Of a stretch of 64,000 nt of DNA, positions 1-64,000 are shown piece after piece. A program made the position numbers and the translations under genes. The stretch is from an uncultured Aquimarina sp. (lineage in GTDB: Bacteria > Bacteroidota > Bacteroidia > Flavobacteriales > Flavobacteriaceae): NCBI RefSeq assembly GCF_947500065.1, contig NZ_CANMQT010000001.1, positions 1 through 64,000 on the forward strand, in the 5' to 3' direction. How positions within the stretch are numbered: the first letter of the stretch is position 1; each line of letters begins with the position of its first letter. Under the pieces are notes generated by a model. That model did no database searches, was not told the DNA's origin, and saw only the letters and a program-made list of their open reading frames with translations.

Positions 1-11
1 AAATCAAAATC

Positions 12-98
12 ATGAGAACTTTAGACAACAATCAAATTACTAAAAAATTAAAAACAACAAACGGAAATATCTGGAACTCCAAAAGACGTTTTAGATAG
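12..98 (+). CDS. small basic peptide, MRTL family copy 1 (28 aa)
   Basis: A short ORF missing from the ORF track. It encodes a 28-aa lysine/arginine-rich peptide beginning MRTLDNNQ and ending KRRFR. It is almost identical to the ORF at 158-244: one residue differs (Ser/Ala at position 23), and the DNA just upstream of both ATGs is also repeated. Start choice rests on the conserved ATG and its context (AAAATCATGAGAAC) in the copies. I recognise no family. Conservation of frame and ends between copies argues for a real peptide, but translation is unproven. Confidence 0.45.
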   Translation: MRTLDNNQITKKLKTTNGNIWNSKRRFR

Positions 99-157
99 TC
101 TAACATAAAAAAACATCAATCAACCTGTCCGCCTCTGGTGGATTAAAAATCAAAATC

Positions 158-244
158 ATGAGAACTTTAGACAACAATCAAATTACTAAAAAATTAAAAA
201 CAACAAACGGAAATATCTGGAACGCCAAAAGACGTTTTAGGTAG
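158..244 (+). CDS. small basic peptide, MRTL family copy 2 (28 aa)
   Basis: Second copy of the 28-aa basic peptide. Between the copies the substitutions are few: TCC to GCC (Ser to Ala) and a silent AGA to AGG. Both copies keep the TAG stop. The upstream spacer contains a short hairpin-like stretch (CCGCCTCTGGTGG). No known domain is visible. The tandem arrangement with copy 1 and with the longer relative at 302 suggests local duplication of a small gene. Confidence 0.45.
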   Translation: MRTLDNNQITKKLKTTNGNIWNAKRRFR

Positions 245-301
245 TCCAATAAAAAAAACATCAACCTCTCCGTCATAAGCGGATCAAAAAAACTAATCAT
301 C

Positions 302-451
302 ATGAGAACATTACAAAACATACGGAATATATCACGAAACAGTGCTACTCCACAATATAATAGGTTCGTAAATTACATCACTCAATTCTACGATTATGAA
401 GGAAACATTATTACCGGAAATAAAAGATACACCTACCAAGTTGAACGTTAA
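302..451 (+). CDS. small peptide, divergent MRTL family member (49 aa)
   Basis: A 49-aa ORF with the same ATCATGAGAAC start context and MRTL opening as the two peptides before it. Its C-terminal half carries EGNIITGNKRYTY, which aligns with the NGNIWNSKRRF end of the 28-aa copies. I read it as a longer, diverged paralogue. It stops directly before a strong stem-loop at 456-495, as a real last gene of a transcript would. Function unknown; not in the ORF track because of its length. Confidence 0.5.
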   Translation: MRTLQNIRNISRNSATPQYNRFVNYITQFYDYEGNIITGNKRYTYQVER

Positions 452-455
452 AACA

Positions 456-495
456 AAAAGCTGAATTTTAGGGCAAACCAAAAAATTCAGCTTTT
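456..495. terminator. bidirectional stem-loop terminator
   Basis: A 14-bp perfect inverted repeat (AAAAGCTGAATTTT / AAAATTCAGCTTTT) with a 12-nt loop lies between the convergent small-peptide gene (+) and the NrfD-like gene (-). A/T runs on both sides allow it to act in both directions. Confidence 0.85.
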
Positions 496-532
496 ATCTT
501 TATATTACTTTGATCATAAAAATTCTTACATA

Positions 533-1774
533 TTACTTGACTTCCATTACTTTTTTCTTTGATCCAAACTGTAATTTCCCTGTCTCTATTTGAATCGCTG
601 TTTTTGCCAAAATAGTAAAAACAAAAGCTCCCAATGCCCATATACCAAGTGTTACTCCAATCTCAATTCCTGTAGGAGTATATTCTGCTATTTTACCATA
701 AGGTCCGGGAATAAAACCTGGAACAATCAAACCAAATCCTTTTTCTATCCAGATAGCCACAAATAGTATAAAACAACAAAAATACAATACCCTCAAATTG
801 TTCCGTAACTTACCAAATGTAAGTAAAATTGTTGCGAGCACATTCAACGGAATTGCCGTCCAGATCCAAGGTAATAAAGCTGTTTTGCCGTGTAACCCAA
901 AGAATAAATAATACGCGCTCTCACTATGATGTGTAGGTGCATAAAACTCCTTAAATAATTCAGATACCAGCATGATCAAGTTGATCTGTGCCGCCACAGT
1001 CACAATCATTCCTATCTTTTTGATAGTTTTATCTTCTATCTTAAACTCTGTAAAACTTCGGATAATCGCTAACACCAAAATAATTAATGCAGGTCCTGCA
1101 GCAAAAGCTGACGCCAAAAAACGAGGGCCTAATAACGCATTATTCCAAAAAGGTCTTGCCTGTAATCCCTGATATAAGAAAGCGGTTACTAAGTGGATCG
1201 CAACAGCCCAGAAAACGGATAAAATGGCTCCGGGAACATATATTTTGGGGTTCGGAACTTTTCCTTGATACCGTTGGAATAAAATATAAAACGGAATCGA
1301 AATATTTAAAAACAAATATCCATTAAGCACCAGTACATCCCAAGTAAGCATAGAATTTGGAAAATTAAATACCCCAATACCCGGAATCATATGCCATAAT
1401 ACTGAAGGACCACCCATATCGGCTACCACAAAAGCTAGACACATAATTAATGCTGCTACAGCGAGTCCTTCTCCAATAAGTACCGCTTGTTTAAAATCAA
1501 TATCTTTTAAAACATAGGTTGGCATCACCAACATCACTGCCGCCGCCGCTACGCCTACTAAAAAAGTAAAATTAGATATATATAATCCCCAACTTACTCT
1601 GTCCGTCATTCCTGTTACACTCAGGCCATACTCTAGTTGTATCGAATAGCAATACATCCCTGTTATCATCACAAAAGTCAAAAATCCCATCCATAACAAG
1701 TATTTCATGGAACCTTTTGTAATCGTATCGAAGCTATCTTTAACTAAACTTCCAAAAACTTTGAGTGTTTTCAT
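533..1774 (-). CDS. NrfD/PsrC-family membrane quinol oxidoreductase subunit
   Basis: A 413-aa polytopic inner-membrane protein with about ten hydrophobic helices, the size of the long DsrP/NrfD-type anchors. Members of this family bind menaquinol and pass electrons to a periplasmic Fe-S partner. The gene is last in a minus-strand operon after the ferredoxin-like subunit (1925-3118), two tetraheme cytochromes and napA. The likely path is menaquinol, then this protein with the Fe-S subunit, then the cytochromes, then NapA, replacing the NapC route. About 150 bp containing an intergenic repeat separates it from the Fe-S gene, so it could also have its own promoter. Family sure; role inferred from context. 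Confidence 0.88.
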   Translation of the reverse strand: MKTLKVFGSLVKDSFDTITKGSMKYLLWMGFLTFVMITGMYCYSIQLEYGLSVTGMTDRVSWGLYISNFTFLVGVAAAAVMLVMPTYVLKDIDFKQAVLIGEGLAVAALIMCLAFVVADMGGPSVLWHMIPGIGVFNFPNSMLTWDVLVLNGYLFLNISIPFYILFQRYQGKVPNPKIYVPGAILSVFWAVAIHLVTAFLYQGLQARPFWNNALLGPRFLASAFAAGPALIILVLAIIRSFTEFKIEDKTIKKIGMIVTVAAQINLIMLVSELFKEFYAPTHHSESAYYLFFGLHGKTALLPWIWTAIPLNVLATILLTFGKLRNNLRVLYFCCFILFVAIWIEKGFGLIVPGFIPGPYGKIAEYTPTGIEIGVTLGIWALGAFVFTILAKTAIQIETGKLQFGSKKKVMEVK

Positions 1775-1788
1775 GTATATTATTTTTT

Positions 1789-1900
1789 GGGCGTGTCCCG
1801 CCTAAGACGGGTCGGGCTATCCGCTATATCTTTTTTAAAGTCTTATCCTTCGACAAGCTCAGGATGACATTAAAAAAGGATGCCGCTCCTATCCCTCACG
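1789..1900. repeat. intergenic repeat element with inverted arms
   Basis: Non-coding stretch inside the nap operon. It contains a GC-richer hairpin (GTCCCGCCTAAGACGGG), the segment GTCGGGCTATCCGCTATATC, a CTTCGACAAGCTCAGGATG tract and a trailing CCGCTCCTATCCCTCACG. From memory, such GGGCGTG...TCCCTCACG blocks recur between genes in Flavobacteriia. The CTTCGACAAGCTCAG tract also occurs at about 23820 in this window. Function unknown. Confidence 0.55.
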
Positions 1901-1924
1901 TAAAACCATCTTTTTATTATACTA

Positions 1925-3118
1925 TCAATCCATAAAATACCAGAACTTAGGTTCGGTACCCAGATCTTCTTTTAATCTAAAAACTTTTTTATTTTCTAGT
2001 ACCCATCGGATTGTACTATTAGGATCTAATAAATTCCCAAAAATCCGAGCTCCAGTTGGACATGCTTCTACACAAGCGGGGTCTTTTCCTGATCTGGAAC
2101 GTTGTACACAAAAAGTACATTTTTCCATCACACCTTTCTTACGCATGCGATTCCCTAGATAATGTTGGTTTTTATTTACCTCTTCTTCTGGAACTTCTGG
2201 TTTACTCCAATTAAATCGTCGACCATCATAAGGACATGCTGCCATACAATAGCGACAACCTACGCACCAGTCATAATCAATTACCACTAATCCATCATCT
2301 TCACGCCATGTAGCTTCTACAGGACACACTTCTACACAAGGAGGGTTGTCACAATGAAAACATTGGGTTCCCATATAAAAATGACCTTCTGCAGGTACTT
2401 CGTGATAATAGTTATCATCAGCTTCGTTAAACTTAAATCCTTCTCCATCCTTCATCTCATGAATCCTGATATACTGCATTTCAGAATTTCTATCTTGATT
2501 ATTTTCCTTGACACAAGCATTTACACAATCCATATAACCTTGACATTTAGATATATTAAATGCATATCCAAACAACACATCTTTTGCTGCGTCTGTGGAT
2601 TTCATGGTTATGTTTTGTTTTTTACGTAATTCATAAGATCGTACCAATCTATTTACTGTAGCATTTCGCTCCTCATCTGTCATCAATTTATAGTTTCCTT
2701 TAAACTGCTCTTCCCAATCAATCTGTGCTTTTTCTTTACCTTCATCTCCTGTAATTACACTACAAGAAGTACTTACTGCACCTGCTCCAATCATAAGGCT
2801 AGCAGTTAATTTCCTGAAAGCTGTACGCCGGTCCATTTTCACTTCAAACACTTGATCAAAACCATCTTTTTTGCGCTCGTCTCCAATAGCAGCATCTACC
2901 GCAGCATCAAAGAATTCCTGTTCACTAACCTCAGGGACACTATGAGAACCACAACTTCCCGAAGTATTTCCACAACCACAAGATGTTTTAACAGGAGTTG
3001 ATTCGTTTACTTGAGAACCACATCCACCTGAAGTACTTCCACAACCACAGGATCCACCTGAAGTTTGTTTGGTTGTACTATTTAGATTCAGCTTAAAATA
3101 TTTTCCAATTCCACTCAT
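1925..3118 (-). CDS. 4Fe-4S ferredoxin-type electron-transfer subunit with Cys/Gly-rich N-terminus
   Basis: 397 aa. The C-terminal two thirds hold four ferredoxin-like cysteine groups (CQGYMDCVNAC, CFHCDNPPCVEVC, CVGCRYCMAAC, CTFCVQR...CVEAC), the pattern of NrfC/DsrO/PsrB subunits that carry four [4Fe-4S] clusters. A twin-arginine-like segment (DRRTAFRK, about residues 96-103) followed by a hydrophobic stretch suggests Tat export. Unusually, some 95 residues precede it, including two copies of a glycine-cysteine motif (SCGCGSTSGGCGS and SCGCGNTSGSCGS, about residues 23-35 and 46-58). The gene sits between the tetraheme lipoprotein and the NrfD-like anchor, so it probably relays electrons from quinol to the cytochromes. 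The N-terminal module is unexplained. Confidence 0.88.
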   Translation of the reverse strand: MSGIGKYFKLNLNSTTKQTSGGSCGCGSTSGGCGSQVNESTPVKTSCGCGNTSGSCGSHSVPEVSEQEFFDAAVDAAIGDERKKDGFDQVFEVKMDRRTAFRKLTASLMIGAGAVSTSCSVITGDEGKEKAQIDWEEQFKGNYKLMTDEERNATVNRLVRSYELRKKQNITMKSTDAAKDVLFGYAFNISKCQGYMDCVNACVKENNQDRNSEMQYIRIHEMKDGEGFKFNEADDNYYHEVPAEGHFYMGTQCFHCDNPPCVEVCPVEATWREDDGLVVIDYDWCVGCRYCMAACPYDGRRFNWSKPEVPEEEVNKNQHYLGNRMRKKGVMEKCTFCVQRSRSGKDPACVEACPTGARIFGNLLDPNSTIRWVLENKKVFRLKEDLGTEPKFWYFMD

Positions 3119-3158
3119 AGCTTATGTTGTATTAAAATCACAATAAAATGTTATTGGA

Positions 3159-3782
3159 TCATTCTCTTTCTTTTACTTTCTGTGTATTAAACCTTGAAGG
3201 CCATCTGGATTCAATTTTAGGTTTGTGCGGATTGTGACAATTCACACAGGTCATTGCCGCTCTTGGTGTGGACCATCCTCCTATATTTTTTCCGTGTGCA
3301 CCTCCTTTCCAATCCTCAAACTGTGGACTATGACATTGCGCGCACAGTTGATAACTTCGGTTAAAATCAATAGCAGTACCTGTTAAACTTTTTAGGTTGT
3401 TCATATTATCACCGTTATGACAAGTAGCACAATTCATAACCTTCTCATTAGCGTGTACCAGATTAATATCCCAGTGTGCTTTCTTTAAATCAACACCTTT
3501 AAGTTCCTTTAGTGGTTTTGTATGACATTCGATACAAGCATATGATGTAATCTGACTCTTACGTTCGGGAATTAAGAACGTATGTTTTCCTTCCGTAATC
3601 TCTATGGTTTTGATATCTCCTATATATGATTCTGAAGAAATAGTCGTCCCATGATAATTCTTACTTTCTGCTTCTATTTTATCTGTTAAACTGTGATATT
3701 CTCCTTCGCTATGCTTACACGAAAACAGCCCGGTTACAAGCAAACTTCCCAGTACGTATATATAACTTCTTTTACTGATCAT
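3159..3782 (-). CDS. tetraheme c-type cytochrome lipoprotein
   Basis: 207 aa with a lipoprotein signal (lipobox LLVTGLFSC, Cys at about residue 22) and four heme-attachment motifs: CIECH, CATCH, CAQCH and CVNCH. The protein should be anchored in the envelope facing the periplasm. Its start overlaps the end of the NapB-like gene by 11 nt, showing translational linkage. It most likely carries electrons between the Fe-S/NrfD module and the NapB-like cytochrome or NapA. I cannot assign it to a named nap gene. It resembles generic multiheme cytochromes rather than NapC or NrfH, because there is no N-terminal TM plus NapC-type core. Confidence 0.85.
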   Translation of the reverse strand: MISKRSYIYVLGSLLVTGLFSCKHSEGEYHSLTDKIEAESKNYHGTTISSESYIGDIKTIEITEGKHTFLIPERKSQITSYACIECHTKPLKELKGVDLKKAHWDINLVHANEKVMNCATCHNGDNMNNLKSLTGTAIDFNRSYQLCAQCHSPQFEDWKGGAHGKNIGGWSTPRAAMTCVNCHNPHKPKIESRWPSRFNTQKVKERE

Positions 3783-4470
3783 TTGTATGGGTTTTTCTTG
3801 AAAAAACTGCAGTGTTTACAATCTCTTGTGCAGGCACATGACATTGGCGACAGTTAATTCGTTCTGGATGGGTAACTCTAATTTCCTTTGGAGCTGCAGC
3901 ACCTGCATGACAGGACAAACAATTCTCACGCATCTGGATTTGATGTGGTATTACAGGTGGACTACCTGGTAATGCATTATTATTTCCTACTGATGCCGCA
4001 AACATTTTGAAAAAAGTAGTTTCTTTAAATAGGGTTTTCTCAGTTTGTGCAACATGACATTGTCGACAATTGATCATCTCTGGATGCGGTGTCACTGGAG
4101 CATACGCATTAAATTTCTCCGTAAACCCACCATTCTGATGGCATTGTAAACAGGCTTTTCCTCCCATACCACGCTCTCCTTTTATTAATGGATGCGGAAT
4201 ACTGGGCGGTGCTCCTGGATATGCTCGATTGTTATAATACGTTGCTAATGTTCTTTGATGTTCTTCATCTACGGGCATATTGAGATATTCCAATGCATAT
4301 TCAGAACGTTCAAAAACTCCTTTTTCTGAAGGAATTATAGATGTTGGCGCAGCATCCGAAATTGGAATATACGCTTCTTCCAAGCCTTTTTCATAGCTAT
4401 AATTCCATACAAGGATGAAAACGATGAAAAGCAGTGTAAAAAACGATATGATACCTAATCTCTTTTTCAT
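3772..4470 (-). CDS. napB: NapB-like periplasmic nitrate reductase cytochrome, duplicated (four hemes)
   Basis: 232 aa with an N-terminal membrane/signal segment and four CxxCH motifs (CLQCH about 107, CRQCH about 135, CLSCH about 184, CRQCH about 207). Two successive units share the pattern PGxPPxIPH...CxxCH...HPExINCRQCH, the hallmark of NapB. Ordinary NapB proteins have one such unit with two hemes, so this looks like an internal duplication giving a tetraheme subunit. It starts 3 nt after the napA stop, consistent with a direct NapA partner. The gene symbol reflects homology; the duplicated form may differ in function. Confidence 0.85.
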   Translation of the reverse strand: MKKRLGIISFFTLLFIVFILVWNYSYEKGLEEAYIPISDAAPTSIIPSEKGVFERSEYALEYLNMPVDEEHQRTLATYYNNRAYPGAPPSIPHPLIKGERGMGGKACLQCHQNGGFTEKFNAYAPVTPHPEMINCRQCHVAQTEKTLFKETTFFKMFAASVGNNNALPGSPPVIPHQIQMRENCLSCHAGAAAPKEIRVTHPERINCRQCHVPAQEIVNTAVFSRKTHTNDQ

Positions 4471-4473
4471 AAG

Positions 4474-6801
4474 TTAGGCTTTTTCAACTTTTACAGCACA
4501 TTTTTTATAATCGGGCTCTTTTGAAATCGGACAAAAAGAATCCAACGTAATATCATTGATCAGCATATTCTCATCAAAAAACGGAACAAATACCTGCATC
4601 GGAGCGGGTATACCTCGTTGATTTACAGAAGCTGGTAAGGTAATTTCTCCTCGTCTTGTTGTCAGTTTTACATTATCTCCTGTTTTGATTTGCAGTCGTT
4701 TAGCATCTCCAGGATTTAATTCTACATATCCATGTGGCATCGCTTGATGTAACACCGGAATCCTACGTGTCATGGATCCTGTATGCCAATGTTCCACTAC
4801 ACGACCTGTTCCTAACCAATACGGATATTCCTGATCAGGTTCTTCGGCAGCAGGCTCATATGGACGCTGCCAGATGACCGCTTTACCATCTGGTTTCCCA
4901 TAAAAATGAAATTTTTTACCATTAGAACAAGCTGGATCATATTTTGCATTAAAACGCCATTGAGTAGATTTACCGTCTACATATGGCCACATAGCACCAG
5001 ATTGGGATTTCAACACTTCCAGAGGAGCCATATTATGTTTCTTACCTACATGATGTTTTCGGTATTCATTATATATCTCTTCGATATGGGTTTCTTCTTT
5101 ATAGTAGAATTGTTTTTCATATCCGAGACGTTTTGCAACTTCTATTAATTGCCAGGTATCACTCATCGCTTCTCCAGGAGGATTCACCATTTGCTCAAAA
5201 TATTGAGTACGACGTTCTGAGTTCCCATACATTCCTTCACGTTCTATCCACATAGCCGACGGTAAAATCACATCTGCGATATCTGTAGTTGGTGTTGGAT
5301 ATATATCAGAAACAACAATAAAACGTCCTTCTTTCTTTGCTCCATCTCTATAACGCTTCAATTTTGGGATAGTCACCATAGGATTAGTTACCTGAATCCA
5401 CATAAAACGAATATCTCCGCGATCCAATGCCCTAAACATTTCTACGGTATGATAGGTCGGTTTGGGGTCAATATTTTCTACCGGAACATCCCATATTTTT
5501 GCAGCAAACTCGCGATGTTTTTTATTCATCACCACACCATGAGGGAGTTTATGGGTTAAGGTACCCACTTCCCTCACTGTACCACATGCACTAGGTTGGC
5601 CCGTTAAAGAAAATGGACTGTTACCTGGTTCTGATATTTTACCAGTTAATAAATGAATATTATAAATAATATTATTCATCCAGGTACCACGCGAATGCTG
5701 ATTTGGTCCCATACACCAAAAGGACATCACCTTCTTATTTGGATCACCATACTGCGCAGCCATATATTTGATATCTTTTACCGATACACCAGAAATTTTA
5801 GAAGCTTTTTCAGGAGTATAATCATCTAAGAACTTTTTATAGGCTTCAAAATTGATTTTCTCAGGCTTGTCTGTAAATTTATAGTTGTCCTCAAGACCAT
5901 AACCCATTTTGGTGAGTCCTTTGCTAAAATTACAATGCTCCTCAATAAATACCGAATTCATCCAACCATTATGTATAATTTCATAGCAAATGGCATTACC
6001 CACAGCTAAGTCTGATTGTGGGTTGAATATAATTGATGTATCCGCCGCCATGCTTGTTCGTGTAGTTCTCGTAGCAAAATCGATAATTTTCGACCCCCTT
6101 TTTAGTCGTTGATCTAATAACCTGGAAAATAACACTGGATGCATTTCCGCCATATTATTACCCCATAGCACAAAAGTATCGGCATAATCAATATCCTCAT
6201 AACATCCCATAGGTTCATCGAGTCCAAAAGAAGTCAAAAAACCAGTTACAGCAGTTGCCATACACAAGCGCGCATTTGCTTCTACGTTATTGGTACCTAT
6301 ACAACCTTTAAACAATTTAGAAGCAACATACCCATCAGGAATCGTCCATTGACCAGATCCGTAAATCGATACTGCATCTTTGCCATGATCTTTGATGGTT
6401 TCTTTCATTTTGGAAGCGATCAAATCCAATGCTTCTTTCATGGACGTTTCTACATATTGGCCATTTTTCTTTACCAAAGGTTTTGTTAATCTATCTTTGC
6501 CATACAGTGCCATAATAGAATGATAGCCTTTCACACAACATAATCCTTTATTCACAGGTGATTTTGGATCTCCTTTTACAGCAATAGCTTTTCCATCTTC
6601 AGTACCAATTAGAACTCCACAACCCACACCACAAAATCGACACGGTGCTTTTTTCCAATCTAAATTAGCTCCGTTTGGGATTCCTTTTTCTTGCTCATCG
6701 GCGAACAAAATTCCCGGAAACATGGTCGCAGCTGCAGTCATTGCAGATAGCATAGCCATTTTTCTTATAAAACTTCTTCTATTGGTTAGAGATGTATACA
6801 T
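4474..6801 (-). CDS. napA: periplasmic nitrate reductase catalytic subunit NapA
   Basis: 775-aa molybdopterin oxidoreductase. It opens with a Tat signal (NRRSFIRK, residues 7-14). The [4Fe-4S] site is CRFCGVGC (from about residue 54) plus a cysteine in GLCCVKGYH. The probable Mo-ligand cysteine lies in NARLCMAT. The C-terminal MopB dinucleotide-binding segment is present (EHWHTGSMTRR). It reduces nitrate to nitrite in the periplasm. napD lies 4 nt upstream and the NapB-like gene 3 nt downstream. Other MopB enzymes are possible in principle, but the napD neighbour and the CRFCGVGCG/NARLCMAT motifs make NapA the clear choice. Confidence 0.95.
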   Translation of the reverse strand: MYTSLTNRRSFIRKMAMLSAMTAAATMFPGILFADEQEKGIPNGANLDWKKAPCRFCGVGCGVLIGTEDGKAIAVKGDPKSPVNKGLCCVKGYHSIMALYGKDRLTKPLVKKNGQYVETSMKEALDLIASKMKETIKDHGKDAVSIYGSGQWTIPDGYVASKLFKGCIGTNNVEANARLCMATAVTGFLTSFGLDEPMGCYEDIDYADTFVLWGNNMAEMHPVLFSRLLDQRLKRGSKIIDFATRTTRTSMAADTSIIFNPQSDLAVGNAICYEIIHNGWMNSVFIEEHCNFSKGLTKMGYGLEDNYKFTDKPEKINFEAYKKFLDDYTPEKASKISGVSVKDIKYMAAQYGDPNKKVMSFWCMGPNQHSRGTWMNNIIYNIHLLTGKISEPGNSPFSLTGQPSACGTVREVGTLTHKLPHGVVMNKKHREFAAKIWDVPVENIDPKPTYHTVEMFRALDRGDIRFMWIQVTNPMVTIPKLKRYRDGAKKEGRFIVVSDIYPTPTTDIADVILPSAMWIEREGMYGNSERRTQYFEQMVNPPGEAMSDTWQLIEVAKRLGYEKQFYYKEETHIEEIYNEYRKHHVGKKHNMAPLEVLKSQSGAMWPYVDGKSTQWRFNAKYDPACSNGKKFHFYGKPDGKAVIWQRPYEPAAEEPDQEYPYWLGTGRVVEHWHTGSMTRRIPVLHQAMPHGYVELNPGDAKRLQIKTGDNVKLTTRRGEITLPASVNQRGIPAPMQVFVPFFDENMLINDITLDSFCPISKEPDYKKCAVKVEKA

Positions 6802-6805
6802 AGTA

Positions 6806-7045
6806 CTAGTTGTTTTGAGGTGTGTTAAATCCAGATACCATTGCTAATAATTTTAAACTTTCTATAGTTTCTAATTTTTCTTTCAGAATTGCTTCATCCG
6901 TCTTATTATTTGTTTCTGTGATTAAGATAAGGATGTCTTTATTTTGAGCAGGCATTACTTCGCATTGATTCATTTTAGATAATGTTTCAATAAGTTCGTT
7001 TTTTTTACCTGTATGTGGATGGGCTAAATAACTTTTGATTGGCAT
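6806..7045 (-). CDS. napD: NapD maturation chaperone
   Basis: A 79-aa cytoplasmic protein with the length and layout of NapD: an N-terminal strand around SYLAHPHTGKK, then helix-strand repeats ending in LLAMVSGF. NapD binds the Tat signal of NapA and holds back export until the cofactor is loaded. It lies immediately before napA (4-nt gap). The 83-nt gap to the upstream porin gene contains an imperfect hairpin (AAATGATT...AATCATTT, 7074-7102), which could tune expression of the two parts of the operon. Confidence 0.85.
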   Translation of the reverse strand: MPIKSYLAHPHTGKKNELIETLSKMNQCEVMPAQNKDILILITETNNKTDEAILKEKLETIESLKLLAMVSGFNTPQNN

Positions 7046-7128
7046 ATTATTCAGTTTAAATCTTAAAAGAATTAAATGATTCGACTACAAAACACAATCA
7101 TTTCATATTCAATTAATTAAGATAAGGA

Positions 7129-8412
7129 TTATTCTTTGTTTTTCTTAAAATCTGTTGTAAAAAGATTCGGGTTAATAATCAATTGAGCCCAAGCCCAATT
7201 ATTAGTATTATCATTTGGTCTTCCTCCTTTTATAAGACTCATACTTTCTGAAGCGAACATATGAGAGTATCCAAGGTTCAGTTTTACATTTTTTATGATT
7301 TTCTGTGTAAAAACAACATCCACTTCCTTTCCCAGGTACTTATCCGCATCAGTTGTTAGATCAGCATTGGCCATAAAGTAATGTCCTTTTAATAATACGC
7401 TTGATTCTGAACCAGTTTTGAAAACGAACTTAGCGTATAGATCATTTAAGCCTACATTATTCGCGTGGTTACCTACATAGAAGTAATCCATAAATCCGTT
7501 GAATTTATGATTCGTACCATATAGCGGGAAGAAAGATTTGTTCTTGCTGTCACCATCCTGATCTGTTCCGCTCAATATCTCCACTCCTAATCCATATAAA
7601 ACATTCCCTGGTTTATAAGTAGCTTCTAAAGATATCTGGTAGGCACTGAGATCTGTATCCGCATCTGCTTTTCCGAATTGATAATAAGCACTACCCGCAA
7701 GATTTACTTTGTTTATCGGAAACCTAAAATAAGAGCCCGCAGTTTGTCGATAGAAAACTCCATCTGGTTCATCATTATTAACTCCTGTGAATTTTTGGAA
7801 TCCTGAATTAAGGAATAAAAAACTAGCTGAGCTTTTCTCCCAAGATTTCTTTAAATATGCATATTGCATCGCTTTATAGGTAAAGAATCCTTGGATATTA
7901 AACCCAGTTCCTTCATTAGATTGTCCTTGCTGACTGAAGGCTGCACCTACATCTACTTTGAATGTATTAGTATCATATTTTATCAAAGCAGCATCGTGAA
8001 AACGTCCCTGCATCGCCCAATCAAGTTCTCCAAAAATACGTTGATCATCATAAGAGATAACCTGTCTCCCTGCCTTTAGAGACCATTTTTCATTAAAAAA
8101 TACTTGACCCCAAGCCTGAAACAATGAAAAAGAATCATTACCATCACTTATTAAAATCTGACGTGTATCTCCCCAAGTACTCACATCCTGAACACTAACA
8201 AACAACTTCAATCTTTCCTGTTCATAACCTATATTCAATCTGGTACGTTGGGTTACAAATGCTGCCGGATCTGCATCATCAGGAAATAGATTATTGAATC
8301 CATGACGGTATTCAAACCTTGTTCTTAAATCTGCTTCGATTGTAAGTTGAGAAAATACATTTGTAGTAAAAAAGATTAAAAATAGAACGCATAAGTGTTT
8401 TACTATTTTCAT
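7129..8412 (-). CDS. alginate-export-family outer-membrane beta-barrel
   Basis: 427 aa with a cleavable signal peptide (ends NVFSQ) followed by a barrel of alternating strands. Typical segments are EADLRTRFEYRHGF, WGQVFFNEKWSLKAGRQ and FHDAALIKYD, matching the Alginate_exp/porin-like family. Members form outer-membrane pores. As first gene of the nap operon, directly behind an FNR-like promoter, it probably lets nitrate/nitrite or other anions into the periplasm rather than exporting alginate; no alginate genes are nearby. Family call fairly firm, substrate inferred. Confidence 0.8.
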   Translation of the reverse strand: MKIVKHLCVLFLIFFTTNVFSQLTIEADLRTRFEYRHGFNNLFPDDADPAAFVTQRTRLNIGYEQERLKLFVSVQDVSTWGDTRQILISDGNDSFSLFQAWGQVFFNEKWSLKAGRQVISYDDQRIFGELDWAMQGRFHDAALIKYDTNTFKVDVGAAFSQQGQSNEGTGFNIQGFFTYKAMQYAYLKKSWEKSSASFLFLNSGFQKFTGVNNDEPDGVFYRQTAGSYFRFPINKVNLAGSAYYQFGKADADTDLSAYQISLEATYKPGNVLYGLGVEILSGTDQDGDSKNKSFFPLYGTNHKFNGFMDYFYVGNHANNVGLNDLYAKFVFKTGSESSVLLKGHYFMANADLTTDADKYLGKEVDVVFTQKIIKNVKLNLGYSHMFASESMSLIKGGRPNDNTNNWAWAQLIINPNLFTTDFKKNKE

Positions 8413-8437
8413 AAAAAGAATATTTATTGGTATATCA

Positions 8438-8480
8438 CAAATGTTAGTTTATTAATCATTTTATAATATGACATTTGTCA
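8438..8480 (-). promoter_or_regulatory. FNR-like box and -7 element driving porin-nap operon
   Basis: A perfect palindrome TGACATTTGTCA (8469-8480) lies upstream of AACATTTG (8438-8445), a -7 element of the Bacteroidota TAnnTTTG kind. Centre-to-centre spacing is 33 bp, as in the other FNR-like promoters of this window. The predicted transcript starts about 19 nt before the porin ATG. Confidence 0.75.
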
Positions 8481-8574
8481 GGTTTCATTCGAAATGTTTT
8501 TGCGAATTTCAGCACTTTGATACATGAAAAATGAATTTAACAGGTATAGTTTTGACATACCTATTCTTTCACGA

Positions 8575-10365
8575 TTATAATACAGCAATCTCTCTGCTTA
8601 TTTGATTAAGAGTTTGTTCTTCCTTATTTAAATCTTTTAATAAGAGCTCATTACTTTCTTTAAAACTGATTGTTGCCTTACTAAAGACCTCTCGATAATA
8701 CATAATTCCATCTTGTAAATTTTTTGCAAAAACAGACATATATTTTTGCTGCTTTTTGTCGGCTATTTCATCCAGTTCCTTTACCATATTTTTAAGGTAT
8801 GTAATATAAATAGTAAGTTCTTTTATAAACATATTAGGACGATCTTCTCTGGCTACATTAGAAGACCCATAGATATGATCTGTAATCTCTTTTAAATTCA
8901 TGGTCTTGGAATAATATGCCATATTAGGTCCTGGACAAATAGAAACACCATTACTCTCTACTTTGGTGTCTATATCATTAACCAATAGTGCTGCTGTTCC
9001 TAAACCAACACAGGTGCAAGATTTCTCTATAATTTTATTGTATTTTTTTTGATACATTTCTGGAGAAAGGTCTTCTTTTTCTAATTGGATGATTTTTTTA
9101 TGTTGATATTGTCGTGAGGCTGTACAAATACCTTTTTCTGTAAACTCTTTATTCAAGGCTACATATTTTTTTGGACAAGAACTACCAGGCCTTCCTTTAT
9201 TAATCAACACCTGTTTTTCTATATCTTTTGTGTTTCCTTTTAAGCTATTAAATGGAACTCCTAAGGGAGAAATATCACTTAAATACAAATCCTCTTCCTT
9301 TGCTTTTACTAGTTTACCCAAGGTTTCATTATCTACAGAGGTTGCCTCTGGAACCAGAAGAAATGGTGTACCCCATCCAATAGAATCTACTTCATAATAG
9401 TCCTGAATAAATTGATGTTCTCCTGCGTTACCTACACCTCCTTGAGCGGTTATTTTAATATCTAATACAGATTGAGGAACAGCTCTTTCTTTAGCCGATA
9501 ATGCACTAATTAAAATAGCATGAATAGATTGAATTAATTCTTCTCTATTGTCTCTAAATTGAGCTAGAATTGGTCCTAATAAATACCCATCAGTAGCAAA
9601 TGCATGGCCGCCACAATTAAGTCCCGATTCAATTCTATATTCTGAGACCCAAATTCCTTTTTTAGCTAAAAACTTACCCTGAATTAAGGCTGATCTATAG
9701 TCACTTACTTTTAAAACAATTTTCTTCTTTATGGTGCCATGTACGTCTGGAAAAAAATCTTCAAATTGCTCAATATAGCTATATAGCCTTGGATTCATTC
9801 CTGCTGACAGGATTAAGGATGAACATAAATCGCTATTTGCATATCCTCTTAATGCAGCATGTGCATCGTTATATATAGAAGGTAATTTTTCTTTATGAAG
9901 ATAATTTTCTTTATCAACTTTGGTCATGATATTAACATCAATACTGCCCATTGTTAAGTTCTTTTCTACCCAGTTTTTGATTTCTTGTACATTAAAGTTA
10001 TTAGACATCAACTCTTGGAATTGTTGCTTTAATACTGAAGTATCTGGTAGTATGTTGATATATTGTTTTAAATCACCATGATATCCGTTTGCAATGTTTT
10101 TAAGGTTTTCAAATTTCTTTTCTGCCAGATTATTGATCAAATTAAGATATGAAGTAATTCTTTTAGCTCTAAAATCCTCTATACTTTCGGTTATCTCATT
10201 ATAGGCAATCTGAAATTTAGTGCAATATGTTTTTCTTAATTTTTCTAAGAGTATATCGTCTACCAATGAGATTGCAGAATCGATTCCTAAATGTGAAACT
10301 TTTAATGGTGTATCAATGGTAAATCCAATTCCCATAACGGGAATATGAAATGTATGTGCTTTCAT
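8575..10365 (-). CDS. conserved protein of unknown function (596 aa)
   Basis: I do not recognise a characterised family. The N-terminus (MGIGFTIDTPLKVSHLGID) and the motif TAQGGVGNAGEHQF followed by DSIGWGTPFLLVPEA recall flavin-dependent TIM-barrel enzymes such as nitronate monooxygenases, but the match is from memory and weak. The C-terminal half has scattered cysteines (SSCPKK, GICTAS, KSCTCVGLG, ICPGPN) that could bind metal, then a helical, probably coiled-coil tail. It is predicted cytoplasmic, with no signal or TM. An FNR-like promoter lies about 100 bp upstream, placing it in the same regulon as the nap and Usp genes. Confidence 0.6.
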   Translation of the reverse strand: MKAHTFHIPVMGIGFTIDTPLKVSHLGIDSAISLVDDILLEKLRKTYCTKFQIAYNEITESIEDFRAKRITSYLNLINNLAEKKFENLKNIANGYHGDLKQYINILPDTSVLKQQFQELMSNNFNVQEIKNWVEKNLTMGSIDVNIMTKVDKENYLHKEKLPSIYNDAHAALRGYANSDLCSSLILSAGMNPRLYSYIEQFEDFFPDVHGTIKKKIVLKVSDYRSALIQGKFLAKKGIWVSEYRIESGLNCGGHAFATDGYLLGPILAQFRDNREELIQSIHAILISALSAKERAVPQSVLDIKITAQGGVGNAGEHQFIQDYYEVDSIGWGTPFLLVPEATSVDNETLGKLVKAKEEDLYLSDISPLGVPFNSLKGNTKDIEKQVLINKGRPGSSCPKKYVALNKEFTEKGICTASRQYQHKKIIQLEKEDLSPEMYQKKYNKIIEKSCTCVGLGTAALLVNDIDTKVESNGVSICPGPNMAYYSKTMNLKEITDHIYGSSNVAREDRPNMFIKELTIYITYLKNMVKELDEIADKKQQKYMSVFAKNLQDGIMYYREVFSKATISFKESNELLLKDLNKEEQTLNQISREIAVL

Positions 10366-10434
10366 TTATTATCTATTAATTGAGTTTATTGGGAGATGAG
10401 AATACTTTTCATCATTAATACAGCTCTTTTTTGA

Positions 10435-10477
10435 CAAATAACAACATTGAAAACTCATCAAAATATGATGAATATCA
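10435..10477 (-). promoter_or_regulatory. FNR-like box and -7 element upstream of the 596-aa gene
   Basis: TGATGAATATCA (10466-10477) lies at the standard 33-bp centre spacing from GTTATTTG (10435-10442). The -7 box keeps TTTG but has lost the leading TA, so this site is weaker than the others. Confidence 0.5.
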
Positions 10478-10498
10478 TTGAATTTTGTTTTCTTAATT

Positions 10499-11287
10499 TT
10501 AATCAATTGCCAAAAGTGGGATTTCGGTATGAAGTGTCAATAGTTTAGTAAGCCTTCCTTCTGATGGCTCATTCTTTTTAGCATGATTTCTTGGTAGAAT
10601 AGCTAATAGATCAATTTCTTTATCATTGATATATTCGAAAATTCCCTTTTCAATATCTGTATTTTCCTGAAAGGTATGATGTGAGTAGAAGTTCTCAAGA
10701 TAGTACCCTATTGTGTTTTCATTTTTTTCATCAGCAGGGGTATATCCATAACAACCTTCTTCATTACAAATAGTTAATACATGAACTTGCGCGTGGAAAC
10801 GTCTTGCAATATCTAATAGAGTTTCAAGCACCGTAGCATCATCTATCTCATTTTGACCTAACACCAAAGCTATTTTTTTGATCCTAAACTCTTTTGTACT
10901 TTCTGGAATAGCAATTACAGGGCAATCTGCTTCTAATACGAGTTTAGAAGTGTTAGTCATAGCCGAATCATCTTCGGAGCCTTTTGTTCCCATGATAATT
11001 AGATCTGCCTGTTGCTCTTTTTGAGTTTCTAAAATATTCTCTATTAACTCTCCTGATTTTACAACTGAATTCAGAATACCTCTGAAATAAGGATTATCTT
11101 TTTTAATTTCGGCAATTCTAACCTCTAATTCCTTTTGAATCGCACTATTATCAGACGATTTACTAGTATGAATTAACAAAATTTGGATTGATTGGTCATC
11201 GCCCGCAAAACTAATAGCATACTGTAAAGCACTTTCTGTGGTGGTAGACACATCGAAAGGAACAATAATTTTAGTGATATCTTTCAT
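10499..11287 (-). CDS. universal stress protein, two UspA domains
   Basis: 262 aa, two Usp folds in tandem. The first begins TKIIVPFDVSTTTESAL and contains VIMGTKGSEDD, a changed version of the usual ATP-binding G-2-x-G-9-G(S/T) loop because the following glycine-serine pair is lost (TNTSKLVLEADCPVIAIP). It is therefore the most divergent Usp of the window. The second domain lacks the loop entirely. It shares a divergent FNR-like operator with the DUF2892 gene at 11458. Such proteins act in the cytoplasm in survival under energy or oxygen limitation; the exact ligand is unknown. Confidence 0.88.
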   Translation of the reverse strand: MKDITKIIVPFDVSTTTESALQYAISFAGDDQSIQILLIHTSKSSDNSAIQKELEVRIAEIKKDNPYFRGILNSVVKSGELIENILETQKEQQADLIIMGTKGSEDDSAMTNTSKLVLEADCPVIAIPESTKEFRIKKIALVLGQNEIDDATVLETLLDIARRFHAQVHVLTICNEEGCYGYTPADEKNENTIGYYLENFYSHHTFQENTDIEKGIFEYINDKEIDLLAILPRNHAKKNEPSEGRLTKLLTLHTEIPLLAID

Positions 11288-11346
11288 AATGTGAATTTTT
11301 AAGTTTCAGGTTTTAATGGTTATACCTATTTGTTGGTTGTACACTA

Positions 11347-11420
11347 CAAAGGTTAGCTTATTACTAATTGTAAAAAATGACATTTATCAGCTTTTACTTC
11401 CTATTTCTTTTAGAATTTTG
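11347..11420. promoter_or_regulatory. shared divergent FNR-like operator
   Basis: TGACATTTATCA (11378-11389) sits midway between the Usp gene (-) and the DUF2892 gene (+). At 33 bp on either side are AACCTTTG on the minus strand (11347-11354) and GAATTTTG on the plus strand (11413-11420). One bound regulator could therefore serve both genes. Confidence 0.6.
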
Positions 11421-11457
11421 TTAGAAGTATATTATGAACAATTGATATCTAGTAATC

Positions 11458-11682
11458 ATGAAAAAAAATCTAGGAAAAATCGATTCTGCAATCAGAATTA
11501 TTATTGGTGTAGTATTAGCATACTTGTTTTACAATAATTATATAGCCGATACCTTAGGCATTGTTTTATTATCATTGTCGGGAGTCCTTGTGATCACCGG
11601 ATTTATAGGCTGGTGTCCTTTATATCGTTTGTTAGGGCTAAAAACATGTCAGATAAAGAATGGTCTTTCTGAAGATCGATAG
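11458..11682 (+). CDS. DUF2892/YgaP-like small inner-membrane protein
   Basis: 74 aa: a short positive start (MKKNLGKIDSAIR), two transmembrane helices, and the motif GWCPLYRLLGLKTCQ with two cysteines, typical of DUF2892 proteins. The family is often linked to rhodanese or sulfur genes, and a paralogue lies at 30648-30851 beside the sulfur module. Starts at ATG 11458 with a leader of about 30 nt from the proposed promoter. Biochemical role not established; the conserved Cys pair may take part in sulfur or metal handling. Confidence 0.75.
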   Translation: MKKNLGKIDSAIRIIIGVVLAYLFYNNYIADTLGIVLLSLSGVLVITGFIGWCPLYRLLGLKTCQIKNGLSEDR

Positions 11683-11688
11683 TACTTG

Positions 11689-12291
11689 TTACTTACTATA
11701 ATATATATCTTTAGACCAACTATAATCAGGTTGTAGCTTATATTTTGTTGTACGATTAATTCTTACTAAGGAATCACCTTCAACAAACGTGATCTGTGAA
11801 GGTTTAACAATGTACCCACCCCAATAATCAGGTTTGGGAATGGTTTTGCTTTTAAATTTGGTTTCATATTCTTTCAAACGATCCTCTAATATTTTTCGGG
11901 AAGCAATCACCTTGCTTTGGTTAGATACCCAGGCACTTAATTTACTTCCTTCAGGACGAGATTCGAAATATCCTTCGGACAAGTTTTCCGGAAGCTTTTC
12001 TGCTTTGCCCGAAATCAAGATTTCTCGATTTGACCTTGTCCAATTAAACAAAAGGGATACCTTACTATCCTGGGCTATTGCTTTTCCTTTCTCACTATTA
12101 TAATTGGTAAAGAATATAAATCCTTCCCAAGTAAAGCGCTTCAGTAGTACTATTCTACTTTTAGGAAAACCATCTAAACCTTTGGTTGACAACAACATTG
12201 CATTAATTTCATCTTCTGGATGTGCTGTATCAACTTCATGAAACCATTTCTGAAAATGTTCTATCGGGTTATGATCATCCACTATATTCAT
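11689..12291 (-). CDS. pdxH: pyridoxamine 5'-phosphate oxidase-like protein
   Basis: About 200 aa with the PNPOx FMN-binding fold: SRIVLLKRFTWEGFIFFTN, FNWTRSNREILISGKAEKL, YFESRPEGSKLSAWVSNQS and DYWGGYIV all match PdxH. The ORF-track start at 12324 overlaps the ATPase gene by 37 nt. The ATG at 12291 instead gives an ATGA overlap with the ATPase stop, so I prefer it. The C-terminal R-x-H-D-R-type substrate motif of E. coli PdxH is replaced by RINRTTKYKL, so substrate handling may differ. PdxH makes pyridoxal phosphate; coupling to a metal ATPase gene is unusual. Confidence 0.8.
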   Translation of the reverse strand: MNIVDDHNPIEHFQKWFHEVDTAHPEDEINAMLLSTKGLDGFPKSRIVLLKRFTWEGFIFFTNYNSEKGKAIAQDSKVSLLFNWTRSNREILISGKAEKLPENLSEGYFESRPEGSKLSAWVSNQSKVIASRKILEDRLKEYETKFKSKTIPKPDYWGGYIVKPSQITFVEGDSLVRINRTTKYKLQPDYSWSKDIYYSK

Positions 12292-14690
12292 GATTCCTGA
12301 AGTTTTATTTTTCTTCCATTCCAATTGGTTAATATCGTTACATAAACAACTACAGAAATAGAACTTAATGGCATCAATATAGCTGCAATAATTGGAGATA
12401 ATTGCCCTGTAACTGCATAATATAAACCTACACTATTGTACAAGAATGACAAAACAAAACTCGATTTGATAATCTTGATTGTCTTTTTGGAAACTTTGAG
12501 ATACTTAGGGATTTTGTCAAATTGAGAAGCATCTAAAATTGCATCACAGGCTGGAGAAAACACATTTACGTTTTCTGAAATAGCAATCCCTACATTACTT
12601 TGAGCCAAAGCACCGGCATCATTCAGTCCGTCACCAATCATGATTACTTTTTCTGTTGACTCCTGCAATGATTTTATATAATTTAATTTGTCATCAGGTC
12701 TTTGGTTAAATAACAGAGAAGTACCTTCTGGAAGTAATTGTTCCAAGTGTGTTTTTTCTCCTTCATTATCACCGGATAGAATAGATAATTTATAAGTTCT
12801 GGTTAGAGTATCAAAAACGTTCTTTACATTCTTTCTATATTGATTATGAAAAACATATCGCCCTTTATACTCATTGTTTGCACTTATATGAACATTCGTA
12901 TTTTGTATTGCTGAAAATTCGTTACTTCCTACAAAATTGGAAGAACCTATTTTTATAGTACTTTCTGCCAACTTGGCTTCAATTCCTTTTCCTATATATT
13001 CTTGAAATTCATCAAGTGTATGTATGTCTTGCTCATCTAACATATTATACAATGCTCTGCTAAGTGGATGATTGGATGCTCTCAATGTATTTTTGAGTAA
13101 GGATTCTTCTTCTGGAGTTAGTTCCATCCCTTCGTATTCAATTTTAGTAGCAGTATTGGTTGTTATGGTACCTGTTTTATCAAAAATTATACTATCCGTC
13201 AGAGCTAACTGTTCTATAACATCTGCATTTTTAAGATAGAATTTATTTTTCCCAAAAATTCGAAGCATATTTCCCAAAGCAAAAGGTCTTGCTAAAGCTA
13301 GTGCACAAGGGCACGCTATAATCAATACTGCAGTGAAAACATTGATAGCTTTTGAGGAATCTACAAACATCCAAAAAATTGTAGCGATGATTGCTACGCA
13401 CAAAATAGTTACAGTAAAATATTTGCTAATGATATCGGTTAAATTGGTAAAGGATGCTGATTTATCTGTACTAAATACATTATTGCTCCATAACTGAGTA
13501 AGATAACTTTGTGCTACCGTTTTTGTCGCTTCAATTTCTATGGCTCCGTATAACTGCTTGCCTCCTGCAAATAGTTTATCACCAGATATTTTAGTCACCG
13601 ATTCGCTTTCTCCGGTTACAAAACTATAATCAATTCTTGCGGCTCCCTTAATTAATATAGCATCTACGGGTATCAACTCTCCATTACGTATAAGTAGTCG
13701 ATTCCCTTCCTTAATATCATACACCTGAATACTTTCTTCGGTGTTAACTTTCTTTTTTTTGTCAAAAACTAATCGAGTTACGGCAATTGGGAAATAAGAT
13801 TTATAATCTCTTTCAAATGACAAAAAGGAATAGGTTTTCTGTTGAAAAAATTTACCCAGTAATAAGAAGAACACTAATCCCGTAAGACTATCAAAAAAAC
13901 CGGTTCCCCAATCAAATATGATCTCCGCAGTACTTCTCAGAAAAAGTACTACAATTCCTAAGGCAATGGGCACATCTATATTCAATATTTTGGATCGCAA
14001 TCCTTTAAAAGCTGAAACGAAATAGTCCTGTGCAGCATATAATACAACGGGCAATGAAAAAATAAACATCAACCAACGAAATACATATTTATATTGCTCC
14101 AACCAATATTCAGATACTTCAAAATATTCTGGAAACGACAAGAACATGACATTCCCAAAAGCAAATCCGGCAACTCCCAATTTATAGATCAAACTCCTGT
14201 CGATATATTTTTTTCTTTCTGAATAATCATCAAGACTTATGTAAGGTTCATAACCAATAGAATTGAGTAACATAACTACTTCTTTCAGTGATATTTTTTC
14301 ATTACTAAAAGTAATTCGAACGGTCTTCTTCGGAAAATTAACCTGAGAATTGGTAATTGAAGATTCAAGCTTATGTAAATTTTCTAATATCCAGATACAA
14401 GAACTACAATGTATATGAGGAATATATAATGTTATAATCTCTGTAGTACCATCGCTAAATTCGATTAATTTTTCAGCAATAGCAGGAGTATCGAGATAAT
14501 TGTATTTTTTTTCAACTTCTTTAGGAATGGCACCAGGAGCAGATTGTAAATCATAATAACAGGATAAATCATTCGTCGAAAAAATATCATATACAGTTTT
14601 ACACCCATTGCAGCAGAATGTTTTTTGATCAAAGGTAATTGCTAATGCATCGCAATCATTCCCACAGTGATAACACGTGGATTCTATCAT
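12288..14690 (-). CDS. ccoI: heavy-metal P-type ATPase, CcoI/FixI type
   Basis: About 800 aa. An N-terminal cysteine cluster (CYHCGNDC...CCNGC) precedes an HMA domain with HCSSCIW. About eight TM helices follow, with the ion-binding ACPCALALARP motif, the phosphorylation site FDKTGT and the hinge GDGLNDAGALA. This is the layout of the Cu+ pumps that supply cbb3-type cytochrome oxidase assembly. The track start at 14732 lies upstream of the predicted -7 box. ATG 14690 (MIESTCYHCG) is preferred because it sits about 11 nt behind the expected transcript start. No ccoNOP genes are in the window. Regulation is shared with the divergent Usp gene. Confidence 0.88.
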   Translation of the reverse strand: MIESTCYHCGNDCDALAITFDQKTFCCNGCKTVYDIFSTNDLSCYYDLQSAPGAIPKEVEKKYNYLDTPAIAEKLIEFSDGTTEIITLYIPHIHCSSCIWILENLHKLESSITNSQVNFPKKTVRITFSNEKISLKEVVMLLNSIGYEPYISLDDYSERKKYIDRSLIYKLGVAGFAFGNVMFLSFPEYFEVSEYWLEQYKYVFRWLMFIFSLPVVLYAAQDYFVSAFKGLRSKILNIDVPIALGIVVLFLRSTAEIIFDWGTGFFDSLTGLVFFLLLGKFFQQKTYSFLSFERDYKSYFPIAVTRLVFDKKKKVNTEESIQVYDIKEGNRLLIRNGELIPVDAILIKGAARIDYSFVTGESESVTKISGDKLFAGGKQLYGAIEIEATKTVAQSYLTQLWSNNVFSTDKSASFTNLTDIISKYFTVTILCVAIIATIFWMFVDSSKAINVFTAVLIIACPCALALARPFALGNMLRIFGKNKFYLKNADVIEQLALTDSIIFDKTGTITTNTATKIEYEGMELTPEEESLLKNTLRASNHPLSRALYNMLDEQDIHTLDEFQEYIGKGIEAKLAESTIKIGSSNFVGSNEFSAIQNTNVHISANNEYKGRYVFHNQYRKNVKNVFDTLTRTYKLSILSGDNEGEKTHLEQLLPEGTSLLFNQRPDDKLNYIKSLQESTEKVIMIGDGLNDAGALAQSNVGIAISENVNVFSPACDAILDASQFDKIPKYLKVSKKTIKIIKSSFVLSFLYNSVGLYYAVTGQLSPIIAAILMPLSSISVVVYVTILTNWNGRKIKLQES

Positions 14691-14707
14691 ACAAATCTTA
14701 TTTGCTA

Positions 14708-14781
14708 CAAAAATGAAAAAGATGTTAAGCACATAATATGATAAAAATCATAGTTTTAAGTCCAATGACAATTTAGTTTTG
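14708..14781. promoter_or_regulatory. shared divergent FNR-like operator (ccoI / usp)
   Basis: TGATAAAAATCA (14739-14750), which fits the classical FNR core TGAT-N4-ATCA, lies between ccoI and the first tandem usp gene. At 33 bp to each side are CATTTTTG on the minus strand (14708-14715) and a full TAGTTTTG on the plus strand (14774-14781). Confidence 0.7.
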
Positions 14782-14803
14782 GCATATCACCATAATACTA
14801 TCA

Positions 14804-15718
14804 ATGATGAAAAAGATTTTACTACCTACAGATTTTTCAGAAAATTCCTGGAACGCTATTGACTATGCTACGGAACTTTTTAAAAATGAAGCCTGTACTT
14901 TTTATCTTTTAAATGTCTATAACAAGATTATTTATGAATCTGTGCACCTTTCTGACATCTCATCCGAACGTAATATAGAAAATACGGTAAAAGCTAATGT
15001 TGTCAATAATCTCGAACATCTTAAAACATCCTTATTATATACAAGCCTTAATCAAAAGCATCAATTTGAAACCATTGCAGCGCTAGGCTCTTTAATAGAT
15101 GTAACAGAAAATATTGTAAAATCTGAAAAAATTGACCTCATTGTTATGGGTACTAAAGGGGCAACAGGAACAAAAGAAGTATTCATGGGCAGTAATACGG
15201 TGCGTATCATTAACGCTATCAAAAAATGTCCTGTTTTGGCAATCCCAGATGGTTTTACTTTTATAAATACGCCTAAAGAAATTACATTTGCTACAGATTT
15301 CACTCACTTTTACAGTAAAGAAGAATTACAACCATTATTGGATCTGGCTACATCCTTTAACGCAGCTATCAGAATCGTTCATGTGCAACAGGAAGAAGGA
15401 ACCCTAACCGAAGAGCAAAAATTTAACTTAGGAATGTTACAAAAATATTTTAAAGGCATAACGTATTATCAACATACCTTAACCAAAAGTGATTCCGTTT
15501 CAAAATCACTGAAGATTTTCACTGAAAAGCTTGACATTTACTTACTGGCAATGCTAAATTATTCTCACAGTTTTATAGATAAACTTACCAGAGAACCAGT
15601 AATAAAAACCATTGCATTCCATACTCAAATACCTCTGTTGATAATACCGGAATTAGGTATGAGCGCTGCTTTTTCTAAAACGGTTAAACAAGATTCAAAA
15701 TTAGAAGGAATTCGATAA
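14804..15718 (+). CDS. universal stress protein, tandem array member 1
   Basis: 304 aa, double Usp domain. Domain 1 starts KKILLPTDFSENSWNAIDYA and has an intact nucleotide loop, GTKGATGTKEVFMGSNT. Domain 2 (from about residue 155, EITFATDF) lacks the loop, so only the first half should bind ATP. A short extra tail after the second domain (about 20 residues) is not seen in most siblings. It is transcribed from the divergent FNR-like promoter shared with ccoI, and a long hairpin follows its stop codon, so it is probably monocistronic. Confidence 0.9.
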   Translation: MMKKILLPTDFSENSWNAIDYATELFKNEACTFYLLNVYNKIIYESVHLSDISSERNIENTVKANVVNNLEHLKTSLLYTSLNQKHQFETIAALGSLIDVTENIVKSEKIDLIVMGTKGATGTKEVFMGSNTVRIINAIKKCPVLAIPDGFTFINTPKEITFATDFTHFYSKEELQPLLDLATSFNAAIRIVHVQQEEGTLTEEQKFNLGMLQKYFKGITYYQHTLTKSDSVSKSLKIFTEKLDIYLLAMLNYSHSFIDKLTREPVIKTIAFHTQIPLLIIPELGMSAAFSKTVKQDSKLEGIR

Positions 15719-15719
15719 A

Positions 15720-15815
15720 AAGACTTGCCATAACATACTTATAAAATCAACAACCTCGGAGCAAGCTCACGAGGTATGTTTCCGAAACCATTATTTTGTT
15801 TTCAAGGCAAGTCTT
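15720..15815. repeat. nested inverted repeat / long hairpin
   Basis: Outer arms AGACTTGCC / GGCAAGTCT, middle arms AACATAC / GTATGTT and inner arms ACCTCG / CGAGGT fold into one extended structure of about 96 nt. It sits between convergent genes and may end transcription from both. The inner CCTCGGAGCAAGCTCACGAGG block looks like a dispersed intergenic repeat. Confidence 0.6.
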
Positions 15816-15840
15816 GGGGAATTAAACCCTCAACGAGGAA

Positions 15841-16068
15841 TTAATCTTGATCTCTTGCTATTGGTCGATCTTCATAAAAATCTTCAAAAGTTTTATTTGT
15901 ACTATACTTATCAGTAAGAACTGTGTATACCATTAGTACAACCAGTATCTGGCCAAAACAACTAAGATAAAATACCCAACTAAATTCAATATTCATTATT
16001 GCCATAATTGTAATTAGCAACAATAATATTGAAGTAATACCTATCATCATCATTCCTGAAATTCTCAT
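15841..16068 (-). CDS. small two-helix membrane protein, unknown function
   Basis: 75 aa: two hydrophobic helices (about residues 8-28 and 32-52) and a charged C-terminal tail ending FEDFYEDRPIARDQD. No recognised family. It lies on the minus strand between usp genes, convergent with array member 1. I saw no clear FNR-like box at its start. The good ATG and the sensible membrane topology support a real gene, but nothing indicates its role. Confidence 0.5.
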   Translation of the reverse strand: MRISGMMMIGITSILLLLITIMAIMNIEFSWVFYLSCFGQILVVLMVYTVLTDKYSTNKTFEDFYEDRPIARDQD

Positions 16069-16128
16069 GTTTTGTAGTTTTTATAATTTAGTTCAATTGT
16101 TGGTTGATTACTTATTAAATAATTAGAG

Positions 16129-16211
16129 TCCCTTCTCCTTGAGAGAAGGTCAGGATGAGGGGATTCATATACCAAAAACCCTCACCTTAATCCTCTACCA
16201 GAAGGAAAGGA
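16129..16211. repeat. imperfect palindromic intergenic element
   Basis: Left arm CCCTTCTCCTTGAGAGAAGG followed by TCAGGATGAGGG; the right arm CCCTCACCTTAATCCTC continues to AGAAGGAAAGGA. The element resembles the dispersed repeats of the form 'CCTTCTCC...GAGAAGG' found between genes in many bacteria. It lies in the 326-bp gap before the usp gene at 16395, upstream of its promoter. Confidence 0.55.
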
Positions 16212-16325
16212 AACCATAAATTTGATAATAAGATATAGACAACAATTCAATTATCAGCAACTACTTTAATATACAGTTTTTCTCTCATTATTACTCTTAA
16301 CAATTAGCTAAAATAAAGTTGTTGC

Positions 16326-16368
16326 TGACAAAAATCATAGTTTCTATGCTTGTAGTTATCTAGTTTTG
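16326..16368 (+). promoter_or_regulatory. FNR-like box and -7 element, usp array
   Basis: TGACAAAAATCA (16326-16337) and a perfect -7 box TAGTTTTG (16361-16368), 33 bp centre to centre. The predicted transcript begins about 20 nt before the ATG at 16395 and should cover at least the next usp gene as well. Confidence 0.75.
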
Positions 16369-16394
16369 AGTAAACACTTAATAATAGCTGGATA

Positions 16395-17243
16395 ATGAGA
16401 AAAATATTGATCCCCACAGATTTTTCAGAAAATGCGATGAATGCGATTCGATATGCCGTAGCGCTATTTAAGTATGAACGGAGTGAGTTTTTAATTTTTC
16501 ATGCCTATGCGGATGAAGTATATGACCATAATACATCTGTGTCGCGAAAAATGCTGGAAGAACTAAAAAAAACAGCTCATAAAAACTCTGAAGCAGAATT
16601 AGCCAAAATACTTTCATTAGTAAATGAACTATCTCATAATCCTAGACATGAATACAAAACTTTATCAGTTTTTGGCACACTCATAGATGAAGCGAATGAT
16701 CTGGTGGATCAGAAAAATATTGACATACTAATTATGGCCACCAGAGGCAAAACGGATGATCGTAAACTCACCTTCGGAAGCAACACCTTACAAGTACTTA
16801 AATACGTAAAATGTCCTGTTCTGGCAATCCCTATGGATTGTAAATATGTTCAGCCAAAAAAAATTCTTTTCCCTACGGATTATATGTTACCCTATAAAAG
16901 AAGAGAATTAAAATTACTAAGTACATTGACTAAAAGTTTTAGGTCTTCTATTAACTTTTTACATATTTCTAAATATAAAAAACTGTCCCTACGGCAGGAA
17001 GACAACAAAGCCTTTTTAGAAAAATGTTTATGCGATACAGACGTATCTTTTCATACTATAGATGAAACGGATATTACCACTGCTATCAACCGATATATTG
17101 AAAAAAATGAAATAAACATGCTAGTTATGATAAATTCCAGACATTCATATCTGGAATGTGTACTATATCAATCTACAATTGACAAGATTGGATTACACAT
17201 TAAAATACCATTTCTAACTATGCAAAACTTACACCGAAACTAA
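16395..17243 (+). CDS. universal stress protein, tandem array member 2
   Basis: 282 aa. The first Usp domain opens KILIPTDFSENAMNAIRYAV. Its nucleotide loop is altered: ATRGKTDDRKLTFGSNT replaces the usual GTKGATG...GSNT, losing two glycines, so ATP binding may be weakened. The second domain (ILFPTDYMLPYKRREL) has no loop. Only 12 nt separate its stop from the next usp gene, so the two form an operon driven by the FNR-like promoter at 16326. Confidence 0.88.
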   Translation: MRKILIPTDFSENAMNAIRYAVALFKYERSEFLIFHAYADEVYDHNTSVSRKMLEELKKTAHKNSEAELAKILSLVNELSHNPRHEYKTLSVFGTLIDEANDLVDQKNIDILIMATRGKTDDRKLTFGSNTLQVLKYVKCPVLAIPMDCKYVQPKKILFPTDYMLPYKRRELKLLSTLTKSFRSSINFLHISKYKKLSLRQEDNKAFLEKCLCDTDVSFHTIDETDITTAINRYIEKNEINMLVMINSRHSYLECVLYQSTIDKIGLHIKIPFLTMQNLHRN

Positions 17244-17255
17244 AACAATGTAATT

Positions 17256-18173
17256 ATGAAACGGATCTTATTACCTACCGATTTTTCTGACAATGCATTT
17301 AATGCTATACGATATGCACTACAATTTTTCAAGAATGAAGAATGTACATTTTATCTCCTTCATACTTTTACACCTGTGTCCTATAATGTAGGATATCTTA
17401 TAGAGAATCCTATGCCTTATGGAATGGAAGATATCGCTATGATGAATTCAAAAAGAGATATCGAACGCACAGAAGCAAAAATAAAAGAGGAGTTCAACAA
17501 CCCAAAACATAGTTTTGAGAGGATTTCGGCTTTTAATATGTTGATTAATGAAATTAAAGACACCGTAGATCGCTATAACATCGATCTGATAGTTATGGGT
17601 ACTAAAGGAGCTACCGGAGCCAAAGAAATTTTTATTGGAACCCATACTATGTATACTATAAAAAAAGTGAAGTGCCCTGTCTTAGCGATTCCTTCTGACT
17701 TTGAATATGAAAAACCTAAAGAGATATTATTCCCAACGGATTATCATCTTAGTACTACTAATAAGTATCTGCCGTTAATCAAAGATATATGTAACCAACA
17801 TACTGCAAGGCTTCATATGCTTAATGCTTACTATGGTATTCCTTTAGATCAAAATCAAAAAGAAACAAAAGATTTTATAGACACTTATTTTGAAAAAAAC
17901 GCTCATGTTTTTCACATTGCAGATGGCATGGATGTGATTGAAGCGGTAGAAGATTTTCAAAAAATGAATATCATAAACTTGCTGGTTATGGTTCATAACA
18001 AACATTCATTTTTCGAAAACTTGTTATTCAAACCGGTAATAAACCAAATAGCATATCACACCAACATTCCTTTTTTAGTAATTCCATCAGAAAAGAGAAT
18101 CGGATCTAGCAAACAAGCTAATCCTACTGATGAAAAAAGAAAGAAAAAAGAGGATGAAGGTTTAGCTGTCTAA
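17256..18173 (+). CDS. universal stress protein, tandem array member 3
   Basis: 305 aa. The loop GTKGATGAKEIFIGTHT in domain 1 keeps all the glycines but has GTH in place of GSN. Domain 2 starts ILFPTDYHLS. The protein ends in a highly charged, probably disordered extension of about 25 residues (KQANPTDEKRKKKEDEG) that no other member has; it could mediate an interaction. Co-transcribed with member 2. The 44-nt gap to member 4 contains no clear promoter box, so transcription may continue. Confidence 0.88.
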   Translation: MKRILLPTDFSDNAFNAIRYALQFFKNEECTFYLLHTFTPVSYNVGYLIENPMPYGMEDIAMMNSKRDIERTEAKIKEEFNNPKHSFERISAFNMLINEIKDTVDRYNIDLIVMGTKGATGAKEIFIGTHTMYTIKKVKCPVLAIPSDFEYEKPKEILFPTDYHLSTTNKYLPLIKDICNQHTARLHMLNAYYGIPLDQNQKETKDFIDTYFEKNAHVFHIADGMDVIEAVEDFQKMNIINLLVMVHNKHSFFENLLFKPVINQIAYHTNIPFLVIPSEKRIGSSKQANPTDEKRKKKEDEGLAV

Positions 18174-18217
18174 CAAAAATAAGCATAGTCCTAACGTATA
18201 TAAATACTAGCTAAAAG

Positions 18218-19069
18218 ATGAAAAAAATACTGGTAACAACAGATTTTTCTGACAGGGCCTGGAATGGACTTGTATATGCAATCGATTTATACCGTGATAT
18301 CCCCTGCGAATTTCATATACTTAATACATATGATCTTAATTCGGTGCGATTAGTTACCACGTTAAGCTCGCAAAAAGTGGGATATTTTTACGAATCTATT
18401 AAGATAGAATCAGAAGAAGGGTTAAAAATGACTTTAGAAGATATCAATAATTCTCAGCCTGCTGAACATCATTCTTTCAAAACCGTTTCAAAATCCGGTA
18501 TCTTGACAAAGATTTTACAGCAAATGACGGAAAAGAATCAATTTGATCTGATTATAATGAGCTCTAAAGGAACTACAGGATCAAAACAGATTTTTCTGGG
18601 AAGTAGCGTAAAGAAAGTATTAGAAAATGATTTTCATTGTCCCATTCTCATTATCCCTGAAGATGCTTATTTCGAAGGTATTAAAAATATCGCTTTCGCA
18701 ACAGATTTCGAACGAATATACCATAAATTCGAAATTAAACCCATTATTGATTTAGCAAAACGCAACAATGCTACTGTGAGAATGATCCATGTCTATGATG
18801 AACAAAAACTAAGCCCAGTACAACATTATAACTCTACAACACTGGAAAACTTTTTTAAAAACGTAAGGTTTGATTTCCATGTAATGCCCGAATTTTCAAC
18901 TATAGAAAAAGGAATACAAGCCTTCATAGAAGAACTGGAAATAGATCTGTTAACAATGATCAAATATGAGTATAGCTTTATTCAGCGTTTAATAAGAGAA
19001 CCGATCATAAAAAAAATAACATTTAATACTAAGATTCCTTTCTTAGTTATTCCCGCAGATCATATTTAA
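18218..19069 (+). CDS. universal stress protein, tandem array member 4
   Basis: 283 aa. Domain 1 begins KKILVTTDFSDRAWNGLVYA, with Thr where siblings have Pro (PTDF). The loop is SSKGTTGSKQIFLGSSV, a conservative variant. Domain 2 (NIAFATDFERIYHKFEI) is most like those of members 1 and 5. It lacks its own recognisable FNR-like box, unlike members 1, 2, 5 and 6, so it probably depends on read-through from member 3. Confidence 0.88.
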   Translation: MKKILVTTDFSDRAWNGLVYAIDLYRDIPCEFHILNTYDLNSVRLVTTLSSQKVGYFYESIKIESEEGLKMTLEDINNSQPAEHHSFKTVSKSGILTKILQQMTEKNQFDLIIMSSKGTTGSKQIFLGSSVKKVLENDFHCPILIIPEDAYFEGIKNIAFATDFERIYHKFEIKPIIDLAKRNNATVRMIHVYDEQKLSPVQHYNSTTLENFFKNVRFDFHVMPEFSTIEKGIQAFIEELEIDLLTMIKYEYSFIQRLIREPIIKKITFNTKIPFLVIPADHI

Positions 19070-19127
19070 AAAAATGAAGGTCATTTAATAAACAAACTTA
19101 CAATATCATACAATTCTCTTATTGATA

Positions 19128-19170
19128 TGAGGATTGTCATAGTATTCCTGATTTTTTGGAAATAGTTTTA
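19128..19170 (+). promoter_or_regulatory. FNR-like box and -7 element, usp member 5
   Basis: TGAGGATTGTCA (19128-19139; the left half-site is degenerate) and TAGTTTTA (19163-19170) at the standard 33-bp spacing. The ATG follows at 19198. Confidence 0.65.
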
Positions 19171-19197
19171 TGATATAATTTCTAAAACTTAAAAACC

Positions 19198-20046
19198 ATG
19201 AAAAGAATACTTGTTCCCACAGATTTTTCAAATAATGCATACAGTGCTCTTTTTTATGCTACACGATTATTTCAGGATCAAGCATGTAAATTTTACATCT
19301 TAAACACTTTTAAGGTAAATACTCCGGTTTTAACAAGTAGGATTGATACTAGCAAAGGAGATTTATTATATCAAAAACTGAGTGCTGAGTCTAAAGATTC
19401 ATTAACACAAATATTTCATTCAATTACTAGAGATACCGATGACCTTAACCATACTTTTGAAGCTATCTCTGTTTCTAAAGACTTAACAGAAACAATTCAT
19501 AAAACTATCGAAAGGAATAATATAGATCTGGTGGTTATGGGTACAAAAGGTGCTACCGGGACTGCCAGTCTTTTTATGGGAAGTAATACGGTTAAGGTTA
19601 TTCAAAAAACTCATAATTGTCCCGTTTTGGTAGTTCCGGATGAGTACGATTTCGAAAAGCCGATGGAGATCGCTTTCCCAACAGATTTTAGACGATTTTA
19701 TATAGCAGAAGAATTAAAACCATTAATAGATATTGCTTCTTTGTTTGGTTCTAACATAAGAATTTTTCATATCCATGAAGAGGAAAAGCTAGATGAACTA
19801 CAAGATCATAATTACAATTCTCTAAAAAAATATCTTAAAGATTTTACACATAGTATTCACTGGATATCCAAACTTGATCAAAAGTCTAAACTTATTAATG
19901 ATTTCATTAACCAATTAAACATCAACTTATTAGTGATGGTCAATTATCGACATAGTCTTATAGAAAGTATAACTCATGAGCCAGTCATCAAAAAGTTGGG
20001 ATTTCACGCATCAGTTCCTTTTCTGGTAATACCGGATGCTAGCTGA
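19198..20046 (+). CDS. universal stress protein, tandem array member 5
   Basis: 282 aa. Domain 1 starts KRILVPTDFSNNAYSALFYA with a canonical loop GTKGATGTASLFMGSNT. Domain 2 starts EIAFPTDFRRFYIAEEL. It has its own FNR-like promoter and stands about 70 nt before the next unit, so it is probably a separate transcript. Its second domain resembles that of member 1 (SLIESITHEPVIKK versus SFIDKLTREPVIKT), suggesting the array grew by repeated duplication. Confidence 0.9.
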   Translation: MKRILVPTDFSNNAYSALFYATRLFQDQACKFYILNTFKVNTPVLTSRIDTSKGDLLYQKLSAESKDSLTQIFHSITRDTDDLNHTFEAISVSKDLTETIHKTIERNNIDLVVMGTKGATGTASLFMGSNTVKVIQKTHNCPVLVVPDEYDFEKPMEIAFPTDFRRFYIAEELKPLIDIASLFGSNIRIFHIHEEEKLDELQDHNYNSLKKYLKDFTHSIHWISKLDQKSKLINDFINQLNINLLVMVNYRHSLIESITHEPVIKKLGFHASVPFLVIPDAS

Positions 20047-20086
20047 CAATTATCATAGTTTTTAACAGAGAATGATCATACATTTA
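20044..20086 (+). promoter_or_regulatory. FNR-like box and -7 element, usp member 6 operon
   Basis: TGACAATTATCA (20044-20055), which overlaps the stop codon of member 5, and TACATTTA (20079-20086), 33 bp centre to centre. The ATG is at 20115. Confidence 0.7.
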
Positions 20087-20114
20087 AACTGTTAATCCTT
20101 AAAAACCTATTCTA

Positions 20115-20966
20115 ATGAAAAAGAAGATTTTATTGCCAACAGATTTTTCTAAAAACGCATGGAACGCTATGAGCTATGCTATTGAGCTTTATAAAAATGA
20201 GGAATGTGATTTCTACGTCCTCAATGTTTTTAACGCTACAGGCTATGCATTAGAAAGTATGATGGTTCCTGAACCGGGAGAAAGAATGTATGAAGAAGCT
20301 AAAGAGAAATCAGAAAAAGGGCTTGGTAAAATTTTAGAACGACTTTCTTTTAGAGACCAATATACAAATCACAAGTTCTTTATGGTTTCACAATTTAATA
20401 GCTTACTCGAAGGGATTAAGGATCTCGTAGATAAACAAGACATAGAAATGGTTATCATGGGAACTAAAGGAGCTACTAATGCGGGTGATGTCATCTATGG
20501 CAGTAATACTGTTTTAGTAATGGAAAAAGTAAGAAACTGTCCTGTAATGGCAATCCCAGAAGATGTAATATATACAGAACCTAAGGAAATTGTATTCCCT
20601 ACAGATTATGAAACACATTTTAAACGCAGAGAGCTACAATACTTGATCGAAATTGCCAAAATTAGTAATGCAGCGGTTCGTTTTCTTCACGTCTCCAATG
20701 AAGATACCTTAAGTGATGAACAAAAAAGTAATCAAAAATTATTGAAAGAATATTTTGAAACTATACCTCATACATTTCACACCTTGCGTAATGTGGATGT
20801 AAAAGGAGGACTCAGTGCTTTTGTAGAAAGTAGAAATAGCGACATGATCACTTTTATAAATAGGAAACATAGTTTCTTTGGGAGTATATTTTCTAGACCC
20901 ATGGTTAAAGACCTCGGATACCATTCTAAAGTGCCAGTATTAGCGTTACATGATATTAAAAATTAA
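20115..20966 (+). CDS. universal stress protein, tandem array member 6
   Basis: 283 aa. Domain 1 begins KKILLPTDFSKNAWNAMSYA. The loop reads GTKGATNAGDVIYGSNT: Asn replaces the third glycine, but the distal GSNT is kept. Domain 2 begins EIVFPTDYETHFKRREL. It heads a plus-strand operon with the next three genes (gaps of 12, 36 and 13 nt). This links Usp function to the eRF1-like, ATP-cone/nuclease and beta-CASP proteins, all suggestive of translation or RNA turnover under stress. Confidence 0.9.
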   Translation: MKKKILLPTDFSKNAWNAMSYAIELYKNEECDFYVLNVFNATGYALESMMVPEPGERMYEEAKEKSEKGLGKILERLSFRDQYTNHKFFMVSQFNSLLEGIKDLVDKQDIEMVIMGTKGATNAGDVIYGSNTVLVMEKVRNCPVMAIPEDVIYTEPKEIVFPTDYETHFKRRELQYLIEIAKISNAAVRFLHVSNEDTLSDEQKSNQKLLKEYFETIPHTFHTLRNVDVKGGLSAFVESRNSDMITFINRKHSFFGSIFSRPMVKDLGYHSKVPVLALHDIKN

Positions 20967-20978
20967 AACCTACTAGTT

Positions 20979-21401
20979 ATGAAAAACACAGGAATATGGA
21001 TGGATAAGGAAAAAGCCTATATCATCGACATAAAAGAAAATAAAGAAGACATGATCACGATTTTTTCCGAAATAGAAGATTATCGTATTCACGGAGGTTC
21101 AGGAACACGTTTTAAAGGTGGACCGCAAGATGTAGTTCAGGATAGTAAATACCTAGAGCGTGAAAAGAATCAGTTTAAAACATATTTTAAAAAAATAATT
21201 CCTTACATCGAAAATGCTGATAAGATTGTAATTTATGGACCCGCAGAAGCCGGTGAAAAATTCCATAAAGAATTAGAAGAAAATTATAAGAAAATAGGCA
21301 AAAAAGTAAAAGCCGTTCTCAAAGCAGACAGTATGACCGAAAATCAAACAAAAGCTTTGATTCGGGATTATTTCAAGAATTATAAGCCACATATTTTATA
21401 A
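20979..21401 (+). CDS. small protein, possibly eRF1-domain-like
   Basis: 140 aa, cytoplasmic. It begins MKNTGIWMDKEKAYII and has a central motif KIVIYGPAEAGEKFHKEL with a following helix rich in lysine. That motif resembles the core of bacterial proteins related to eRF1/Vms1-type release factors (the baeRF group), but it is recalled rather than searched and the protein is short. It follows the usp gene by 12 nt and precedes the nuclease-like gene, so the genes are co-expressed. If the match is right it could act on stalled ribosomes during stress. Confidence 0.5.
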   Translation: MKNTGIWMDKEKAYIIDIKENKEDMITIFSEIEDYRIHGGSGTRFKGGPQDVVQDSKYLEREKNQFKTYFKKIIPYIENADKIVIYGPAEAGEKFHKELEENYKKIGKKVKAVLKADSMTENQTKALIRDYFKNYKPHIL

Positions 21402-21437
21402 GAATCCTCCAATAGCAATCTGTTTAGTTTTAAATCT

Positions 21438-22280
21438 ATGAAAAAGCAGGATTTCGACATCCTAAAATCTTCTGGAAAAAGAGTGAAGTTCTCATTAAGG
21501 AAATTGCAGAATTCACTCAGAAGAAGTGGGGCAGATGATAAAACTATTGAACATATTATTGACACCGTTAGAGATGAATTATACCAAGGCATTTCTACAA
21601 AGGAGATTTACAACAGAGCTTTTGCCTTACTTAAAAAGCAAAAATCTGTTTTTGCTTCGAAATACAAACTCAAAAAGGCTATTTATGAATTAGGGCCTAC
21701 TGGTTTTCCGTTCGAGAGCTTCGTAGCGGCTATTCTTAAGCAATCTGGATATCAAGTCAATATTGGACAAATCATATCCGGCAAATGTGTTTCTCATGAA
21801 GTTGATGTAGTTGCTAAGAAAAATACAGATTATATTGTTATTGAATGTAAATTTCATAGTGAAGAAGGGCGTAATTGTAATGTTAAAATCCCTTTATATA
21901 TACACTCCAGATATCAAGATATCCTTAATAATTTTGAAAATAAAAAAAATAACCTGATTACCCCTAATCAAGGATGGGTAGTGACGAATACTCGGTTCAC
22001 AAAAGATGCTATCCAATATGGTGAGTGTGCGGGTTTATATTTACTGAGTTGGGATTATCCAAAAGCTAATGGCCTAAAGGACAGAATTGACCGCTTAGGA
22101 TTATATCCAATCACTGTATCTACACTCCTTACTAATAGAGAGAAACAGTTTTTATTGAGTAGGGATATTGTTTTGTGTAAACAGCTAAGAGGAGATATGT
22201 TTTACCTTGATCATTTAGGCATTTCCGAAAAGAGAAAGCAAAAAATACTGGATGAAATAAATAAGTTATGTAACGAATAA
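21438..22280 (+). CDS. ATP-cone / Mrr-like nuclease fusion
   Basis: 280 aa. The N-terminal 90 residues look like an ATP-cone (SGKRVKFSLRKLQNSLRRSGA... IYNRAFALLKKQ), the nucleotide-sensing module of ribonucleotide reductases and NrdR. The rest contains a PD-(D/E)xK-type core: HEVDVVAKKNTDYIVIECKFH, as in Mrr-family restriction endonucleases. The start ATG at 21438 is 36 nt after the previous gene. The fusion suggests a nuclease controlled by nucleotide levels. Target unknown; no methyltransferase partner lies next to it, so classical restriction is unlikely. Confidence 0.75.
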   Translation: MKKQDFDILKSSGKRVKFSLRKLQNSLRRSGADDKTIEHIIDTVRDELYQGISTKEIYNRAFALLKKQKSVFASKYKLKKAIYELGPTGFPFESFVAAILKQSGYQVNIGQIISGKCVSHEVDVVAKKNTDYIVIECKFHSEEGRNCNVKIPLYIHSRYQDILNNFENKKNNLITPNQGWVVTNTRFTKDAIQYGECAGLYLLSWDYPKANGLKDRIDRLGLYPITVSTLLTNREKQFLLSRDIVLCKQLRGDMFYLDHLGISEKRKQKILDEINKLCNE

Positions 22281-22293
22281 AAAGGATCTTCTT

Positions 22294-23664
22294 ATGTCAC
22301 TGGTCAAAATTCATTTTCTTGGAGCAGCAAAAACCGTAACAGGTTCAAAATTTTATATAGAAACACCACAGAAAAACATTTTAATCGACTGTGGAATGTT
22401 TCAAGGTATTAAAGAACTACGAGAGTTAAACTGGAAACCTTTTCCGATGGATACTTCTGTAATTGACACAGTGCTGCTCACTCATGGACATCTGGATCAT
22501 ACTGGTTATTTACCGAGATTAGTTAAGCAAGGATTCCGAGGCGATATTATAGGAACCGCCCCTACTCTGGCAATTACAGAAATTATTCTAAGAGATAGCG
22601 CCAAAATTCACGAAGAAGAAGCCGATAAAGCAAATAAAGAAAGGTATTCTAAACATGATCCAGCTTTACCATTTTATACCCTAAAAGATGCAGAAAAAAC
22701 ATTGCAATATTTTAAAACCAAAGAAAAGGACAACTGGATTTCATTGTCAGATGATATTGAATATAGATTTAGATATAACGGACATATTATAGGAGCTTGC
22801 TTTATAGAATTGAATCTTTTTGAAAAAACCTTAGTATTCTCTGGCGATATAGGAAGACCTGACGATGTATTGCTTCAAGCTCCTGAAAAACCAACATGGG
22901 TAGATTTTCTTTTTATGGAAAGTACGTATGGTAACAAACTGCATCCAGATCAAGATGTAGAAGAGAAATTAATCCAATTGATAAACGAAACCTTATACAA
23001 AAGAGGAACACTTATTATCCCATCTTTTGCGGTAGAACGTTTACAGACATTGATGTATCTTTTATGGAAGCTATATCAAAAAAACAAAATCCCGAACATT
23101 CCCATCTTCGTGGATAGTCCAATGGGCAATAATGTGCTGTCAGTATTTGAACAATTTCCGGATTGGCATAAACTACCAATGAAAGACTATTACGCCATAT
23201 GTAATCATATTAATATTGTTACATCGTATAAAGAAACATGGGAAACAATTGATGATCCCAGACCAAAAATTGTAATTGCAGGTAGTGGAATGGTTACTGG
23301 AGGCAGAGTTTTAACCTACCTAAAACAACTTATAGATATTACCACCACATCTGTTCTTTTAGTAGGATATCAAGCAGAAGGAACTCGTGGCAGACAATTA
23401 CAGGATGGAGCCCATGAAATCAAATTGTATGGTAAATATTATCCGGTAAAAGCGCAAATACATCATATAGAAAGTCTGTCTGCTCATGCCGATCAATATG
23501 AATTGCTTGATTGGGTCAGTAAAATTAAAAACATCCCGGAAAAAGTCTTTCTTATTCATGGAGAACCATCTGCTTCAGAAGCATTTAACATTAAATTACG
23601 AGATACTTTTAATTGGAACATCCATATTCCCAAACTCAATGAAGTTCAAGAGATTATTATCTAA
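22294..23664 (+). CDS. MBL-fold beta-CASP RNA nuclease
   Basis: 456 aa. Metallo-beta-lactamase motifs are present: THGHLDHTG (motif 2), FSGDIGRP (motif 4), and the beta-CASP signatures GSGMVTGGR, SLSAHADQ and FLIHGEP. This is the CPSF-100/YSH1-like family; bacterial members are zinc-dependent RNA-processing nucleases. It is cytoplasmic, of normal full length, and last in the usp6 operon (13 nt behind the nuclease-fusion gene). With the eRF1-like protein it suggests RNA or ribosome-associated turnover as the theme of the operon. Confidence 0.88.
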   Translation: MSLVKIHFLGAAKTVTGSKFYIETPQKNILIDCGMFQGIKELRELNWKPFPMDTSVIDTVLLTHGHLDHTGYLPRLVKQGFRGDIIGTAPTLAITEIILRDSAKIHEEEADKANKERYSKHDPALPFYTLKDAEKTLQYFKTKEKDNWISLSDDIEYRFRYNGHIIGACFIELNLFEKTLVFSGDIGRPDDVLLQAPEKPTWVDFLFMESTYGNKLHPDQDVEEKLIQLINETLYKRGTLIIPSFAVERLQTLMYLLWKLYQKNKIPNIPIFVDSPMGNNVLSVFEQFPDWHKLPMKDYYAICNHINIVTSYKETWETIDDPRPKIVIAGSGMVTGGRVLTYLKQLIDITTTSVLLVGYQAEGTRGRQLQDGAHEIKLYGKYYPVKAQIHHIESLSAHADQYELLDWVSKIKNIPEKVFLIHGEPSASEAFNIKLRDTFNWNIHIPKLNEVQEIII

Positions 23665-23679
23665 ACTCTATTGAAAATG

Positions 23680-23722
23680 TGACCATTGTCATTCTTTTTC
23701 TCTTCAATTTTTAAGTAGTTTA
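23680..23722 (+). promoter_or_regulatory. FNR-like box with -7 element
   Basis: TGACCATTGTCA (23680-23691) and GTAGTTTA (23715-23722) at the 33-bp spacing. The next gene starts only at 24000, and an inverted-repeat element lies between, so the leader would be about 270 nt unless the element carries its own promoter. Confidence 0.5.
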
Positions 23723-23787
23723 CTTCTGTATAGCATAGCTAATCAACCCGTTGCGTATTTTGATTTTTTTTATTCAAAATTCTTCTA

Positions 23788-23918
23788 TTCGAGTGTTTCG
23801 ACTGAAAGAAGAAGTATACTTCGACAAGCTCAGCAGAGCTATCGAGAATAGGATTTTGGATCAAAAAAGCTATTCTCGATACAATTTTCCTCCATTACAT
23901 TTTGGAAAATCACTCGAA
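23788..23918. repeat. nested inverted-repeat insertion in a leader region
   Basis: Outer arms TTCGAGTG / CACTCGAA and inner arms TATCGAGAATA / TATTCTCGATA, with the CTTCGACAAGCTCAG tract also present at about 1848. It looks like a small non-autonomous element lodged between the promoter at 23680 and the gene at 24000. The 335-bp gap holds nothing else I can support. Confidence 0.6.
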
Positions 23919-23999
23919 TTGACGCTTTTCTTTAACATTTCTTTCATAATGCACAACAGGCTAATCAAACTACTTGTAATCTTTAAAAAAAATAAAGCC

Positions 24000-24413
24000 A
24001 TGACAACCAAAATAAATACAACAAACAAAGATCTTAAAGATATCCATTTCGATACGCTAGAATCAAAATCTAGCTTACAGTTTATTGAAGATGAAGTATT
24101 ATTTATCAATCAGTTACTACACTCCTATGTTTTCGAACCAACAACTCCCAACCTTTTTGAACGCTTACAGGAATTTAGACTTGAAATTGAAAGAGTTAAA
24201 AAGGAAATAGATACACTACACGAAGAGATACGAAAACACGAAAACGAATTGGGTGGAATGCTAGAATGTGATACCATTTCCTGCGATCACTATTATTATG
24301 AAGAACACGAATCATTAAAAAAACGCTTTAATGATTTTTACAAGAATTTCCGCAAGCTAAAATCTGAGGTATTTAATTATGCAGGTGGTATTCTAAAAAA
24401 CAATAAAAAATGA
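24000..24413 (+). CDS. coiled-coil protein flanking Hsp20, paralogue 1
   Basis: The track ORF begins at 23751, but its first 83 codons run through the inverted-repeat element. ATG 24000 (MTTKINTTNKDLKDI) gives a sensible 137-aa protein. It is mostly helical: FIEDEVLFINQLLHSYVFEP, then a heptad-like stretch FRLEIERVKKEIDTLHEEI, and a Cys/His/Tyr patch (ECDTISCDHYYYEEH). It is related to the protein at 25041 (FIKDEQRFLNDLIENYTM; common tail pattern). No known family. Position on both sides of a small heat-shock gene suggests a chaperone-associated role. Confidence 0.6.
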   Translation: MTTKINTTNKDLKDIHFDTLESKSSLQFIEDEVLFINQLLHSYVFEPTTPNLFERLQEFRLEIERVKKEIDTLHEEIRKHENELGGMLECDTISCDHYYYEEHESLKKRFNDFYKNFRKLKSEVFNYAGGILKNNKK

Positions 24414-24431
24414 ATTCAATAAGAGGTAAAC

Positions 24432-24474
24432 TGATAATTATCATTTTTTTCAACTTGTTAAAAACCTACATTTA
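24432..24474 (+). promoter_or_regulatory. FNR-like box and -7 element, hsp20
   Basis: TGATAATTATCA (24432-24443) is a perfect 12-bp palindrome, and TACATTTA (24467-24474) lies at exactly the 33-bp centre spacing. The start codon of hsp20 follows at 24516. Confidence 0.75.
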
Positions 24475-24515
24475 AAATACTTAAATAGAATACTAATAAT
24501 TAAAACCTAAACATT

Positions 24516-24959
24516 ATGTCAATAATTAAATTTAACAAAAACAGGTTCCCATGGTTCAATGATAGAGTTTCTAATTGGATGGATACTGATAATTTCTTTG
24601 CTGATGATTTCTTTATCAAAGACAGAAACTTACCTGCAATGAATGTAAAAGAACATAAGAATGATTTTGAAATTGAACTTGCAGTTCCTGGGTTTTCAAA
24701 AAAAGATATCGAAGTAACCATGGAAGATGATGTATTACACATCTGTGCAGAAAAAAGTAAGGAAGAAGTAGAAGAAGATAAGGATTACACTCGTAAAGAA
24801 TTTAACTATAGTTCTTTTGACAGAAAGTTACAATTACCTACTAGTGTAGATCAAAACGAAGAGGTTAAAGCGAAATACAAAAATGGTGTTCTTACACTCA
24901 ATCTATTGAAAAGAGAAGAGATAAAAGAACAACCTAAAAAAGTAATCGAGATAGATTAA
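24516..24959 (+). CDS. small heat-shock protein Hsp20 (alpha-crystallin domain)
   Basis: 147 aa with the alpha-crystallin fold: FEIELAVPGFSKKDIEVTMEDDVLHI, and the C-terminal GVLTL motif (YKNGVLTLNLLKR). The N-terminal arm is short (about 40 residues). Such proteins bind unfolding proteins without ATP. The promoter carries an FNR-like site rather than an obvious heat-shock element, so expression may follow oxygen or redox state. The next gene starts 81 nt downstream. Confidence 0.92.
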   Translation: MSIIKFNKNRFPWFNDRVSNWMDTDNFFADDFFIKDRNLPAMNVKEHKNDFEIELAVPGFSKKDIEVTMEDDVLHICAEKSKEEVEEDKDYTRKEFNYSSFDRKLQLPTSVDQNEEVKAKYKNGVLTLNLLKREEIKEQPKKVIEID

Positions 24960-25040
24960 CCTCATGCATGGTGGCAGGAAATAATTTTGGGGACTTATTT
25001 TCTGCCATTATCAAAATAAATCGAAACTAAAAGTCAACCC

Positions 25041-25484
25041 ATGAAATCAAAAAAACCAAACATCAAATACGTAGAGTGGAAAAGTGCAGAAGAATTGCAT
25101 GAAGCTTCTCTTATTTGGATTTCAGAGTTAAAGTTCATCAAAGATGAGCAACGTTTTCTGAATGATCTTATAGAAAATTACACCATGCAATTGATCTCAG
25201 AAAAGACTTTTGAAAAAAGTAGCAAAATAATTAATGAACTGAATCTAAAAAGAAAAGAGGTCAATCCTTTACTAAAAAAGGTAATAAAACACTGTAACGA
25301 GCTTACCATACTCGTTGACGGCATTGATCAACCGGAAGAAGAAAAAAAGTACAAAGAAAATCATCAAGAATTATTAGTCGAAGTAAGTGCTTATTTTGAT
25401 AACTATAAACAGACCAAAAGAAGGATTTTTGATCTTATCAAAACTATTATCAAGACTGGTAAACAAAAACGTTTATTAAACTAA
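25041..25484 (+). CDS. coiled-coil protein flanking Hsp20, paralogue 2
   Basis: 147 aa, almost wholly alpha-helical and lysine/glutamate-rich. It shares with the 24000-24413 product the opening FIKDEQRFLNDLIENY, the paired central helices and a YFDNYKQTKRRIFDLIK tail (the paralogue has FYKNFRKLKSEVFNY). It lacks the paralogue's Cys-Asp-His-Tyr patch. Function unknown. Probably transcribed with hsp20. Confidence 0.6.
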   Translation: MKSKKPNIKYVEWKSAEELHEASLIWISELKFIKDEQRFLNDLIENYTMQLISEKTFEKSSKIINELNLKRKEVNPLLKKVIKHCNELTILVDGIDQPEEEKKYKENHQELLVEVSAYFDNYKQTKRRIFDLIKTIIKTGKQKRLLN

Positions 25485-25495
25485 CCGCAATCCTT

Positions 25496-26008
25496 TTGAT
25501 TAGAATATTTAAAAAAATATTATTAATTCTTGTAGCGCTCTTTATAGGATTCTGGGCTTGGTATGAGTACACCTATTCTATGGATACTGTTATCCCTTTT
25601 GAAATAAATAATTCTAATGCTAAAACAAAAGTTTTGATAGCTTCTCAAGGCAGCAAGTTCAAGGATTCAGTAGTTAAAGGAATTTTAAAAAACTATGAGA
25701 AGGATTCGATTTATTTTAAAGTAATTGACATCTACACATTATTTACTGTAAACCTTGATAAATGGGATGCACTGCTATTTATTAATTCTTGGGAATATGG
25801 CAGTCCGCCCGGAAACGTAAAAAAGTTCATAAAAAACAATCCTGAACAATTAGATAAACTCATTATTTTATCTACTGTGGGAAGTAGTCATATTACTCTA
25901 AAAGATGTAGATGTGATTTCTGGAGAATCTATTATAGAACAAGCACCTAAATACACAGAGATTATGGTACATCAACTTAATCAAATAATAAAAAGAAACA
26001 ATGAATAA
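25496..26008 (+). CDS. membrane-anchored flavodoxin-like protein (TTG start)
   Basis: 170 aa. One N-terminal TM helix (ILLILVALFIGFWAWYEY) anchors a soluble domain with KVLIASQGSKFKDSVVKGIL and DALLFINSWEYGSPPGNVKKFI. The latter resembles the flavodoxin-like fold where the NSWEYGSPP loop would cover the flavin. No ATG precedes the TM segment; TTG at 25496 is the only in-frame start that keeps it, 11 nt after the previous stop. It overlaps the next gene by 8 nt. FMN binding is a guess. Confidence 0.6.
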   Translation: MIRIFKKILLILVALFIGFWAWYEYTYSMDTVIPFEINNSNAKTKVLIASQGSKFKDSVVKGILKNYEKDSIYFKVIDIYTLFTVNLDKWDALLFINSWEYGSPPGNVKKFIKNNPEQLDKLIILSTVGSSHITLKDVDVISGESIIEQAPKYTEIMVHQLNQIIKRNNE

Positions 26009-26672
26009 ACTAAACACATCTATCATCTTAATAGTTGCAGGGTTGTTAATGAGTTGCTCATCCAGTGAGCTTGTCGAGGTATGGAAAAATCCCGACATTG
26101 ATAGTTTTGAAGCCAATAAGGTATTAGTGATAGGAATGACCTCTGACACAGATGGGAGAAAAGTATTTGAGAAGAAACTTACCCAAGCACTTAAAAAGAA
26201 TGGAGTGAAATCAGAAAGAAGTCTTGATTTTTTCGAAAAATCATTTACCAATTCACCAAAAACGGTGGAAGATTTACTAGCCATGGAAGGCAAACTTCAG
26301 GAAGCTGGTTTTGACGCCATTTTACTATCCAAAGTATTAGCCATAGAAGACAAAGTTACTGTCGTACAAGCCTATCGAAATCTGGATAAAGATTTTAAAA
26401 GCTTTAAAGATGACTATTATCAAAATCAAGACATTTATTACGAAGATGGATATTATTCAGCATATGAAATATATCATGCCGAAACATCTCTGTATTGTAT
26501 ATGTCCAGATAAAGAGAGAGAATTAATATGGAAAGGATCCATAGATATCACTGAACCAGAAAATGTAAAAAAAGCCGTAGGAGATTACGTAAAAGTATTG
26601 ATTTGGGCATTAAAAGGACAAAAACTCTTAATCGTTGAAGAAGAACTGTACAATGAAGATATTGATATATAG
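26001..26672 (+). CDS. DUF4136-like lipoprotein
   Basis: 223 aa with a lipobox (LLMSCSSS). The soluble part has VLVIGMTSDTDGRKVFEKKLTQALKKNGVKS and later GFDAILLSKV, the pattern of the small envelope lipoproteins that resemble DUF4136/GNA1162-type families. The C-terminal region is aromatic and acidic (DDYYQNQDIYYEDGYYS). It overlaps both neighbours (8 nt before, 20 nt after with the dehydrogenase start chosen here), so the three genes are translated together. Cellular role unknown. Confidence 0.65.
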   Translation: MNKLNTSIILIVAGLLMSCSSSELVEVWKNPDIDSFEANKVLVIGMTSDTDGRKVFEKKLTQALKKNGVKSERSLDFFEKSFTNSPKTVEDLLAMEGKLQEAGFDAILLSKVLAIEDKVTVVQAYRNLDKDFKSFKDDYYQNQDIYYEDGYYSAYEIYHAETSLYCICPDKERELIWKGSIDITEPENVKKAVGDYVKVLIWALKGQKLLIVEEELYNEDIDI

Positions 26673-27657
26673 TGCCAAAGATTTTGAAATACCATTTCTG
26701 GAAAAAGCAAATAAGGATGTTTATCAGATCAAATATATTCCTGAAAGACTTACCTCTAAAACAGCAATGCTTTCTTTAGGATTTAATGCTGTATCTATTT
26801 TTTCTGCAGATGATGTTTCCTCCAAAGTTTTAGAGTTATTATATGATTTCGGTGTTCAATACATTGCAATACGCGCTGCAGGTTATGACAATATACATCT
26901 AAAAACTGCTCAAAAACTAGGAATCAAAGTAGCAAATGTGCCAGAATACTCTCCTAACGCCATTGCAGAACACGCTGTGACACTATTATTGGCTTTAAAT
27001 CGTAAAGTGATTTTATCCAATCAACAAGTAAGTAATTATAATTTTTCACTGAGCAACCTTGTAGGGTTTGATGTAAACAACAAAACCGTTGGAATTATCG
27101 GAACTGGTAAAATTGGAAAAGTACTTGCTAAGATTCTGTATGGGTTTGGATGTAAGATCATAGCTAACGATATCTACGAAGATCAAAAATTTGCAAAACA
27201 ATATGATATCAATTATGCAGAACTCTCCGAGCTATGTCAGAAATCTGATATCATTATGCTAAGTGTACCTCTTAATTCACATACACATTATATGATTAAT
27301 TCCGATCTCATTCGGTTGATGAAAAGAGAAGTTTTTATTATTAACATTGCTAGAGGAGCTGTCGTAAATACTTCAGAACTGCTAGAAGCCTTAAAATGGA
27401 ATAGAATTGCTGCCTATGGAGCCGATGTTTATGAATATGAACATAGTCTATTTTTTTATGATCGTTCCAAAACGAAACCAGATGATCAATTATTACAACA
27501 ATTAATTGACTTACCAAATGTTCTCATTACACCTCATCAAGCTTTTGCAACAAAGGAAGCCCTCACAAACATTGCAGAAACAACTATTTACAACATCAAT
27601 TGCTGGCAACAAAACAAAGCTTCTAAGAATGAACTGACCAGAGAATTAGTGGGGTAA
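26653..27657 (+). CDS. ldhA: D-2-hydroxyacid dehydrogenase, D-lactate dehydrogenase-like
   Basis: About 334 aa. The Rossmann motif GIIGTGKIGKV, the catalytic Arg in NIARGAVVNTSEL, and the Glu/His pair ending LITPHQAF mark the D-isomer 2-hydroxyacid dehydrogenase family; RAAGYDNIHL and VPEYSPNAIAEHAV resemble LdhA. It reduces pyruvate to D-lactate with NADH, a fermentation outlet that suits the anaerobic theme. The track start at 26635 adds MKKNCT; ATG 26653 (MKILIYSAKDFE) is the typical start. Its end overlaps the convergent YeeE gene by 12 nt. Confidence 0.87.
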   Translation: MKILIYSAKDFEIPFLEKANKDVYQIKYIPERLTSKTAMLSLGFNAVSIFSADDVSSKVLELLYDFGVQYIAIRAAGYDNIHLKTAQKLGIKVANVPEYSPNAIAEHAVTLLLALNRKVILSNQQVSNYNFSLSNLVGFDVNNKTVGIIGTGKIGKVLAKILYGFGCKIIANDIYEDQKFAKQYDINYAELSELCQKSDIIMLSVPLNSHTHYMINSDLIRLMKREVFIINIARGAVVNTSELLEALKWNRIAAYGADVYEYEHSLFFYDRSKTKPDDQLLQQLIDLPNVLITPHQAFATKEALTNIAETTIYNINCWQQNKASKNELTRELVG

Positions 27658-28059
27658 TTTATCTTTTAGTAAACCATATAGAAATGTTCCTAAAATTGAA
27701 GCTGCAATTACAATTAGGATCGGAAAATATCCAGCTCCTGCTAAAACAAACATGGGGCCAGGACAAGCTCCAGCTAGCGCCCAACCCAAACCAAAAATAA
27801 TTCCCCCAAATATATACCGACTAAAACTTTTTTCTTTGGGCGTGATAATAATTTCATCTCCAGAAAAGGATTTAATCTTACGCCTTTTAATCAGTTGAAT
27901 TCCAATAATACCAAGTCCCACAGCAGAACCGATGATTCCATACATATGAAACGATCCAAATTGAAACATTTCATAAATTCTGAACCAAGAAGCTGCTTCA
28001 GATTTAAACAGAACAATTCCGAAAAAAATACCAATTGCTAAATATATAATTGTACGCAT
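27646..28059 (-). CDS. YeeE/YedE-family membrane protein, half 2
   Basis: 137 aa with four TM helices and the signature FGLGWALAGACPGPMFVLAG. It pairs with the 185-aa protein encoded 4 nt upstream. Together they make a split version of the YeeE/YedE (TsuA-like) channel implicated in thiosulfate or sulfane-sulfur uptake. The cysteine in GACPGP is the probable sulfur-relay residue. Part of the sulfur module governed by the GTAACA-type operators. Confidence 0.85.
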   Translation of the reverse strand: MRTIIYLAIGIFFGIVLFKSEAASWFRIYEMFQFGSFHMYGIIGSAVGLGIIGIQLIKRRKIKSFSGDEIIITPKEKSFSRYIFGGIIFGLGWALAGACPGPMFVLAGAGYFPILIVIAASILGTFLYGLLKDKLPH

Positions 28060-28063
28060 TTAT

Positions 28064-28621
28064 TTAAAATATTAAGGGAAATATTATATGTATCATTACC
28101 AAACCACCAATAAAAAAACCAACAACAGCAATAAGAGATGGCAATTGTAAATCACTTAAGCCGGAGATCGCATGACCAGAAGTACAACCTCCTGCATAAC
28201 GCGCACCAAAACCAACTAACAGCCCTCCTATCATCAGGATAACTAATGCTTTCGGATCATCAAAAACATCTTTAGAAAATAACATATCGGGCATGTAAGC
28301 GTCACCTGCATTAGTAAATCCTTTGGATTGAAGATCTGTGACTACTGTTGGATTTAAATCAACAACAGTATCATTAGACAAATAATTTTCAGCGATAAAA
28401 CCACCGATAATAACTCCCAGAACAACGACAAGGTTCCATTGCTGTGCTTTCCAATCAAATCTAAAAAAACTTGTTGTTTTTCCCGCTCCGCAAATGGTAC
28501 ATATCGTTCTAAGGTTAGATGACATACCAAATTTTTTACCCACCATTAGTAGTAAGAACATCACAAAAGTTATCAATGGTCCTGACACATACCATGGCCA
28601 AGGTTCGTATATCCAATTCAT
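28064..28621 (-). CDS. YeeE/YedE-family membrane protein, half 1
   Basis: 185 aa with about five TM helices, a CTICGAG segment after the first helix, and the conserved motif ARYAGGCTSGHAISGLS, whose cysteine is the equivalent of that in the thiosulfate transporter family. An extramembrane loop of roughly 50 residues (VVDLNPTVVTDLQSKGF...) is longer than usual. First gene of a two-gene operon; its promoter carries a GTAACTTATGTTAC palindrome. Confidence 0.85.
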   Translation of the reverse strand: MNWIYEPWPWYVSGPLITFVMFLLLMVGKKFGMSSNLRTICTICGAGKTTSFFRFDWKAQQWNLVVVLGVIIGGFIAENYLSNDTVVDLNPTVVTDLQSKGFTNAGDAYMPDMLFSKDVFDDPKALVILMIGGLLVGFGARYAGGCTSGHAISGLSDLQLPSLIAVVGFFIGGLVMIHIIFPLIF

Positions 28622-28639
28622 TAGCTTTTTAATTTTCTA

Positions 28640-28683
28640 CAAACAACGTGTATTTTATAAGAAAAGTCAGTAACTTATGTTAC
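28640..28683 (-). promoter_or_regulatory. sulfur-type Crp/Fnr operator, YeeE operon
   Basis: GTAACTTATGTTAC (28670-28683), perfect half-sites, with GTTGTTTG (28640-28647) at 33-bp centre spacing; the -7 keeps TTTG only. Confidence 0.6.
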
Positions 28684-28703
28684 AATTGAATTATTTTTCA
28701 ATT

Positions 28704-29174
28704 TTAAAAAGTAAGAAACGAGAAAAATCGTGGTAAAAAACGCCCCGTAGATTCTTTGTATGTTTTATACTCCTCAAAAAAGACAAGTAATTTTTTTTCT
28801 TCATACCTGGATTTAAAATGAAAAAACACATAAATAGCAGTAGCAACAATCAATTTAAAAACGGAATCTGTATAAAAGCCATATCCAAATACGACACATA
28901 ATATTCCTGCATAAATTGGATGCCTTATAAATTTATAAAGACCCGTCTGAATCAATTCTGAATTCACCTTAGGGCTCGGAAAAGGAGATAAATTTTTATT
29001 GAGTTGTATTAATGAAATCAAAACAATTAAAATACCCAAAATTAAAACAAGTAAACCCATCTTATTTATCAATGATGGCCAATTGACTTTTAAAATCAAC
29101 ATTTCAAATACATATACCAAAAAGAGACCAAACTGAATAAATACGAATACAAAATCTTTAGTTTTTAATTCCAT
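28704..29174 (-). CDS. isoprenylcysteine carboxyl methyltransferase-like membrane protein
   Basis: 156 aa, four or five TM helices and the C-terminal signature LYKFIRHPIYAGIL with SRYEEKKLLVFFEEYKTYKESTGRFLP, typical of the ICMT/PEMT-like membrane methyltransferases common in bacteria. It uses S-adenosylmethionine on an unknown lipid or thiol substrate. It lies between the sulfur transporter and a beta-propeller lipoprotein. I see no FNR-like box at its start, so membership of the sulfur regulon is not shown. Confidence 0.75.
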   Translation of the reverse strand: MELKTKDFVFVFIQFGLFLVYVFEMLILKVNWPSLINKMGLLVLILGILIVLISLIQLNKNLSPFPSPKVNSELIQTGLYKFIRHPIYAGILCVVFGYGFYTDSVFKLIVATAIYVFFHFKSRYEEKKLLVFFEEYKTYKESTGRFLPRFFSFLTF

Positions 29175-29227
29175 AAAATTATTATAAAACGGCTGTACTA
29201 TTGCATTATAAGTAATGATACTAAAAC

Positions 29228-29259
29228 AAACCCCATCTTAAACTATGAAGATGGGATTT
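29228..29259 (-). terminator. stem-loop terminator of the beta-propeller gene
   Basis: CCCATCTT / AAGATGGG stem with an 8-nt loop, flanked by A/T triplets, 30 nt past the stop of the minus-strand lipoprotein gene. Confidence 0.7.
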
Positions 29260-29289
29260 GTGTAATAAACTTCTTTTTCATTAATAAGC

Positions 29290-30360
29290 TTAGTACCTCA
29301 GCACTCCAAAAGGGTTTAGACCAGAATCAAAATCGGATATTTTCCTCAACGTTCCATTTCTTCTTAATTGATAAAAAACAACCTTAGTAGCAGTACCTCC
29401 AGAATGAGATAAGAATACGATATTTCCTCTTTTATTTACGGCAAGGTTATGTGGAGTATTAAAATCGGTATCAATTTCAGAAATTACATTATTATTATTA
29501 CGACCTATCACTCCGATCTTGTTATCTGCAATTCCGGTTGTCAAAACAAATCTTCTACTATTAGCGACTCCATGTGCAGAATTAAAGGGAATGACTCCTA
29601 ATTTATCCAAATTAAAACGGCTAAACACCGTAACACTATTATCATTTTGAGCAGGAACGTACAATTTAGATCCCACTGGCAATAGGTGCGCATCTCCTCC
29701 TACCACTTCGTGTTTAATGTATGCTAGCGTTTGCGTATTATACATGATTACATAACTTCTGTCGGGTCCATCTAAGACGGTTACATACGCCGCATAACCA
29801 CTCGGAGAAATTGTTACATCGTGCTGCACTGCATTCTCAGTAAGTTCTGGTATTTCATCAACAGGAAGTGGAATGTTTCTTATTACCGTATTTGATTTTA
29901 AATCAATAACTGAAGTAGATTTTGAAACTATATTATTAATCCATAACTGATTAACACGATCGTTAATCCACATATGGAATGCGCCTTGTTGAATTTCAAT
30001 TTCTCCTTTAAGTTCAAAAGAATCTGCATCATAATATAAAACTTTGCTATTTGCAAAATCGCCTATATAAACACTATTATTTCTTCTACTGTATGCAAGG
30101 TATGTAGGTTGTGCTCCTTCATCCGGAAGCATAATCTCCTGGACAAATTTGGTGGTTTTTGCATCAAAAACAGTAAAAGTAGAAGATCCTCTATTGGCGA
30201 CAAGAAAAAATTCATCATTGTGATAACCAAATTTAGCATCAGATACTTGAGTTTCTTGATGTAAAGCGTCTTTTTCTATTTGATTTACTTCGGTTTCACA
30301 TGAACCGAATACCAAAATTGCGATAGCTACGAAAGCTACTCTTAAAAACATTTTTTTCAT
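29290..30360 (-). CDS. beta-propeller (YncE/SMP-30-like) lipoprotein
   Basis: 356 aa. Lipobox LVFGSC places it in the envelope. Repeated segments of about 45 residues with VYIGDFANSKVLYYDADSF, LWINNIVSKSTSVIDL and KLYVPAQNDNSVTVFS are the blades of a seven-bladed propeller of the YncE kind. Function unknown; such proteins often serve as scaffolds or periplasmic redox partners. It has its own terminator. The 286-bp upstream gap contains an inverted repeat (30514-30575) but no recognised operator. Confidence 0.72.
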   Translation of the reverse strand: MKKMFLRVAFVAIAILVFGSCETEVNQIEKDALHQETQVSDAKFGYHNDEFFLVANRGSSTFTVFDAKTTKFVQEIMLPDEGAQPTYLAYSRRNNSVYIGDFANSKVLYYDADSFELKGEIEIQQGAFHMWINDRVNQLWINNIVSKSTSVIDLKSNTVIRNIPLPVDEIPELTENAVQHDVTISPSGYAAYVTVLDGPDRSYVIMYNTQTLAYIKHEVVGGDAHLLPVGSKLYVPAQNDNSVTVFSRFNLDKLGVIPFNSAHGVANSRRFVLTTGIADNKIGVIGRNNNNVISEIDTDFNTPHNLAVNKRGNIVFLSHSGGTATKVVFYQLRRNGTLRKISDFDSGLNPFGVLRY

Positions 30361-30513
30361 TTGTGTGTATATTTAAGTTGGAATTATTCATTACTTAAGG
30401 TTTTAGGTATAAAAACATTCAATAAACTTACTATGACAATATAATTTTATAGAGTTTAGTAACTAACAACATATAAACTGAAAATCAATAGATTAAGTTT
30501 AATGTTTATATCA

Positions 30514-30575
30514 GTTCGAGCGGAGTCGAGAACAATTGACTGTTAAAAATAGGCTTCGACTCCGCTCAGCCTGAC
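30514..30575. repeat. inverted repeat GAGCGGAGTCGA
   Basis: 12-bp perfect arms GAGCGGAGTCGA / TCGACTCCGCTC around a 26-nt loop, ending CAGCCTGACA. It belongs to the same style of dispersed 'TTCGACTCCGCTCAGCCTGAC' element known from many Flavobacteriia (from memory). The rest of the gap holds nothing I can support. Confidence 0.6.
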
Positions 30576-30647
30576 ATTATTATTACAGAAATAACTATCT
30601 ACAGACCTCAATAATTTTGTATGTATCTGATTTACAAGTTCGGAAAT

Positions 30648-30851
30648 CTATTTAACCTTACACGTATTTAGTCCTACGATAGCATACAAAGGACAAAAGC
30701 TAACAAAGCTTGTAAGTACAAATATCACAGAAAGTCCTACTAGCACATACCCCAAAGTGCCTTGTATAACTCCAGTGAAGTACAATATACCAATCCCAAT
30801 AGCTGCTAGTATTCTTATAATGCGATCTAAACCGCCCATATTCTTTTTCAT
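30648..30851 (-). CDS. DUF2892 small membrane protein, paralogue 2
   Basis: 67 aa: MKKNMGGLDRIIRIL start, two TM helices, and CPLYAIVGLNTCKVK at the end, the same Cys-Pro-Leu-Tyr ... Thr-Cys pattern as the gene at 11458. It lies beside the sulfur module and, through a tiny upstream ORF, connects to a GTGACA-type operator. DUF2892 genes are frequent neighbours of rhodaneses, fitting sulfur handling. Paralogue 1 is under the FNR-like box instead, so the two copies answer to different signals. Confidence 0.75.
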   Translation of the reverse strand: MKKNMGGLDRIIRILAAIGIGILYFTGVIQGTLGYVLVGLSVIFVLTSFVSFCPLYAIVGLNTCKVK

Positions 30852-30869
30852 ATACTTATATATTTTACG

Positions 30870-30956
30870 TTAAAAAAATTCAATAATTAACACTACTCCA
30901 GCCACAATACTCGAACATATAACACAGATAATTAGTAATTTAAATCCTTTATGCAT
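30870..30956 (-). CDS. putative 28-aa single-pass membrane peptide
   Basis: Too short for the ORF track. It encodes MHKGFKLLIICVICSSIVAG... ending IIEFF: a basic start followed by one hydrophobic helix. It ends 18 nt before the DUF2892 gene on the same strand and lies directly downstream of the promoter at 31074, so it would be first in that transcript. No family recognised; it may be a leader or a small membrane subunit. Confidence 0.4.
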   Translation of the reverse strand: MHKGFKLLIICVICSSIVAGVVLIIEFF

Positions 30957-31073
30957 GCGTATACGTTATTTTGTTTTAGGTTTATTCATCAACACATACT
31001 AGATGGCTAACAATTAAGTATCTTGAAATAAATTATTTGAGTATTGTTTTTATTTTCTCAAATTAGTGTGAAA

Positions 31074-31117
31074 CAAATTTATTTAAGAAAATCAGTAAAA
31101 GATGTGACAATTGTTAC
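31074..31117 (-). promoter_or_regulatory. sulfur-type Crp/Fnr operator with perfect -7 box
   Basis: GTGACAATTGTTAC (31104-31117) and, on the minus strand, TAAATTTG (31074-31081), a full TAnnTTTG match, at 33-bp spacing. The orientation predicts control of the DUF2892 operon. The box is also 16 nt before the divergent methyltransferase ATG. Confidence 0.65.
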
Positions 31118-31132
31118 AACTAAGATTGTTTT

Positions 31133-31741
31133 ATGAAGCATACAGAAAAACTAAGAACAGCACTAGGAAATATAGATATCTACTTATTAGATCAAATATT
31201 AAAAGATCGCTATTCGCAAAATGATAAGATACTAGATGCTGGTTGTGGAAGTGGTAGAAATATATATTGGTTTTATAAAAATAGATTTAATGTATATGCT
31301 GTAGATAAGGAAATTGAACAGATCGAATACTTGAAACTTACGTATCCTGATTGGAGCGATCAGTTTAGTAATGCTTCATTAGAACAATTGCCTTATGATG
31401 GTGATTTTTTTGATCATATCATTTGTAGTGCAGTGCTACATTTTGCTACAAGTATCCATCACTTTAAAACTATGTTTTCAGAACTCTTACGTGTATTAAA
31501 ACCTTCCGGAACCTTATTCATAAGGATGACTTCTGATATTGGAATTGAAAATAAAATAACTCATATAGGAGAAGGCGTTTATAGATTAGGTGATGAGTCT
31601 GATCGATTTTTACTTACTAAAGAGTTACTATCTCTACTAATGGAGGAGCATCAATTATCATTCTTAGAACCTTTAAAATCTACTAATGTTCATGACCTTA
31701 GGTCTATGTCTACTTTAGTGCTTCAGAAAAATGGTAAATAA
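31133..31741 (+). CDS. class I SAM-dependent methyltransferase
   Basis: 202 aa. Motif I is ILDAGCGSGRNIYWF, the acidic end of strand 2 is VYAVDKEIEQIEY, and DHIICSAVLHFA is the post-motif typical of UbiE/Methyltransf_11-type enzymes. Cytoplasmic. The substrate cannot be read from sequence; tellurite/thiopurine-type resistance methyltransferases (TehB-like) have similar layout, which would suit a chalcogen-linked neighbourhood. Its end is 2 nt from the convergent Crp/Fnr gene. Confidence 0.82.
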   Translation: MKHTEKLRTALGNIDIYLLDQILKDRYSQNDKILDAGCGSGRNIYWFYKNRFNVYAVDKEIEQIEYLKLTYPDWSDQFSNASLEQLPYDGDFFDHIICSAVLHFATSIHHFKTMFSELLRVLKPSGTLFIRMTSDIGIENKITHIGEGVYRLGDESDRFLLTKELLSLLMEEHQLSFLEPLKSTNVHDLRSMSTLVLQKNGK

Positions 31742-31743
31742 GA

Positions 31744-32388
31744 TTAACCTTTATCAATCAGTTCTATCGCACCTTGTTTTAAAACTATAAAACCTTCTTG
31801 TTCCAGTTTTTTGAGTAATCGTGATATCACTTCCCTAGAAGAACCTAAATCATAGGCGATATGCTGGTGCGTAGTATTTAGCGTATTACGTCCTTTTAAC
31901 TTTGCCTCTTTTTTTAGATATTCTAATAACCTTGTATCCTTATTAGAAAATGTTAGTATTTCTATGACATTTAATAATTCTTCGAATTTAATATTGAAAA
32001 GATCATAAATAAACTCATTCCACTTAGGATACTTTTTAGCTATGGCAAGTGCTTTATCTGCTGGGATAATGACAACTTCAGAATCCTCTTCGATAACTGC
32101 CTTTACCTTGCTTGTTTCATTCTTTACCAAAGTGGTTACAGACATTACACAGCTTTCTCCTGGTTTTATATAATATAACAATACTTCATTTCCGTGAATT
32201 TGCTCTTCTTTAAATACTTTTGCCAAACCAGAAATAAGTAATGGAATTACTTTTACATATGCTCCTTGTCTTAAAATTACGGTCCCAGCATCAAAGGTAT
32301 GAACACTACTAATTGCTACAAGTTCTGCTTTTAATTCTGGCATTGTTGCCAACTTTGGAAAGTACGTATCTAGTGCTTTTGAGATCAA
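31744..32388 (-). CDS. Crp/Fnr-family transcriptional regulator of the sulfur module
   Basis: 214 aa. N-terminal cyclic-nucleotide-binding-like barrel (FDAGTVILRQGAYVKVIPLLISG) and C-terminal winged helix with recognition segment THQHIAYDLGSSREVISRLLKKLE. No N-terminal Fe-S cysteine cluster is visible; a cysteine lies in PGESCVMSV. It follows the persulfide-dioxygenase and rhodanese genes on the same strand, so it is the best local candidate for binding the GTAACA-NN-TGTTAC sites. A paralogue is at 35288. Confidence 0.85.
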   Translation of the reverse strand: MISKALDTYFPKLATMPELKAELVAISSVHTFDAGTVILRQGAYVKVIPLLISGLAKVFKEEQIHGNEVLLYYIKPGESCVMSVTTLVKNETSKVKAVIEEDSEVVIIPADKALAIAKKYPKWNEFIYDLFNIKFEELLNVIEILTFSNKDTRLLEYLKKEAKLKGRNTLNTTHQHIAYDLGSSREVISRLLKKLEQEGFIVLKQGAIELIDKG

Positions 32389-32437
32389 TAGGAACTATTT
32401 TTCACTAATTTAATCAATAATTTATCTCTATGTGAGG

Positions 32438-32881
32438 CTATTTTTTCGGATTCTCGATCCAGACTTTATATCCTCCTTTAAAATCATATATTTTCTTGAA
32501 ACCTAGCGTTACTAGTAACTTAGCAGCTCGATGACTTCTCCAACCAGAATAACAATAGATATAAACAGGTTTTTCTTTATCTAGTTTTTGGAACGCTGCA
32601 GTGAATTTTTCTTTATCCGCAATACCGATATTAATAGCATCATCAATATATCCTGCATGATATTCTTTGGGAGTACGTATGTCCACAAACTGAACATCTT
32701 TGTGTAGCACCTTTTCCTTTATGGTATTGATATCTACAATAATGATTTTATCATTTTCTTTTATAATATCGGATTTTTGATTTCCAGATATTTGCTGTGA
32801 AAAAACTCCTGAAACGCTAAATAATAACAATATCAGATATAGATTAGGTTTTATTAACTTAGAATTTACTGGATATATCAT
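32438..32881 (-). CDS. periplasmic rhodanese-domain protein
   Basis: 147 aa. A signal peptide (FSVSGVFSQ) precedes a single rhodanese domain: VQFVDIRTPKEYHAGYIDDAINI and the active loop YCYSGWRSHRAA with the catalytic Cys, ending FKGGYKVWIENPKK. It transfers sulfane sulfur between small acceptors, here in the periplasm. It starts 3 nt after the persulfide-dioxygenase fusion and precedes the Crp/Fnr gene, forming a three-gene transcript. Confidence 0.85.
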   Translation of the reverse strand: MIYPVNSKLIKPNLYLILLLFSVSGVFSQQISGNQKSDIIKENDKIIIVDINTIKEKVLHKDVQFVDIRTPKEYHAGYIDDAINIGIADKEKFTAAFQKLDKEKPVYIYCYSGWRSHRAAKLLVTLGFKKIYDFKGGYKVWIENPKK

Positions 32882-32884
32882 ACA

Positions 32885-34297
32885 TTATTTTAGTGTACTT
32901 GGACATACATACGCTGTAGTTTCTATACCAGCTTTCTTCATTGCAGAAAAGCCACCAGCCACATCAATAATATTATGAATACCTCTACTTTTTAATATAG
33001 ATGCTGCAATTACAGATCTATATCCTCCAGCACAATGTATATAGAATGATTTGTCTTCGGGAAAATCATTCATATAATCATTGATAAAGTCTAAAGGCGA
33101 ATTTTTTGCTTTATCGAGATGTTCAGCAACAAATTCACTTTCTTTTCTCACATCAAAAATTGCTACTTCTTCAGCGTTCAATTTATTTTTAAGTTCTTCT
33201 GCTGTTATTGATGATAAGGTATCATAATCTTTTCCTGCTTTTTTCCAGGCTTCCATCCCTCCTTCTAGATATCCTATTGTTTTATCAAACCCTACACGAG
33301 ATAATCGAGTAATCGTTTCTTCTTCTTTACCTTCTGGAGCAACTAGTAAAATAGGTTGCGCTACATCAGCAATCAAAGCGCCTACCCAAGGTGCAAAACC
33401 ACCTTCGATTCCGATAAATATAGATCTGGGAATATGTCCTTTTACATATTCGTTTTGATGTCTTACATCCAATACAATCGCACCTGTTTCGTTTGCTAAA
33501 ACCTCAAATTCTTCTGGCGATAATGGTTTGGTTCCTCTTTCCAAGACTTCGTCTATATCTTCGTATCCTTCTTTGTTCAACTTTACGTTTAAAGGGAAAT
33601 ATTGCGGAGGAGGTAATAAACCATCGGTCACTTCTTTTACAAATTCTTCTTTGGTCATATCTGCGCGTAACGCATAATTCATCTGCTTCTGGTTTCCTAA
33701 AGTGTCTACCGTTTCTTTCATCATATTTTTACCACAAGCAGAACCTGCTCCATGAGCGGGATATACGATTACATCATCGGCCAAAGGCATAATTTTATTT
33801 CTTAAGCTGTCAAATAATGTTTCTGCCAGTTCTTCCTGAGTCATATGAGCCGCTTTCTGTGCTAAATCAGGACGCCCTACATCACCTAAAAACAAGGTGT
33901 CTCCACTAAAAATAGCATGATCTTTACCATTTTTATCTCTTAGCAAATAGGTTGTACTTTCCATAGTATGACCTGGAGTATGTAATGCTATTATTGTAAG
34001 ATCACCCAATGTAAACTTTTGTCCGTCTGTAGCAATAGTAGCTTCAAAAGACGGATTAGCATTGGGTCCATAAATAATCTCTGCTCCAGTTTCTTTAGCT
34101 AGCGTAACATGTCCACTCACGAAATCTGCATGAAAATGAGTTTCAAAAATGTATTTAATTTTTCCGTTATCGTTTTTTGCTCTTTCGATGTATGGCTTTA
34201 CTTCTCTCAGCGGGTCTATAATTGCCACCTCTCCTTTACTTTCTATATAATAAGCACCTTGTGCCAGACATCCTGTATATATTTGTTCAATATTCAT
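32885..34297 (-). CDS. persulfide dioxygenase-rhodanese fusion (ETHE1/CstB-like)
   Basis: 470 aa. The N-terminal MBL domain has ETHFHADFVSGH and the downstream ligands HTPGHTMES, FSGDTLFLGDVGRPD and VYPAHGAGSACG, as in ETHE1-type persulfide dioxygenases. Two rhodanese domains follow. The first (LDVRHQNEYVKGHIP) has no cysteine in its loop (VAPEGKEE) and is probably inactive. The second (FDVRKESEFVAEHL) has the active loop HCAGGYRS. It oxidises persulfide to sulfite and thiosulfate in the cytoplasm, detoxifying sulfide. It has a perfect GTAACAATTGTTAC operator upstream. Confidence 0.9.
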   Translation of the reverse strand: MNIEQIYTGCLAQGAYYIESKGEVAIIDPLREVKPYIERAKNDNGKIKYIFETHFHADFVSGHVTLAKETGAEIIYGPNANPSFEATIATDGQKFTLGDLTIIALHTPGHTMESTTYLLRDKNGKDHAIFSGDTLFLGDVGRPDLAQKAAHMTQEELAETLFDSLRNKIMPLADDVIVYPAHGAGSACGKNMMKETVDTLGNQKQMNYALRADMTKEEFVKEVTDGLLPPPQYFPLNVKLNKEGYEDIDEVLERGTKPLSPEEFEVLANETGAIVLDVRHQNEYVKGHIPRSIFIGIEGGFAPWVGALIADVAQPILLVAPEGKEEETITRLSRVGFDKTIGYLEGGMEAWKKAGKDYDTLSSITAEELKNKLNAEEVAIFDVRKESEFVAEHLDKAKNSPLDFINDYMNDFPEDKSFYIHCAGGYRSVIAASILKSRGIHNIIDVAGGFSAMKKAGIETTAYVCPSTLK

Positions 34298-34355
34298 ACT
34301 TTCTATTATTTCTATTGTTCCCCGAAAATCGAGGTAATATATTCTTTTTTGTTTT

Positions 34356-34399
34356 CTAAAATACTACTCTAATTATCTTTTTACAGTAACAATTGTTAC
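34356..34399 (-). promoter_or_regulatory. sulfur-type Crp/Fnr operator, persulfide dioxygenase operon
   Basis: GTAACAATTGTTAC (34386-34399) is a perfect 14-bp palindrome. At the expected spacing is TATTTTAG (34356-34363), an imperfect -7 box; a 1-nt shift would give GTATTTTA. Confidence 0.65.
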
Positions 34400-34422
34400 A
34401 AAATACAAAATCAAAGTTCTAC

Positions 34423-35223
34423 TTACCCCAATTCCTTTATAAGTATGTAAATACCCATTACTAAAACGAACCAGCCAAACCCTTTTTCTAGTTTCTTACC
34501 TTCTATAAAATTAGATATATACATTCCTATAAAAATTCCGATAATAGAGATTCCTGTAAATGATATTAGAAAAACCCAATCTATTTCTAGATTTTCTACA
34601 TCTCCTATAAAACCAATCAATGACTTAATCGCAATAATTAATAATGAAGTTGCTACCGCTTTTTTCATAGGTAATCTTGCGAATAAAACCAAGGCTGGGA
34701 TAATTAAAAAACCTCCACCTGCTCCAACAATCCCTGTTAAAGCTCCGACCAAAAAGCCTTCTCCTACTATCAAAGGATAATTATAGTTAACTATCGTTTC
34801 CTTTTCTAGGGATTCTTTTCTATTTTTTATCATAGAAACTGAAGCCATTAACATGATCATTGCAAAAAAAACCATAATCCCAATATTCTTAGTAATCGTA
34901 AATTCCACAATTGAAAAAAGCTCATCAGGTATCGCCGGAACAAAAAACCTTCTAGTAAGATACACCGCAATAAAAGCGGGGATCGAAAAAACAATAGCAG
35001 TTCTAAAGCTAACCAATCCTTTTCTAAAATTTCTAATCGCTCCTACTAATGCAGAAGACCCAACTACAAATAATGAATATGCAGTAGCAGTTACGGGATT
35101 GATATGCATCAAGTATACAAAAATCGGCACTGTCAATATAGAACCTCCACCACCTATTAAACCTAATACAACTCCAATGGTCAATGCTCCAAAATATCCC
35201 AGAACTTCTATTATTTCCATCAA
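34423..35223 (-). CDS. TauE/SafE-family sulfite/organosulfur exporter
   Basis: 266 aa with about eight TM helices and two repeats each opening with a glycine-rich loop (IGGGGSILTVP and VGAGGGFLIIPAL), characteristic of TauE/SafE. In the sulfide-detoxification setting it most likely exports sulfite made from persulfide oxidation. It has its own GTAACATTAGTTAC operator 44 nt before the ATG. The persulfide-dioxygenase operon starts about 125 nt past its stop codon. Confidence 0.87.
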   Translation of the reverse strand: MMEIIEVLGYFGALTIGVVLGLIGGGGSILTVPIFVYLMHINPVTATAYSLFVVGSSALVGAIRNFRKGLVSFRTAIVFSIPAFIAVYLTRRFFVPAIPDELFSIVEFTITKNIGIMVFFAMIMLMASVSMIKNRKESLEKETIVNYNYPLIVGEGFLVGALTGIVGAGGGFLIIPALVLFARLPMKKAVATSLLIIAIKSLIGFIGDVENLEIDWVFLISFTGISIIGIFIGMYISNFIEGKKLEKGFGWFVLVMGIYILIKELG

Positions 35224-35236
35224 TTATTTTTTTTGA

Positions 35237-35280
35237 CAAAAATAACGTCAGAATTATGTGATCACAGTAACATTAGTTAC
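35237..35280 (-). promoter_or_regulatory. sulfur-type Crp/Fnr operator and -7 box, TauE
   Basis: GTAACATTAGTTAC (35267-35280) with TATTTTTG (35237-35244), a full TAnnTTTG, at 33 bp. This is the clearest promoter of the sulfur set. Confidence 0.72.
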
Positions 35281-35287
35281 ATAGGCT

Positions 35288-35920
35288 TTAGAGACTTATA
35301 ACTGTAATATTATTTCGATTCAGTTTTATCTTGCCTTCTACCTCTAATTTTTTCAATAATCTTGATATTACTACTCGCGAAGTATGTAAATCATACGCAA
35401 TTTCCTGATGTGTATTATGAACTATAGTATCGTTATTGACTTTGGTTTTGTCCTTCAGATATTTTAGCAATCGTTCGTCCATATTAAGAAAAGCAATGCT
35501 ATCAATAGTTTCTATAGCTTCCATCAATCTTTTATGATAACTTTCGAAAACAAAATTCCTCCAGGATTTATACTTTGCTGTCCATTCTTCCATTTTTTCC
35601 ACCGGAATCATAATAAGCGTAGCATCTGTTTCTGCAATTGCTTTGATTTCGCTTTTATGATGACCGATACAACAAGATAAGGTCATCGCACAGGTATCTC
35701 CTTTCTCTAAAAAGTAAAGTAATAACTCATCTCCTTCCTGATCTTCTCTCAATATTCTAATCGCTCCATTTATAATTAAAGGCATGGATTTAATATAACT
35801 TCCTGGTCGTATGAGTTCCATTCCTTCTGGAATCTCTTTAAAAGTTGCTACACTATTGATTTCTTCTAATAGTTCATTTTCAAAAAGATGCCCATAATTA
35901 TTCTTAAGTTCTTGAATCAT
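35288..35920 (-). CDS. Crp/Fnr-family transcriptional regulator of the usp-cls-patatin operon
   Basis: 210 aa, paralogous to the regulator at 31744. The effector barrel includes IPEGMELIRPGSYIKSMPLIINGA. The segment GDTCAMTLSCCIGHHKSE has three cysteines and two histidines that could sense redox state or bind a metal. Recognition helix THQEIAYDLHTSRVVISRLLKKLE. Its ATG overlaps the patatin stop (TAATG). The operon starts with a usp gene whose promoter has an FNR-like box, so this protein may regulate itself and the wider usp set. Confidence 0.85.
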   Translation of the reverse strand: MIQELKNNYGHLFENELLEEINSVATFKEIPEGMELIRPGSYIKSMPLIINGAIRILREDQEGDELLLYFLEKGDTCAMTLSCCIGHHKSEIKAIAETDATLIMIPVEKMEEWTAKYKSWRNFVFESYHKRLMEAIETIDSIAFLNMDERLLKYLKDKTKVNNDTIVHNTHQEIAYDLHTSRVVISRLLKKLEVEGKIKLNRNNITVISL

Positions 35921-36723
35921 TATTGTAATTGTTGTTTTTGATTCTCAAAATATAATGCCAGTTGTTGTTTTGCTTCTTCATATCCTAAATCAAACATTTT
36001 ATCCACATTACCACCACTAAAAACTCCATAATTTGCCAATTTTTTTGGCTGAATTACAAGATCACAGTTTTTAAATTTTATTTCAGAATTTGACATCTCC
36101 TTTAAGTAATATGCACGCTGCATCACACTGTAGGAGTTTTTAAAATCTGTGATTTTAGGTTGTTTTATGGGTGTAACATCAATACCTATGATAATATCAC
36201 AATCTTTCTGTATCGGTGCAATAGGAAAGTTATCTAAGATCCAACCATCAGAATATAATTGATCTCCAATTTTTATTGGAGAAAATACTCCAGGAAAAGC
36301 CGCTGAAGCCAATATAGGTTTAATTAATTCTCCCTTATCAAAAACGGTAACTGTACCTTCTACCAGATTGGTAGCGGTTACAAATAGTTTTTTATCCAGG
36401 CTTTCGAAAGAATTCTGTGGTAAGTACTTAATAAGATCATCATAGAATTTTTCTGAATCCAAAAATCCTGCTTTTTTCCTAGTAAATCTATTGAACTTAA
36501 ACAAAGGAGTATTGCTAAAAAAACCTTTCATTTTCTCTATAGAATTTCCCGCAGCGTAAAATGATCCTACAATTGCTCCCGCACTTGTACCTGAAATAAC
36601 ATTGGGAATTAACCCTGATTCTTCTATTGCTTTTATCGCTCCGACATGGGCAACTCCCTTAAATCCTCCACCAGAGAGTACCAGTCCAACATTTTTTGAT
36701 GTCTCCATTTCTTTGTGTTTCAT
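35920..36723 (-). CDS. patatin-like phospholipase
   Basis: 267 aa. The oxyanion loop GGGFKGVAHVGAIKA, nucleophile elbow ISGTSAGAIVGS and catalytic Asp in LYSDGWILDNFP are all present, so the Ser-Asp dyad is intact. It acts on acyl esters of membrane lipids in the cytoplasm or at the inner leaflet. It sits between cardiolipin synthase (ATGA overlap) and the Crp/Fnr gene (TAATG overlap), implying a joint role in remodelling phospholipids under stress. Confidence 0.9.
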   Translation of the reverse strand: MKHKEMETSKNVGLVLSGGGFKGVAHVGAIKAIEESGLIPNVISGTSAGAIVGSFYAAGNSIEKMKGFFSNTPLFKFNRFTRKKAGFLDSEKFYDDLIKYLPQNSFESLDKKLFVTATNLVEGTVTVFDKGELIKPILASAAFPGVFSPIKIGDQLYSDGWILDNFPIAPIQKDCDIIIGIDVTPIKQPKITDFKNSYSVMQRAYYLKEMSNSEIKFKNCDLVIQPKKLANYGVFSGGNVDKMFDLGYEEAKQQLALYFENQKQQLQ

Positions 36724-38141
36724 AGAATCGGGCTAAAAACTTTAGCCATCCCTTCTTTCAGTTTCTCTATCCAAGATCTATTTACAAAAGTAGCATAGTT
36801 TAACTGAACACTTTGTTTACAATCACTTAAAAAATCATTCTTTAATTCAATTGCAAAAGTATCATCATATATGATCACATTTACTTCATAATTCTGTTCA
36901 AAACTTCTGATATCAAGATTCGTAGTACCTACGGAAGAAACGGTATCATCAACAACAATCGTTTTACTATGTAAAAAACCATCAGAAAATAAATAGATTT
37001 TAACACCAGCCTCCATCAATCCTTCAAAATAAGATCGCACACACCAACGAACAATTGTACTATCAGATATATCCGAAAGTAACAACCTTACCTCCACACC
37101 ACTTAAGGCTGCAACTTTTAAAGCTTCCAGAATAGCTTCTCCAGGAATGATATATGGATTCGCGATATAGATATAATCCTTAGCTTCATTTATCAATGAA
37201 AAATATAACTGTTGCGTGGCAGAAAAATCTTCATCCGGACCACTATGCACTGTTTGAGCAGTCATAGTTCCCATTTTTTTATAGGTCGTAAAATATAATG
37301 GACTTAAAATATTTTCCTTATTACTTACCAGATACCAATCCATGACAAAAATCGCCTGTAAACTATGTACAACAGGTCCTTCTAATTGCAAATGCATATC
37401 ATGCCAAATTCCTAAGGTAGGATCACCGGTCACATATTTATCAGAAATATTAATCCCACCAGTAAAAGCAATTTTATTATCTATTACGATGATTTTTCGA
37501 TGGTTTCTGTAATTAATCGAAGATAAAAACTTACCGAATCGAACAGGTAAAAAACTATAAATCTCTACTCCTGCTTTCCGAAGTTTTTTAATATACTTTT
37601 TGCTTAGAGACTTGCTCCCGATTCCATCATAAAGGATACGTATCTGAACTCCCTCTTTTATTTTTTGTGCAAAAAGTTCGAAAAGTCCTTCTGCTAATTC
37701 TCCATCTTCAAAAATATAATATTGTAAATGAATAAAGTCTGTCGCTTTCTGTAGGCTTTCGAATATTGCCTGAAACGTAGCGTTTCCATTTTTAAGAAGT
37801 TTCAGCTTATTTCCTGCACTAGGCGCAAAACCGCAGTTTCTGATAATGAGTCTGATTAATTTTTGATGCTCTTGGTATTCCTCCTCCGTTACAGCATCAT
37901 AATGGCTTTCTGCTTTTTTTAAATAGGTACTAATGTCATCAGTTCTTTTAAGTTTAAACAGCTTATTTTTTCTTCGGTTTCGACCTAACAACAGATAAAA
38001 CAACATTCCACCAACAGGAATTGTAAAAATAGCCAGCATCCAAGCCAAGGTTTTGGTTGGACGCATTCCATATACCAGGAGTTTAATGACAATTATAGTT
38101 CCAGTCAAAAAGTATAGGATAAGAAAAGTAGCATATACCAT
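36720..38141 (-). CDS. cls: cardiolipin synthase (phospholipase D family)
   Basis: 473 aa. Two N-terminal TM helices are followed by two HKD motifs, HRKIIVIDNKIAFTGG (about residue 215) and HSKTIVVDDTVSSVGTTN (about residue 395), the normal ClsA layout and length. It condenses phosphatidylglycerol to cardiolipin at the inner membrane. It starts 22 nt after the usp gene and overlaps patatin by 4 nt. Expression from the usp promoter would tie cardiolipin content to the redox regulon. Confidence 0.92.
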   Translation of the reverse strand: MVYATFLILYFLTGTIIVIKLLVYGMRPTKTLAWMLAIFTIPVGGMLFYLLLGRNRRKNKLFKLKRTDDISTYLKKAESHYDAVTEEEYQEHQKLIRLIIRNCGFAPSAGNKLKLLKNGNATFQAIFESLQKATDFIHLQYYIFEDGELAEGLFELFAQKIKEGVQIRILYDGIGSKSLSKKYIKKLRKAGVEIYSFLPVRFGKFLSSINYRNHRKIIVIDNKIAFTGGINISDKYVTGDPTLGIWHDMHLQLEGPVVHSLQAIFVMDWYLVSNKENILSPLYFTTYKKMGTMTAQTVHSGPDEDFSATQQLYFSLINEAKDYIYIANPYIIPGEAILEALKVAALSGVEVRLLLSDISDSTIVRWCVRSYFEGLMEAGVKIYLFSDGFLHSKTIVVDDTVSSVGTTNLDIRSFEQNYEVNVIIYDDTFAIELKNDFLSDCKQSVQLNYATFVNRSWIEKLKEGMAKVFSPIL

Positions 38142-38163
38142 CTCCTAGTAATTTTCTATTACA

Positions 38164-39000
38164 TCAATTATGCATAATAAGTAAGGGAACTCTGGTACCG
38201 TAACTTATTTTGGAAGTCTCAGAACCACTAAAGAATCGCTCCAGAAATGTTTCTCTTTGGATAAACATCGCATTCATATCGACATCCATAATTTGCACGA
38301 AACTATTGATGGCAAGAGCTGTAGGAACATTGGTAATAGAATGAAAGGTATGATTGATGTCTTTAAAAAAATCTTTTAGATGTTTCTTATCATCAAATTC
38401 TGCTATCGTAACTGTTTCGTCTTCTTTTATCTTTAGAATCCTTAAAGAGGCTTTAAATTTGATCAATGTATCTACTAAGGGTTCAATATTTTCTGTAGTG
38501 AAGTGGTCATTATAATCAATGGTATACAATATTGTTTTTAGCCCCTCAAAAACATATCCTTGAGGAATCACGAGTACCGGACAATCGATCTTACGAATTA
38601 CATTAAGTGTATTACTCCCGAAAACGACTTCTCTGGCACCTGTCGCTCCATTAGTACCCATAACGATGAGATCAATATTTTTTGATTTTACAGCCTGTTT
38701 GATCGCATCCGTAAAAATATCATAATCTGTAAGTGCATGAAACGTATAATTCTCGTGTAGAATTCCGTTTTTTAGTTCTGTTATCAATGTATTGAGTTGT
38801 TCCTTAGATCCTTTTAAGACGGATTGATGAATAGAAGTATTGGCGGGAGCAGTCATGAGATCATCCGTCATATAGTTAGAAGCTTTTTGCACATTCAGCA
38901 CATAAAACGTACAGAGCTCGTTTTTGAAAAACTCGAGTGCATAATCAATGGCATTTTTTGCATTTTCTGAAAAGTCAGTAGGAAGCAGGATATTTCTCAT
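38164..39000 (-). CDS. universal stress protein heading the cls-patatin-crp operon
   Basis: 278 aa from ATG 39000 (MRNILLPTDFSENAKNAIDYA). The track start at 39021 lies within the predicted -7 box and is rejected. Domain 1 has the loop GTNGATGAREVVFGSNT, with Asn for Lys; domain 2 (TILYTIDYNDHFTTENI) lacks it. It is most like tandem members 1 and 6. First gene of a four-gene operon with tight or overlapping spacings. Confidence 0.9.
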   Translation of the reverse strand: MRNILLPTDFSENAKNAIDYALEFFKNELCTFYVLNVQKASNYMTDDLMTAPANTSIHQSVLKGSKEQLNTLITELKNGILHENYTFHALTDYDIFTDAIKQAVKSKNIDLIVMGTNGATGAREVVFGSNTLNVIRKIDCPVLVIPQGYVFEGLKTILYTIDYNDHFTTENIEPLVDTLIKFKASLRILKIKEDETVTIAEFDDKKHLKDFFKDINHTFHSITNVPTALAINSFVQIMDVDMNAMFIQRETFLERFFSGSETSKISYGTRVPLLIMHN

Positions 39001-39020
39001 TGTCTGATGATTTAATATCA

Positions 39021-39063
39021 TAAAAGTACTGCTGCTTCTGCGGAGGAACTATGATATTTGTCA
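39021..39063 (-). promoter_or_regulatory. FNR-like box and -7 element, usp-cls-patatin-crp operon
   Basis: TGATATTTGTCA (39052-39063) with TACTTTTA on the minus strand (39021-39028) at 33 bp. The next 350 bp (to 39416) hold no gene or element I can support. Confidence 0.72.
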
Positions 39064-39416
39064 GCTTGGTTTGTGAATGTGGGTGAGAAGCATGGTTGAT
39101 GATTAGTGAATTATGATTCGAACCGATAAGTCATACCAGAACTACTTACAATATTCAAGTATATTCAACCGATGATAAGAATGTCCTTTTTGTACCGGTT
39201 AGATTTGCAAAAAAACTTGTAAATGGCATAAATAAATATCAAAAAAAGTAGATCTATTTTATTATAATGAGGAAATACATAGGTTTTGGAATGATCCTAA
39301 CTATTGGAAAAGAGTTCAATAATTTCTTTTAGAATAATCATTTAGTAGTACTTCTTACACATGTTTTTAAGGCTAGATATAACAAAAAACGATAAATGAT
39401 ACATACAAGACACTTT

Positions 39417-39524
39417 ATTAATTCTTAATTATATTTGAAAGACTAACTACACGTAAAAAGATAAATTCTCTGAAAAAATTTTTATCTAAAAAGTTAGATA
39501 GTTAAAATATAATTAAGAATTAAT
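39417..39524. repeat. perfect 19-bp inverted repeat ending on the AraC start codon
   Basis: Arms TTAATTCTTAATTATATTT (39418-39436) and its exact complement (39505-39523), extendable by one A-T pair. The right arm includes the first A of the ATG. The 68-nt interior has further matching blocks (GACTAACT / AGTTAGATAG, AGATAAA / TTTATCT), so the transcript could fold into one long hairpin covering the start codon. It could be a small MITE-like element or a regulatory leader. Confidence 0.7.
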
Positions 39525-40632
39525 GATAGACACATCTTTAGATTCAACAAATTTCTATTTTTTAATTGCTATTTTTCAAGGAATAGTACTGTCGTGTATT
39601 ATAATATTTCGCTCGAGAGATAGCAAGCCAAATCTATTTTTTGGCTTACTTGTATTTTTGTTCTCACTTTCACTTTTACATTTAATTTTAGAAGAATCTA
39701 TTCATGCTTTCAACTCAAAATTTCCGATTCCCATGGAGTTTAGCCTGGCATATGGCCCTTTGGCTTATTTTCATGTAAAGTATATTAAAAATCCTTTAAG
39801 AACATTTAGTTGGAAGGATGTACTTCATTTTTTGCCCTCTTTGCTTTTAGACGTTATTTTTTTTTTGCTGCTTTTTACCTATGTTAGATTCAATCTGGAT
39901 TGGGCAAATGAAAATATCACTTTGATTCAAACGATTGCTCTAGTGTTGGGATTATTTGGGATCGTACAATTGGCAACCTACACCTACTTAATTTATCGTG
40001 AATCAGTAAACATGAAGCCTGTATTACCAGGATTTGAAAAGGTAAAAACATGGCTTAGACATCTAATTTTATCCTGGTGTTTACTTGTTGGCTTTTTATT
40101 GCTAGCTATTCCTATTGCATTATTTTTTATAAAAAAATTGGATACTAATTCTTTGTATTTCTACAAGCCACTTGGAGTTATTTTGGGACTCTTCATTTAC
40201 ATTTTAGGATATTTATATTTATTAAAATATCTTAAGGTTATTAAAAACTATAAAGATCGAGTAAGAAGAATTCATTTTTCTAAAAATGAATTTAATGAAA
40301 AGAAAGAAGAGTTACTTCATGCATTAACCAAAAATCAGCTTTATAAAGATTCTGAACTTACAATACTTAAACTGGCAAAACACCTTGACTGGCCTGTTAA
40401 TAATCTCTCAAGAATCATTAATGACACACTTCATACAAATTTTACAGATCTTATAAATAGCTACAGAGTGGAAGCGTTTAAGCAAAAGCTAATTGAGAGT
40501 GATAGTGATAAATACTCGATTTTGGGTTTAAGTGAAGAGGCAGGCTTTAATTCTAAGACTTCTTTTTATAGAATTTTTAAAAAAGAAACCGGAATGACCC
40601 CTTCAGATTATGTAAAGTCTTTACCTAAATAG
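39523..40632 (+). CDS. membrane AraC-family transcriptional regulator
   Basis: 369 aa. Seven hydrophobic helices fill the first 245 residues (SLLHLILEE, LAYGPLAYFHVKYI, LLLDVIFFLLLF and so on). A C-terminal AraC-type DNA-binding domain follows (LTILKLAKHLDWPVNNLSRIIN and LGLSEEAGFNSKTSFYRIFKKETGMTPSDY). This architecture is common in Bacteroidota, sensing an unknown membrane or lipid signal. The start codon lies in the right arm of a perfect inverted repeat, so translation may be controlled by that hairpin. The genes that follow on the same strand are possible targets. Confidence 0.85.
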   Translation: MIDTSLDSTNFYFLIAIFQGIVLSCIIIFRSRDSKPNLFFGLLVFLFSLSLLHLILEESIHAFNSKFPIPMEFSLAYGPLAYFHVKYIKNPLRTFSWKDVLHFLPSLLLDVIFFLLLFTYVRFNLDWANENITLIQTIALVLGLFGIVQLATYTYLIYRESVNMKPVLPGFEKVKTWLRHLILSWCLLVGFLLLAIPIALFFIKKLDTNSLYFYKPLGVILGLFIYILGYLYLLKYLKVIKNYKDRVRRIHFSKNEFNEKKEELLHALTKNQLYKDSELTILKLAKHLDWPVNNLSRIINDTLHTNFTDLINSYRVEAFKQKLIESDSDKYSILGLSEEAGFNSKTSFYRIFKKETGMTPSDYVKSLPK

Positions 40633-40839
40633 TTCCAAATGACGATTTGAAACTAACTTAATTATGTTATCTATTCTTTGATAATGATATTTGAAAAATC
40701 CTTAGACGGAATACAGAAGTTATAATTGGGATAAACAAAAATTAAAGTATTAGTCTTATTTTAAAATGCTTAAGTGCTTTAAAATTAAAAATGGTTACAA
40801 AGTATTAAGGACTCCTACTATAAGTAAAAAAGAGTGTTG

Positions 40840-41703
40840 ATGATAAAATTAGAAAAAAGCGTTTGGTTATATATTGGTTTAGTATTTCTATTCACATATA
40901 CTTTCCAGATTATTACTATTGTAAATGGTGGAGATGATTTTACTCTATCACGTCTTTTTATTGGACTGACTATGTTCTTTCCAGGAATTGGAGCCATTAT
41001 CTATTTAACAAAAACTAAACAAGGATTTAAGTATATCAATTGGAATATTGGAAAATTCAAATTTATTGCCTTAAGCGTATTACTTCCATCTTTAATTACA
41101 TTTTTTGGAATTATTATATTTGAAAATATAGGGTTAGCCTCAAACAACGTTTTTCTAATTGATGACAGTCAAGTTCATAGTATTGAAATCTTTCTTATAT
41201 TGGATACAGACGAACAAAGTATTCCATTTTTCTTTCTTAATTTTTTAATCACCGGAATTGGTTCTTCATTAATCACTGGTTTTTTAACCATAGGTGAAGA
41301 AATAGGATGGAGAGGATTTCTTCAAAAAAAATTATTAGAGAAAAATAGTGTGTTTAAATCGCTTACATTCTTGGGGATTCTCTGGGGATTTTGGCATTTT
41401 CCTATAATTATTAATGGATTTAATTATCCTGAACATCCTATATTAGGAGCTTTTTTGATTTTTCCATTAACAACTGTTTTTATTTCATATTTCTTTGGCT
41501 GGTTGAGTATCAATTCAAAAAGTGTCTGGCCGGCTGTAATTGCACATGGCAGTCTAAATTCAGTAATGATTTTCTTGTTTGAAATGGATTTTGGTGATCA
41601 AAAACTTAAAGGCAATATTGCAATATTGGGGTTATGGATAATTATAGGTATGATATCCTTTTACCTAATAGCCTCTAAAAAAACATCAAAAAATGAAATA
41701 TAA
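40840..41703 (+). CDS. CPBP-family intramembrane metalloprotease
   Basis: 287 aa from ATG 40840 (the track used GTG two codons earlier). About eight TM helices and the three CPBP motifs: EEIGWRGFLQ (EExxxR), WGFWHFPI (FxxxH) and HGSLNS (HxxxN/B). Bacterial relatives process membrane proteins or act in bacteriocin maturation and self-immunity. It overlaps the next gene by 11 nt, so the two are translationally coupled. Confidence 0.87.
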   Translation: MIKLEKSVWLYIGLVFLFTYTFQIITIVNGGDDFTLSRLFIGLTMFFPGIGAIIYLTKTKQGFKYINWNIGKFKFIALSVLLPSLITFFGIIIFENIGLASNNVFLIDDSQVHSIEIFLILDTDEQSIPFFFLNFLITGIGSSLITGFLTIGEEIGWRGFLQKKLLEKNSVFKSLTFLGILWGFWHFPIIINGFNYPEHPILGAFLIFPLTTVFISYFFGWLSINSKSVWPAVIAHGSLNSVMIFLFEMDFGDQKLKGNIAILGLWIIIGMISFYLIASKKTSKNEI

Positions 41704-42448
41704 AGTTTATATATTCCTAATGACTATTTTACTTGTTTTTTGTGAAGTAAAAAGTCAAAATCGAATACAAATTAATATCCCAACTGCTGATTTTGAAACA
41801 GAATATGTCTGGAGAACCATTCAAGATATTAACTTCTTTGAAGACAATAATTATCAAATAAGCCTTCCAAAAGATCCATTAATCGAAGACTTAAAGATTA
41901 AAGCTAAAAAGGAAAAGCTAACAAATGAAGATTACAATAAATTAAAAACATTTATACGAGATAGTGTTTACGATGTCACTGACTATCAAAAAGGGTATGA
42001 AAAAATTAAAAACCAACTACCCCTAATTAATAATCTAGTGAATGAAATAAGTGAGTTAGATTATAAATGGAATTTTAAAGAATTTAGTGTTTATAATATA
42101 AATCTTACGCTTTATGGCCCAGGTGGTAGGTATGATTCTGATGAAGGTTCAATATTAATTTTTACTACATCCAAAGGGCAGTTTAAAAGTTATGACAATC
42201 CTGCAAATACAATTATTCATGAAATAATACATATCGGAATTGAATCGGCTATAATTAATAAATTTCAAGTTCCTCATCCTTTAAAAGAAAGAATAGTTGA
42301 CACATTTGTATTGTTAAATTTCAAAGATGATTTACCAAATTATCGGATACAAAACATGGGAGAGTATAGAACAGATACTTATATTAAAACTAAAGCAGAT
42401 TTAAAAAGTTTATATAGTATTGTCAAAAAAATAATGAAGTCTAAATGA
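41693..42448 (+). CDS. secreted HExxH-containing protein, putative metallopeptidase
   Basis: 251 aa with a signal peptide (ends EVKSQ). The core contains NTIIHEIIHIGIE, an HExxH zinc-binding motif, and downstream HPLKERIVDTFV, where a Glu/Asp could be the third ligand. I do not recognise the family. Coupled to the CPBP protease upstream by an 11-nt overlap. A periplasmic peptidase or an inactive relative are both possible. Confidence 0.6.
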   Translation: MKYKVYIFLMTILLVFCEVKSQNRIQINIPTADFETEYVWRTIQDINFFEDNNYQISLPKDPLIEDLKIKAKKEKLTNEDYNKLKTFIRDSVYDVTDYQKGYEKIKNQLPLINNLVNEISELDYKWNFKEFSVYNINLTLYGPGGRYDSDEGSILIFTTSKGQFKSYDNPANTIIHEIIHIGIESAIINKFQVPHPLKERIVDTFVLLNFKDDLPNYRIQNMGEYRTDTYIKTKADLKSLYSIVKKIMKSK

Positions 42449-42469
42449 CAAGTAAAATTATATAATACA

Positions 42470-42630
42470 ATGAAAAACTATTGTTCTCTATTCATTTTAT
42501 CGTTATTATATTCTCAGTTAATGCACAAGATTTAACTAAAAAAGAAATCAATGAGATAACCAATAAAATACCTAAACTTATTTTGGAGAACTATGTATTG
42601 AGTGAAAAGAAGGTAGAAATTACCAGATAG
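42470..42630 (+). pseudogene. remnant of a secreted S41-peptidase-like gene
   Basis: ATG 42470 opens MKNYCSLFILSLLYS, then the frame shifts. The neighbouring frame continues VNAQDLTKKEINEITNKIP followed by KLILENYVLSEKKVEITR and a stop. The pattern of a signal peptide followed by 'LENYV.SEK' resembles the N-terminal helical domain of S41 peptidases. Only about 50 residues remain and a REP-like hairpin follows at once, so it is a decayed 5' fragment. Confidence 0.5.
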
Positions 42631-42656
42631 CGCGGATTTAAGGTTGTAATCCGTGC
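42631..42656. repeat. REP-like hairpin, family B copy 1
   Basis: CGCGGATT / AATCCGTG stem with a 9-nt loop (TAAGGTTGT). A second copy (50447-50473) has the same flanks, including the following GCGATA, and both abut truncated reading frames. Confidence 0.65.
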
Positions 42657-42676
42657 GATAATCAGTAAAACAAAGA

Positions 42677-42704
42677 CTGAACTCTTTTTACATATAGAGT
42701 TCAG
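42677..42704. terminator. duplicated terminator-like hairpin, copy 1
   Basis: CTGAACTCT / AGAGTTCAG stem in about 75 bp shared with the DNA downstream of the CocE-family gene (50491-50520) and its partial copy (47679-47706). Here it has no obvious gene to terminate, so it is a displaced copy. Confidence 0.6.
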
Positions 42705-42738
42705 CCTCTTTGTAAGTAGAAACAATCAGTTTACCCCC

Positions 42739-42824
42739 GCTCTTCGAAGTTTGCAACTTCGATGTGTTAAGGCTTATTAGTAATAGTATTTTATATTTAT
42801 CTAATAAGATCAATAAAGCTAAAA
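42739..42824. repeat. 86-bp duplicated segment with REP-like hairpin A, copy 1
   Basis: Starts GCTCTTCGAAGTTTGCAACT; the hairpin arms TCGAAGTT / AACTTCGA are at 42744-42762. The segment runs through ATTTTATATTTATCTAATAA to AAAGCTAAAA. It is nearly identical to 46848-46931. Confidence 0.75.
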
Positions 42825-43075
42825 ATTTGATAACAATCTTAATCATATTAATTTTACTAGGAATTGTAATTGTCTGGTTTATTTGGTATCTAAACAAGAA
42901 CCGATGTCCTAAATGCAAAGCAAGTTTTTTCTACTATAATTTAACAGAAACAAAAATACTAGGTTATGATCCAGACTATAAATTTGTAAGGATTGACCAA
43001 CAAACTTACAATTGTTTAAAATGTAAACATCGCTGGAAAGAAATAACGAGGTATGATGAGAAGGATGGTTATTAG
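42764..43075 (+). CDS. TM plus zinc-ribbon small protein
   Basis: 103 aa by the track, starting at a GTG inside the duplicated segment. The first 20 residues are therefore encoded by repeat DNA and may not be native. The core is one TM helix (LITILIILILLGIVIVWFIW) followed by a zinc ribbon with two Cys pairs (CPKCKASFFY and CLKCKHRW). Unknown function; such orphan membrane zinc ribbons are common in immunity-like gene arrays. A hairpin AAAGGAT/ATCCTTT follows the stop, then cassette repeat a. Confidence 0.55.
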   Translation: MLRLISNSILYLSNKINKAKNLITILIILILLGIVIVWFIWYLNKNRCPKCKASFFYYNLTETKILGYDPDYKFVRIDQQTYNCLKCKHRWKEITRYDEKDGY

Positions 43076-43127
43076 GATAAAAAAAAGGATGATATCCTTT
43101 AAGGGAACAAAACACACTATAGATAAT

Positions 43128-43148
43128 TAAAAGTTCAAATAAAAGATG
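43128..43148 (+). repeat. cassette repeat a
   Basis: AAAGTTCAAATAAAAGATG; its ATG is the start codon of the next gene. First of ten copies; has one extra A and lacks the C of the CGATG end. Confidence 0.7.
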
Positions 43149-43472
43149 AATTTCACTGAATTATCAGCACTAATAGATGTGTTCTATGAAAAACCTTGGA
43201 AGTTTCGTATGAAACTTTTTAGTATGGACTATCCTACTAATTGGCAATCTGCTATATGGAGTCCAACGGATAATTATGTAGAGAGTCATAGTTGTTTAAC
43301 TCAGTTTTCTGATTTAGAAAATATAGAAATAAATCCTATCGAGGACAGGTATATTGGAAGATTAGTTCCGAATAGAATTTATGATCATTCTCAAGAGATC
43401 TTTGATATACTTAAAGATCATACTGTCGAATATAAAATGCAACAAACCTTAATACTAATAAAAGTTCAATAA
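43146..43472 (+). CDS. cassette-encoded small protein (108 aa)
   Basis: A soluble 108-aa protein of unknown family, rich in aromatic residues (EKPWKFRMKLFSMDYPTNWQ). Both ends lie in cassette repeats: the start ATG is the last triplet of repeat a, and the final residues KVQ plus the TAA stop are encoded by repeat b. Size and acidity would suit an immunity-type protein, but no toxin partner adjoins it. Function not inferable from sequence. Confidence 0.55.
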   Translation: MNFTELSALIDVFYEKPWKFRMKLFSMDYPTNWQSAIWSPTDNYVESHSCLTQFSDLENIEINPIEDRYIGRLVPNRIYDHSQEIFDILKDHTVEYKMQQTLILIKVQ

Positions 43473-43480
43473 AACGATAG
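43459..43480 (+). repeat. cassette repeat b
   Basis: TAAAAGTTCAATAAAACGATAG. Supplies the stop codon of the 108-aa ORF (GTT CAA TAA). The ATG has become ATA. Confidence 0.75.
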
Positions 43481-43616
43481 AATTAGGTAACTATATTTCG
43501 AATATTGAGAATAGATAGTTCTAATAATTATATAACTACGTTAGGAAACATTTGAACCAAGTCAAGTAACATTTCCCTGTTTTAAACGTCATCCTTCTAT
43601 AACCAACTCTATAAAC

Positions 43617-45179
43617 GTGAAAAAGAAGGCATTTAAATTTCTTAAAATCTTTTCTACAATATCTCTGTTACTAGTAGTAATTATAATAACTGCTATTTTG
43701 TGGCCAATGCCAAAATTAAAATCGCCTATAAAGCATGAGATAGTTTTCATAAAATCTATTACTGTTATTGATGTAGAATCTGGGAATCTTTTAGAAAATC
43801 GAGATATTCTCATAAAAAACAATAAAATTATTGCCATCGATACTACTGGCATATTAAAAGTAGACTCAAACGCTATAATTATTAATGGCAGTAATAAATA
43901 TACAATGCCAGGTTTGTGGGATATGCATACACATTCAAATCAACATTCAGAATGGCTGCACCATCCACTTTACATAGCAAACGGTGTTACGGGTATTCGC
44001 GATATGTCAGGTCAACTTAATGAAAGAGATAGTTATTGGGCTGGCAGTAAAGAACGTTTACATTGGAATTCAGAATTGAATACTAATCAAAGAATAACTC
44101 CAAGATATGTTCTGCAAAGTAGTTACCAAATTGACGGTGCTTCTTCTGTTCCCGATAACTTTCCAGAATTTTTTAAGCTTGAGAAAGACGAACATGTTGA
44201 TTCTATTTTAAGTTTTTATAAAAATGAAAAAGTAAATTTCATTAAAGTATATCAACAAATACAACCCGATATATATAGAAAGTTAGCTTTAGCTGCACCA
44301 AAACATGGATTGCACCTCGCGGGTCACAAACCAATGTTTATAAGCCTTGAAGAGGCGGTTGTATTGGGACAAAGAAGTTTTGAACACGAGCGTATTTTTA
44401 TGTTTGAGTCTTTTCCTGAAGCAGATAGTTTGCGAAATCCCAAAAACTGGAAAGCATTCTTTTCGAAATCAAAAAAATCAATAGTTGAAGATTTTAATCC
44501 AAAAATTGCAATTAAACTAATGACGCTAATGAAAGAAAATAACGCGTATTGGACACCAACGCTTCAAACCCTCAAATTCGAGGCATATGCTCATAAACCC
44601 ACTTTTACAGACAATCCCAACTTAAAATATGTCACCTCTATACGAAAAGACTTGTGGTGGGGAATTGATGTAAGAAATAATAAGAAAAAGAATTTATCAG
44701 AAGAAGGAAATGGATTGAGTACGAATTTTTACAATGCGGTAAAAAAACAGATTAAAATGGCCAATGATATCGGAGTCCCGATTATGACGGGAACAGATGT
44801 GACCGATTCCTATACTTTTGCAGGGTTTAGTATGCATGATGAATTAGAAGATTTAACAAAAAGCGGTTTGTCCAACCTTGAGGCTTTACAAAGTGCTACT
44901 ATTGTTCCATCGAAGTTTATTGGAAAAGAGGAAGATTATGGAACAATCGAAAATGGTAAAATTGCAGATTTAATAATTTTAAATAAAAATCCTTTAGAAA
45001 ATATTGCCAATTCTAGAACAATCGATGGTATTATTATGAATGGAATTTATTATAATTCAGATAAGTTAAATGAACTAAAAAAATTCACACAATCGATTTC
45101 GTCAAGTTTTCATATGAACGTTAAAGTCTTTTATAGTCTCATAAGTAGTCCTCTAGTTAGAGTACAGTTTGCGGATTAA
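43617..45179 (+). CDS. membrane-anchored amidohydrolase (imidazolonepropionase-like)
   Basis: 520 aa starting at GTG 43617 within a degenerate repeat-like sequence (CTATAAACGTG). An N-terminal TM/signal helix is followed by an amidohydrolase barrel: the metal site HTH in LWDMHTHSNQH (about residue 104), HLAGHKP, SFEHERIF and GTDVTDSYTF, and the C-terminal composite beta domain (GTIENGKIADLIILNKNPL). It is probably a periplasmic peptide- or amide-hydrolysing enzyme, of normal length and apparently intact. Located between cassette repeats b and c, so it counts as a cassette cargo gene. The last 25 residues look foreign. Confidence 0.82.
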   Translation: MKKKAFKFLKIFSTISLLLVVIIITAILWPMPKLKSPIKHEIVFIKSITVIDVESGNLLENRDILIKNNKIIAIDTTGILKVDSNAIIINGSNKYTMPGLWDMHTHSNQHSEWLHHPLYIANGVTGIRDMSGQLNERDSYWAGSKERLHWNSELNTNQRITPRYVLQSSYQIDGASSVPDNFPEFFKLEKDEHVDSILSFYKNEKVNFIKVYQQIQPDIYRKLALAAPKHGLHLAGHKPMFISLEEAVVLGQRSFEHERIFMFESFPEADSLRNPKNWKAFFSKSKKSIVEDFNPKIAIKLMTLMKENNAYWTPTLQTLKFEAYAHKPTFTDNPNLKYVTSIRKDLWWGIDVRNNKKKNLSEEGNGLSTNFYNAVKKQIKMANDIGVPIMTGTDVTDSYTFAGFSMHDELEDLTKSGLSNLEALQSATIVPSKFIGKEEDYGTIENGKIADLIILNKNPLENIANSRTIDGIIMNGIYYNSDKLNELKKFTQSISSSFHMNVKVFYSLISSPLVRVQFAD

Positions 45180-45272
45180 AACGTTTGCAAACAATGGTAA
45201 CCGTTGCACAACTTATTTCTTAATAAAATTTGATAAATTCAAAAAGAACATGATCACAAACCTAATGATTAA

Positions 45273-45293
45273 CTAAAGTTCAATAAACCGATG
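45273..45293 (+). repeat. cassette repeat c
   Basis: CTAAAGTTCAATAAACCGAT(G). It opens an 11-codon frame (MCYEIMEINLC) only. The following 300 bp hold a weak hairpin (45351-45367) and a REP-like hairpin, but no gene on this strand. Confidence 0.75.
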
Positions 45294-45481
45294 TGCTATG
45301 AGATTATGGAAATTAACCTGTGTTAGAAGTTCGGGAAAGGCACCTGATAACTCGGGTTTTTAATCCGAGATTGATATCACGAATTCCATTAATTGGATTG
45401 CATTACTTTTTTTTTATAATCGAACAATATTACCTTGCTTTAAAATGCATTAGATAGAGGTTGTAAAATTAGAACCTGCTC

Positions 45482-45502
45482 TTCGAAGTTTGTAACTTCG
45501 AA
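45482..45502. repeat. REP-like hairpin, family A copy 2
   Basis: TTCGAAGTT / AACTTCGAA, 9-bp arms around TGT, in the gap between repeat c and the membrane-protein gene. Same core as 42744, 46853 and, more diverged, 52649 and 54084. Confidence 0.7.
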
Positions 45503-45593
45503 TTGTCAAGCGATTGCAATACTATTTTTAATTAAAGTGTGTAAATACTAGATGTAATAAAACTGTTGTTGTTTGTTAGTGGTCTATTCTTAT

Positions 45594-46016
45594 TTACTTT
45601 TTATAACGATTTGGCAAGAACTTCTTTCCTATTATCAACTGTGAAATATGAATTAGAATAGCAGAAACAAGAATAAAGATGGATGTTTCTTGTAGGCCAT
45701 TAGTGAGAAATAACAAAAAATCTGATCCTGTCGTGTAATAATTAATGAACACTCTTACATACAATACAATAAAACCAATAGCTGCAAACGTATAAACATG
45801 TTTAGCTGTATTTTTAAATATATAAACCATACCTGTATAGATCCAAAAACATCCAAATACATAAATAAGCCAAATAAAATCAAAATCCGATCCTCTTTTC
45901 ACAAATGTCATGGGGTCTATTAACTCTACGATAAACTGATTGATATATGCAGCTAGAAGGATTACTACAAAATTAATAGCACAACTGATTAGATGAAATT
46001 TTAAGGTGTTACTCAT
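45594..46016 (-). CDS. four-helix membrane protein, putative toxin-immunity partner
   Basis: 140 aa with four TM helices and short loops. No recognised family. Its ATG shares a base with the stop codon of the CHAP-like toxin fragment just upstream, an arrangement typical of toxin-immunity pairs. A peptidoglycan-targeting toxin would need a protein at the inner membrane or in the periplasm to protect the producer, which this one could be. This reading rests on context only. Confidence 0.6.
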   Translation of the reverse strand: MSNTLKFHLISCAINFVVILLAAYINQFIVELIDPMTFVKRGSDFDFIWLIYVFGCFWIYTGMVYIFKNTAKHVYTFAAIGFIVLYVRVFINYYTTGSDFLLFLTNGLQETSIFILVSAILIHISQLIIGKKFLPNRYKK

Positions 46017-46711
46017 TACAAATAAAAATAGGTGTTATTATCATTCTCTAACTCTCTAGATTCACTAAAACTTAAGGCGCTATCACATCGTATCGTACCA
46101 TCTCCACTACTACCTCTTTGTCCTCTTCCAGCTCCAATAGAACAAAACCCATCATCGGAGAACACATGTTTAGTAATACTTGTTATGATTTCGACGTGCG
46201 ATTTTCCAAAAACAACAATATCACCAGGTTCTACTTCTCTATAATTCGCTCTTTTTTTCAATGTAGATTGCTCATTAATTATTTGTCTTGGATCATAATA
46301 ATGCCTGTTGACTGATGTAAAACTTCGTTTGCTGTAAGCATAGATTGCGTCTCCTACAAATACGTTACATAACCATATTTTATGAGATCCGGTCATACTC
46401 CAAAAAACACTATACAATCTACTATCCCAACTAGAATAGGCACTTTTTAAGCGTGCTAGATCATTCTTGTTTTTTTTAACATCACTAGCAGTATAATGGA
46501 AACCACCTAAGGTTGATAAGGTGCTTTTTTGAGAACTCGTTAAAGATTGCCAGTCGCTCCAGCTACTAAAATTAGAAGGTTTTTTAGTAGCTCCTGCTAA
46601 TTTTGGGTTAGGAGAAAAAAACCAGTTCTGTTTTTTAATATGAAAATCTCAATAGGAGTTCATAACCATTCGGTTTTGACCTAATTTTATAGCTTCATTT
46701 TCTAAGCCCAT
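46016..46711 (-). pseudogene. CHAP/NlpC-like toxin C-terminal end, disabled
   Basis: The track lists only 46016-46417, from a TTG. The same frame is open back to a TGA at 46649-46651, and beyond that TGA continues to an ATG at 46711 (MGLENEAIKLGQNRM). The conceptual protein is about 230 aa with one internal stop. The C-terminal domain has WLCNVFVGDAIYAY and PGDIVVFGKSHVEIITS, the Cys/His arrangement of CHAP-type amidases used as polymorphic toxin tips. No secretion module is attached, so it is an orphan toxin end next to a membrane immunity-like gene. Confidence 0.65.
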
Positions 46712-46847
46712 ATATTGTCTTTGAGTTCAATGGTTAAAAGATACTATCAATTTTACAGAACGTAAAAAATTAAGGGAAATTTTATTTTATTGTTCGGTCA
46801 GTTGTAGAACACTCACTAAGTAAATTAATTTTACAGTTAAATACCTA

Positions 46848-46931
46848 GCTCTTCGAAGTTTGTAACTTCGATGTGTTAAGTTATTAGTACTAATATTTTA
46901 TATTTATCTAATAAGATCCATAAAGCTAAAA
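46848..46931. repeat. 86-bp duplicated segment with REP-like hairpin A, copy 2
   Basis: Nearly identical to 42739-42824 (hairpin arms 46853-46871). The two copies bracket the first four repeats' worth of cargo, so they could mark a rearrangement junction. It ends just before cassette repeat d. Confidence 0.75.
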
Positions 46932-46942
46932 GGAAACAGTCA

Positions 46943-46963
46943 TTAAAGTTCAATAAACCGGTG
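46943..46963 (+). repeat. cassette repeat d
   Basis: TTAAAGTTCAATAAACCGGTG; the terminal GTG is the start codon of the 81-aa ORF (ATG replaced by GTG). Confidence 0.75.
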
Positions 46964-47206
46964 GGAAAATTTAAGATTAGAGGAATAGTTTTTGGTAGTT
47001 TGAAACCCAAAACAATAACTATTCATGTAGGATATGATTATGGAATGGCTGATAGCGGAGGACTCAAAGAGGTACATGTAAATATTGTGCCTGAAGACTG
47101 TAGAATTCCCAACTCTTATGTTTGGGTAACTTTAGATGATGGTTTGGTAATCAAGGTTGAAAAAATGAGTGTTCAAGAAACTAAGGAAAACTTAAAAATT
47201 CAATAG
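46961..47206 (+). CDS. cassette-encoded small protein (81 aa)
   Basis: 81 aa, soluble and beta-rich: KFKIRGIVFGSLKPKTITIHVG, then a Gly/Asp-rich turn and PNSYVWVTLDDGLVIKVE. GTG start in repeat d; the stop TAG is in repeat e (ending KIQ). A 100-bp internal piece is copied, with frameshifts, at 47560-47660. No family recognised. Confidence 0.55.
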   Translation: MGKFKIRGIVFGSLKPKTITIHVGYDYGMADSGGLKEVHVNIVPEDCRIPNSYVWVTLDDGLVIKVEKMSVQETKENLKIQ

Positions 47207-47213
47207 TCAGATG
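47191..47213 (+). repeat. cassette repeat e (diverged)
   Basis: CTTAAAAATTCAATAGTCAGATG. Supplies the stop of the 81-aa ORF (AAA ATT CAA TAG) and the ATG of the 118-aa ORF; the most diverged of the ten. Confidence 0.6.
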
Positions 47214-47567
47214 AAATTACGTGATAATCTAGGCTTTTCTATTTTTATAGGAATCGTTCTGATATTTGTTATTGGCTATCTATCTCAGCAACCGAAAGAG
47301 TATAGTCTAAAAAAGAATAGAAAACTGGTTCTTTCAGTCGTTACTAAGGTTTCTGATAAAGGTAAAGAATCAGGAAGCATTAAATATAAATTTATCTATA
47401 ATGATAAAGTATACAAAAATTCTGATCCGTTAAATCCTGGTTGGCCTAGGCATGTTAGAAAAAGAAAACCAAATGTTGGTGAATATTATTATGCCGAATT
47501 TGATAGCTTAAAACCAAGCAATTCGAAAATCATAATTGGAGAATACCCTGTAAAACTAAAGGAATAG
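47211..47567 (+). CDS. cassette-encoded membrane protein, DUF3592-like (118 aa)
   Basis: 118 aa: one N-terminal TM helix (GFSIFIGIVLIFVIGYL) followed by a small beta domain, with IKYKFIYNDKVYKNSDPL and VGEYYYAEFDSLKPSNSKII. The layout recalls DUF3592-type membrane proteins, often found as orphan immunity-like genes. The start codon is in repeat e. The last two codons and the stop come from a pasted fragment of the 81-aa gene, so its original C-terminus may be lost. Confidence 0.55.
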   Translation: MKLRDNLGFSIFIGIVLIFVIGYLSQQPKEYSLKKNRKLVLSVVTKVSDKGKESGSIKYKFIYNDKVYKNSDPLNPGWPRHVRKRKPNVGEYYYAEFDSLKPSNSKIIIGEYPVKLKE

Positions 47568-47660
47568 TTTTAGGTAGTTTGAAACCCAAAACAATAACTA
47601 CTCATATTAGGATATGATTATGGAATAAATGATAGTAGAGAATTTAAAAAGGTACATGTA
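47560..47660 (+). pseudogene. partial, frameshifted copy of the 81-aa cassette gene
   Basis: AGGAATAGTTTTAGGTAGTT onward matches 46981-47080 for about 100 bp, with substitutions and an inserted base that break the frame. It lies against the end of the 118-aa gene, whose stop codon it provides. Confidence 0.75.
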
Positions 47661-47671
47661 CCTACTAAATG

Positions 47672-47990
47672 AAAAAGACTGAACTCTTTTTACATATAGA
47701 ATTCAGTCTCTTTTTAAGTAGAAACAATCAGTTTACTAAAGCTTTTATTGTTTTGTTGCTTCTTTAAATGCTTTTACACCTCCAACAATAGGAATTGAAA
47801 TAGATGTTGCATCCAGATCAATAGTAAGTTCAGTTCCTGGTTTCGGTAATAATGTGAATTTATTATCACTAGAAAAAATCATCACTCCAATTTGTTGTCC
47901 TTTTTTAATGATCTGATCGTCTGGCTGTAAATCAAAAGACATCTCATAGAACGCACCTGGTTTTAACGCTTCGCTTTGTGTTAATGATTT
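47672..47990 (-). pseudogene. partial copy of the 3' end of the CocE-family gene with its terminator
   Basis: Matches 50484-50803 almost base for base: the terminator hairpin (47679-47706) plus the last 75 or so codons (SLTQSEALKPGAFYEM...). The stop codon of the original is mutated to Gln (EATKQ). The track ORF 47745-48014 is this fragment with a chance start. High identity indicates a recent duplication. Confidence 0.88.
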
Positions 47991-48027
47991 CGATAGCGTG
48001 GAAATGTTTTCCAAGAGGAATAATAAT

Positions 48028-48049
48028 CTAAAAGTTCAATAAAACGATG
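48028..48049 (+). repeat. cassette repeat f
   Basis: CTAAAAGTTCAATAAAACGATG; only a short frame (MKKGMIIR) follows the ATG. Confidence 0.75.
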
Positions 48050-48138
48050 AAAAAAGGTATGATAATAAGGTAACATTTCACTCCATTTAGATACTTACTA
48101 ATAGAACCTTTACAATTTAAATTAAAATAAGCTTAAAT

Positions 48139-48189
48139 ATGGGAATGATTGGAAATATCATAAGAGTATCTGAAGACATTCATCTTTAA
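48139..48189 (+). pseudogene. YfbM/DUF1877 N-terminal remnant
   Basis: A 16-codon frame, MGMIGNIIRVSEDIHL, matches the very conserved start of YfbM-like (DUF1877) proteins (MGMI.N..RVS). The rest of the gene is gone before repeat g. YfbM-like genes are frequent in toxin-immunity arrays. It shows that the f-g cassette once carried such a gene. Confidence 0.6.
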
Positions 48190-48235
48190 GCAATAGTTTC
48201 TCTAAAATAATGAAAAACAAAAAACTACTTCTAAC

Positions 48236-48257
48236 CTAAAAGTTCAACAAAACGATA
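48236..48257 (+). repeat. cassette repeat g
   Basis: CTAAAAGTTCAACAAAACGATA; ATG changed to ATA. The next gene starts 18 nt on. Confidence 0.7.
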
Positions 48258-48274
48258 ATTAAAAACAAAATATC

Positions 48275-49750
48275 ATGAAAAGAAAACTACTATATATATT
48301 ATTTTTTATAGTTACTACAGCACAGGCGCAGATTACAGAAATAGGAGAAACACTATATGGGACAAGAGGTGGTCAATGGTTTGGATTTTCTTTGAGTACT
48401 AGTTCTGATGGAAAACGAATCGTAGTAGGAAATCCTACCGAAAGGACTTCTGGGTTTGTCCAAGTTTTTGAAAAAGTATCGGGTGACTGGGTACAAGTAG
48501 GGGATGATATCCAAAGTATATTGGAGGATGAAATTAGTGATCTGGGATCTGGATTGTCCGTTAGCACCAATAGCAATGGTACTATTGTTGCTTTTGGAAC
48601 TCCCAGCCGTCGGAATGAAGAAAATCTTTTTCGTGCAGGTCAAGTTAGAATCTACAAAGAACAAGCTGGAAATTGGATCAAAGTCGGCAATGATATCAAT
48701 GGAGAAGCTGAAGAAGATTATTTAGGAAGCTCTATTAGTTTGAGCTCAGATGGTAATACTATTGCCATTGGTGTTCCCGAAAATGATGATAATGGAGTTA
48801 ACAGTGGAAAAGTAATTATTTATAGAAATATAGAAGGCACATGGACTCAAATGGGTAATGATATTAATGGAAAGATAGCATATCAATTTCTTGGGCGATC
48901 GGTTCAACTAAGTGCAGATGGAACTACCTTAGTGGCAGGAGGACCTGGTTCGTTTAACCAAGATATCTTAGGCAAAGCATATGTGTATCAATATATCGAG
49001 GATGTTTGGAAGCAAATAGGTACTGATTTAGAAGGTACCTATACTGGAGCCGGATTTGGAACTTCTGTAAGTATTAATAATAATGGGACTATAGCGGCAG
49101 TCGGATCACCCTTTGGGAGTAGAGTATTGGTATATAAGTATGGCAATAACACTTGGGAATTAGTAGGAGATGTCATTAAAGTGGGATGGAATAATAGTTT
49201 TGGATTTGCTATCAGTCTTAATAATTCGGGTAATATGTTGGCTATTGGAGCACCATATGAGAACGGACCGCCAACTCAAATTGGAATGGTTCAAGTTTAT
49301 GAAAAAAATGATGATTCCTGGATCCAAATTGGTGACGATATTTATGGAACCAGTGAGTACGACCAATTGGGGTCTGCAGTAAGTTTTAATGCCGATGGAG
49401 ATGTTTTGGCAGTTGCAACACCTTATAGTAACGAAAATGGGGATAATTCTGGAGATGTACAGATATTTCAGGTAGAAGGTAATATTCTAAATGTCGATGA
49501 ATACGCATCGATTTCGACATCCTTTCAAATTTTTCCTAATCCAACCAGTAATGAACTTAACATTTCGGTAGTTGACAAAGCGATAAAAAAGATTGAGCTG
49601 TATGATATAAAAAATAGTTTGATTCAGGAAATCACAACAAATACCACAACGAATGTATTGGATTTTTCATCACTTTATAGAGGTATTTATCTTCTTCGAA
49701 TCACTCTTGATGATGGAACTGAGATTATTAAAAAAGTTGTAAAAAAATAG
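48275..49750 (+). CDS. secreted FG-GAP-like repeat protein with T9SS sorting domain
   Basis: 491 aa. Signal peptide (ends TAQAQ), then about seven repeats of roughly 55 residues such as LSSDGNTIAIGVPENDDNGVNSG, typical of FG-GAP/integrin-alpha-like propeller repeats. The C-terminal 75 residues (FQIFPNPTSNELNISV... GIYLLRITLDDGTEIIKKVVKK) are a type A T9SS sorting domain. It is exported across the outer membrane and attached or released. Cargo of the g-h cassette and the largest intact gene besides the amidohydrolase. Confidence 0.85.
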   Translation: MKRKLLYILFFIVTTAQAQITEIGETLYGTRGGQWFGFSLSTSSDGKRIVVGNPTERTSGFVQVFEKVSGDWVQVGDDIQSILEDEISDLGSGLSVSTNSNGTIVAFGTPSRRNEENLFRAGQVRIYKEQAGNWIKVGNDINGEAEEDYLGSSISLSSDGNTIAIGVPENDDNGVNSGKVIIYRNIEGTWTQMGNDINGKIAYQFLGRSVQLSADGTTLVAGGPGSFNQDILGKAYVYQYIEDVWKQIGTDLEGTYTGAGFGTSVSINNNGTIAAVGSPFGSRVLVYKYGNNTWELVGDVIKVGWNNSFGFAISLNNSGNMLAIGAPYENGPPTQIGMVQVYEKNDDSWIQIGDDIYGTSEYDQLGSAVSFNADGDVLAVATPYSNENGDNSGDVQIFQVEGNILNVDEYASISTSFQIFPNPTSNELNISVVDKAIKKIELYDIKNSLIQEITTNTTTNVLDFSSLYRGIYLLRITLDDGTEIIKKVVKK

Positions 49751-49856
49751 AGTGGAGATAGCAATGTTATTTTTGGATTAAGAATTAAAGCTTAATATCC
49801 AAATAAGTTGCCCAAGTATTGAAAATGGTAAAAAGTAAGATTATAATAAATAGAAG

Positions 49857-49877
49857 CTAAAGTTCAATAAACCGATG
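49857..49877 (+). repeat. cassette repeat h
   Basis: CTAAAGTTCAATAAACCGAT(G); its ATG starts the 68-aa lipoprotein ORF. Confidence 0.78.
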
Positions 49878-50081
49878 AAAAATTATAAAATTTTATTTGC
49901 TGTATCATTTGTTGCCATACTTGGTTCTTGCAAATCCGATGATGACAACAATTGCCCAGATATAATTGAAATAGTAACCGAAGAAGACCTAGAATTGGCT
50001 GAAAGATGTGGGTTAGATCCTGCTCCACCACTTGGAAAATATTGGGTATCTAAAAATTATAAAAGAACTAAAGTTCAATAA
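49875..50081 (+). CDS. cassette-encoded small lipoprotein (68 aa)
   Basis: 68 aa with a lipobox (VAILGSC) then an acidic segment (KSDDDNNCPD) and a short tail with a second Cys pair position (LAERCGLDP). Start from repeat h; the end (TKVQ, TAA) is encoded by repeat i. Unknown family. A small envelope lipoprotein bounded exactly by the repeats is the neatest example of the cassette structure. Confidence 0.55.
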   Translation: MKNYKILFAVSFVAILGSCKSDDDNNCPDIIEIVTEEDLELAERCGLDPAPPLGKYWVSKNYKRTKVQ

Positions 50082-50088
50082 GCCGATT
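50068..50088 (+). repeat. cassette repeat i
   Basis: CTAAAGTTCAATAAGCCGAT; supplies the TAA stop of the lipoprotein ORF. Confidence 0.75.
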
Positions 50089-50097
50089 ATATATTTT

Positions 50098-50342
50098 ATG
50101 ATTAACATTCAAAGCCGAAAAGAATATATTAATTTCCTCGAGGGTCTTTGAAAAGAGTATCAAGAGGATACGGAAAACAAGGGAAATCATAGTGTAAAAT
50201 ATTTTTTAGAAGCCATGATACGATACTCAGATGCTGTTCAATAATATTACAAGAACACAAATCAAGAGATTAATGCTGACGAAGCCAATGGAAAGTCTTT
50301 GCAGATATTATAAAGGGAGCTTCCATTTATGATGGAAGCTAA
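50098..50342 (+). pseudogene. decayed small gene, possibly DUF7660-like
   Basis: From ATG 50098: MINIQSRKEYINFLEGL, stop, KEYQEDTENKGNHSVKYFLE, MIRYSDAVQ, stop, then NTNQEINADEAN. A 1-nt shift restores WKVFADIIKGASIYDGS with its TAA in repeat j. Two in-frame stops and a frameshift make it a pseudogene. The end pattern (ANWKVFADIIKGASIY) resembles DUF7660, from memory. Confidence 0.6.
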
Positions 50343-50361
50343 AGTTCAAATAAAACGATAG
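50339..50361 (+). repeat. cassette repeat j
   Basis: CTAAAGTTCAAATAAAACGA(TAG); supplies the stop of the decayed gene. Last of the ten copies. Confidence 0.75.
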
Positions 50362-50386
50362 AAATAACTCTTAAAACAGAAACACA

Positions 50387-50458
50387 ATGACAAAGCTGCA
50401 GTTATCAATTATACTTTTGTTCATTTCTGGACTTATGATCCCTATAGCACGGATTTAA
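50387..50458 (+). pseudogene. truncated signal-peptide-encoding frame
   Basis: ATG 50387 encodes MTKLQLSIILLFISGLMIP and then runs into a REP-like hairpin (50447) and stops. It looks like the 5' end of a secreted-protein gene cut off by the repeat, as at 42470-42630. Confidence 0.45.
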
Positions 50459-50473
50459 GATTGCAATTCGTGC
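50447..50473. repeat. REP-like hairpin, family B copy 2
   Basis: GCACGGATT / AATTCGTGC with a 9-nt loop, followed by GCGATA as in copy 1 (42631). Both copies sit where a secreted-protein reading frame has been broken. Confidence 0.65.
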
Positions 50474-50490
50474 GATACTTAGTAAAAAGA

Positions 50491-50520
50491 CTGAACCCTT
50501 TATTTACATATAGAATTCAG
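50491..50520 (-). terminator. terminator hairpin of the CocE-family gene
   Basis: CTGAAC...GAATTC/AG-type stem about 40 nt past the CocE stop codon on the minus strand, with a run of T on that strand beyond it. Copies at 42677 and 47679. Confidence 0.6.
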
Positions 50521-50561
50521 CCTCTTTCTAAGTAGAAACAATCAGTTTACTAAAGCTTTTA

Positions 50562-52388
50562 TTATTTTGTTGCTTCTTTAAATGCTTTTACACCTCCAAC
50601 AATAGGAATTGAAATAGATGTTGCATCCAGATCAATAGTAAGTTCAGTTCCTGGTTTCGGTAATAGTGTGAATTTATTATCACTAGAAAAAATCATCACT
50701 CCAATTTGTTGTCCTTTTTTAATGATCTGATCGTCTGGTTGTAAATCAAAAGACATCTCATAGAACGCACCTGGTTTTAAAGCTTCACTTTGTGTTAATG
50801 ACTTATAATTTTGTGGATCAGCCCAACCACGAGTAATGATATTATCAGTAATTTTTTTTGTATTCTTTTTCCAGGGCAAAGAAACCATCCAAACTGAAAG
50901 ATTAGCAGCAGGCTTACTACTAGCTAGTTTTATCTTTACTTTGGCAATTCCCGATATGTGGATATCTTGTGTTAGTTCTGGAGTTGTATAGAGCAAGCGA
51001 TGGTTTGATGTCTTTAATATTGCTAATGAATCTCCTGAAAATGTATAATCATCAACTAATTTTTCTGTTCCTTGTTTAGTGGGTTTTGTAGCGCTTAACA
51101 CACCTGCTGTTGATCCTCCAGTAGTAGGAAAAAGAACTACGTCTGATGCATCTGGATTAGGATACTCTTTATAGGAAGTAGGGTTCTCTCTAGCATCATT
51201 TTCGCGAACAATCCAGGCACGCGCATCTTTTTCCACACCATTTTCTACACCATGCAAGTATCTTGTAAACCACCTGTTCATCATCGTGATCGGTGGAGGA
51301 CCTCCATGACCATTCTGATGATAATAAATCTGAGAAGGAATACCCATTTCCTTAGCTTTCTTATAAATTCTATAACTATGCTCTGGCATTACATTCCAAT
51401 CATTGAATCCATGAGACATCAATAATGCGGCTTTCATAGGTTTCATATCGTTTAGGTAATCTCGGCCTGCCCAGAAATCATTATAATCTCCAGTAATTCT
51501 ATCCATCCCATTTTTCATATCAGTATCTCGTACCGTCTTATTATTATAAGGGCGTTTAGACTCATCTCCACTATGAATAAAATCATACAACACATCGATG
51601 TCCTCGCCCAAATATCCTCCAGGAGAACGTACTAAACCATTAGATCTGTAATAATGATAATATGATGTATTTGGTGCAATAGGAATGATAGCCTCTAATC
51701 CTTTTACTCCAGTAGTTGCAGCAGCTAATGGAATAGTTCCGTTATAAGAAGTTCCTGTCATCCCAACTTTTCCTGTAGACCAGTACGCACTAACCGTCTC
51801 TGTTCCCACAGGATCTGTATATCCATCAATACGACCACATAACCAATCAATCACTGCTTTTGGAGCTAAAGATTCATTATCGCCTCCTACAGTGGGAGCT
51901 CCTTGTGATAATCCTGTACCTGGAGAAGATGAGTGTACTACAATATATCCTCTTGGAATCCATTTTTTTGTATGTGAATTAGAAATGATAGGTCTTTTAC
52001 CGCTGCGTGTGACTTCTGCATGTGTTCTCGGCTTAGCTTGCGCTCCTATCTCATGTTTTACATCCCAAAACAATCCTTCTATATTAGGAGCGACTCCTGC
52101 AAAATAAGGACTAGAAACATAAATAACAGGTAGCTTCAACCCTTCTGTTTCTGTTTGATACGGACGTGTTACAGAGACATGCATTCGGTCTAGTTTTCCA
52201 TCTCCATCTGTATCAAATTCTGTAGCTACCCATAGATCATGACGAATCCATTTATCTGGTGTATTGAAAGCTTCTACTATTTGTGCTTCGCCATCCTTAA
52301 ATACGGGTAATGCCTTTTTCTGAGCGTTTATATGTGTTATTAGAAATAGAAATAATACTAAAAAATGCGTGTTAATTTTATGAGTCAT
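50562..52388 (-). CDS. secreted CocE/NonD-family (X-prolyl dipeptidyl-peptidase-like) hydrolase
   Basis: 608 aa. Signal peptide (ends HINAQ). The alpha/beta-hydrolase core has the nucleophile elbow GKVGMTGTSYNG, an Asp-containing HGFNDWNV and a His in YHQNGHGGPP. The C-terminal jelly-roll (DIHISGIAKVKIKLASSKP... GAFYEMSFDL) completes the S15/CocE architecture. It is probably a periplasmic X-Pro dipeptidyl peptidase or ester hydrolase. Full length, with an intact triad. Its last 75 codons and terminator are duplicated at 47672-47990. Confidence 0.87.
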   Translation of the reverse strand: MTHKINTHFLVLFLFLITHINAQKKALPVFKDGEAQIVEAFNTPDKWIRHDLWVATEFDTDGDGKLDRMHVSVTRPYQTETEGLKLPVIYVSSPYFAGVAPNIEGLFWDVKHEIGAQAKPRTHAEVTRSGKRPIISNSHTKKWIPRGYIVVHSSSPGTGLSQGAPTVGGDNESLAPKAVIDWLCGRIDGYTDPVGTETVSAYWSTGKVGMTGTSYNGTIPLAAATTGVKGLEAIIPIAPNTSYYHYYRSNGLVRSPGGYLGEDIDVLYDFIHSGDESKRPYNNKTVRDTDMKNGMDRITGDYNDFWAGRDYLNDMKPMKAALLMSHGFNDWNVMPEHSYRIYKKAKEMGIPSQIYYHQNGHGGPPPITMMNRWFTRYLHGVENGVEKDARAWIVRENDARENPTSYKEYPNPDASDVVLFPTTGGSTAGVLSATKPTKQGTEKLVDDYTFSGDSLAILKTSNHRLLYTTPELTQDIHISGIAKVKIKLASSKPAANLSVWMVSLPWKKNTKKITDNIITRGWADPQNYKSLTQSEALKPGAFYEMSFDLQPDDQIIKKGQQIGVMIFSSDNKFTLLPKPGTELTIDLDATSISIPIVGGVKAFKEATK

Positions 52389-52648
52389 TATTATGGTAGT
52401 TTATTAATCAAATTAGCTTAAAATCAGAAGGCTAGGATTACCGATAAAAACGGTAATATATCCACTGTGTCAAACAAATATAGAATAGAAATACGAATTA
52501 TCTTATATTTCCAAAAGAGAAAGGAGAGATCTTTAGATTATTTTATAAGAACATGTGAATATACTATTACCTATTGATAATAATAGGTTTTAAAATTTTA
52601 TAAAATAGATCCGCAAATACGAAACAATCAAAACTAACTTTCTGCTAT

Positions 52649-52667
52649 TCAAAGTTTGTAACTTTGA
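52649..52667. repeat. REP-like hairpin, family A copy 4 (diverged)
   Basis: TCAAAGTT / AACTTTGA around TGT. It shares the TTTGTAACTT core with the other copies but has lost the CG pair. The surrounding 387-bp gap holds otherwise only the terminator below. Confidence 0.55.
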
Positions 52668-52711
52668 AGTGTTAAATTAAATTATTCGTAATAGCAGAAC
52701 TCTATATATAA

Positions 52712-52746
52712 AAAAACAGTTGCAAAATTATTTTGCAACTGTTTTT
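52712..52746. terminator. strong stem-loop terminator
   Basis: 16-bp perfect stem AAAAACAGTTGCAAAA / TTTTGCAACTGTTTTT with a TTA loop, 30 nt past the stop codon of the minus-strand lipoprotein gene. Confidence 0.88.
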
Positions 52747-52775
52747 ATTCGTTTTTTCCTTAACAGATACTTCAA

Positions 52776-53882
52776 TTATTCCGCATAAATAGAAAAAATC
52801 TCATGCTCATAGTTTTGGGTAGACCAAGATGCAGGAACATTATTTGTCCATACAGTAGCAACATTCGGAGCGTTGCTATAAGTAGGGTTTCTAACCGTTC
52901 CTCCTGCGAAGACGATAAAGTTTTTCACATAAACTGAACTAGCATAAGCATTTCCATTGACATCCGTTGTCAAATTGGTTCCCACACCATTTTTCCACAA
53001 CTTAGCTACTCTACCAGATCCTGTATACTCATAACCAGCCACGTGTACACCAAGCCCTGACACATATACAGATTTTGCTGATGCATTATAGGTTCCATTA
53101 GATAAATACGTAGGTACACCGTTTTTCCAAACTACTGCTTTTGTTCCTTCTTTTCCTGCGACATACACATCACCAGAACTAACAAAAATTGAATTAGCTG
53201 ATGAATTATTGGTAATTCCACCCAAAGAAAATAGTGGACTTCCGTTCTTCCATACCTTATGATTAGGATTTGTTCCAGAAGCACTCATTTCGTAACCACA
53301 AGCATATACATCAGTATTATATTTAAAAACAGAGGTGATTCTAACCACATTGTTTGTTTCAACAGGTGTAAAAGTTTGCGTTGCTCCACCGATCTGCCAT
53401 AATTTTGCATTACTACCATCATAACCTCCAACATATACATTATTACTATCATCCACAAAAACCGAGTTAGCAGATCCGCTATTAATACCATTTGTTAAAC
53501 TATTGACCACACCATTTACCCACAGTTTAGCAACGTTTTTAGTGCCATTACTTTCGAATCCAGCTACATAAACATTATCAGCAGCATCAACAACAACAGA
53601 ATTTCCTGCAGCTGCCTGCGTACCATCTGTTAAAGCTGTTGCTACACCGTTTACCCATACAGTAGCCGTTCTTTTTTGTAAAGGATTAGCCGACGACCAA
53701 ATCCTTTCGAAACCAGCGGCATATGTAGTAGGTGGAAGGTAAGTATCTATTATGATGACTGGTCTTCTCTTTTCCATATCAGATTCCATTTCGGAAACAG
53801 TTTGATCTTCTAAACGATCCGCTGTACAAGAGAAAAGCAATCCTAACAATGTAATGGTAAATAATACTGTGATTTTGTTCAT
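52776..53882 (-). CDS. repeat-containing lipoprotein (propeller-like)
   Basis: 368 aa. Lipobox LLGLLFSC. At least six units of about 45 residues with NSVFVDDSNNVYVGGYDGSN, SIFVSSGDVYVAGKEG and SVYVSGLGVHVAGYEYTGSG alternate with WKNG or WVNGV segments. The pattern suggests a beta-propeller displayed on the envelope. The Asn/Ser-rich, low-complexity blades are almost identical to each other, indicating recent internal duplication. No enzymatic motif seen. A stretch RRPVIIIDTYLPPT joins the lipid anchor to the repeats. Confidence 0.72.
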   Translation of the reverse strand: MNKITVLFTITLLGLLFSCTADRLEDQTVSEMESDMEKRRPVIIIDTYLPPTTYAAGFERIWSSANPLQKRTATVWVNGVATALTDGTQAAAGNSVVVDAADNVYVAGFESNGTKNVAKLWVNGVVNSLTNGINSGSANSVFVDDSNNVYVGGYDGSNAKLWQIGGATQTFTPVETNNVVRITSVFKYNTDVYACGYEMSASGTNPNHKVWKNGSPLFSLGGITNNSSANSIFVSSGDVYVAGKEGTKAVVWKNGVPTYLSNGTYNASAKSVYVSGLGVHVAGYEYTGSGRVAKLWKNGVGTNLTTDVNGNAYASSVYVKNFIVFAGGTVRNPTYSNAPNVATVWTNNVPASWSTQNYEHEIFSIYAE

Positions 53883-54083
53883 TTTTTGTTTTTTATAAAT
53901 TAAATTATTTTGCTATTTACTATGGTGGTTACTCATTCCATTGTTTTGTTACCCAAGAAAAAAATATATTTTTTGGCATCTATTTTTAATGCTTCATTAA
54001 GCGCATATATTTTCTCTGAAACAATTTTGGATCTAGCTTGGTTGTTTTAAGAAACCTCTGATGGTTTGGCTTTAGGTTTCTCA

Positions 54084-54106
54084 TCTTCGAAGTTTGTAAT
54101 TTTCAA
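54084..54106. repeat. REP-like hairpin, family A copy 5 (degenerate)
   Basis: CTTCGAAGTTTGTAATTTTCAAG, a decayed copy in the 471-bp gap before the GG-leader peptide gene. Nothing else in the gap is recognisable. Confidence 0.5.
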
Positions 54107-54354
54107 GTATTAATACTGTTTTATTAAAGTTAATGGATTATTTATCCTTGCATTGAAATTTTAATTTGCCTCGAAACACAATGTAATATCACTGAAAACA
54201 GTGAATAATATTTGAGATTTAATACTAATATTTGTGGAATACACACAGAGTTATATAGAAACAACTTGCATTTTCAGATAGGATATAATGCAAATATGTG
54301 ATAGACTAACTCTCTTTTTTTACTTTGAATTATTAACTGTAAATATTAAATATT

Positions 54355-54561
54355 ATGATCAAAAACATTTTAAACTTAAGGGGTGCCCAGAAAATCAACA
54401 GAACAGAACAAGAGTCTATTAAAGGAGGTTTTGGCCTTCCATCAACAGACGACTGTGGATGTGTGGTAGTTGGACGTTTCGGGTATCAGGAAATTATTGC
54501 AGTTTCTTGCAGTAGTACTTGTCCTGATGGATCAAATCCGATCCCAGGATTAGGTTTCTAG
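54355..54561 (+). CDS. double-glycine leader peptide, natural-product/bacteriocin precursor type
   Basis: 68 aa. The N-terminal MIKNILNLRGAQKINRTEQE followed by SIKGG is the leader seen in Bacteroidota GG-type precursors, cut after the two glycines by C39-peptidase transporters. The core FGLPSTDDCGCVVVGR... has four cysteines (DCGC, SCSSTC). No transporter or maturation enzyme lies within the window, so it is an orphan precursor. A hairpin follows at 54631. Product and activity unknown. Confidence 0.75.
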   Translation: MIKNILNLRGAQKINRTEQESIKGGFGLPSTDDCGCVVVGRFGYQEIIAVSCSSTCPDGSNPIPGLGF

Positions 54562-54630
54562 GAGTTTATCAAAGTAAACTACTAAGGGTGTCATATACTT
54601 GATCTATCCTTAGTAATTTGTAATAGATAG

Positions 54631-54692
54631 AGAGTTCATAAAAGTCACTTATATCTTTTAATATTTTTGATAAACGTGGTTTTTATGACTCT
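54631..54692. terminator. hairpin downstream of the GG peptide
   Basis: AGAGTTCATAAAA...CAC pairs with GTGGTTTTTATGACTCT across a 28-nt loop and is followed by TCATTTTT. Probable terminator of the peptide gene. Confidence 0.5.
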
Positions 54693-55284
54693 TCATTTTT
54701 AGTTTTAGACAATTACAAACTGTTATTTTTTTGATAGTAATAACGCGTAAAAACTGTTACGCTATTGATATTTTTTGATTCAGAATACAATTCAAACAAA
54801 AAAACATCAAATTCATCCTAGTCTCAAATATTTTTTAAAGTGTCAATTGCAAAATTGATACATCCATTTACTATGGATCTAACGGTTTTCGGTGATAATC
54901 ATTTACAATTTCTTACAACCACAAAATAACCAAAGCCTTAGCCTCTTTGATCAATAAACTATCTTCGCTATCGTTACATAAGCAGTTTATAATCGATAAC
55001 ACTTGAACTCCTTCCAGAATTCTGATAAAATACAATTTCCCTCAAATGATTCCACCTATTTGTAAACCAGGATTACCCACGCTCTCTGGTCCTGAAATAA
55101 GGTCATGAAACTTACTTTTTTTCCAAAACATGTAAAACAAAAAACAAATACTTTTTGATTTTTAGGGTGATTCTAGTATACATAAACTCTATTATGGAAA
55201 AATATTATTCCTCAATAGTTAATTTTGTTTAAACATTTTTAGAAAATATTAAACATTTTGTATCTTTATATAAAATTAGAAGAT
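54693..55284. other. gene-free stretch
   Basis: About 590 bp without a supportable gene, RNA or repeat in either strand. AT-rich with short stop-broken frames only. Confidence 0.5.
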
Positions 55285-55395
55285 GTGGAACTTATTGAAA
55301 AAGCTTTAGGGTTTGAAAGTAAAAAGATGAGTTATATGACTAACAGAGGGAAAGAGAAAATAGAAAAACATCTTAACGGAGTATCAACAGTATAG
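55285..55395 (+). CDS. putative 36-aa ORF (GTG start), possibly a gene remnant
   Basis: A short frame reading VELIEKALGFESKKMSYMTN then RGKEKIEKHLNGVSTV, open from before the GTG. It is helical and charged. It may be a broken 3' end of a larger gene or a small protein. It ends 33 nt before the next start. Confidence 0.25.
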   Translation: MELIEKALGFESKKMSYMTNRGKEKIEKHLNGVSTV

Positions 55396-55428
55396 TTGCT
55401 ACTATTTCTACATCAAGAATTCGCAATC

Positions 55429-55860
55429 ATGATATTAGACACTACATATTCAAATAAAAAAAATAAAGAACTAATCAATGATCTGGTTGGAAAACCTTTC
55501 TCATTAATCCGTTCAATTAAGATGCATGGTATCGGTTCTAAACGTATGATTATAGAAAATGTAAGTCCCAACCTAAAAAATATTTTAAATACCGTTTCAG
55601 ATGTAAATTATGGTAGTATTGAATTAAGACCTATTGGAATTTTAATCGCTATCACCAAAGGGTTGCAAAATTTCACCTGGGTAATTCCATACTATCAGTT
55701 TTACCTTTACCAAACAAATGGTATTAGTATCCATGCACAAGGTAAGTTTGTTCATTTCAGAAATAATCGTACACATCAAGAAAATGCTTCTTTTTTTAAG
55801 AAACTGACACGATTAAAAACTGAGTACGACCAAAGGTTTCCACATGTGGATTCTATTTAA
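55429..55860 (+). CDS. conserved hypothetical protein (143 aa)
   Basis: Start moved from the track's 55396 to ATG 55429 (MILDTTYSNKKNKELIND), since the first eleven residues are an unlikely leader. Mixed alpha/beta with IELRPIGILIAITKGLQNFTWVIPYYQFYLYQ, which reads like a beta sheet plus an amphipathic segment; no signal peptide. I have the impression it is widespread in Flavobacteriaceae but know no function. It is convergent with the next gene. Confidence 0.55.
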   Translation: MILDTTYSNKKNKELINDLVGKPFSLIRSIKMHGIGSKRMIIENVSPNLKNILNTVSDVNYGSIELRPIGILIAITKGLQNFTWVIPYYQFYLYQTNGISIHAQGKFVHFRNNRTHQENASFFKKLTRLKTEYDQRFPHVDSI

Positions 55861-55882
55861 AATTTCATCTCAAATCAAATAG

Positions 55883-56212
55883 CTAATGACTATTTATATT
55901 TTCTTGATTTTGACTTCTAAGTGATAATGCAAATTGCATGAGATCAAGATCAGCGTGTGCCGCGTAATTACTACTTAAACAACCTTTGATCCCGTCATCA
56001 CAGGCAATTAAGAATAGAATAGAAGTGTCACTCGGATCGCTCAATCCTTTATGTCTACAATATTCTACCAGAATACATTCTTCTATAGCATATCTTTTTT
56101 TAGTTTTCCGATCATAAATTCTATTGTCTTTGAATAGAAAATCAACAGTGAACCCCTGATTCTTTGCATTCTGGATATCTTCCAGAAATGTTTTATGCGG
56201 TGATAATATCAT
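55883..56212 (-). CDS. small conserved protein, PRPP-synthetase-like misannotation family
   Basis: 109 aa: DFLFKDNRIYDRKTKKRYAI then ILFLIACDDGIKGCLSSNYA followed by AHADLDLMQF. Similar short proteins in Bacteroidota end in 'KGT..DAYG.YAD' and are often labelled phosphoribosylpyrophosphate synthetase without good reason; this looks like a distant member. No PRPP-binding loop is present. Cytoplasmic, role unknown. Confidence 0.5.
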   Translation of the reverse strand: MILSPHKTFLEDIQNAKNQGFTVDFLFKDNRIYDRKTKKRYAIEECILVEYCRHKGLSDPSDTSILFLIACDDGIKGCLSSNYAAHADLDLMQFALSLRSQNQENINSH

Positions 56213-56354
56213 AGTATTTTGTTTTTTGATTCGTATTTCTAAATTCTCAGTAATTCTTCGGTTTTGATTTTAATACCCGCTTTAAATTTGAATAAAATCA
56301 AAATTTTCATGACATAAAACGAGCATTAAGGATTGAGGTAACTAAATTGTATCA

Positions 56355-57146
56355 CTATCTAAAGATGATCGAAGCACAGGTTTCGGCATTCATTTTTTGA
56401 ATAAGTAATTGAACCACTTGTTTTGGCGTTTTTACAACTCCCAATTCTTCCTTATTCAGAATCAGCTTATTAGTATTGTTTTCCCAAACAAAGATTTTTC
56501 CACCAGATTTTACAACTCTGTTTTCTTCATTAGATGTTATTCGGAAGGCTTCAAATTTATGATCATATTTAACGCCCGCAGGATAATATAACTCTGTTAC
56601 AAATTGGGTACTCCCTTTCTCAAAAATATGGCAAACACAATCTCCAATATCTTTTAGTTCAGAAACCCGAACCATATTATTCTGAATGATTTTCCACTGT
56701 CCTTTTTGTTTTACAGCAACAATATTCATAAGAATAGTGCCTTTTTCTGCTATTTTATCGTCTATAATAGATTCAAAATCCAGTAATGCAGAAACGGTTC
56801 CTGCAGTTTCTTTTTGAGTACTATATAAAATTTTGTTTATTTTCATCTTAAGGCTATAATTACCATCCTGGACGATATCATTAAGTTGAAATCTAATGTT
56901 CTCCTTTGTATAATTTTTCTTGACAATAGCTCCAGACAATTTTACATAGGTCGTGTTTCCAGAATATTGTTCGCTATAAAGTGCTAATACTTTGGGTACC
57001 GCATTGTCTTTCTCTATAGAATTCATAAGTTTTATATAAGACTCCATGATTTCGATAACAGGATCAATCTTTTCTATTTTATTTGCAGATGCAGTTGCGT
57101 ATAAAAAAGTAATCATACAGCATAGTAGTACATAAGATTTTTTCAT
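56355..57146 (-). CDS. secreted protein, NTF2-like fold suspected
   Basis: 263 aa with a signal peptide (ends TASA). Segment VIEIMESYIKLMNSIEKDNAV starts a helical cone and KQKGQWKIIQNNMVRVSEL is the closing strand typical of NTF2-like/DUF4440 proteins. The C-terminal 90 residues (DCVCHIFEKGSTQFV...) form a second, unrecognised part. Periplasmic or outer-membrane associated. No catalytic motif visible. It is 20 nt upstream of the YitT gene's stop, but independent regulation is possible. Confidence 0.45.
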   Translation of the reverse strand: MKKSYVLLCCMITFLYATASANKIEKIDPVIEIMESYIKLMNSIEKDNAVPKVLALYSEQYSGNTTYVKLSGAIVKKNYTKENIRFQLNDIVQDGNYSLKMKINKILYSTQKETAGTVSALLDFESIIDDKIAEKGTILMNIVAVKQKGQWKIIQNNMVRVSELKDIGDCVCHIFEKGSTQFVTELYYPAGVKYDHKFEAFRITSNEENRVVKSGGKIFVWENNTNKLILNKEELGVVKTPKQVVQLLIQKMNAETCASIIFR

Positions 57147-57166
57147 AATTCAGGATATTTTAAATT

Positions 57167-58063
57167 TTAGAAATATATTTTTTTTTTAGAAAGATATCTT
57201 CTTAAAATACCTCCTTTGATATGATTCACATCATACTCGATTACAAAAGCATTAGGGTCTATTTGATCAATAATTTTATTGACTTTGCCTATTTCAATTC
57301 GATTTATAATGGTATGAATTACTTCAAAATTTTGGATCTTTCCTTGATTTCCATATCCATGAACTCCATTAAATACAGTCATTCCTGATCCCAATTTCGA
57401 TGTAATTGCTTCTTTGACCTGATCATATTTTTTTGATACAATCATCACTCCAATAAAATTTTCAAATCCTTCTATAGTGAGGTCTGTTATTTTTGCGGTT
57501 ACCAAAAACGCTAGGATAGAATACATGGCGGTTTCCTTTGAAACAATGATTGCTGTAATCGCAAAGAGTATAAAATTAAAGAGTAAGGTTACTTTTCCAA
57601 TACTTACACCAAAATGCCTGTTAAGATATATCCCTAAAATCTCGGATCCATCTAAAACAGCACCATTTTTTATGGTAATACCTATTCCTAAGCCTAGTAA
57701 AAGTCCTCCGAAAATTGAAGTCAATAATTTATCACTAGTGAACACACCAAAATTTTCAAAATGAATAAAAATCGCAAAACTAATAATACTGACTAATGAC
57801 TTGAAAACCATATATCTGGAAATAGTGAAATATGCCAATATCAGAAACGGAATACTAAGAACTATCAATACTATTGATATATTAATAGCAAACAGGCTGT
57901 TTAATAAAATCGCAATACCTGTGACACCTCCATCTAAAAAACCATTAGGTAGAAGAAAAGCTTTCAAGCCGATACTCGCTAATAATACTCCCAAAGCAAT
58001 TTGCACGTACTCATAAGCACCTCTTATTATTTGATTCTTATGTATTGAAGTATTTTTGGTCAT
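57167..58063 (-). CDS. YitT-family membrane protein (DUF161/DUF2179)
   Basis: 298 aa from ATG 58063 (MTKNTSIHKNQIIRGAYEY); the longer track start would overlap the upstream gene. Five or six TM helices with the conserved ALGVLLASIGLKAFLLPNGFLDGGVTGIA-type opening, then a cytoplasmic DUF2179 domain (SKLGSGMTVFNGVHGYGN). Typical YitT layout and length. Transport substrate unknown. It follows the small CutA-like gene with a 13-nt gap. Confidence 0.85.
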   Translation of the reverse strand: MTKNTSIHKNQIIRGAYEYVQIALGVLLASIGLKAFLLPNGFLDGGVTGIAILLNSLFAINISIVLIVLSIPFLILAYFTISRYMVFKSLVSIISFAIFIHFENFGVFTSDKLLTSIFGGLLLGLGIGITIKNGAVLDGSEILGIYLNRHFGVSIGKVTLLFNFILFAITAIIVSKETAMYSILAFLVTAKITDLTIEGFENFIGVMIVSKKYDQVKEAITSKLGSGMTVFNGVHGYGNQGKIQNFEVIHTIINRIEIGKVNKIIDQIDPNAFVIEYDVNHIKGGILRRYLSKKKIYF

Positions 58064-58076
58064 ATAGATTTTTTGT

Positions 58077-58394
58077 TTAGAATACAGTGATGTAATCTGC
58101 AATAGTTTCTGACTGTTGCGGATCCATATGTACGATTGGAATTGAATATAAAACAGGCATATTAGATCCGAACATTTTCCTAAGACGATCGTTTAGATTA
58201 TTAAACTGTAAGGATTTAACAATACCAGAAATTAACGTTCTATTTAACTTACTTGTTTTGCTTTTTGCGTCTATTCTAGCCTGCACACAATTTTCGATAA
58301 TTGTGACTGTCAAAAGATACTTACCCCTTAGTAAAAATTCTATAATTTCATCAGTTTGTGATTTACTTTTGGGAATGATGAATATCTTTACCAT
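58077..58394 (-). CDS. small protein with possible CutA/PII-like fold
   Basis: 105 aa: MVKIFIIPKSKSQTDEIIEF opening, beta-alpha-beta then VTIIENCVQARIDAKSKTSK, and a C-terminal IPIVHMDPQQSETIADYI. The order of strands and the isolated LLRGKYLLTVTIIEN segment recall CutA1- or PII-like ferredoxin folds, but no diagnostic motif is present. It is translated just before the YitT gene (13 nt), so it may regulate that transporter as PII-like proteins do. Confidence 0.45.
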   Translation of the reverse strand: MVKIFIIPKSKSQTDEIIEFLLRGKYLLTVTIIENCVQARIDAKSKTSKLNRTLISGIVKSLQFNNLNDRLRKMFGSNMPVLYSIPIVHMDPQQSETIADYITVF

Positions 58395-58405
58395 AATTCT
58401 TTGAT

Positions 58406-59242
58406 TTAAGATTTATAATAAGGTTTCTCAGAATTTTGTGCCCTCAAAATCGAGGATAGTTCTTCTATTGGTATTTCAAGAAAATAGTTTCCTGAATAGG
58501 TAGGACATACTGTACAGTCATCAAAGTAGAATTTAATATGATCTGAATCGACAACAAAATTATTCTTGAAAACTTCAAAGGTATTTTTAGTAAATTCCCA
58601 GCAATCATTGAAAGAGTCTTGTCCTACAATACGCGCTTGTAATTCTTGATTTAGCTTAAATAATAAGAACTTCTCACTATTATTTTCAAACAAATCATTA
58701 TACGTAACAAACGTTCCTGTTTTTACATTATAATTTAAGCCCTTGAACATAAAAGAATTATGTCGATCATCATCATAATAATTTGTTTTGTATAATAGAA
58801 CACTTAAGAAGTGACTATTTTTAGTATACACTTTATAATCCAGATTTCTTCTCTTCCTTTCGGCATCTTTGAATAAAGGATCACAGGATAAATCATCATT
58901 ATAAAGCACTTGTAGGATTGATGTTTCTGTTTTTAAATAATTTCTCTTTATAAAGGAATTAAAATTACTGAACAAAGGATTGAATTGTTCATCTAGATGA
59001 GGATACTTATAATCAAGAATTAATGAGTTTTCTTTTTTATAAAACGTTTTAGTGCTAACAAAATCATTAAGCGGAGCTTCTTGCTTTTTTACTAACCAAT
59101 AGTCTGATTTCTCTTTAGACAAATTATGAGATATTAAAACTGTTTTAGCATCTTCTTCAATCAATTTATGATTAGAATCATTTGATATAGTGTTACAAGA
59201 GAGAAGTATTGTGGCAAGAGAAATACAAATTAGATTTTTCAT
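58406..59242 (-). CDS. lipoprotein with RsiV-like (DUF3298) domain
   Basis: 278 aa with lipobox (TILLSCNT). The C-terminal half has TFVTYNDLFENNSEKFLLFK then IKFYFDDCTVCPTYSGNYFLEIPIEEL, matching the DUF3298/RsiV lysozyme-binding-like fold. Four cysteines lie in the second half (SCDP, DCWE, DCTVC). Its promoter carries the same 35-bp element as the sbtA-region promoters, suggesting LysR control. It ends 12 nt before the small CutA-like gene. Confidence 0.65.
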   Translation of the reverse strand: MKNLICISLATILLSCNTISNDSNHKLIEEDAKTVLISHNLSKEKSDYWLVKKQEAPLNDFVSTKTFYKKENSLILDYKYPHLDEQFNPLFSNFNSFIKRNYLKTETSILQVLYNDDLSCDPLFKDAERKRRNLDYKVYTKNSHFLSVLLYKTNYYDDDRHNSFMFKGLNYNVKTGTFVTYNDLFENNSEKFLLFKLNQELQARIVGQDSFNDCWEFTKNTFEVFKNNFVVDSDHIKFYFDDCTVCPTYSGNYFLEIPIEELSSILRAQNSEKPYYKS

Positions 59243-59277
59243 CTTTTAAGGTGATTTAGTATCGTTATTACTTGATA

Positions 59278-59331
59278 CAAATCTCCATAAATAGTTTCAT
59301 ATATTTTTATTTATATTTATAATCATTTGCA
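59278..59331 (-). promoter_or_regulatory. 35-bp LysR-region element C1 and -7 box
   Basis: Read on the minus strand the element (59331-59297) contains ATAAATATAAATAAAAATAT, then 13 nt, then GAGATTTG (59285-59278). It is identical to element C4 except for one base. The rest of the 290-bp gap to the LysR gene has no gene. Confidence 0.65.
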
Positions 59332-59533
59332 TAAAATAATTTTATGTAAATGATTATAATAAAACGATGCAAATAAACAAATACTGAGATTGAGTAATTT
59401 CGAGAATATGATCTTCTAAAAAACACTTTGCATAGTTCGTTATGGGTTTGTAAAATAATCCATAACCTAAAGAATAAAGGTTTAATCAAAGTATTGTGCA
59501 GAAAATAAATTTATTGAAAGTAGTTATATAAAT

Positions 59534-60448
59534 TTATAGGCTCTCGAATCTTTTTTCGATAATTGTACTCTTTTCCTTTTTTAAATATTCAAGAAAAGCT
59601 GTGGCTACCAGAGAGAATTTTTTGTTCTTAAGCCAGATCATATGCCAGTTTGATTTGATAGGAAAGCCTTCTACAGGAATAATCTGTAAGCGCCCCATAT
59701 TAAGTTCATTACGTATTCCAATAAGTGGCATAATAGAATAACCAAGTCCTGCAACTACGGCTTGTTTTACAGCTTCATTAGAGGTAAGTTCCATTTTTTT
59801 ACTTACAGGAAGATTATTCTTTTCAATATACCTTTCCATAGTATACCTAGTTCCTGAACCTTGTTCTCGATAGATTAAAGGAAGTGTTGTAAAAATAGAT
59901 TTATCATAAACCTTCTTTGTGAAGCTTTCATCATTATTTCCAACCAAATAAAGCTGATTCTCCATTAATTCAATTTTTTCAATTTGTAATTTATCAGGAA
60001 GTACTGATACTAATGAAAAATCTACTGTGTTTTCTTCTAAGCTATTAACTACCTGTGCCTTATTGGTCACATCAAGAATTAATTCAACGCCCTTATGCTG
60101 TTTTATAAAATCAGATAAGAAATAAGGCATGATATATTTACCTGTAGATACAACTGAAATTTTTAACACACCAGATAACTGTCCTTGATAGGCTAAGGTT
60201 TTATAATTTATTTCCTTTACTTCTTCCAATATCTTCTCAGCTGCATTGGCTATTTCTTTTCCAAAATCCGTTACATATAACTTTCTTCCAATTACTTCAG
60301 TTAAAGGGATCGGAAATTGATCTTGAAAATTTCTTAACTGAATCGAAACGGCTGGTTGCGTTAAATGCAAATCTTCGGAAGCTTTCGTAACGCTCTTTTT
60401 CTCAACTATTTTAGAAAAAATCTGTAATTGATGAAGTGTATAATGCAT
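59534..60448 (-). CDS. LysR-family regulator, likely of bicarbonate uptake
   Basis: 304 aa. N-terminal winged helix (MHYTLHQLQIFSKIVEKKSV, LTQPAVSIQLRNFQDQFPIPL) and effector domain with YREQGSGTRYTME, typical of the CbbR/CcmR/YeiE branch. It is divergent from the sbtA operon with element C2 only 13 nt from its ATG, so autoregulation and control of the four C elements are likely. The ligand of related regulators is a carbon metabolite such as 2-phosphoglycolate or 2-oxoglutarate; here it is unknown. Confidence 0.87.
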   Translation of the reverse strand: MHYTLHQLQIFSKIVEKKSVTKASEDLHLTQPAVSIQLRNFQDQFPIPLTEVIGRKLYVTDFGKEIANAAEKILEEVKEINYKTLAYQGQLSGVLKISVVSTGKYIMPYFLSDFIKQHKGVELILDVTNKAQVVNSLEENTVDFSLVSVLPDKLQIEKIELMENQLYLVGNNDESFTKKVYDKSIFTTLPLIYREQGSGTRYTMERYIEKNNLPVSKKMELTSNEAVKQAVVAGLGYSIMPLIGIRNELNMGRLQIIPVEGFPIKSNWHMIWLKNKKFSLVATAFLEYLKKEKSTIIEKRFESL

Positions 60449-60460
60449 AAAAATAATTTA

Positions 60461-60514
60461 TATAAACGATTGTAAATATAAATAAAAACATATGAAACAA
60501 TACATACATCTTTG
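60461..60514 (+). promoter_or_regulatory. 35-bp LysR-region element C2 and -7 box
   Basis: GTAAATATAAATAAAAACAT ends the element; 13 nt later comes CATCTTTG (60507-60514). It lies between the divergent LysR gene and the sbtA operon. Confidence 0.7.
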
Positions 60515-60529
60515 CAAAAAACAAAACTA

Positions 60530-60769
60530 ATGAGAGATTTAAATCCAAAGAAAAACCAACCAGAAAAAGTTAAAGTGATTTCACTTCATCATAACAAAAA
60601 GGCAGCATCACCCACAATCCTTAATCTAATAATAATCGCCCTTCTTTTTTCGACTTTTATGGCGCTTTCTATAAAAAGCGACCATCTTTTCTTAACTGAA
60701 ATTCTACTTTCTGGAAGTATTATAGCATTACTAGGCATATCAAACTCCATCCCTAAAACTAAGAGGTAA
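60530..60769 (+). CDS. small membrane protein in the sbtA operon
   Basis: 79 aa from ATG 60530 (the track began at a TTG). A basic, soluble N-terminus (MRDLNPKKNQPEKVKV) is followed by two TM helices (LNLIIIALLFSTFMALSI and LFLTEILLSGSIIALLGIS). Unknown family. It directly precedes the transporter (52 nt) and shares its promoter, so a small accessory or regulatory subunit is plausible. Confidence 0.5.
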   Translation: MRDLNPKKNQPEKVKVISLHHNKKAASPTILNLIIIALLFSTFMALSIKSDHLFLTEILLSGSIIALLGISNSIPKTKR

Positions 60770-60821
60770 ACACTTAATATTTTTCAAATAAATTCTATTA
60801 TAAAATCATAGTAACAACTAT

Positions 60822-61787
60822 ATGGATTTACATTTACTTATAGACAACCTGACCAACCCTGCATTACTTTTTTTCTTCTTAGGAGTTATTGCAGTTCAGC
60901 TTAAAAGCGATCTTAATATCCCTGAAAACTCTTCAAAGTTTATTTCACTTTATCTTTTACTTTCAATCGGTTTTAAGGGTGGTCAAGAGCTTTCACATAG
61001 TACATTTAATGCAGAAATACTATGGTCATTACTTTTTGGAATATTTCTGGCCATCTTCATTCCTGTGTATACGTATTTTATATTGCGCAGAAAATTTAGT
61101 CTCGAAAATGCAGGAGCTATCGCAGCATCTTATGGTTCTGTAAGTGCTGTAACATTTGTAACAACCATATCTTTTTTAGAAATAGAAAACATTGCCTTTA
61201 GCGGTCATATGGTAGCAGTAATGGCATTAATGGAGGCACCGTCCATAATGGTGGGATTACTTCTGGTCACAATTTTCAAAAAAAATAAGAACGAAGATAA
61301 AATTCCTATAAAAACTGTAGTACATCACGCACTAACTAATGGCAGTGTTCTGCTTATAATAGGTAGTTTGATTGTAGGTTTATTTGCAAGTGAGGCACAA
61401 GCCGAAGGAATCAAACCTTTTACTACAGATATATTTAAAGGATTCCTAGCTGTATTCCTTTTGGATATGGGAATCACTAGTGGACGTAAGCTTTCTGGTT
61501 TCATTAAAAAAGGATGGTTTGCTTTTCTATTTGCCATCATCATACCTGTTATAAACGGTTGTATTGTTGCGGTAGTAAGTGGTCTTTTTAGTTCTGGAGA
61601 GGGCAATAGATTGTTATTTGCCATACTCGCTGCTAGTGCATCCTATATCGCAGTGCCTGCAGCGATGAAACTAGCACTTCCAAAAGCGAACCCTAGTCTT
61701 TATATTCCGATGGCTCTGGCAATCACTTTTCCCTTTAATATAACATTAGGAATGCCTTTATATCTGTGCATCATACAGGTTACATAA
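60822..61787 (+). CDS. sbtA: SbtA-type sodium-dependent bicarbonate transporter
   Basis: 321 aa with ten TM helices in two inverted halves. Signatures are LTNPALLFFFLGVIAVQLKSD, SLYLLLSIGFKGGQEL and AASYGSVSAVTFVTTISFLE (first half), and FLLDMGITSGRK plus AASASYIAVPAAMKLALPKA (second half), as in SbtA/DUF897. It imports bicarbonate with sodium. In a heterotroph this would feed anaplerotic carboxylation or CO2-limited growth. No SbtB (PII-like) partner is recognisable directly beside it. Confidence 0.88.
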   Translation: MDLHLLIDNLTNPALLFFFLGVIAVQLKSDLNIPENSSKFISLYLLLSIGFKGGQELSHSTFNAEILWSLLFGIFLAIFIPVYTYFILRRKFSLENAGAIAASYGSVSAVTFVTTISFLEIENIAFSGHMVAVMALMEAPSIMVGLLLVTIFKKNKNEDKIPIKTVVHHALTNGSVLLIIGSLIVGLFASEAQAEGIKPFTTDIFKGFLAVFLLDMGITSGRKLSGFIKKGWFAFLFAIIIPVINGCIVAVVSGLFSSGEGNRLLFAILAASASYIAVPAAMKLALPKANPSLYIPMALAITFPFNITLGMPLYLCIIQVT

Positions 61788-61796
61788 TAATAATTT

Positions 61797-61851
61797 ATGA
61801 TTACAATAAAATATATAAATAAAAATATATAACATATTAATTCAACCTTTG
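61797..61851 (+). promoter_or_regulatory. 35-bp LysR-region element C3 and -7 box
   Basis: ATATATAAATAAAAATATAT ends at 61830; 13 nt later lies AACCTTTG (61844-61851). It drives the 103-aa gene at 61883. Confidence 0.62.
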
Positions 61852-61882
61852 TACTATAAATCAAAACAATTTCAATAAAATT

Positions 61883-62194
61883 ATGGAAGCGATAGAAACA
61901 GCAACAATGAAAGTAAAAACAGATCAAAAAATAAATTTGATTGATGGACACTTTACAGCATCAGAAGCAGCAGACATTATTAACGCTGTACTTAATGTAA
62001 AAATCAACTTTCATAGATTGCATCGATTATCAATTACTGAAGGAAATACTAGTGATGAGTGCGAATATGATAGTGGAAGAATAGATGAATTACTGCAAGA
62101 GCAGGTTACAGCGAAAGAGTTTTTTACTCAGGCAAGATTAGACGGGAAAAAACTTAAAATGAGTAGTGTAATCAATATTTCTGTCGAAGATTAG
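61883..62194 (+). CDS. small cytoplasmic protein linked to sbtA (103 aa)
   Basis: 103 aa, mostly helical, with a helix-turn-helix-like middle (GHFTASEAADIINAVLNVKINFHRLHRLS). It has no SbtB/PII signature. Its own promoter contains element C3, so it is co-regulated with the transporter. A strong terminator (62261-62297) follows. Function unknown; a regulator or adaptor is conceivable. Confidence 0.5.
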   Translation: MEAIETATMKVKTDQKINLIDGHFTASEAADIINAVLNVKINFHRLHRLSITEGNTSDECEYDSGRIDELLQEQVTAKEFFTQARLDGKKLKMSSVINISVED

Positions 62195-62260
62195 GTATTA
62201 GAATTAGTCAAATCATTGAATATCCAACATTTTTTCAATCCAGTTATAAAATTGATTGAT

Positions 62261-62297
62261 AAAAAGAGAGTCTCTTACTATAAGAGACTCTCTTTTT
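62261..62297 (+). terminator. 17-bp perfect stem terminator
   Basis: AAAAAGAGAGTCTCTTA / TAAGAGACTCTCTTTTT around CTA, ending in a T run. The remaining gap to 62590 shows nothing further. Confidence 0.9.
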
Positions 62298-62594
62298 AGT
62301 AACTATGGTAGTTATTAAAATCTTAAAGGCGATACCAAATTCAAGAGAATAAATTTATGGTAACATGACCTCTACTAATATTAACTCCTTATAAATATTA
62401 TATTTGAAAACACCCTTCCTTCACTAGAAAAATGAGGTCAAAAAATAAATTCTTACGATACTTGGCATATTAAGGCTGTATCGTCATTCTCCTAACTTCC
62501 TCCGAGGTTTTCCTTGTCACAATTTTAAATACTAATCGCAGAGTTTTCTACAAAAAGCATCCAATTCCCATTACTTAATCATAAATAATTTTTA

Positions 62595-62648
62595 TGCAAA
62601 TCATTATAAATATAAATAAAAATATATGAGCTAAATTTTCTAACTTAG
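62595..62648 (+). promoter_or_regulatory. 35-bp LysR-region element C4 and -7 box
   Basis: The element (62595-62629) matches C1 in 34 of 35 positions. 13 nt beyond the shared AAAAATATAT comes TAACTTAG (62641-62648), a near match to TAnnTTTG. It precedes the gene at 62695. Confidence 0.68.
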
Positions 62649-62694
62649 AGGTAATGAAAAATGATTTTCAGGAAACTTGAAAAAATAATATAGT

Positions 62695-63138
62695 ATGAAA
62701 AAGACATATAACATATGGATACTTTCTGTATTTAGTATAACACTTATTTATGGTGGTATATCGGATAATAAGTTTACAGTAAACTCTAATTCATGCAAAG
62801 AAATATTATTTTGTTTAGATGGATCTAATCACTATTTAAACTTTGAGTTTACAAATTATTTTAGTGATAAAAATAATTTTCATTTTGTTAGTACGGAGTT
62901 AGAACATTTTGCGCCCGTTTCTTTAGTGACTCTTGAACATAAGGTAAAAAAAGAATTAGAAAAGATCAACCAACGAGAAGATCACATAAACTTATTACTA
63001 GCCAGAAAACGCTCACAATATCAATTATATAAAGTAAATATATTCGGTAGATTAACAAATCCTGTAAACGTAGCGATAAACTATCATAAGTCACTACCCC
63101 CAAGAATGGAAGGATTGGGCATAAGATTACGGTTTTGA
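62695..63138 (+). CDS. secreted hypothetical protein (147 aa)
   Basis: 147 aa with a weak signal peptide (ILSVFSITLIYGG). The mature part begins with two Cys (NSCKEILFCLDG) and contains a charged helix (EHKVKKELEKINQREDHINLLLARKR). It ends in basic residues (GLGIRLRF). No family recognised. Controlled through element C4; the next gene starts 75 nt downstream and is probably co-transcribed. Confidence 0.5.
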   Translation: MKKTYNIWILSVFSITLIYGGISDNKFTVNSNSCKEILFCLDGSNHYLNFEFTNYFSDKNNFHFVSTELEHFAPVSLVTLEHKVKKELEKINQREDHINLLLARKRSQYQLYKVNIFGRLTNPVNVAINYHKSLPPRMEGLGIRLRF

Positions 63139-63213
63139 AATCAAAAATTGAGACTAACTAATACCAAAAAATTATAAGATTAAACAATGTATAATAACTA
63201 AAAATTAATTTCC

Positions 63214-63993
63214 ATGAAAACTAAATTTTTCCTTTTAATTGGGGTATTGGGATTATGCTCTAATTGTGCAGTCATACGTCCTGGTGAAGCTGGTGTGAAA
63301 CAGACATTAGGTAAATTTTCGGATAAGGTATCCACTCAAGGCACCATAGTTTACAATCCATTGGTTAGTAAAATCATCAAAGAATCAACACAAACAAATA
63401 ATATAAAACTTATTCTGAGTTTGCCCAGTAAAGAAGGGCTTAGTGTAAATTCTGAGATCTCTATTTTATATCGTTTAGAGCAAAATAAAATACCCTCGGT
63501 ATTAGAAAATTTAGGTCAGGGATATGAATCAATAATTACTAGCGTATTCCGGTCAGCTTCTTCTGATGTATGTGCTCAATTTTTCGCTAAGGATATGCAT
63601 TCTGGTATGCGAGCGAAAATAGAAGATGAAATCAAAATCAAAATGGAAGAAAATCTCAGAAAACAAGCTGATGGAATCGAGCTTATTGCCGTTTTAATGA
63701 AACGTATACAATTACCAAATGGGCTAGCAAATTCTATAGAACGAAAATTGCAAGCTGAACAAGATGCGATGAGAATGGAGTTTGTGATACAGCAAGCAAA
63801 ATTAGAAGCAGAAAGAAAAGTTATAAACGCTGAAGGTGAACGAGATGCTCAGAAAATATTGTCTGAAGGGTTGACGCAAGAAATCATCAAAATACGAAGC
63901 ATAGAAGCCTTTAATAAACTATCTGAGTCTCCTAATAGTAAAATAATCATTACAGATGGAAAAACACCACTATTGATCGATTCAGATAATTAA
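63214..63993 (+). CDS. SPFH/prohibitin-like lipoprotein
   Basis: 259 aa. Lipobox-like LGLCSNC near residue 18, then an SPFH (band 7) domain (VIRPGEAGVKQTLGKFSDKV... KIIKESTQTNNIKLILSLPSK) and a coiled-coil ending KLQAEQDAMRMEFVIQQAKLEAERKVINAEGERDAQKI, as in prohibitins. Being lipid-anchored instead of TM-anchored is a common Bacteroidota variant. It probably forms large membrane-associated rings that organise proteases or transporters. The gene is complete, ending 7 nt before the window edge. Confidence 0.82.
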   Translation: MKTKFFLLIGVLGLCSNCAVIRPGEAGVKQTLGKFSDKVSTQGTIVYNPLVSKIIKESTQTNNIKLILSLPSKEGLSVNSEISILYRLEQNKIPSVLENLGQGYESIITSVFRSASSDVCAQFFAKDMHSGMRAKIEDEIKIKMEENLRKQADGIELIAVLMKRIQLPNGLANSIERKLQAEQDAMRMEFVIQQAKLEAERKVINAEGERDAQKILSEGLTQEIIKIRSIEAFNKLSESPNSKIIITDGKTPLLIDSDN

Positions 63994-64000
63994 ACTTAAA

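Follow-up and report, generated by a model that had tools for sequence, protein, structure and literature searches.

A Usp/eRF1-fold gene module joined to an ATP-cone nuclease and a beta-CASP ribonuclease in Aquimarina: a candidate low-oxygen RNA-recycling operon

Balon is an eRF1-family ribosome hibernation factor that occurs in stress operons (PMC10901736), and Balon and the baeRF proteins are found in such operons together with Hsp20 (PMC10901736, PMC6514570). Among beta-CASP nucleases, TTHA0252, type VII Cas14 and aCPSF1 have an architecture of metallo-beta-lactamase (MBL), beta-CASP and RMMBL domains. The AF1548 family, named 'ATP cone domain-containing protein' in RefSeq, is represented by PDB entry 1y88, which is titled 'protein of unknown function'. 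Mrr-type folds are known mostly from DNA-cleaving enzymes, and the ATP-cones of ribonucleotide reductases respond to both ATP and dATP.

Loci that respond to low oxygen have been described in Proteobacteria. The Burkholderia lxa locus carries several Usp genes and a heat-shock protein gene (PMC6127331). In Bradyrhizobium, the microoxia regulon raises genes for an MBL protein, a PRPP synthetase, a phosphorylase and a 'translational machinery protein', and the adjacent, similarly annotated genes bll3115-bll3117 are up in microoxia at both the transcript and the protein level (PMC6515984). From its annotation and gene company, we assume that the Bradyrhizobium MBL protein is of the same beta-CASP type as the one described below. 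In archaea, NMP degradation runs through AMP phosphorylase and the pentose bisphosphate pathway.

Here we describe a locus of an uncultured Aquimarina sp. (contig NZ_CANMQT010000001.1), analysed within a stretch of 64,000 nt that we refer to as the window. The window holds a cluster of Usp genes and an hsp20 gene, comparable to the Usp and heat-shock genes of the lxa locus, and also a shared CRP/FNR-type box; as a candidate low-oxygen locus it differs from the proteobacterial ones in organism, regulator and gene order. The four-gene set of the original prediction is real: four ATG-started ORFs lie on the + strand inside 20115-23664, separated by gaps of 12, 36 and 13 nt, and are probably co-transcribed. 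The features are as follows.

20043-20056, + strand: CRP/FNR-type palindromic box CTGACAATTATCAT, 58 nt 5' of the usp start
20115-20966, + strand: universal stress protein (Usp), operon gene 1 (Pfam PF00582, 3.5e-23)
20979-21401, + strand: eRF-core, a predicted isolated eRF1 middle-domain (RNase H fold) protein (AlphaFold and Foldseek)
21438-22280, + strand: nuc, ATP-cone plus AF1548/Mrr-type PD-(D/E)xK nuclease (Pfam ATP-cone and Mrr_cat; 1y88)
22294-23664, + strand: casp, beta-CASP metallo-beta-lactamase ribonuclease with RMMBL (Pfam Beta-Casp and RMMBL; TTHA0252)
24431-24444, + strand: second box copy CTGATAATTATCAT, 5' of hsp20 (24516-24959), marking a wider regulon

The eRF-core protein has no Pfam or NCBIfam match above cut-off, and its identity was settled by fold; a few members of the family show weak matches to eRF1_2 (0.0011) and baeRF_family5 (0.0013). 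In the AlphaFold model (pLDDT 82.8) the order of strands and helices is that of the eRF1 middle domain, and comparison with 2hst, an eRF1 middle domain, gives TM values of 0.63/0.65. Because the top PDB folds are eRF1, aRF1, Pelota and Balon, we conclude that eRF-core is, as modelled, the RNase-H-fold middle domain alone. It is a single domain of 140 aa, from which the decoding (N) and C-terminal domains are absent; the earlier description as a release-factor-like protein stands for the fold but not for a whole release factor. A loop glutamine, Q50 (codon 21126-21128), is invariant in 19 of 19 aligned eRF-core sequences. Its context is mostly GPQ, not GGQ, an assignment based on the alignment and located in a low-confidence part of the model. 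Balon has the same eRF1-family fold and lacks the GGQ motif, whereas eRF-core consists of the middle domain only and keeps the loop glutamine.

The product of nuc scores above the Pfam gathering cut-offs for both Mrr_cat (3.2e-7) and ATP-cone (8.7e-6), the N-terminal ATP-cone reaching 26.6 bits against a cut-off of 25.8. It matches AF1548 (1y88) in sequence (E 1.5e-25) and in fold (E 2.5e-15). In the model (pLDDT 91) the N terminus matches the ATP-cones of NrdR and RNR; the 1y88 chain matches the nuclease part only. The fusion had been taken for an unusual pairing. It is not new, and belongs to the existing AF1548-type family, with which the protein shares the nuclease fold, the C-terminal region and the D and ECK residues. 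These residues, D123, E136 and K138, are predicted to be catalytic and are kept in homologues as well: two alignments, of 29 and 31 sequences, show no variation at them. The substrate of the enzyme may be RNA.

The fourth protein matches the Pfam models Beta-Casp (3e-32), RMMBL and Lactamase_B, and HGHLDH and the downstream metal motifs can be read in its sequence. It resembles ribonuclease TTHA0252 (E 1.1e-70) and type VII Cas14 (E 6.8e-66), and has the MBL, beta-CASP and RMMBL architecture in common with both and with aCPSF1. Two narrower assignments were rejected. As type VII Cas14, it scores 391.5 with NF045584 against a cut-off of 800 and has no CRISPR context; as aCPSF1, it falls below the curated cut-off of the model, contains no KH domain, its N terminus leaving no space for the KH domains of that enzyme.

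The gene order is kept in relatives and is not unique to this genome. Our survey covered 201 Flavobacteriaceae genomes, at roughly one genome per genus. The nuclease is encoded in 83 of them; the beta-CASP gene is encoded in 79, every one of which has the nuclease as well (Fisher p 1e-51, shared ancestry ignored). In the same survey, 84 of 88 beta-CASP genes lie on the same strand as a nuclease gene and no more than 500 nt from it; the beta-CASP gene is downstream in 83 of the 84 linked pairs, with a median gap of 22.5 nt. One genome of the same genus as the window lacks nuclease, beta-CASP gene and eRF-core altogether. The beta-CASP sequences from loci that share the window arrangement (type I) form one supported group of 29 rows with long branches in a quick tree, so the linkage is old and not a recent copy. 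The individual families are all known already. In the open-access literature searched we found no description of an AF1548-type nuclease paired with a beta-CASP enzyme, nor of this strict linkage, its form with salvage enzymes or its joining to Usp and eRF-core.

The eRF-core gene is distributed differently. It is present in 53 of the 201 genomes, and in 28 of these 53 cases the nuclease is no more than 2 kb away; the nuclease/beta-CASP pair, in turn, is mostly found without it. At nine of ten examined loci away from the nuclease, eRF-core has usp close upstream or a box directly upstream. The pairing of Usp with eRF-core recurs whether or not the nucleases are present, and in most type-I relatives the gene directly 5' of eRF-core or nuc is usp. 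Since eRF-core keeps usp or the box when it is away from the nucleases, the operon is composed of two separable modules, Usp with eRF-core and nuclease with beta-CASP.

The set had been placed behind an FNR-like promoter, and only part of this survives. The strict FNR consensus TTGAT-N4-ATCAA was rejected, as its matches in the window are at chance level (116 against 107 expected, with at most 2 mismatches); the looser CRP/FNR-type box 5' of usp is retained. For the looser motif, TGAY-N4-RTCA, there are 8 intergenic sites against 0.9 expected from mononucleotide shuffles of the 11.7 kb of intergenic DNA in the window. The box at 20043-20056 is additional to these eight and overlaps the final codons of the usp gene before it. 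Because the looser motif was picked after the window had been inspected, the type-I relatives are the fairer test. There, against a background rate of 0.022 per 150 nt, the box lies 5' of hsp20 in 12 of 12 cases, of usp in 46 of 91 and of the PAS-kinase gene in 7 of 13, compared with 0 of 25 for casp and 1 of 28 for nuc. Boxes recur 5' of usp, hsp20 and PAS-kinase genes in the window itself. As they precede usp and hsp20 but hardly nuc or casp, the pattern of sites fits promoters before the first two, with the nuclease genes lying further along the operon. A REC-CRP regulator adjoins the cluster in relatives, and a 66% identical copy is encoded elsewhere in the genome of the window. Regulation in this organism is probably oxygen-dependent.

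A sister subfamily (type II), with a nuclease about 50% identical to the window type, occurs in other Bacteroidota and on a Criblamydia plasmid. Its gene order is usp-nuc-casp-NMP phosphorylase-PRPP synthetase. In Pontibacter and in the chlamydial relative Criblamydia, the order nuc-casp-phosphorylase-PRPP synthetase is found on complete plasmids, and the Criblamydia occurrence is based on one of these. Three MAG loci, L132 (Pyrinomonadaceae), L156 (Eubacteriaceae) and L165 (Verrucomicrobia), were not counted toward a wider spread among phyla because single MAG contigs may be mis-binned. Genes for D-lactate dehydrogenase, phosphofructokinase, aldolase or type II GAPDH lie close to the type II clusters. 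Near nuc-casp-phosphorylase-PRPP synthetase clusters there are also genes for GlgP, phosphoketolase or acetate kinase, and the Criblamydia cluster is flanked by glycogen phosphorylase on one side and acetate kinase on the other. On plasmids of Proteobacteria the order is casp-phosphorylase-PRPP synthetase, and the ATP-cone nuclease was absent from the proteobacterial phosphorylase clusters examined.

The type II phosphorylase is of the archaeal type (PRK04350/TIGR02645), related to that of archaeal NMP degradation, and scores just under the TIGR03327 cut-off for AMP phosphorylase; neither R15P isomerase nor RubisCO was recognised in the type II loci. A search with the type II phosphorylase gave no match in the genome of the window. 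Nucleotides released here would therefore enter ordinary salvage, and fermentation of RNA ribose was rejected as a role of the window operon and left for type II only. The type II loci have no CRP/FNR-type box 5' of usp, casp or phosphorylase, so that regulation may not be common to the whole family.

The original prediction proposed a low-energy system for ribosome or RNA clearance. An RNA-type beta-CASP enzyme, an eRF1-family protein and a nuclease that bears a nucleotide-binding domain agree with this in outline; the most informative relatives favour RNA breakdown with nucleotide and ribose salvage over the clearing of ribosomes, because in them the two nucleases occur alongside NMP phosphorylase and PRPP synthetase. 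The best account, which we judge somewhat probable, is that the operon combines quieting of translation under low oxygen with ATP-modulated RNA breakdown and nucleotide salvage. A CRP/FNR-type regulator would turn on Usp, eRF-core and the nuclease pair under low oxygen or energy stress. The eRF-core protein would bind the ribosome, where it may act at the peptidyl-transferase centre and lower translation. Within the nuclease pair the beta-CASP enzyme would be the RNA-degrading RNase, and the activity of its partner would be set by the ATP or dATP bound to the cone. Together they would break surplus RNA down to nucleotides, which would feed NMP phosphorylase and PRPP synthetase in the sister loci and ordinary salvage in the genome of the window.

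The main rival, which we consider unlikely, is that the module is directed at DNA: the ATP-cone nuclease would be a repair or restricting enzyme tuned by dATP or ATP, and the RNase and Usp would merely be co-regulated with it. It is the main rival because related folds usually cut DNA and because in 54 of 141 nuclease loci the DNA stretch examined contains no beta-CASP gene, so that the nuclease can act in other settings. The Mrr_cat and Hjc-like matches of the nuclease agree with this reading, as do MspJI and AspBHI, restriction enzymes among its weaker fold matches. Against it stand the near-perfect phyletic linkage to an RNA-type beta-CASP enzyme and the recurrent presence of NMP phosphorylase and PRPP synthetase genes nearby; PADLOC similarity is only weak, and no methylase gene lies beside the nuclease in the window.

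The distribution of eRF-core bears on a different proposal, ribosome quality control, in which eRF-core would free stalled peptides through Q50 and the nucleases would destroy stalled mRNA or damaged rRNA. Burroughs and Aravind have proposed rescue or shutdown roles for the eRF1-like proteins of bacteria, core-only families among them (PMC6514570), and the eRF1 middle-domain fold with its invariant Q50 is in keeping with it. However, eRF-core has neither of the two flanking domains, is near the nucleases in little more than half of its occurrences and otherwise accompanies Usp, and the nuclease pair mostly does without it. We regard this explanation as improbable. A role in anti-phage defence, with a Card1/Can2-like nucleotide-sensing nuclease and a Cas14-like beta-CASP partner, appears very improbable: although the nuclease shows weak similarity to CARF-nucleases and Csx1, with Can2, Card1 and Cdn1 among its weaker fold matches, and type VII Cas14 is a near relative of casp, the Cas14 model score is less than half of its cut-off, the genes that repeatedly lie nearby belong to stress and metabolism rather than to defence, and the set has been retained over the long term in type I.

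If translation quieting with RNA breakdown and salvage is the correct account, the locus would represent dedicated, energy-sensed RNA recycling in low oxygen, in which the quieting of ribosomes is joined to RNA breakdown and to the salvage of nucleotides. The AF1548-type nucleases, for which a structure titled 'protein of unknown function' has been available since 2004, would gain a testable role, and the beta-CASP relatives of type VII Cas14 would be tied to a normal stress function. A broader idea, which we offer only tentatively, is that ATP-cones are energy-charge switches on polymer-degrading enzymes: as ATP falls in low oxygen, RNA would be converted to nucleotides and ribose, fuelling salvage and, in type II, fermentation. 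A hint that the cone is a general nucleotide switch on degradative enzymes comes from three Bacteroidota, in which a gene neighbouring the nuclease encodes an ATP-cone fused to a glucoamylase domain.

The operon is patchily distributed even inside the window's own genus, since one genome of that genus (G179) has no match to the nuclease, beta-CASP or eRF-core proteins. In the type II clusters (nuclease, beta-CASP, NMP phosphorylase, PRPP synthetase; L031, L033, L110, L126 and others), the beta-CASP proteins are almost identical between genera. Genes for metal-exporting P-type ATPases are frequent neighbours of the nuclease in general, lying near 57 of 141 nuclease loci. Together, these observations suggest recent horizontal spread. 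A number of type II-like clusters carry one protein where the phosphorylase and PRPP synthetase would otherwise lie:
L144:10233-10781, AAA_28/deoxynucleoside-kinase-like gene, ~180 aa (13 similar loci besides)

At three Bacteroidota loci, an ATP-cone is joined to a putative glucoamylase domain (PF10091) in one protein, whose gene lies immediately 3' of the ATP-cone nuclease gene:
L180:6179-7714, fusion gene (PF10091, 3.9e-86)
L181:7187-8716, fusion gene
L182:1241-2776, fusion gene

Further CRP/FNR-type boxes are found at window positions 8468, 10465, 11377, 14738, 16325, 24431 and 39051. They precede other usp genes, hsp20, the 7129-8412 gene and the 8575-10365 gene (encoding an uncharacterised 596-aa protein), suggesting a single regulon spanning the window. 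Two paralogous helical proteins flank hsp20:
window 23994-24413, ~140 aa
window 25041-25484, ~140 aa
Both match no known family and are kept in type I relatives.

Follow-up and report, generated by a model that had tools for sequence, protein, structure and literature searches.

A near-invariant, probable operator-promoter element marks a putative inorganic-carbon (Ci) uptake regulon of a CcmR/CmpR-like LysR regulator in heterotrophic flavobacteria

The analysed window, a 64,000-nt stretch of a contig from an uncultured Aquimarina sp., carries on its minus strand a gene for a 304-aa LysR-type regulator (59534..60448), with HTH_1 (PF00126, 8.9e-14) at the N-terminus and LysR_substrate (PF03466, 1.2e-38) at the C-terminus. 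Divergent from it, on the plus strand, lie orf79 (60530..60769), encoding a small membrane-type protein, and sbtA (60822..61787), encoding a Na+-dependent bicarbonate transporter family protein; the latter matches Pfam Sbt_1 over its full length (PF05982, 9.3e-116, residues 13–319) and the Synechocystis SbtA structure 7cye at 1.2e-24. Farther along the plus strand are orf103 (61883..62194), encoding a small partner protein, orf147 (62695..63138), encoding a predicted secreted protein with a signal-like N-terminus, and a gene for a 259-aa SPFH/Band 7 protein (63214..63993; PF01145, 2e-27). The minus strand further holds genes for a DUF3298 lipoprotein-like protein (58406..59242; PF11738, 1.2e-5, over the cut-off), the CutA1-like small protein orf105 (58077..58394), and a YitT_membrane-DUF2179 protein (57167..58063; PF02588, 9e-56; PF10035, 8e-13).

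Four copies of one element, C1–C4, accompany these genes. As a sequence-only reading of the locus had described, and as direct reading of the sequence confirms, C1 (TGCAAATGATTATAAATATAAATAAAAATATATGA; 59331-59297, minus strand) and C4 (TGCAAATCATTATAAATATAAATAAAAATATATGA; 62595-62629) are identical at 34 of 35 positions, and a spacer of exactly 13 nt separates AAAAA[TC]ATAT from an 8-nt box in all four copies (C1, GAGATTTG; C2, CATCTTTG; C3, AACCTTTG; C4, TAACTTAG). The same reading took the element to be 35 bp long and the box to be a -7 box. The four copies and their places are real, and so are the position and spacing of the boxes; however, the gapless register is longer, 69 nt (C2, 60446-60514; C3, 61783-61851; C4, 62580-62648; C1, 59346-59278 on the minus strand), and the boxes differ from canonical TAnnTTTG. 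The elements themselves measure about 59 nt each in this common register, with identical spacing.

Element C1 (59277..59335, minus strand; PWM score 54.2) is a candidate LysR site and promoter of the operon DUF3298-orf105-yitT-p263, in which the DUF3298 gene comes first and yitT third. Element C2 (60457..60515, plus strand; 47.6) is a candidate operator-promoter in the lysR/orf79-sbtA intergenic region and begins 9 nt from the lysR start codon. C3 (61794..61852, plus strand; 34.5), upstream of orf103, is its putative promoter, and C4 (62591..62649, plus strand; 54.3), with its deviant -7 box, is that of orf147-SPFH. A perfect 18-bp hairpin with a 3-nt loop (62260..62298; inverted repeat I16, 100% complementary) lies between orf103 and C4 and is likely a terminator dividing the C3 unit from the C4 unit. 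At C1, the RBS-like dyad recurs in inverted orientation (59317..59359; inverted repeat I10, 95%), which makes C1 a near-perfect palindrome of 2 x 21 nt; this outward copy has neither the downstream AT block nor a -7 box.

The element is very AT-rich, ends in a sigma-A-like box and occurs on both strands, as would a general promoter repeat or a mobile repeat copied to unrelated genes with no specific regulator. Its counts argue against this. One hundred dinucleotide shuffles of the window gave no match, and PWM scores in shuffles peaked at -9.5, against 34.5–54.3 for the real copies. The 6.57-Mb genome was scanned with degenerate patterns rather than the PWM: the core (at most 2 mismatches), a degenerate 36-mer (at most 3) and a looser 57-mer that takes in the -7 region (at most 3) each returned C1–C4 as sole matches, and a reversed control pattern returned none. 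Moreover, the element is absent from 154 of 155 genomes without LysR in a set of 201 Flavobacteriaceae genomes, and genes from one small recurring set follow 161 of the 173 distinct elements. Occurrence before many unrelated genes, which the sequence-only reading had named as the refutation of an operator, is thus not what is seen; the genome-wide counts rule out the general-repeat explanation, to which we give virtually no credence.

Within the same 201 genomes, 39 of 40 element-bearing genomes have the LysR orthologue (Fisher p=3e-33), and LysR co-occurs with SbtA or DabA in 41/42 (p=6e-36). All 16 genomes with LysR and without SbtA keep the element; in the sole genome with SbtA and without LysR (L143) sbtA is present and the element was not found. 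With the pattern as stringent as it was, no element was found in 7 of the 46 genomes with LysR; among those missed, L142 and L146 have weaker copies, and L145 and L147 have LysR with not even a weaker copy. Near-identical elements accompany LysR orthologues in dozens of genera, always, as at C2, with 9 nt between element and start codon. These data, together with targets far from lysR, support the earlier assignment of the element as a putative LysR operator. Binding by LysR is deduced from sequence, the -7 boxes are variable, and TTAG/TTAT at C4-type sites could suit another sigma factor, so that a different regulator or an alternative sigma factor might use an element that merely co-occurs with LysR; the fixed placement at lysR, the LTTR-like dyad with its downstream block, the 39/40 co-occurrence and the absence of the element from the SbtA-positive, LysR-negative genome make this quite improbable.

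In many marine flavobacteria this element accompanies genes for CO2/bicarbonate uptake. The DabA family is present in 15 of 201 genomes, and in all 15 an element lies upstream of the dabBA operon, in four of them far from lysR; in SbtA-less genomes the same LysR and element precede dabBA. Both SbtA and DabA are missing from five LysR genomes, in one of which SulP and carbonic anhydrase adjoin lysR. At a distance from lysR, elements are found ahead of dabBA, isocitrate dehydrogenase (IDH; 15 loci), DUF3298 (12), orf103 (25), SPFH and yitT; four sites in other genomes have no obvious target. An element stands between sbtA and orf103 at many other loci (L005-L022 and L046), directly before yitT at L076 and L079, and upstream of orf147/SPFH at L005-L007, L032, L049, L063, L064, L118, L120, L123, L124, L126, L130, L151, and L154, with an orf147 homologue between element and SPFH gene at several Aquimarina loci. 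Many loci were retrieved via their SbtA, so that counts over L005-L084 depend on the locus. The idea, first proposed from the window, that the regulon also takes in the DUF3298 gene, the 103-aa gene and the gene before SPFH is supported by conservation in other genomes. IDH was considered as a target in this genome as well and rejected: the IDH type is absent, with only weak relatives of 30–35%.

Family-wide, the element has the nearly unchanged form TTATGTATTTCATAATAAATATAAATAAAAATATATGA-N13-nAnCTTTG. TTTG is found at the fixed -7 position in 147 of 173 elements, exact TAnnTTTG in 9, and TTG at -33 in none, C1–C4 included; hence the elements do not have the Bacteroidota sigma-A promoter structure (-7 box TAnnTTTG with TTG at -33), and at C4-type sites the -7 box is poor in most species. 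Upstream of the promoter and beside the divergent lysR lies the dyad TTATG-N5-CATAA, which contains the T-N11-A expected of LTTR operators; its half-sites are complementary at three or more of five positions in 170 of 173 elements, well over slid controls. With the -33 hexamer missing from every copy and a degenerate -7 box, the promoter probably depends on an activator.

The opposite sign of control has a precedent in the closest solved relative of the regulator, NdhR/CcmR, a LysR protein that in Synechocystis represses sbtA, ndhF3 and its own gene, with NADP+ and 2-oxoglutarate as co-repressors (PMC3401165). The flavobacterial LysR might likewise be a repressor, its four units being derepressed at low Ci. 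However, the missing -33 TTG and the rarely exact -7 box (9/173) predict low basal activity, the dyad is placed upstream of where polymerase would sit, as is usual for activation, and CmpR, another close solved relative, is an activator. Repression thus seems unlikely, and activation is the reading followed below.

Grouping with NdhR/CcmR and CmpR reflects the closest solved LysR sequences rather than a tree: NdhR/CcmR (5y2v) aligns over residues 1–290 at 4e-51 and CmpR (5z49) matches at 1.4e-31, followed by a different protein at 3e-24. Like NdhR/CcmR, the flavobacterial regulator would control sbtA and its own gene. Unlike it, it belongs to an apparently non-autotrophic host, has a promoter anatomy suggestive of activation and an operator almost invariant throughout the family, and its proposed regulon adds orf103, DUF3298 and SPFH and, in other genomes, DabBA and IDH. 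CmpR activates a bicarbonate transporter too, but the cyanobacterial cmp ABC transporter, with the co-activators RuBP and 2-phosphoglycolate (PMC3401165); these Calvin-cycle-related metabolites are not expected in the flavobacterial host. The regulator is not assigned to the CbbR equivalog (NCBIfam NF045990), scoring 179.8 bits against a curated cut-off of 450. In chemolithoautotrophs, LysR regulators adjoin Ci transporters of the SbtA, DAB and SulP types, an arrangement resembling ours; unlike in those systems, no RubisCO gene was noticed in passing at the regulon loci inspected.

We consider it likely that, through the four operator-promoters, this CcmR/CmpR-like LysR of heterotrophic flavobacteria regulates its own gene and activates a regulon for Ci uptake. 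The dyad, roughly -61 to -47 relative to the predicted transcription start, would be where LysR recognises the DNA; TAAATATAAATAAAAATATAT, an AT-rich block at roughly -43 to -26, would cover the stretch in which a -33 hexamer is missing and act as the activation site; and the degenerate -7 box nAnCTTTG would follow at its invariant distance, so that RNA polymerase may be expected to work from the promoter only when LysR occupies the adjacent DNA. As the element abuts the lysR start codon, LysR would also control itself. Four units would respond in this genome (lysR/orf79-sbtA, orf103, DUF3298-orf105-yitT-p263 and orf147-SPFH); family-wide, one system would govern alternative Ci uptake (SbtA or DabBA) and isocitrate dehydrogenase. 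Its role is most likely to supply more bicarbonate/CO2 for carboxylations when Ci is scarce, and the signal may be a central-carbon metabolite, possibly 2-oxoglutarate by analogy with CcmR.

Heterotrophic bacteria too need CO2/bicarbonate for carboxylations, and how they sense and answer a shortage is little known. MpsAB/DabAB supply Ci in the heterotroph Staphylococcus aureus, likewise a non-autotroph that needs Ci uptake for carboxylation (PMC6689103); unlike there, SbtA and DabBA appear in flavobacteria as interchangeable targets of one LysR. A search of the open-access literature for SbtA with LysR in Bacteroidetes, or SbtA in flavobacteria and heterotrophs, found nothing, related work being cyanobacterial, chemolithoautotrophic or on Staphylococcus only; no such LysR regulator of SbtA/DabBA was found described, itself weak evidence of absence. 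On balance we favour a dedicated Ci-starvation regulon in non-photosynthetic marine flavobacteria, with one LysR, a near-invariant operator, whichever Ci pump is owned (SbtA or DabBA), isocitrate dehydrogenase and new helper proteins. Constant and rare, the element could label Ci-supply genes genome by genome, listing those probably turned on at low CO2; it reveals the swap of SbtA and DabBA under the same regulator and ties isocitrate dehydrogenase to Ci supply.

It also points to two uncharacterised proteins, orf103 and orf79, as probable components of the uptake apparatus. The helper set would comprise orf103, the small membrane-type protein of SbtA/Dab operons and the CutA-like protein, and its members might be new Ci-pump regulators. 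An SbtB, i.e., a P-II-like protein encoded alongside sbtA, is recognised in neither orf103 nor orf105. The former has no Pfam or NCBIfam family over the cut-off and no P-II match; its model (pLDDT 74; a strand, two long helices and a strand) differs in fold and has no significant PDB match, the best being weak (4dci, E 0.17). Orthologues of orf103 are present in 73 of 80 sbtA loci and also in dab loci. For orf105 (AlphaFold pLDDT 87), the Foldseek matches are CutA1 structures (E 1.7e-6, TM 0.7–0.8) rather than P-II/SbtB. By profile comparison (hhalign probability 96, E 4.8e-9), orf79 matches small proteins whose genes lie in this regulon's dab operons.

The genes at the window end are ordered p263-yitT-orf105-DUF3298 and lysR on the minus strand, followed by orf79-sbtA, orf103, and orf147-SPFH on the plus strand, with one copy of the element ahead of every unit and a gapless alignment over 69 nt. 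The identities among the four copies (C1–C4) and the 13-nt spacings proposed in the sequence-only reading proved exact on direct reading of the sequence. Each of three patterns of decreasing strictness matches only C1–C4 in the whole 6.57-Mb genome, and no match was ever obtained in the dinucleotide-shuffled window. At C1, a second, inverted recognition dyad yields a near-perfect palindrome of 2 × 21 nt (59317–59359). A perfect hairpin (62260–62298) separates orf103 from C4, which points to C4 as an independent promoter.

Conservation was assessed in 80 loci coding for close SbtA relatives, those closest to the window's SbtA being from Aquimarina; these loci (L005–L084) were selected by SbtA and hence are biased, while those numbered L089 and above were mostly obtained by scanning whole genomes for the pattern. 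In most of the 80, a LysR orthologue lies divergently beside sbtA or orf103, with the same element 9 nt from its start codon; this placement against the lysR start implies that LysR would autoregulate. The element consensus is TTATGTATTTCATAATAAATATAAATAAAAATATATGA, 13 nt, nAnCTTTGCA. Scored with a position-weight matrix derived from 55 sites, C1–C4 reach 34.5 to 54.3, versus a maximum of −9.5 in shuffled windows. Counterparts of C3 between sbtA and orf103 are seen in many further loci (L005–L022, L046), and those of C1 and C4 in sister Aquimarina loci.

Among 201 Flavobacteriaceae genomes, almost all of different genera, the element pattern is found in 40, this LysR in 46, and the inorganic carbon (Ci) uptake proteins SbtA and DabA in 31 and 15, respectively. 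The element occurs together with LysR in 39 of 40 genomes (p = 3e-33) and LysR with SbtA or DabA in 41 of 42 (p = 6e-36), these p-values overstating independence because the genomes are related. The element is kept in all 16 genomes with LysR and without SbtA; the sole genome with SbtA and without LysR lacks it, and sbtA there lies in an operon of isocitrate dehydrogenase (IDH), an orf103-like gene, and sbtA. The element–LysR pattern is close to one-to-one; among the inspected LysR genomes, no element was found in L145 and L147. In several Aquimarina, lysR is located elsewhere and the elements are still at sbtA, orf103, DUF3298, and SPFH. Locus L005 retains only a 69-aa lysR remnant beside sbtA (5209–5409), with four elements still present; a LysR of 80% identity, likewise accompanied by an element, is encoded on another contig (L134, genome G214), very probably of the same genome.

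In ten genomes without SbtA, DabB-like and DabA-like genes come after the LysR-element-orf103 block; Pfam confirmed one such pair (PF00361 and PF10070), and a PF10070 search confirmed all DabA genes. The element also lies upstream of four more dabBA operons distant from lysR and of one adjoining it (L142). Other lysR-distant elements precede IDH (15 loci; PF00180 plus PF18324 in those tested), DUF3298 (12 loci), yitT (2 loci), and SPFH operons (many Aquimarina and L049). In two Aquimarina genomes, the element precedes a DNA photolyase family gene adjoining lysR (L119:2663–2721, L122:3404–3462). Overall, 161 of 173 distinct elements are ahead of a gene from the recurring target set; of the remaining 12, eight are beside lysR itself and four are without a clear target. 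Elements near M1-peptidase-type genes in three genomes (L107:3047–3105, L108:3058–3116, L112:3021–3079) face no obvious same-strand gene, and possibly serve a small RNA or a missed small gene. A third Ci system shares the LysR neighbourhood in L144 and L116, where genes for a SulP-type transporter and a beta-type carbonic anhydrase adjoin the regulator gene. The genome that contains the window has an isocitrate/isopropylmalate dehydrogenase-like match with two in-frame TAA codons (L163, G000:C2:227647–228666), possibly a pseudogene or an artefact of the alignment.

The orf103 product, found in 73 of the 80 sbtA loci and also alongside dab operons, belongs to no known family; its model (pLDDT 74) has a strand-helix-helix-strand order, with no significant PDB match. 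A paralogue family (KIKFHNLQ type) directly follows IDH in L132, L150, L123, and L058. Profile comparison links orf79 to the small proteins from dab operons (probability 96, E 4.8e-9), so both pump types have a small membrane-type protein in common. The predicted orf105 fold is CutA1-like.

The closest solved relatives of the window LysR are NdhR/CcmR (residues 1–290, 4e-51) and CmpR, both of them LysR proteins that control Ci uptake in cyanobacteria. CcmR has NADP+ and 2-oxoglutarate as co-repressors, and CmpR responds to RuBP and 2-phosphoglycolate (PMC3401165). 2-Oxoglutarate/NADP+ would be a fitting signal for the window-type LysR, as IDH is among the targets.

On the scale set by the flavobacterial sigma-A box, TAnnTTTG at −12 to −5 (PMC9723704), the dyad TTATG-N5-CATAA is at about −61 to −47 and an AT block spans roughly −43 to −26. 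TTTG occupies the fixed −7 position in 147 of 173 elements, the full TAnnTTTG is present in just nine, and TTG at −33 in none; the fixed offset is unchanged when the scan disregards the −7 region. The layout is probably that expected of a LysR-activated promoter: the upstream dyad would be the recognition site for LysR, the activation site would span −33, and the core promoter would be weak and LysR-activated. Compared with other targets, the −7 box of C4-type elements, at SPFH operons, is mostly deviant, TTAG or TTTAT (window 62641–62648; L005–L007, L032, L063).
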